From NCBI GenBank assembly GCA_913045415.1, contig CAJWPW010000015.1:1-11962 (forward strand): 11,962 nucleotides of DNA. Direction: 5' to 3'. The notes under the pieces are model-generated. The model saw nothing but the letters and a program-made list of their open reading frames with translations. It made no database searches and was not told the DNA's origin. The translations under genes and the position numbers were made by a program. Within the stretch, counting starts at the first letter, position 1. Every line of letters begins with the position of its first letter. Positions 1 through 11,962 of this stretch are shown piece by piece. The stretch is from an uncultured Fidelibacterota bacterium (GTDB lineage Bacteria; Marinisomatota; Marinisomatia; Marinisomatales; UBA1611).

Positions 1-1
1 C

Positions 2-628
2 AACCATGCCACGCCAATTATTGCGGGAAATGTGAGTTTTTACAATGAATCAAAAGGTGGCGCCATTCCTCCCAGCCCCATTTTGAGTTGTTTGGGCCGA
101 TTCAAAGATGTAAACAAAGCAGTACCGGCTCATTTCCAAAAATTGAATTCTGTTGTGTTAATGATCGGCGAACGAAAAAATGAATTGGGCGGTTCGGTTT
201 ATTATAGTCTGTATGATGAAATGGGTGCCAATATTCCGAAGCCTAATTTAGAAGAAGTAAAAAACCAAATATTCGCCCTAACCGATTGTATTGATGGTGG
301 CTTGGTTTTATCCTGCCATGATATTTCTGACGGTGGTGTTGCATCTGCCCTTGCGGAAATGACTTTTGGGAATGATATTGGTTGTGATATAAATATTGAT
401 AGCAACCTTTTAAATGAAAAATTATTATGGTCCGAAACGGGTGGCTTTATTTTAGAAATATCATTGGAAAATATTGATGGAATAAAAACCATATTTTCAC
501 ATGTTGAATTGGATGTTTATGAAATTGGAAAAACAATCGGCAATTTAATTCAAATAAATAACGTTGTTGGTTTGACTGTGAATAAAGCAAAAGAAGCGTG
601 GACAAATGGATTGCGTGAAAAACTTTAG
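2..628 (+). CDS. purL: Phosphoribosylformylglycinamidine synthase II, small-type PurL (C-terminal part only)
   Basis: This is the 3' end of the ATP-dependent synthetase subunit that turns FGAR into FGAM (step 4) using ammonia from PurQ. The reading frame is open from base 2, so the gene begins outside the window; about 208 residues are visible. The first residues read NHATPIIAGNVSFYNES, matching the conserved 'SGNVSLYNE' region of PurL. Further on are an LGGSVYYSL segment (the 'LGGSEY' motif) and SCHDISDGGVASALAEM, the diagnostic 'HDvSDGGLavALaEM' motif. The frame ends in AWTNGLREKL and TAG, with no glutaminase domain. This is therefore the small-type PurL that needs separate PurQ and PurS, which agrees with purQ downstream. 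The identification is firm; the true 5' end is unknown. Confidence 0.96.
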   Translation, partial: NHATPIIAGNVSFYNESKGGAIPPSPILSCLGRFKDVNKAVPAHFQKLNSVVLMIGERKNELGGSVYYSLYDEMGANIPKPNLEEVKNQIFALTDCIDGGLVLSCHDISDGGVASALAEMTFGNDIGCDINIDSNLLNEKLLWSETGGFILEISLENIDGIKTIFSHVELDVYEIGKTIGNLIQINNVVGLTVNKAKEAWTNGLREKL

Positions 629-630
629 AT

Positions 631-696
631 CCACGAAGACAGCAAGAGTGCAAAGAAATATTATGTTTTATCTTTGTGAGCTTTACGACTCTGTGG
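631..696. repeat. Decayed intergenic inverted repeat between purL and purM
   Basis: The arm at 631-656 (begins CCACGAAGAC) and the arm at 671-696 (begins TCTTTGTGAGCTTT, ends CTGTGG) pair as an imperfect inverted repeat. By eye 16 of 26 positions match, and the strongest pairing is at both ends of the arms. The loop is 14 nt. The CTTTGTGAGCTTT core (672-684) recurs exactly at 8261-8273. The composition resembles the widespread 'CTTTGTG...CTTTGTGG' family of intergenic palindromes in many bacterial genomes (recalled, not searched). It fills most of the 78-bp purL-purM gap and leaves no recognisable Shine-Dalgarno for purM. Confidence 0.6.
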
Positions 697-706
697 CAAA
701 AATAAA

Positions 707-1744
707 ATGAGCAATATAGATTACAAATCAGCCGGTGTTGATATTGATGCTGGAAACGAAGCCGTGGATCGCATTAAAGATGGGGTGAAATCAACTTTTA
801 CGTCCAATGTGCTTACAGGGCTCGGGAGTTTTGGTTCGCTCTACGATCTGAAACCTATTCTCGAAAAATATGATCATCCGGTAATGGTTCAAAGTATTGA
901 TGGTGTGGGGACAAAAACCATCATCGCTCGAAAACTGGGGAAATTTGATACTATCGGAATTGATTTATTGAGCGCCGCCGCCAACGATATTTTGGTCATG
1001 GGTGCGCGGCCCCTTACTTTTCTGGACTATATTGCAAACGACAAACTAAAGCCGAAAATTGTAGAAGAAATTGTATCCGGAATGGTAAAGGCGTGCAAAG
1101 AAACGGGGGTCTCTTTGGTCGGTGGTGAAACAGCCGAAATGCCCGACACTTATCTTCCCGGTGAGCACGACCTGGTGGGCATCATCACCGGTGTGGTGGA
1201 AAAAGAAAAAATCATTACCGGGGAAAGCATCAAACCCGGCAATGTCGTGTTGGGGCTGGCTTCCAACGGCCTGCACACCAATGGTTATTCATTTGCGCGG
1301 AAACTCTTTTTCGAAATTGGCGGTTATGATGTGAATGATACGATCCCGAAATTGGAAAAATCGGTAGGCCTTACATTGCTTGAACCCCACATCAATTATA
1401 CTAATCATGTCTTTGCCGTTTTAAATAATGAGATTGACATCAAAGGCGTTGCACATATTACCGGTGGTGGATTGATTGAAAACATACCGCGAATTTTACC
1501 GGACGGGTGCGGCGTGAAAATTCAAAAAGGATCCTGGCCCATTCTCCCTGTTTTTGATGTAATGCAATCTATTGGTGATGTGGATGAAGATGAAATGTTT
1601 CGTTCTTTCAATATGGGTGTCGGGATGGTCTTCGTTGTTGATTCTAACGATGTGGGTTATGTAAAAGGTGCCCTGATAGAGTTGGCGGAAGTTTATAAGA
1701 TTGGTTCCGTTGTCGGTGGAAAGAAACATGTTACCCTTAAATAA
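707..1744 (+). CDS. purM: Phosphoribosylformylglycinamidine cyclo-ligase (AIR synthetase)
   Basis: PurM closes the imidazole ring: FGAM + ATP gives AIR (step 5), in the cytosol. The 345-residue product has the usual family length. The N-terminus DYKSAGVDIDAGNEAVDRIK (residues 5-24) matches the canonical 'YkdAGVDIdaGn..V..IK' opening, which supports the ATG at 707. Other family motifs are GLGSFGSLYDL (38-48), SIDGVGTK (63-70, nucleotide-site loop), NDILVMGARPLTFLDYIA (93-110) and VGGETAEMP (138-146). A glycine-rich TGGGLIENIPR segment lies in the C-terminal half. No clear Shine-Dalgarno precedes the ATG because the upstream gap is occupied by an inverted repeat. PurM is homologous in fold to PurL, which lies directly upstream. 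Nothing suggests damage. Confidence 0.98.
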   Translation: MSNIDYKSAGVDIDAGNEAVDRIKDGVKSTFTSNVLTGLGSFGSLYDLKPILEKYDHPVMVQSIDGVGTKTIIARKLGKFDTIGIDLLSAAANDILVMGARPLTFLDYIANDKLKPKIVEEIVSGMVKACKETGVSLVGGETAEMPDTYLPGEHDLVGIITGVVEKEKIITGESIKPGNVVLGLASNGLHTNGYSFARKLFFEIGGYDVNDTIPKLEKSVGLTLLEPHINYTNHVFAVLNNEIDIKGVAHITGGGLIENIPRILPDGCGVKIQKGSWPILPVFDVMQSIGDVDEDEMFRSFNMGVGMVFVVDSNDVGYVKGALIELAEVYKIGSVVGGKKHVTLK

Positions 1745-1777
1745 AATTACCAAAGCATAAATAGCCCGAAGTAACAT

Positions 1778-2647
1778 ATGAAAATTTTTCACAATACAAC
1801 GGACATCAAGGAGATAAAGCATTATTTTGATAATGTAAAAAACCCTTTTGTTATAAAAAATGCTGTAAACAGCAGAATTGATGTGAGCTATTTAAATAAT
1901 TATTTTGGTGATCAAAATATTACATTCCTTAATGATCAATCTGAGCAAGAAAATCTAAAGCTCTCAGATTTTATAGAAAAAATTGATTCAGGATCAAAAT
2001 ATAGGCTAAGAGCAAATACAAAAATTGGGAACCTTATAGTTGATCATATTGATACAAGTTACATTCAGAAGATTAAAAACACAAAGAAGCGCTTTTTAGA
2101 CTATCTATTATCTTTTGGGAAAACATCTAGGCAACATACCTTATTTTTAAGCACTAAAGACTGCGTATTTGCAAAACATGCCCATGTAACATCTGGATTA
2201 ATAATACAATTACATGAAAGTAAAAAATGGTACCTTTCAAAAACACGTGATAATTTTTGGCAGGTAAAATATAAACGAGTTATCTTCCCCACACCGCTCT
2301 ATATCATTGATAAAAAAATAAATAATGAGGATGTAGTTACACTTGACCCCGGTGATATGATCTATATACCCGCCTACTGGTTTCATTATACAACTTCCAA
2401 AAATACCAATATCAGCTACAGCCACTTTTTTACAGAACCAATGTCTTACTATCTAAAAAATTCATTTCTCATGCTTGCCTATCAATCAATAACAAATTCA
2501 ATATATTCTTTTGTTCTAGCTATACAACAAGAACCTGAGGAAAATATTTTTCACAAGCATGATCTAATTCATAAATGTAATAAAATAAGAAATAAGGAAA
2601 AAAGATTAGAGGCCTTAGAATATTTTAGAAGCAATGACTTCTCATAA
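1778..2647 (+). CDS. Cupin_8 / JmjC-like (FIH-type) protein inserted in the purine operon
   Basis: A 289-residue protein not belonging to purine synthesis. The N-terminus has the cupin_8 opening (NPFVIKNAV, 22-30, then YLNNYFGDQNITFLND). The C-terminal cupin motif LDPGDMIYIPAYWFHYTTS (189-207) closely resembles human FIH 'VGPGDVLYIPMYWWHHIES'. Aligned without gaps to FIH, H134 corresponds to ligand H199, K149 to the 2-oxoglutarate-binding K214, and H203 to ligand H279. The Asp ligand (D201) is replaced by H136, giving HAH instead of HxD. By hand count 29.5% of bases 1801-2640 are G or C, far below the neighbouring pur genes. The gene lies 33 bp after purM and 18 bp before purQ, so it is probably co-transcribed. 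Family membership is well supported. Substrate, activity (protein or RNA hydroxylase, or non-catalytic) and any purine link are unknown; horizontal acquisition is inference. Confidence 0.85.
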   Translation: MKIFHNTTDIKEIKHYFDNVKNPFVIKNAVNSRIDVSYLNNYFGDQNITFLNDQSEQENLKLSDFIEKIDSGSKYRLRANTKIGNLIVDHIDTSYIQKIKNTKKRFLDYLLSFGKTSRQHTLFLSTKDCVFAKHAHVTSGLIIQLHESKKWYLSKTRDNFWQVKYKRVIFPTPLYIIDKKINNEDVVTLDPGDMIYIPAYWFHYTTSKNTNISYSHFFTEPMSYYLKNSFLMLAYQSITNSIYSFVLAIQQEPEENIFHKHDLIHKCNKIRNKEKRLEALEYFRSNDFS

Positions 2648-2652
2648 ATCGC

Positions 2653-2658
2653 AAGGGG
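2653..2658 (+). promoter_or_regulatory. Ribosome binding site for purQ (TTG start)
   Basis: AAGGGG lies 7 nt before a TTG codon at 2666 that begins the MKKIINIAIIQFPGSN reading, the expected PurQ N-terminus. It decides the unusual TTG start and is one of the few clear Shine-Dalgarno sites in the window. Confidence 0.7.
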
Positions 2659-2665
2659 CTATACA

Positions 2666-3931
2666 TTGAAAAAAATTATAAATATTGCCATCATCCAATT
2701 CCCCGGTTCAAATACAGAGCGAGAAACCCTTATGGCCTGCAGGCGTGTAGGATTAAACCCGGTCGAATTTTTATGGAATGAGTCGGCAGAAAAATTGTCT
2801 GATTTTAATGGTTATGTGATTGTGGGCGGTTTTGCTTATGAAGATCGTTCCCGTGCCGGCGTGATTGCGGCGCTCGATCCGATCATGAAACTGATCAAGA
2901 TTGAAGCAGAAAAAGGGAAACCTGTTTTAGGCATCTGCAATGGGGCACAAATCTTGGTGGAAAGCGGGCTCGTTCCTGGGCTGGATGGCCATCGTGTGGG
3001 GGTTGCGCTGACAGACAATAAACGTGTAAAGGGTGGCCATGTTATCGGTGTCGGCTACTATAATACATGGGTGAATTTGAAACTGTCCGCACCTTCATAC
3101 CGCTGTGCCTTTACGCGGCAGTTGAGCACCGATGATATCATCAACATCCCCCTGGCCCATGGCGAAGGACGATTTATTATTCCCGATAAGCTCTTGGGAA
3201 AAATGATTGCCAACGACCAAACTGTATATCGTTATTGTGATGATGATGGAAATGTGGTTGATGAGTTTCCAACGAACCCCAATGGATCTATGCACAACCT
3301 GGCGGCGGTGTGTAATCCCGCTGGGAACGTCATGGCTATGATGCCCCATCCGGAACGGACGGAAAATGGAGATGGAATTTTTTCATCCATGAAAGATTTT
3401 ATCGAAAACGAAAATCCGTTGACCGATCATACCCTGTCCTTTGAGCGTCCCCATTATGAAGTAGTAAACTATAATCCAAATGATGATGATGCCGAATGGA
3501 TTATAGACATGATCATTACAGATAACGAAGCGTCATCTGTTCATAATACGCTGGTTCGCTTAGACCATGATGTTTCCATCACGCGGCAGACCCATTGGGA
3601 AATTTCCGTAGTTGGCGACCGGGAATCCATCCTGAAAGAAATTGATGCTACCGGGGAACTCTATAATTCCAACAAAGAATTCATCAGCAAAACCACATCT
3701 ATGCAAAACACAATATCCTTCCTGGTTCGGCAAAAAGAAGACATGGTTGGACGGGCAAAATTTGAATCCCTGACAGAGCGATTTGAAATCGGCGGAATTA
3801 CCAAAATAAAACGCGGCGTCATATGGAATATCACTGTAAACAGCGGTAACTTGGAAAATGTTTTAGGCAACCTTTTAGATACACACATATTTTTCAACCC
3901 ATTATCTCATGAATGCTATCGAATCAACTGA
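2666..3931 (+). CDS. purQ: FGAM synthase glutaminase subunit PurQ with C-terminal tandem PurS-like extension
   Basis: PurQ hydrolyses glutamine and channels ammonia to PurL (step 4). Residues 1-~250 are a full class I glutaminase: IIQFPGSNTERE (9-20), VGGFAYEDRSRAG (53-65), nucleophile C91 in GICNGAQ, and H228/E230 in MMPHPERTENGD. Usual PurQ length is about 220-260; this protein is 421. Residues ~347-420 look like PurS: FLVRQKEDMVGRAKFESL at the start and FFNPLSHECYRI at the end, comparable to PurS 'YVTLKPGVLDPQGRAVEGAL...LLANPVIEDYEIE'. Residues ~275-341 show the same predicted beta-alpha-beta-beta-alpha-beta pattern, with HWEISVVGD answering IWNITVNSG and ELYNSNKEFISK answering IFFNPLSHECYR. 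I read this as PurQ fused to two PurS units, which small-type PurL would need. The start is TTG with a good AAGGGG site. The PurQ identity is certain; the tandem PurS reading is inference from aligning by eye. Confidence 0.95.
   Translation: MKKIINIAIIQFPGSNTERETLMACRRVGLNPVEFLWNESAEKLSDFNGYVIVGGFAYEDRSRAGVIAALDPIMKLIKIEAEKGKPVLGICNGAQILVESGLVPGLDGHRVGVALTDNKRVKGGHVIGVGYYNTWVNLKLSAPSYRCAFTRQLSTDDIINIPLAHGEGRFIIPDKLLGKMIANDQTVYRYCDDDGNVVDEFPTNPNGSMHNLAAVCNPAGNVMAMMPHPERTENGDGIFSSMKDFIENENPLTDHTLSFERPHYEVVNYNPNDDDAEWIIDMIITDNEASSVHNTLVRLDHDVSITRQTHWEISVVGDRESILKEIDATGELYNSNKEFISKTTSMQNTISFLVRQKEDMVGRAKFESLTERFEIGGITKIKRGVIWNITVNSGNLENVLGNLLDTHIFFNPLSHECYRIN
3488..3925 (+). other. Tandem PurS-like domains at the end of PurQ
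   Basis: This marks the coding part of PurQ residues ~275-420. Unit 1 is about 3488-3688 and unit 2 about 3704-3925. Unit 2 has the PurS features (early GRAKFESL helix, 'ITKIKRG' strand turn, final NPLSHECYRI strand). Unit 1 aligns to unit 2 around a shared Trp (W311 and W387) but has drifted further. PurS normally acts as a homodimer bridging PurL and PurQ, so two units in one chain would form an internal dimer. Confidence 0.6.
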
Positions 3932-4895
3932 ACACTATAAAGACCGCATCAAAGCGGAACTGAATAACACCTTAACCAAAACGTCTTTGGCTCGTGGATC
4001 CAAGCGAACCGGGAAAGTTCGGGACCAATATGATTTCGGCGACAAAGTTGCGCTCATTACTACCGATCGTCAAAGCGCCTTTGACCGCGTTTTAGCATCC
4101 ATTCCATTTAAAGGACAAGTCCTAAATCTCACCAGCGCATGGTGGTTTGACCAGACGAAAGATATTATTCCAAATCAAGTAATTGATGTCCCTGATCCTA
4201 ACGTGACGTTGGCGAAAAAATGTGATGTCTTTCCCATTGAATTTGTGGTTCGTGGATATATTACCGGCAGCACCAGCACGTCACTCTGGACAGTTTATAA
4301 TAAGGATAACCGCACATATTGTGGAAATGATTTACCGGAAGGCTTAGTGAAAAATCAAAAATTAACTGCCAACATGCTCACACCCACCACCAAAGAAGAA
4401 CATCACGATCGACCCATTGCCCCTGATGAGATAGTAAGCGAAGGATGGATGACACAAGAAGATTGGGATTATTGCAGCCAGAAAGCATTAGAACTTTTTG
4501 CGTTCGGACAAAAGAAAGCTGCGGAAAGCGGCATGATATTGGTGGATACCAAATACGAAATGGGCCGGGATTCAAGTGGTGAAATAATGCTTATTGATGA
4601 AATCCACACACCGGACTCAAGCCGTTACTGGATTGCCAAAACCTATGGTGAACGAATGGCAGCCGGACAAGAACCCCAGAATATTGATAAAGAATTTTTA
4701 CGACTTTGGTTTGTGGATAATTGTGATCCCTATAATGATGAAACATTGCCGGAAGCACCGGAAGAATTGGTGGCTGAACTTTCGAGCCGCTATATCTATT
4801 TATATGAAACCATAACGGGCAGGTTGTTTCCTTTTCCTGATTCGGGAAAACCTGTTAATGAACGAATTAATGAAAATTTGAAGGAAGTATTATGA
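3909..4895 (+). CDS. purC: SAICAR synthetase, long (Bacteroidota/yeast-like) form
   Basis: PurC condenses CAIR with aspartate using ATP to give SAICAR. At 328 residues it is of the long form; E. coli-type PurC is about 240. Visible motifs are GKVRDQYDFGDKVALITTDR (35-54), SAFDRVLASIPFKGQVLN (56-73), EFVVRGYITGSTSTSLW (111-127), LVDTKYEMG (211-219) and LIDEIHTPDSSRYW (228-241). The last is the metal/nucleotide and aspartate-site block typical of the family. The ATG at 3909 lies 23 bp inside purQ, and no Shine-Dalgarno is obvious. The first ~20 residues precede the conserved region, so a slightly shorter start is possible. The stop codon overlaps the purE start as ATGA. The neighbour is a class II PurE, the same order as the animal PAICS fusion protein. 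Confidence 0.98.
   Translation: MNAIESTEHYKDRIKAELNNTLTKTSLARGSKRTGKVRDQYDFGDKVALITTDRQSAFDRVLASIPFKGQVLNLTSAWWFDQTKDIIPNQVIDVPDPNVTLAKKCDVFPIEFVVRGYITGSTSTSLWTVYNKDNRTYCGNDLPEGLVKNQKLTANMLTPTTKEEHHDRPIAPDEIVSEGWMTQEDWDYCSQKALELFAFGQKKAAESGMILVDTKYEMGRDSSGEIMLIDEIHTPDSSRYWIAKTYGERMAAGQEPQNIDKEFLRLWFVDNCDPYNDETLPEAPEELVAELSSRYIYLYETITGRLFPFPDSGKPVNERINENLKEVL
4881..4887 (+). promoter_or_regulatory. Ribosome binding site for purE
   Basis: AAGGAAG within the last codons of purC lies 4 nt before the ATG at 4892 (7 nt measured from the GGA core). It fixes the PurE start that overlaps the purC stop as ATGA and suggests translational coupling. Confidence 0.6.
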
Positions 4896-5278
4896 AAACA
4901 GTAATAATTATGGGTTCCAAGTCCGACGAACCCCATGCAAAGAAAATTACAAATAAATTAGATGAATACGGCATTACCTGGGAACAGCATGCAGCATCGG
5001 CACACAAACAGCCGTTGCAAGTTTTAGAAATTTTAACCGCGAATAAAGATGAAAAAGATATTGTGTATATCACTATCGCTGGGCGGTCCAATGCCTTATC
5101 CGGATTTGTGGCCGCCAATTGTGAATTTCCAACCATTGGATGTCCACCCTTTTCAGATAAAACAGATATGCTGGTGAATGTTCATTCCACATTGCAGATG
5201 CCAAGCAATACACCGGTCTTGACAATTCTCGATCCGGGTAATTGTGCTTTAGCGGTTAAAAGAATTTTCGGTGTCTGA
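4892..5278 (+). CDS. purE: Class II PurE: AIR carboxylase using CO2
   Basis: A 128-residue PurE-fold protein, shorter than bacterial class I PurE (about 160). It has the common GSKSD loop (8-12) and SAHK (36-39). In place of the class I 'AGGAAHLPGM' motif it has TIAGRSNALSGFVAAN (61-76) and PTIGCPPFSDK (80-90). These match the class II signature of the animal PAICS carboxylase domain ('AGRSNGLGPVMSGN', 'CPP'). Class II enzymes convert AIR + CO2 directly to CAIR and need neither PurK nor N5-CAIR. Treponema denticola is an established bacterial example. No purK occurs in the window. The protein ends in AVKRIFGV, like the 'QIFG' end of the animal domain. The stop lies 8 bp inside purB. Assignment as class II is strong from motifs. 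Confidence 0.95.
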   Translation: MKTVIIMGSKSDEPHAKKITNKLDEYGITWEQHAASAHKQPLQVLEILTANKDEKDIVYITIAGRSNALSGFVAANCEFPTIGCPPFSDKTDMLVNVHSTLQMPSNTPVLTILDPGNCALAVKRIFGV

Positions 5279-6620
5279 TCATCTGAATGCGGTTTCGCCA
5301 CTGGACGGACGCTATAGCAGTAGCGTAAAGTATCTGTCCGCCTACTTTTCCGAATCAGCGCTCATGCGCTACCGCCTGAAAGTTGAGATTGAATATCTTA
5401 TTGCTCTAGGCAGAGAAAAATCTATTAAAAAGCTTCCGACCTTTTCAAAAGGCGAACAAGCGCGACTTCGGAAAATATATCAAAACTTTAATTCCACCGG
5501 TGCAGAAAAAGTAAAAGAAATTGAAGCCACTACTAACCATGATGTAAAGGCAATTGAGTATTACATTCAAGGGAAAGTAAGGAAAAGTCTTCACCCCTGG
5601 ATTCATTTTGCCTTGACGTCGGAAGATGTGAATAATTTGTCCTATTCGCTCATGTGGCAGGACGGGTTATCTCTGGTTTTTTTACCGGCGCTTCGGTCAG
5701 TAAACAAAGAACTAAAGAAAATGGCTCGGAAATATAAAAACGCATCCATGCTGGCGCTGACCCACGGCCAGCCCGCGACGCCCACAACCTTCGGAAAAGA
5801 ATTGGCCGTCTTCTGCGCCCGGTTGGAGCGACAAATCGACCAGATCAAAACACATAAACTATTGGGGAAATTCGGCGGCGCCACAGGAACATGGTCCGCC
5901 CATATGGCGGTGTATCCAAAAACAAACTGGACTTCCTTCGCATCCAAATTCATTAAATCGCTCGGACTTGAGCCGAATCTGGTCACCACCCAGATCGAAT
6001 CCCACGATTCCGCCGTAGAAAGCTATCACCAAGTAGTTCGTGTTAATTCCATCCTGACCGATCTCTGTCGGGACATGTGGTCTTATATCAGCCGTGGGAT
6101 TTTAGGACAAAAAAAAGTGGCCGGCGAAGTGGGCTCATCTACCATGCCCCATAAAATCAACCCCATCCAATTTGAAAATGCGGAAGGCAATATGGGTCTC
6201 GCCAATGCGCTTCTAAATCATTTTGCCACCAAACTTCCTATTTCACGAATGCAGCGGGATCTCACCGATTCAACCACTTTACGAAACCAGGGTGTGGCTT
6301 TGGGACATTCCTATTTAGCCCTGCAGAATATTTTAAAGGGCTTGAGCCGGATTACTATTAACAAAACCCAAATGTTGAAAGAGCTGGATAACCATTGGGA
6401 AGTATTGACCGAAGCAATTCAGACAATCCTGCGAAAATCCGGAAAAACGAATGCTTACGAACAGCTAAAAAAATTGACCCGCGGAGAATCCATAAATGCA
6501 GGATCCTTGGCAAAATTCATATCTGAATTGAAGATTTCTGATGAACATAAACGAACATTATTAAATCTTACACCAAAATCATATACTGGGCTTTCATCTA
6601 AACTTGTGGATTTAATCTAA
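5271..6620 (+). CDS. purB: Adenylosuccinate lyase, E. coli-type
   Basis: PurB acts twice: it splits SAICAR to AICAR plus fumarate, and adenylosuccinate to AMP plus fumarate. The 449-residue product is close to the 456 of E. coli PurB and is alignable along its length: LNAVSPLDGRY (5-15), EATTNHDVKAIEYY (85-98), HFALTSEDVNNLSYSLM (112-128), LTHGQPATPTTFGKE (163-177, catalytic His165). The fumarase/ASL-superfamily signature GSSTMPHKINPIQFENAEGN (288-307) has the flexible-loop serines 289/290. It begins at GTG 5271, which overlaps the end of purE by 8 bp; this start gives the expected 'LTAVSPVDGRY'-type opening. It ends in TAA sharing one base with the purF ATG (TAATG), so purE, purB and purF are probably translationally coupled. 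Confidence 0.98.
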   Translation: MSDHLNAVSPLDGRYSSSVKYLSAYFSESALMRYRLKVEIEYLIALGREKSIKKLPTFSKGEQARLRKIYQNFNSTGAEKVKEIEATTNHDVKAIEYYIQGKVRKSLHPWIHFALTSEDVNNLSYSLMWQDGLSLVFLPALRSVNKELKKMARKYKNASMLALTHGQPATPTTFGKELAVFCARLERQIDQIKTHKLLGKFGGATGTWSAHMAVYPKTNWTSFASKFIKSLGLEPNLVTTQIESHDSAVESYHQVVRVNSILTDLCRDMWSYISRGILGQKKVAGEVGSSTMPHKINPIQFENAEGNMGLANALLNHFATKLPISRMQRDLTDSTTLRNQGVALGHSYLALQNILKGLSRITINKTQMLKELDNHWEVLTEAIQTILRKSGKTNAYEQLKKLTRGESINAGSLAKFISELKISDEHKRTLLNLTPKSYTGLSSKLVDLI

Positions 6621-8101
6621 TGTGTGGTATTGCCGGTATTTATTCCCATAAATCTGTTGCCACCGAACTCTACGATAGCATCATTCATTTGCAGCATCGC
6701 GGACAGGATGCCGCTGGGATTATGACCTATGATAACCGTATGCATAAAGAAAAGGGGGTGGGGCTCGCAAAAGAAGTTTTCAATGAATCAAACATGGAGC
6801 TTCTTACTGGTAATATCGGAATTTCTCACAATCGGTATCCCACCCACGGCGGGTTTAGTCATGGAGAAGTACAGCCCTTCTGGACGTCTGTCCCTTACGG
6901 CATCGCTCTGGCCCACAACGGGAATCTTACCAATTATCAGAGCCTTGCTGAAGAAATCACAAACAAAGATAGCCGGTATTTAAACACCAATTCCGATTCA
7001 GAAGTATTGCTTCACTATTTTGCAGATTTACTCCACACAAACAATCCGCCTGAAGATAGTGAAGAATTTTTCTATCTCTTATGCAGTGCGGTTACCAAAA
7101 TTTTCAAGCATGTAAAAGGTGCCTATTCCGTCGTAAGTATTGTTATTGGAAAAGGGCTTGTGGTCTTTCGCGATCCCCGAGGAATTCGCCCGCTGGTGAA
7201 AGGTGAGCGATCCAATGGTAATGGTGGCAAGGATTACATTTTTGCGTCCGAGAATACCATGTTTTATTCATTGGGCTTTGAGCCTAAAGGAACCGTGCTC
7301 CCTGGTGAATTGATTTATGTAGATGAAGCTGGAAAAGTATTCAGCAAGCGATTGGTTAAGAAATCATTTAATCCCTGCATTTTTGAATACGTGTATTTCG
7401 CCCGCCCCGATGCCACTTTGAATGATGTAAGCGTCTATCGATCCCGACTTCGGATGGGTCAAAACTTGGCAGACGCGTGGAAAAAGAAATATCCCTATAT
7501 AACCCCCGATATTGTGATTCCTGCCCCAAGCACAGCCAACACCTCGGCCTTGTCTTTTGCCCATGAATTGGGTGTGCGCTATTCTGAAGGTTTGTATAAA
7601 AATACCTTTATCGGCCGAACCTTTATTATGCCGGGACAGGCAGAGCGAAAGAAATCCGTAAAATATAAACTTGTGCCACAAGAAACAGAAATTCGTGATA
7701 AAAAAGTGCTGATTATGGATGACAGTATTGTCCGGGGAAATACCAGTCGGGAGATTGTGCGTATGCTTCGGGATTTTGGCGCCAAAGAGGTGTATTTTTC
7801 CGTTGCCTGTCCGCCCGTAAAATGGCCCTGTTTTTATGGCGTGGATATGCCAACCAAGAGCGAGCTCATTGCTGGAAATATGAGCGAAGATGAAATCCAA
7901 GAATACTTGAATGTGGATGCGCTTTTGTATCAAAAAATTGATGATTTGGTAGAAGCGGTCACCCGGAAAGGAAATCACTATATTGATACTCCTTGCATGG
8001 CATGCTTGGATGGAAATTATGTGGCTAATGATATTGACGATGCAAAGATCGCAGAAATGGAAACGATGCGTGTGAATGACCGGAATGGTAAGCAACCATA
8101 A
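6620..8101 (+). CDS. purF: Amidophosphoribosyltransferase, E. coli-like but with four iron-sulfur-type cysteines
   Basis: PurF commits PRPP to the pathway: PRPP + glutamine gives phosphoribosylamine. The 493-residue chain starts MCGIAG, so Cys2 becomes the N-terminal nucleophile after Met removal, with no propeptide. The glutaminase half has HRGQDAAG (26-33), SHNRYPTHGG (69-78) and LAHNGNLTN (97-105). The transferase half has GRTFIMPGQAERKKSVKYKL (332-351) and the PRPP loop LIMDDSIVRGNTS (364-376). The overall text follows E. coli PurF (NPCIFEYVYFARPD at 251-264 is identical to my recollection of E. coli). Yet C253, C404 (WPCFYGVD) and C459/C462 (TPCMACLDGNY) fall where the B. subtilis enzyme binds a [4Fe-4S] cluster; E. 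coli lacks most of these. A cluster-bearing, possibly oxygen-sensitive enzyme is inferred. The start overlaps purB by one base. Confidence 0.98.
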   Translation: MCGIAGIYSHKSVATELYDSIIHLQHRGQDAAGIMTYDNRMHKEKGVGLAKEVFNESNMELLTGNIGISHNRYPTHGGFSHGEVQPFWTSVPYGIALAHNGNLTNYQSLAEEITNKDSRYLNTNSDSEVLLHYFADLLHTNNPPEDSEEFFYLLCSAVTKIFKHVKGAYSVVSIVIGKGLVVFRDPRGIRPLVKGERSNGNGGKDYIFASENTMFYSLGFEPKGTVLPGELIYVDEAGKVFSKRLVKKSFNPCIFEYVYFARPDATLNDVSVYRSRLRMGQNLADAWKKKYPYITPDIVIPAPSTANTSALSFAHELGVRYSEGLYKNTFIGRTFIMPGQAERKKSVKYKLVPQETEIRDKKVLIMDDSIVRGNTSREIVRMLRDFGAKEVYFSVACPPVKWPCFYGVDMPTKSELIAGNMSEDEIQEYLNVDALLYQKIDDLVEAVTRKGNHYIDTPCMACLDGNYVANDIDDAKIAEMETMRVNDRNGKQP

Positions 8102-8104
8102 TAA

Positions 8105-8246
8105 TTGAAGAAAAAGAGTAAAGAAAAAAAATAAATCCATCGGTATGGGGCTTGCCCTTGGTGCTTCTTTTGGTGTTGCGATTGGGCCATCTGTTGGTAT
8201 GACAATTGCCATGGCAATTAATAATATAAATAAAAATGATAATTAA
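8105..8246 (+). pseudogene. Tiny Lys-rich/glycine-zipper ORF, apparently frameshifted in an A8 run
   Basis: The intact piece is ATG 8145 to TAA 8246: 33 residues, MGLALGASFGVAIGPSVGMT then IAMAINNINKNDN. The small-residue GxxxG-like pattern suggests one hydrophobic helix. The frame is open back to 8109 without a start codon, reading a Lys-rich stretch ending KKKNKSIG. A TTG at 8105, just after the purF stop, reads LKKKSKEKK and hits TAA at 8132. Deleting one A from the eight-A run at 8124-8131 joins the two into a 46-residue protein with a basic N-terminus followed by the glycine-zipper segment. So this is a frameshifted remnant, a sequencing indel, or a slippage-dependent gene. No good Shine-Dalgarno is seen and I know no named family to assign. 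Confidence 0.4.
8204..8219. repeat. 16-bp perfect palindrome AATTGCCATGGCAATT
   Basis: AATTGCCATGGCAATT is its own reverse complement over all 16 bases. It lies 45 bp before the purD GTG and inside the tiny ORF, where it encodes Ile-Ala-Met-Ala-Ile. It could be an operator upstream of purD, or a by-product of the alternating Ile/Ala codons. It does not resemble the E. coli PurR operator. Confidence 0.45.
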
Positions 8247-8260
8247 TTTTATATTAAAAC

Positions 8261-8280
8261 CTTTGTGAGCTTTGTGGCTC
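8261..8280 (+). repeat. Repeat arm CTTTGTGAGCTTTGTGGCTC overlapping the purD start
   Basis: CTTTGTGAGCTTT (8261-8273) is an exact 13-base copy of 672-684 in the purL-purM repeat, and the arm continues GTGGCTC. It supplies both candidate GTG start codons of purD (8265 and 8274). A possible degenerate left arm is the GAAGA..AAGAGT..AAAGAAA stretch at 8107-8127, resembling 635-655. Confidence 0.55.
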
Positions 8281-9587
8281 AAAAAATATTAGTCATCGGT
8301 TCCGGCGCACGGGAACACGCTATCGTTCGCGCATTGGATCGCTCGCCCCAAGAAAAAGAAATTTATTCTCTTGCTTCAAATATGAATCCGGGCATTGCCG
8401 AGCTCTGCGACGAAATACTAATCGGGAATTTCAACGACCCAGATTTTGTTGTGAGATATGCAAAAGAAACGGGAACCATTTTAGCTATAATCGGACCAGA
8501 AAACCCCTTAGCAAACGGCGTGGCGGATGCACTTTGGGAAGCAGGTGTAAAAGTAGTGGGGCCCACAAAAAATTTAGCTCAATTGGAAACATCAAAAGCA
8601 TTCACCCGAAATTTATTGAAAGAATACAATATTCCCGGCGGTCCTAAATATCAGACATTTAATTCCATGGATGGTGTGGCCGATTTCTTAAATGAGCTTG
8701 GCGAAAACTATGTGGTAAAGTATGACGGACTCGCCGGCGGAAAAGGTGTAAAGGTGGCGGGTGAACATTTGCATTTTCATGATGAAGCATTGGCTTATTG
8801 CCAAGAATTGGTGAATAATAATGGCGAATTTGTCATTGAAGAAAAATTCACTGGAGAAGAATTTTCGCTCATGAGTTTTTGCGACGGCGAGACCTTAAAG
8901 CACATGCCTGCCGTTCAAGACCACAAACGAGCTTACGAAGGCGATTCCGGGCCAAATACCGGTGGGATGGGGACTTACTCTGACGCTAATCATTCACTCC
9001 CCTTTCTATCGGTCGATGAAATTTCCCAAGCACATGATATAAATATTAAAACCGCGAATGCGGTAAAGGATAAATTAGGAGAAGGATACAAAGGCATCCT
9101 TTACGGTGGATTTATGGCCACTGCCAATGGTGTGAAGCTCATCGAATACAATGCGCGCTTTGGAGATCCAGAAGCCATGAATGTTCTCTCGCTTTTGGAG
9201 TCTGACTTTATTGAGATTTGCAATGGAATTACTGGTGGAACATTAGATAAAATTGATGTGCAATTTTCGAAGAAAGCCACCGTTTGTAAATATGCTGTTC
9301 CGGAAGGATATCCGAACAACCCTGTAAAGGGTAAGCCGATTGACGTTTCGGGTAATTCTAATCCAGATGGATTGTTTTATGCGTCCGTTGATTTCAAAGG
9401 GGCAAGTTTGGTCGAAGCTGGAAGTCGAACTGTCGCAGTTCTGGGAATCGCAGATACAATTATGGCCGCGGAAAAAATTGCGGAAAAAGACGTGTCTGCT
9501 ATTGCTGGTCCGCTCTTTCATCGGACTGATATTGGGACCGATGAAGTCATTCAGAAGCGTATTGATCATATGAAATCCTTACGATGA
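8265..9587 (+). CDS. purD: Phosphoribosylamine-glycine ligase (GAR synthetase)
   Basis: PurD joins glycine to phosphoribosylamine with ATP to form GAR (step 2). The 440 residues compare with about 430 in E. coli. Motifs are KILVIGSGAREHAIVRAL (7-24, the N-domain phosphate loop), IIGPENPLANG (75-85), the ATP-grasp segment VVKYDGLAGGKGVKVA (150-165), SGPNTGGMGTYS (228-239) and EYNARFGDPEAM (294-305, metal ligands). Two GTG codons could start it: 8265 (MSFVAQKILV) or 8274 (MAQKILV). Typical PurD begins 'MKILVIG', so 8274 gives the more usual N-terminus. Both codons lie in an arm of an intergenic repeat and no Shine-Dalgarno is evident. The stop overlaps the purN start as ATGA. Confidence 0.97.
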   Translation: MSFVAQKILVIGSGAREHAIVRALDRSPQEKEIYSLASNMNPGIAELCDEILIGNFNDPDFVVRYAKETGTILAIIGPENPLANGVADALWEAGVKVVGPTKNLAQLETSKAFTRNLLKEYNIPGGPKYQTFNSMDGVADFLNELGENYVVKYDGLAGGKGVKVAGEHLHFHDEALAYCQELVNNNGEFVIEEKFTGEEFSLMSFCDGETLKHMPAVQDHKRAYEGDSGPNTGGMGTYSDANHSLPFLSVDEISQAHDINIKTANAVKDKLGEGYKGILYGGFMATANGVKLIEYNARFGDPEAMNVLSLLESDFIEICNGITGGTLDKIDVQFSKKATVCKYAVPEGYPNNPVKGKPIDVSGNSNPDGLFYASVDFKGASLVEAGSRTVAVLGIADTIMAAEKIAEKDVSAIAGPLFHRTDIGTDEVIQKRIDHMKSLR

Positions 9588-10168
9588 TTAAGCTCGGTGT
9601 TATCGGCTCCACAAAAGGGACGGACCTGCGTGCCATATTTGATGCGATTAAAACCGGTGAATTGAATGCTCAAGCTTGTGTTGTGATGTCTAATCGGAAG
9701 AGTGCTTATATATTAGAACGAGCCAAAAATCATAATGTGCCGGCGGTGTTTATTTCTCATAAAGGAAAATCCAGAGAAGAGTTTGATGCTGAAATTACGT
9801 CCCTTTTAAAAGAGCATAATGTTGATTTGGTTTTACTTATTGGATTCATGCGAATTTTATCCGCAGAATTTTGCCGAGAATGGCGAGACAGACTCTTGAA
9901 TGTGCATCCTTCGCTGTTGCCAAAATATGCTGGCGGGATGGATACCAACGTTCATAAAGACGTGCTAAATAATGGTGAAACAGAAACGGGTTGTACGATT
10001 CATTTTGTCACAGATGAGGTGGATGGAGGACCAATCCTGATTCAGAAAAAATGTAATGTAGAACCAGATGAAACTGTAGAAACATTAAAAACAAAAGTGC
10101 AAAAATTAGAAGGCGAAGCTTTTATTGAAGCGATACAATTAATACAAAATAATTCTCATGTTAAATAG
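9584..10168 (+). CDS. purN: GAR transformylase (10-formyl-THF dependent)
   Basis: PurN formylates GAR to FGAR using 10-formyltetrahydrofolate (step 3). The 194 residues are of normal length. The start MIKLGVIGSTKGTDLRAI (1-18) is the 'vLiSGnGsNLqai' opening. GFMRILSAEF (87-96) and LNVHPSLLPKYAGG (105-118) follow, with catalytic N106 and H108, and D144 lies in FVTDEVDGGPIL (141-152). These three numbers coincide with the E. coli catalytic residues. The substrate loop reads AGGMDTNVHKDVLNNGETET rather than the E. coli 'GLHTHRQALENGDEEHG', a variant not E. coli-like but still ending in the expected GCTIHFV. The ATG overlaps the purD stop, and the gene runs 11 bp into purH. No formate-dependent purT is needed or seen. 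Confidence 0.98.
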   Translation: MIKLGVIGSTKGTDLRAIFDAIKTGELNAQACVVMSNRKSAYILERAKNHNVPAVFISHKGKSREEFDAEITSLLKEHNVDLVLLIGFMRILSAEFCREWRDRLLNVHPSLLPKYAGGMDTNVHKDVLNNGETETGCTIHFVTDEVDGGPILIQKKCNVEPDETVETLKTKVQKLEGEAFIEAIQLIQNNSHVK

Positions 10169-11711
10169 TCCTACTTTAAATCAAAACCCAATCAAAATTA
10201 ATCGGGCACTCGTTTCAGTCTTCGATAAGACCGGTGTTGTGGAGCTGGCTCAATCACTCAAGAATCTCGGTGTAGAAATTTTATCAACCGGTGGCACAGC
10301 CAAGGTGTTGCGTGATGCCAATATTTCTGTCACGGATGTTAGTGACTACACAAAATTTCCGGAAATTATGGATGGCCGTTTAAAAACTATTAATCCGCTT
10401 ATTGAGGGTGGAATTCTTGGTCTTCGGGACAAACACAGCGCTGATGCCAAAGAAAAAAATATTCAATGGATTGACCTTGTGGTGTGCAACCTTTACCCCT
10501 TTTCAGAAACAATTTCCCGGAAAGATTGCGACTTGGCGTTGGCTTTAGAAAATGTGGATATCGGCGGTCCCACCATGATCCGATCCGCTGCAAAAAATGT
10601 TGGATGGGTTTGTGTGGCGGTAAATCCGGCTGATTATTCCATGATCAGCGATGAATTGCAATCGGGTGAAATTTCTTTCAAGACTCGACAGTTATTTTCC
10701 TCTAAAGCTTTTGGGCACACAGCACAATACGATACAATTATACATAATTATTTAAAAGAAGAAGAATTATCAGCTGATCTGTCGTTAACATATATAAAAC
10801 ATTCTGACATGCGATATGGCGAAAACCCTCACCAATCAGCTGCTGCTTATAAAATACCCGGATATAAAGATAATAATATTCTAAATGCTAAAATTTATCA
10901 GGGTAAAAAACTATCATATAATAACATAATGGATGCAGATGGCGCTCTCGCTTGCATTAGAGAGTTTGATGATCCTGCGAGTGTGATTGTTAAGCATTCT
11001 AATCCTTGCGGTGTTGCCGTTGGTAATAATTTACTAGAGGTATATAATAGAGCATTTAATGCGGATTCTTTGTCTGCCTTTGGAGGAATTGTTGCTCTTA
11101 ATCGTACCTGTACAGCAGAGGTTGCAATTGCTATTACATCTATTTTTGTTGAAATAGTTTTAGCGCCTGATTTTGAAAAAGAAGCCTTGAGAGTTTTTAC
11201 GAAAAGGAAAAACCTTAGGGTTTTAGAAATTGGTGAAATTATAAAACGAGAACCTAAGCTTGAATTAAGAAATATAGACGGCGGCTTACTTATACAAAAT
11301 GTTGATGTAAAAATATTAAAAAAAGAAGATTTACAAATTGTCACAAAGATTCAACCATCTTCTCAAAATATAGAGGATGCGCTCTTTACTTGGAAAGTTT
11401 TGAGACATGCAAAGTCTAATGGTATTTTAATCTCAAAAAACAAAACCACGATTGGTTTGGGTGCAGGACAAGTTAGTCGAGTGGATGCTGTTCATATGGC
11501 ATTAAGAAAGGGGGCAGAAAAAGTAAAAGGTGGTGTCTTGGCATCAGACGCTTTCTTTCCCTTCAGAGATAGTATTGATGCAATAAAAGATTCTGGTATA
11601 AGTGCTGTTATGCAGCCCGGGGGATCAATTCGGGATCAAGAAGTAATCGATGCTTGCAATGAGTATGGAATTTCTATGATATTCACTGGAACTAGATGTT
11701 TTAAACATTAA
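10158..11711 (+). CDS. purH: Bifunctional AICAR transformylase / IMP cyclohydrolase
   Basis: PurH performs the last two steps, AICAR to FAICAR to IMP. The 517 residues compare with 529 in E. coli. The N-terminal cyclohydrolase (MGS-like) domain is residues ~14-195: ALVSVFDKTGVVELA (17-31), LSTGGTAKVL (42-51), DYTKFPEIMDGRLKT (63-77), VDIGGPTMIRSAAKN (133-147). The transformylase domain follows: DMRYGENPHQSAAAY (217-231), VIVKHSNPCGVAVGN (276-290) with catalytic K279/H280, DSLSAFGGIVALN (303-315), GAGQVSRVDAVHMA (435-448), LASDAFFPFRDSID (461-474) and the terminal FTGTRCFKH. Odd points: the usual 'KTLHPKVHGG' reads KTINPLIEGG (76-85). GC drops from 43.7% (10201-10740) to 35.2% (10741-11700) close to the domain boundary. 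The start overlaps purN by 11 bp. It is the last pur gene in the window. Confidence 0.98.
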   Translation: MLNSPTLNQNPIKINRALVSVFDKTGVVELAQSLKNLGVEILSTGGTAKVLRDANISVTDVSDYTKFPEIMDGRLKTINPLIEGGILGLRDKHSADAKEKNIQWIDLVVCNLYPFSETISRKDCDLALALENVDIGGPTMIRSAAKNVGWVCVAVNPADYSMISDELQSGEISFKTRQLFSSKAFGHTAQYDTIIHNYLKEEELSADLSLTYIKHSDMRYGENPHQSAAAYKIPGYKDNNILNAKIYQGKKLSYNNIMDADGALACIREFDDPASVIVKHSNPCGVAVGNNLLEVYNRAFNADSLSAFGGIVALNRTCTAEVAIAITSIFVEIVLAPDFEKEALRVFTKRKNLRVLEIGEIIKREPKLELRNIDGGLLIQNVDVKILKKEDLQIVTKIQPSSQNIEDALFTWKVLRHAKSNGILISKNKTTIGLGAGQVSRVDAVHMALRKGAEKVKGGVLASDAFFPFRDSIDAIKDSGISAVMQPGGSIRDQEVIDACNEYGISMIFTGTRCFKH

Positions 11712-11962
11712 AAGGATAATTGCTTATTCTATGTCTATTAAATATGGTGCGTGCTTTTCAATGATTTTTTTCGCAGTTTTATCGCTACACTTTAATTTTA
11801 TAGATAATTTTTTTAAACAAATTGATCCGTCTATATATAAATGGAATATCGATGGATGGCCTCGATTAATTAGATAATATATCAATAAATTCTGTGAAAG
11901 AAATACTGTTTTTACCAAAACGCGATGCTTTAAGCACTAATACCGTGGCACACTTGGATCAA
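11712..11962. other. AT-rich 3' flank of the purine cluster
   Basis: This stretch of 251 bases follows purH. Apart from the weak minus-strand ORF I see no tRNA, no convincing rho-independent terminator hairpin and no repeat. A T-rich tract (TTTTTTT at 11813-11819) lies near a weak AT-only inverted repeat. Confidence 0.4.
11724..11918 (-). CDS. Weak minus-strand ORF convergent with purH (64 aa, unrecognised)
   Basis: This is a 64-residue frame starting at TTG 11918; it is open upstream only to about 11936. It ends 12 bp after the purH stop on the opposite strand. The C-terminal half, LKKLSIKLKCSDKTAKKI, has the look of a helix-turn-helix recognition segment, but the N-terminal part matches nothing I know. 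There is no Shine-Dalgarno, the start is non-ATG, and it lies in AT-rich DNA where chance ORFs of this size are common. It may be a fragment, a small regulator or spurious. Confidence 0.2.
   Translation of the reverse strand: MVKTVFLSQNLLIYYLINRGHPSIFHLYIDGSICLKKLSIKLKCSDKTAKKIIEKHAPYLIDIE

Follow-up and report, generated by a model that had tools for sequence, protein, structure and literature searches.

A PurQ glutaminase fused to a tandem of PurS-like lobes in a bacterial purine operon

The window analysed here, a stretch of 11,962 nucleotides, carries a purine operon in the order purL (C-terminal part), purM, a JmjC/cupin-like gene, purQ, purC, purE, purB, purF, purD, purN and purH. The purL gene (2..628, + strand) is of the small type and encodes the presumed partner of PurQ; its N-terminus lies outside the window, and the part that is present reaches position 722 of 723 in NF002290 and 717 of 718 in TIGR01736, both scores being below cut-off because the gene is partial. 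It is followed by purM (707..1744, + strand; AIRS domains by Pfam), the JmjC/cupin-like gene (1778-2647; Pfam JmjC_2 and Cupin_8) and a purQ-PurS-PurS gene (2666..3931, + strand; 421 aa), an open frame that scores above the TIGR01737 cut-off and whose end is overlapped by purC (3909..4895, + strand; SAICAR_synt by Pfam). The remainder of the operon, purE to purH, occupies 4892..11711 (+ strand; Pfam). As purL and purQ are separate genes, the window does not have the single-chain layout of large-type PurL, in which a PurS-like part, PurL and glutaminase are joined. The JmjC/cupin-like gene had no tblastn match in the loci that this search covered. In relatives, the gap between purM and purQ holds other genes, by eye hydrolase-like (L005, L004) or thioesterase-like (L031), and is perhaps a variable cargo site within the operon.

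The purQ frame is uninterrupted from 2666 to 3931, with TTG as its first start, and residues 1-233 (2666..3364, + strand) form a class I glutaminase domain that is matched by GATase_5 (residues 6-233) and by the PurQ model TIGR01737 (residues 5-233; 213.7 bits, cut-off 177.8). Cys91 (2936..2938, + strand), together with His228 and Glu230 of a His228-Pro-Glu230 motif (3347..3355, + strand), is invariant across a 38-row alignment, and we take these residues, from what is known of the PurQ family, to be the catalytic triad with Cys91 as the nucleophile. The C-terminal helix of the glutaminase and a variable linker follow (residues 234-272; 3365..3481, + strand), modelled as a helix at 233-247 and then mostly without helix or strand until 274. 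The first-pass annotation had PurQ running about 165 residues past its glutaminase end; the extension is confirmed, but the tail is longer, at 188 residues from residue 233, of which ∼40 are helix and linker and ∼149 a double domain. The protein thus shares with PurQ (TIGR01737) a complete glutaminase domain with the presumed triad, and differs from it by ∼188 extra residues past that domain.

The double domain is predicted by AF2 to consist of two beta-alpha-beta-alpha-beta lobes. Lobe 1 (residues 273-342; 3482..3691, + strand) has strands at 275-282, 303-315 and 338-341 and helices at 287-298 and 319-329, and is assigned as PurS-like from this model and from hhalign to PurS. Lobe 2 (residues 347-421; 3704..3928, + strand) has strands at 349-356, 378-391 and 415-419 and helices at 360-372 and 396-404, its assignment resting on the AF2 model, on VIA-align to solved PurS, and on hhalign to lobe 1, to PurS and to lobe 1 of mdPurL. 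The PurS fold for which structure prediction had been proposed as a check is thereby predicted for both lobes, and the two together adopt the overall fold of the PurS-dimer-like N-terminal domain of large PurL (1t3t, 9nb3), likewise two PurS-like lobes in one chain, with 136-142 residues superposing at 2.5-3.1 Å. The attachment differs, as had been anticipated: in large-type PurL the lobes are N-terminal on a PurL that also holds the glutaminase, whereas here they are C-terminal on a separate PurQ. Fold comparison linked the extension to PurS, unlike searches of the PDB by sequence (phmmer with a relative; the extension family profile), which found no PurS chain; with Foldseek, the full-length model drew mainly matches to its glutaminase domain. 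The extension evolves under purifying selection, with pairwise dN/dS of 0.08-0.21 where a value was obtained (lobe 1 in six of eight pairs, lobe 2 in all eight), a rough estimate as dS exceeds 1 in many pairs.

The residues on which a duplication had been proposed are present and conserved over the 38 rows, H310, W311 and E312 being nearly invariant and W387, N411 and P412 invariant. The duplication itself holds up in profile comparison, as the N-half and C-half of 35 aligned extensions score 27.9 against each other in hhalign (0 of 300 column shuffles as high), rising to 36.2 (0 of 100) when Patescibacteria are added. Against a PurS profile combining free PurS frames from the same phylum with the PurS of L035 and L077, the N-half scores 34.8 with the 35 extensions (0 of 300 shuffles as high) and 46.2 with the broader alignment (hhalign probability 96; 0 of 100). 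The C-half scores a weak 14.9 (28 of 300) and, in a broader profile from which ten Patescibacteria rows with a shortened second lobe were dropped, 23.6 (probability 30; 0 of 100). The second half of the extension reads like PurS, as had been claimed, with a tie to free PurS that is weaker than that of the first. Taken as one piece, residues 254-421 have no match in Pfam or NCBIfam at E ≤ 10, and PF02700 does not match the window's own extension; the first half alone gives weak, unrelated matches (E 0.21 and 0.049). In relatives, the PF02700 cut-off (22.2 bits) is exceeded within the extensions of L033, P0121, P0122 and L128, in two stretches each for L033, P0121 and L128; those of L123, L124 and L130 have no PF02700 match. 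The PurQ-PurS combination is also visible in the precomputed Pfam matches of two proteins. Thus, the extension resembles PurS (PF02700/TIGR00302), the homodimeric third subunit of PurLQS (3d54), in fold and profile, and differs in being duplicated, fused and below the Pfam cut-off in the window: it lies within a 421-aa frame and is not free-standing at ∼80-90 aa, and it is not a symmetric homodimer within one complex.

Certain uncultured marine bacteria, and certain bacteria with very small genomes, have PurQ with this extension. One database protein, 99% identical across the extension (P0002), is named from Candidatus Marinimicrobia, and the Marinimicrobia set examined here is the phylum of G001 (a Marinimicrobia MAG, L018), 245 genomes of unstated completeness. 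A PurQ match is found in 191 of these. By score (E below 1e-60), 92 belong to the extended type, and in 88 the match continues into the extension, in some cases with the gene fragmented or at the end of a contig. Not counted among the 88 are G092, G103 and G138, where the match is cut at the contig end, and G095, which was set aside as an extended-type PurQ lacking the extension because its sequence past match residue 231-233 is unrelated and the contig is probably chimeric. PF02700 exceeds its cut-off in 93 of the 245 genomes, in frames of 42-198 aa (86 genomes) or 633-1006 aa (seven); the five long-frame loci that were fetched encode PurL preceded by PurS-like lobes. The expectation that no ordinary purS would accompany the extension is borne out, in these genomes of unstated completeness, with two exceptions, G010 and G147 alone carrying both the extension and a PF02700 match (Fisher p 9e-19, a descriptive value only since the genomes are related). 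The PurQs that adjoin free purS in this phylum have frames of ∼220-250 aa, and in the three such genomes inspected (L115, L116, L117) purS lies directly 5′ of a short purQ. L071-L076 and L121 from the same phylum have frames of 998-1007 aa with two PurS-like lobes before PurL (L072, 752 aa at a contig end), and a separate purQ lies close by in L071, L073, L076 and L121, as in the mdPurL type.

A second set is the phylum of G013 (a Peregrinibacteria MAG, L033), Patescibacteria, to which Peregrinibacteria belong. PurQ is found in 64 of its 286 genomes; it is extended in 17 and short in 30, and in the other 17 it lies in a frame of 1250-1386 aa. The extension profile matches every one of the 17 extended PurQs, none of which is in the eight genomes where PurS is matched at E ≤ 0.001; its matches in G344 and G529 fall in frames without PurQ similarity and are not counted. 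At a laxer limit, weak PurS matches below cut-off appear in seven of the 17 and in G014, those of G013, G369, G403, G446 and G425 being inside the PurQ frame and those of G252, G340 and G014 elsewhere. The G340 match (12.6 bits, a separate 88-aa frame), which is overlapped by a longer same-strand frame, appears to be a chance hit. Small PurL is above cut-off in 32 of 34 extension genomes (fragments in G252, none found in G014); in 30 of the 32, no more than 111 aa of the PurL frame (median 43) fall outside the model match, and there is no N-terminal PurS-like extension of the mdPurL kind. A purS is thus seldom detected in genomes with the extension, and their PurL is of the small type. In ten Patescibacteria PurQs (L129-L135, L137-L139) the second lobe is shortened by a gap of ∼12 columns between its first helix and second strand, and the NPH motif near the end is retained.

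A quick-method tree of 66 PurQ domains, unrooted and without bootstrap, places all 32 extended PurQs in one clade (SH-aLRT 99), and the fusion probably had a single origin and then moved between Marinimicrobia and Patescibacteria. It is also seen in one MAG labelled Gammaproteobacteria (L034) and one labelled Flavobacteriaceae (L029), which may reflect transfer or mis-binning, the L034 genome being alone with a strong match among 249 genomes of its phylum. Free-standing tandem PurS was sought among 198 proteins, 120 of them listed, and the ten inspected gave no clear case. Seven begin inside the glutaminase domain (five at the MPHPER motif), one in the following helix and one inside lobe 1, starts that make these nine look like fragments of genes; the tenth, P0181 (162 aa), starts within the linker and has only sub-threshold Pfam matches.

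PurQ frees ammonia from glutamine, PurL with ATP uses that ammonia to convert FGAR to FGAM, and the complex needs PurS. The proposal that PurS was duplicated and fused to PurQ is supported by the fold, by profile similarity and by the rarity of purS, and the gene product is very probably a PurQ glutaminase to which a single-chain PurS ‘dimer’ is covalently attached; the absence of free purS points to the same role as that of PurS. We regard it as very improbable that the extension serves instead as a generic regulatory domain of the ferredoxin-like or ACT-like kind, e.g. an allosteric purine sensor, and does not do the work of PurS. It would be redundant if the same genomes held a separate, divergent PurS, and such a copy could go unnoticed, as PurS is small and easily missed (PMC3261824) and both G010 and G147 do have a PurS match. 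This, too, is highly unlikely: the same PF02700 search finds the 86 free-PurS genomes in the phylum and is positive in 12 of 14 controls. The G010 copy (L077, G010:C10) lies on a contig with a PurP-like gene, of a kind typical of archaea, whose product scores 315.5 bits to NF009780 (below the cut-off of 556) and exceeds the cut-offs of Pfam DUF1246 and DUF1297; the contig also encodes a TatC that fits the general model and, below cut-off, the archaeal one, and on these two genes it is probably archaeal contamination binned in a Marinimicrobia genome. The G147 copy (L108 847-1086, G147:C140) is the sole match to the purine-gene reference set on its contig. For a phage origin of this copy there is a single match, of 41%, to the record of a faecal phage, and a neighbouring protein has one match, to a PHROG of unknown function. 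The same contig carries a phosphate-selective porin.

A PurS pair could also have come from a relocated domain. In archaea, mdPurL is described as having a covalent PurS-like part that replaces purS (PMC3261824); it resembles the present gene in this replacement, and differs in that the PurS-like part is on the PurL N-terminus and not on the PurQ C-terminus, and that the lobe order of the bacterial mdPurL type is apparently opposite. The idea that a large-type or mdPurL enzyme lost its N-terminal domain to PurQ, with no fresh duplication of PurS, is favoured by the overall fold, which equals that of the large PurL N-terminus, by the presence of mdPurL in the same phylum, and by lobe 2, which is closest to mdPurL lobe 1 (hhalign 35.8, against 19.1 to mdPurL lobe 2). 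Lobe 1, however, is closest to free PurS (46.2, against 30.2 to mdPurL lobe 2 and 14.5 to mdPurL lobe 1). When the lobe profiles are joined, the swapped order scores 58.1 and the direct order 35.7, and the sum for the swapped order is the higher in 40 of 40 row bootstraps (13 mdPurL-type sequences), so that the order appears reversed. Descent from the N-termini of large PurL was set aside, as 12 such sequences (L200 and L212 left out) gave no profile signal to the extension in either lobe order. In the same unrooted tree, moreover, a branch with SH-aLRT 99 groups extended PurQs with short PurQs beside free purS, apart from those of the mdPurL type and short Patescibacteria PurQs. We consider such a displacement unlikely. 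The reversal itself is tentative because large PurL gave no signal either way, and a pseudo-symmetric fold could fit either lobe order.

If the extension is a PurS pair, as we prefer, its anchoring on PurQ would be structurally sensible, since the N-terminal domain of Salmonella PurL has a contact of 1919 Å2 with the glutaminase and 1033 Å2 with the synthetase domain (PMC3815217). By analogy, the double lobe would pack between PurQ and PurL like two PurS protomers, ammonia from glutamine at the Cys91 site of PurQ would reach the FGAR site of PurL, and the active enzyme would comprise two chains, PurL and PurQ-PurS-PurS, instead of PurL, PurQ and two PurS. With a natural single-chain pair it can be tested if two protomers are enough for one complex and if PurS acts mainly as a clamp holding the glutaminase. 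Related database proteins are named plain PurQ or FGAM synthase, and a genome with the fusion can therefore be scored as lacking purS. A PurQ-PurS fusion is in no title or abstract in open PMC (subscription papers and preprints being mostly outside it), nor is one mentioned in the available parts of PMC3261824, PMC3815217 and PMC10927867; PurQ with two fused PurS copies appears to be a build of FGAM synthetase without description found in open PMC. A fuller reading, which we advance tentatively as plausible though short of probable, is that PurQ-PurS-PurS is a further FGAM synthetase architecture of single origin, common to two phyla, with a single-chain PurS pair on the glutaminase side and lobes permuted relative to mdPurL, in which covalent asymmetry let the lobes specialise and thereby allowed a single group of Patescibacteria to shorten lobe 2 while retaining its end motif; lobe 2 would accordingly be mostly structural.

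In one genome of the Patescibacteria set (G470), an 889-aa frame (L123 97-2766) joins PurQ, the PurS-like pair, PurC and PurE, and, as judged from Pfam GATase_5, SAICAR_synt and AIRC and the extension profile match, is a further fusion that follows the same operon order.
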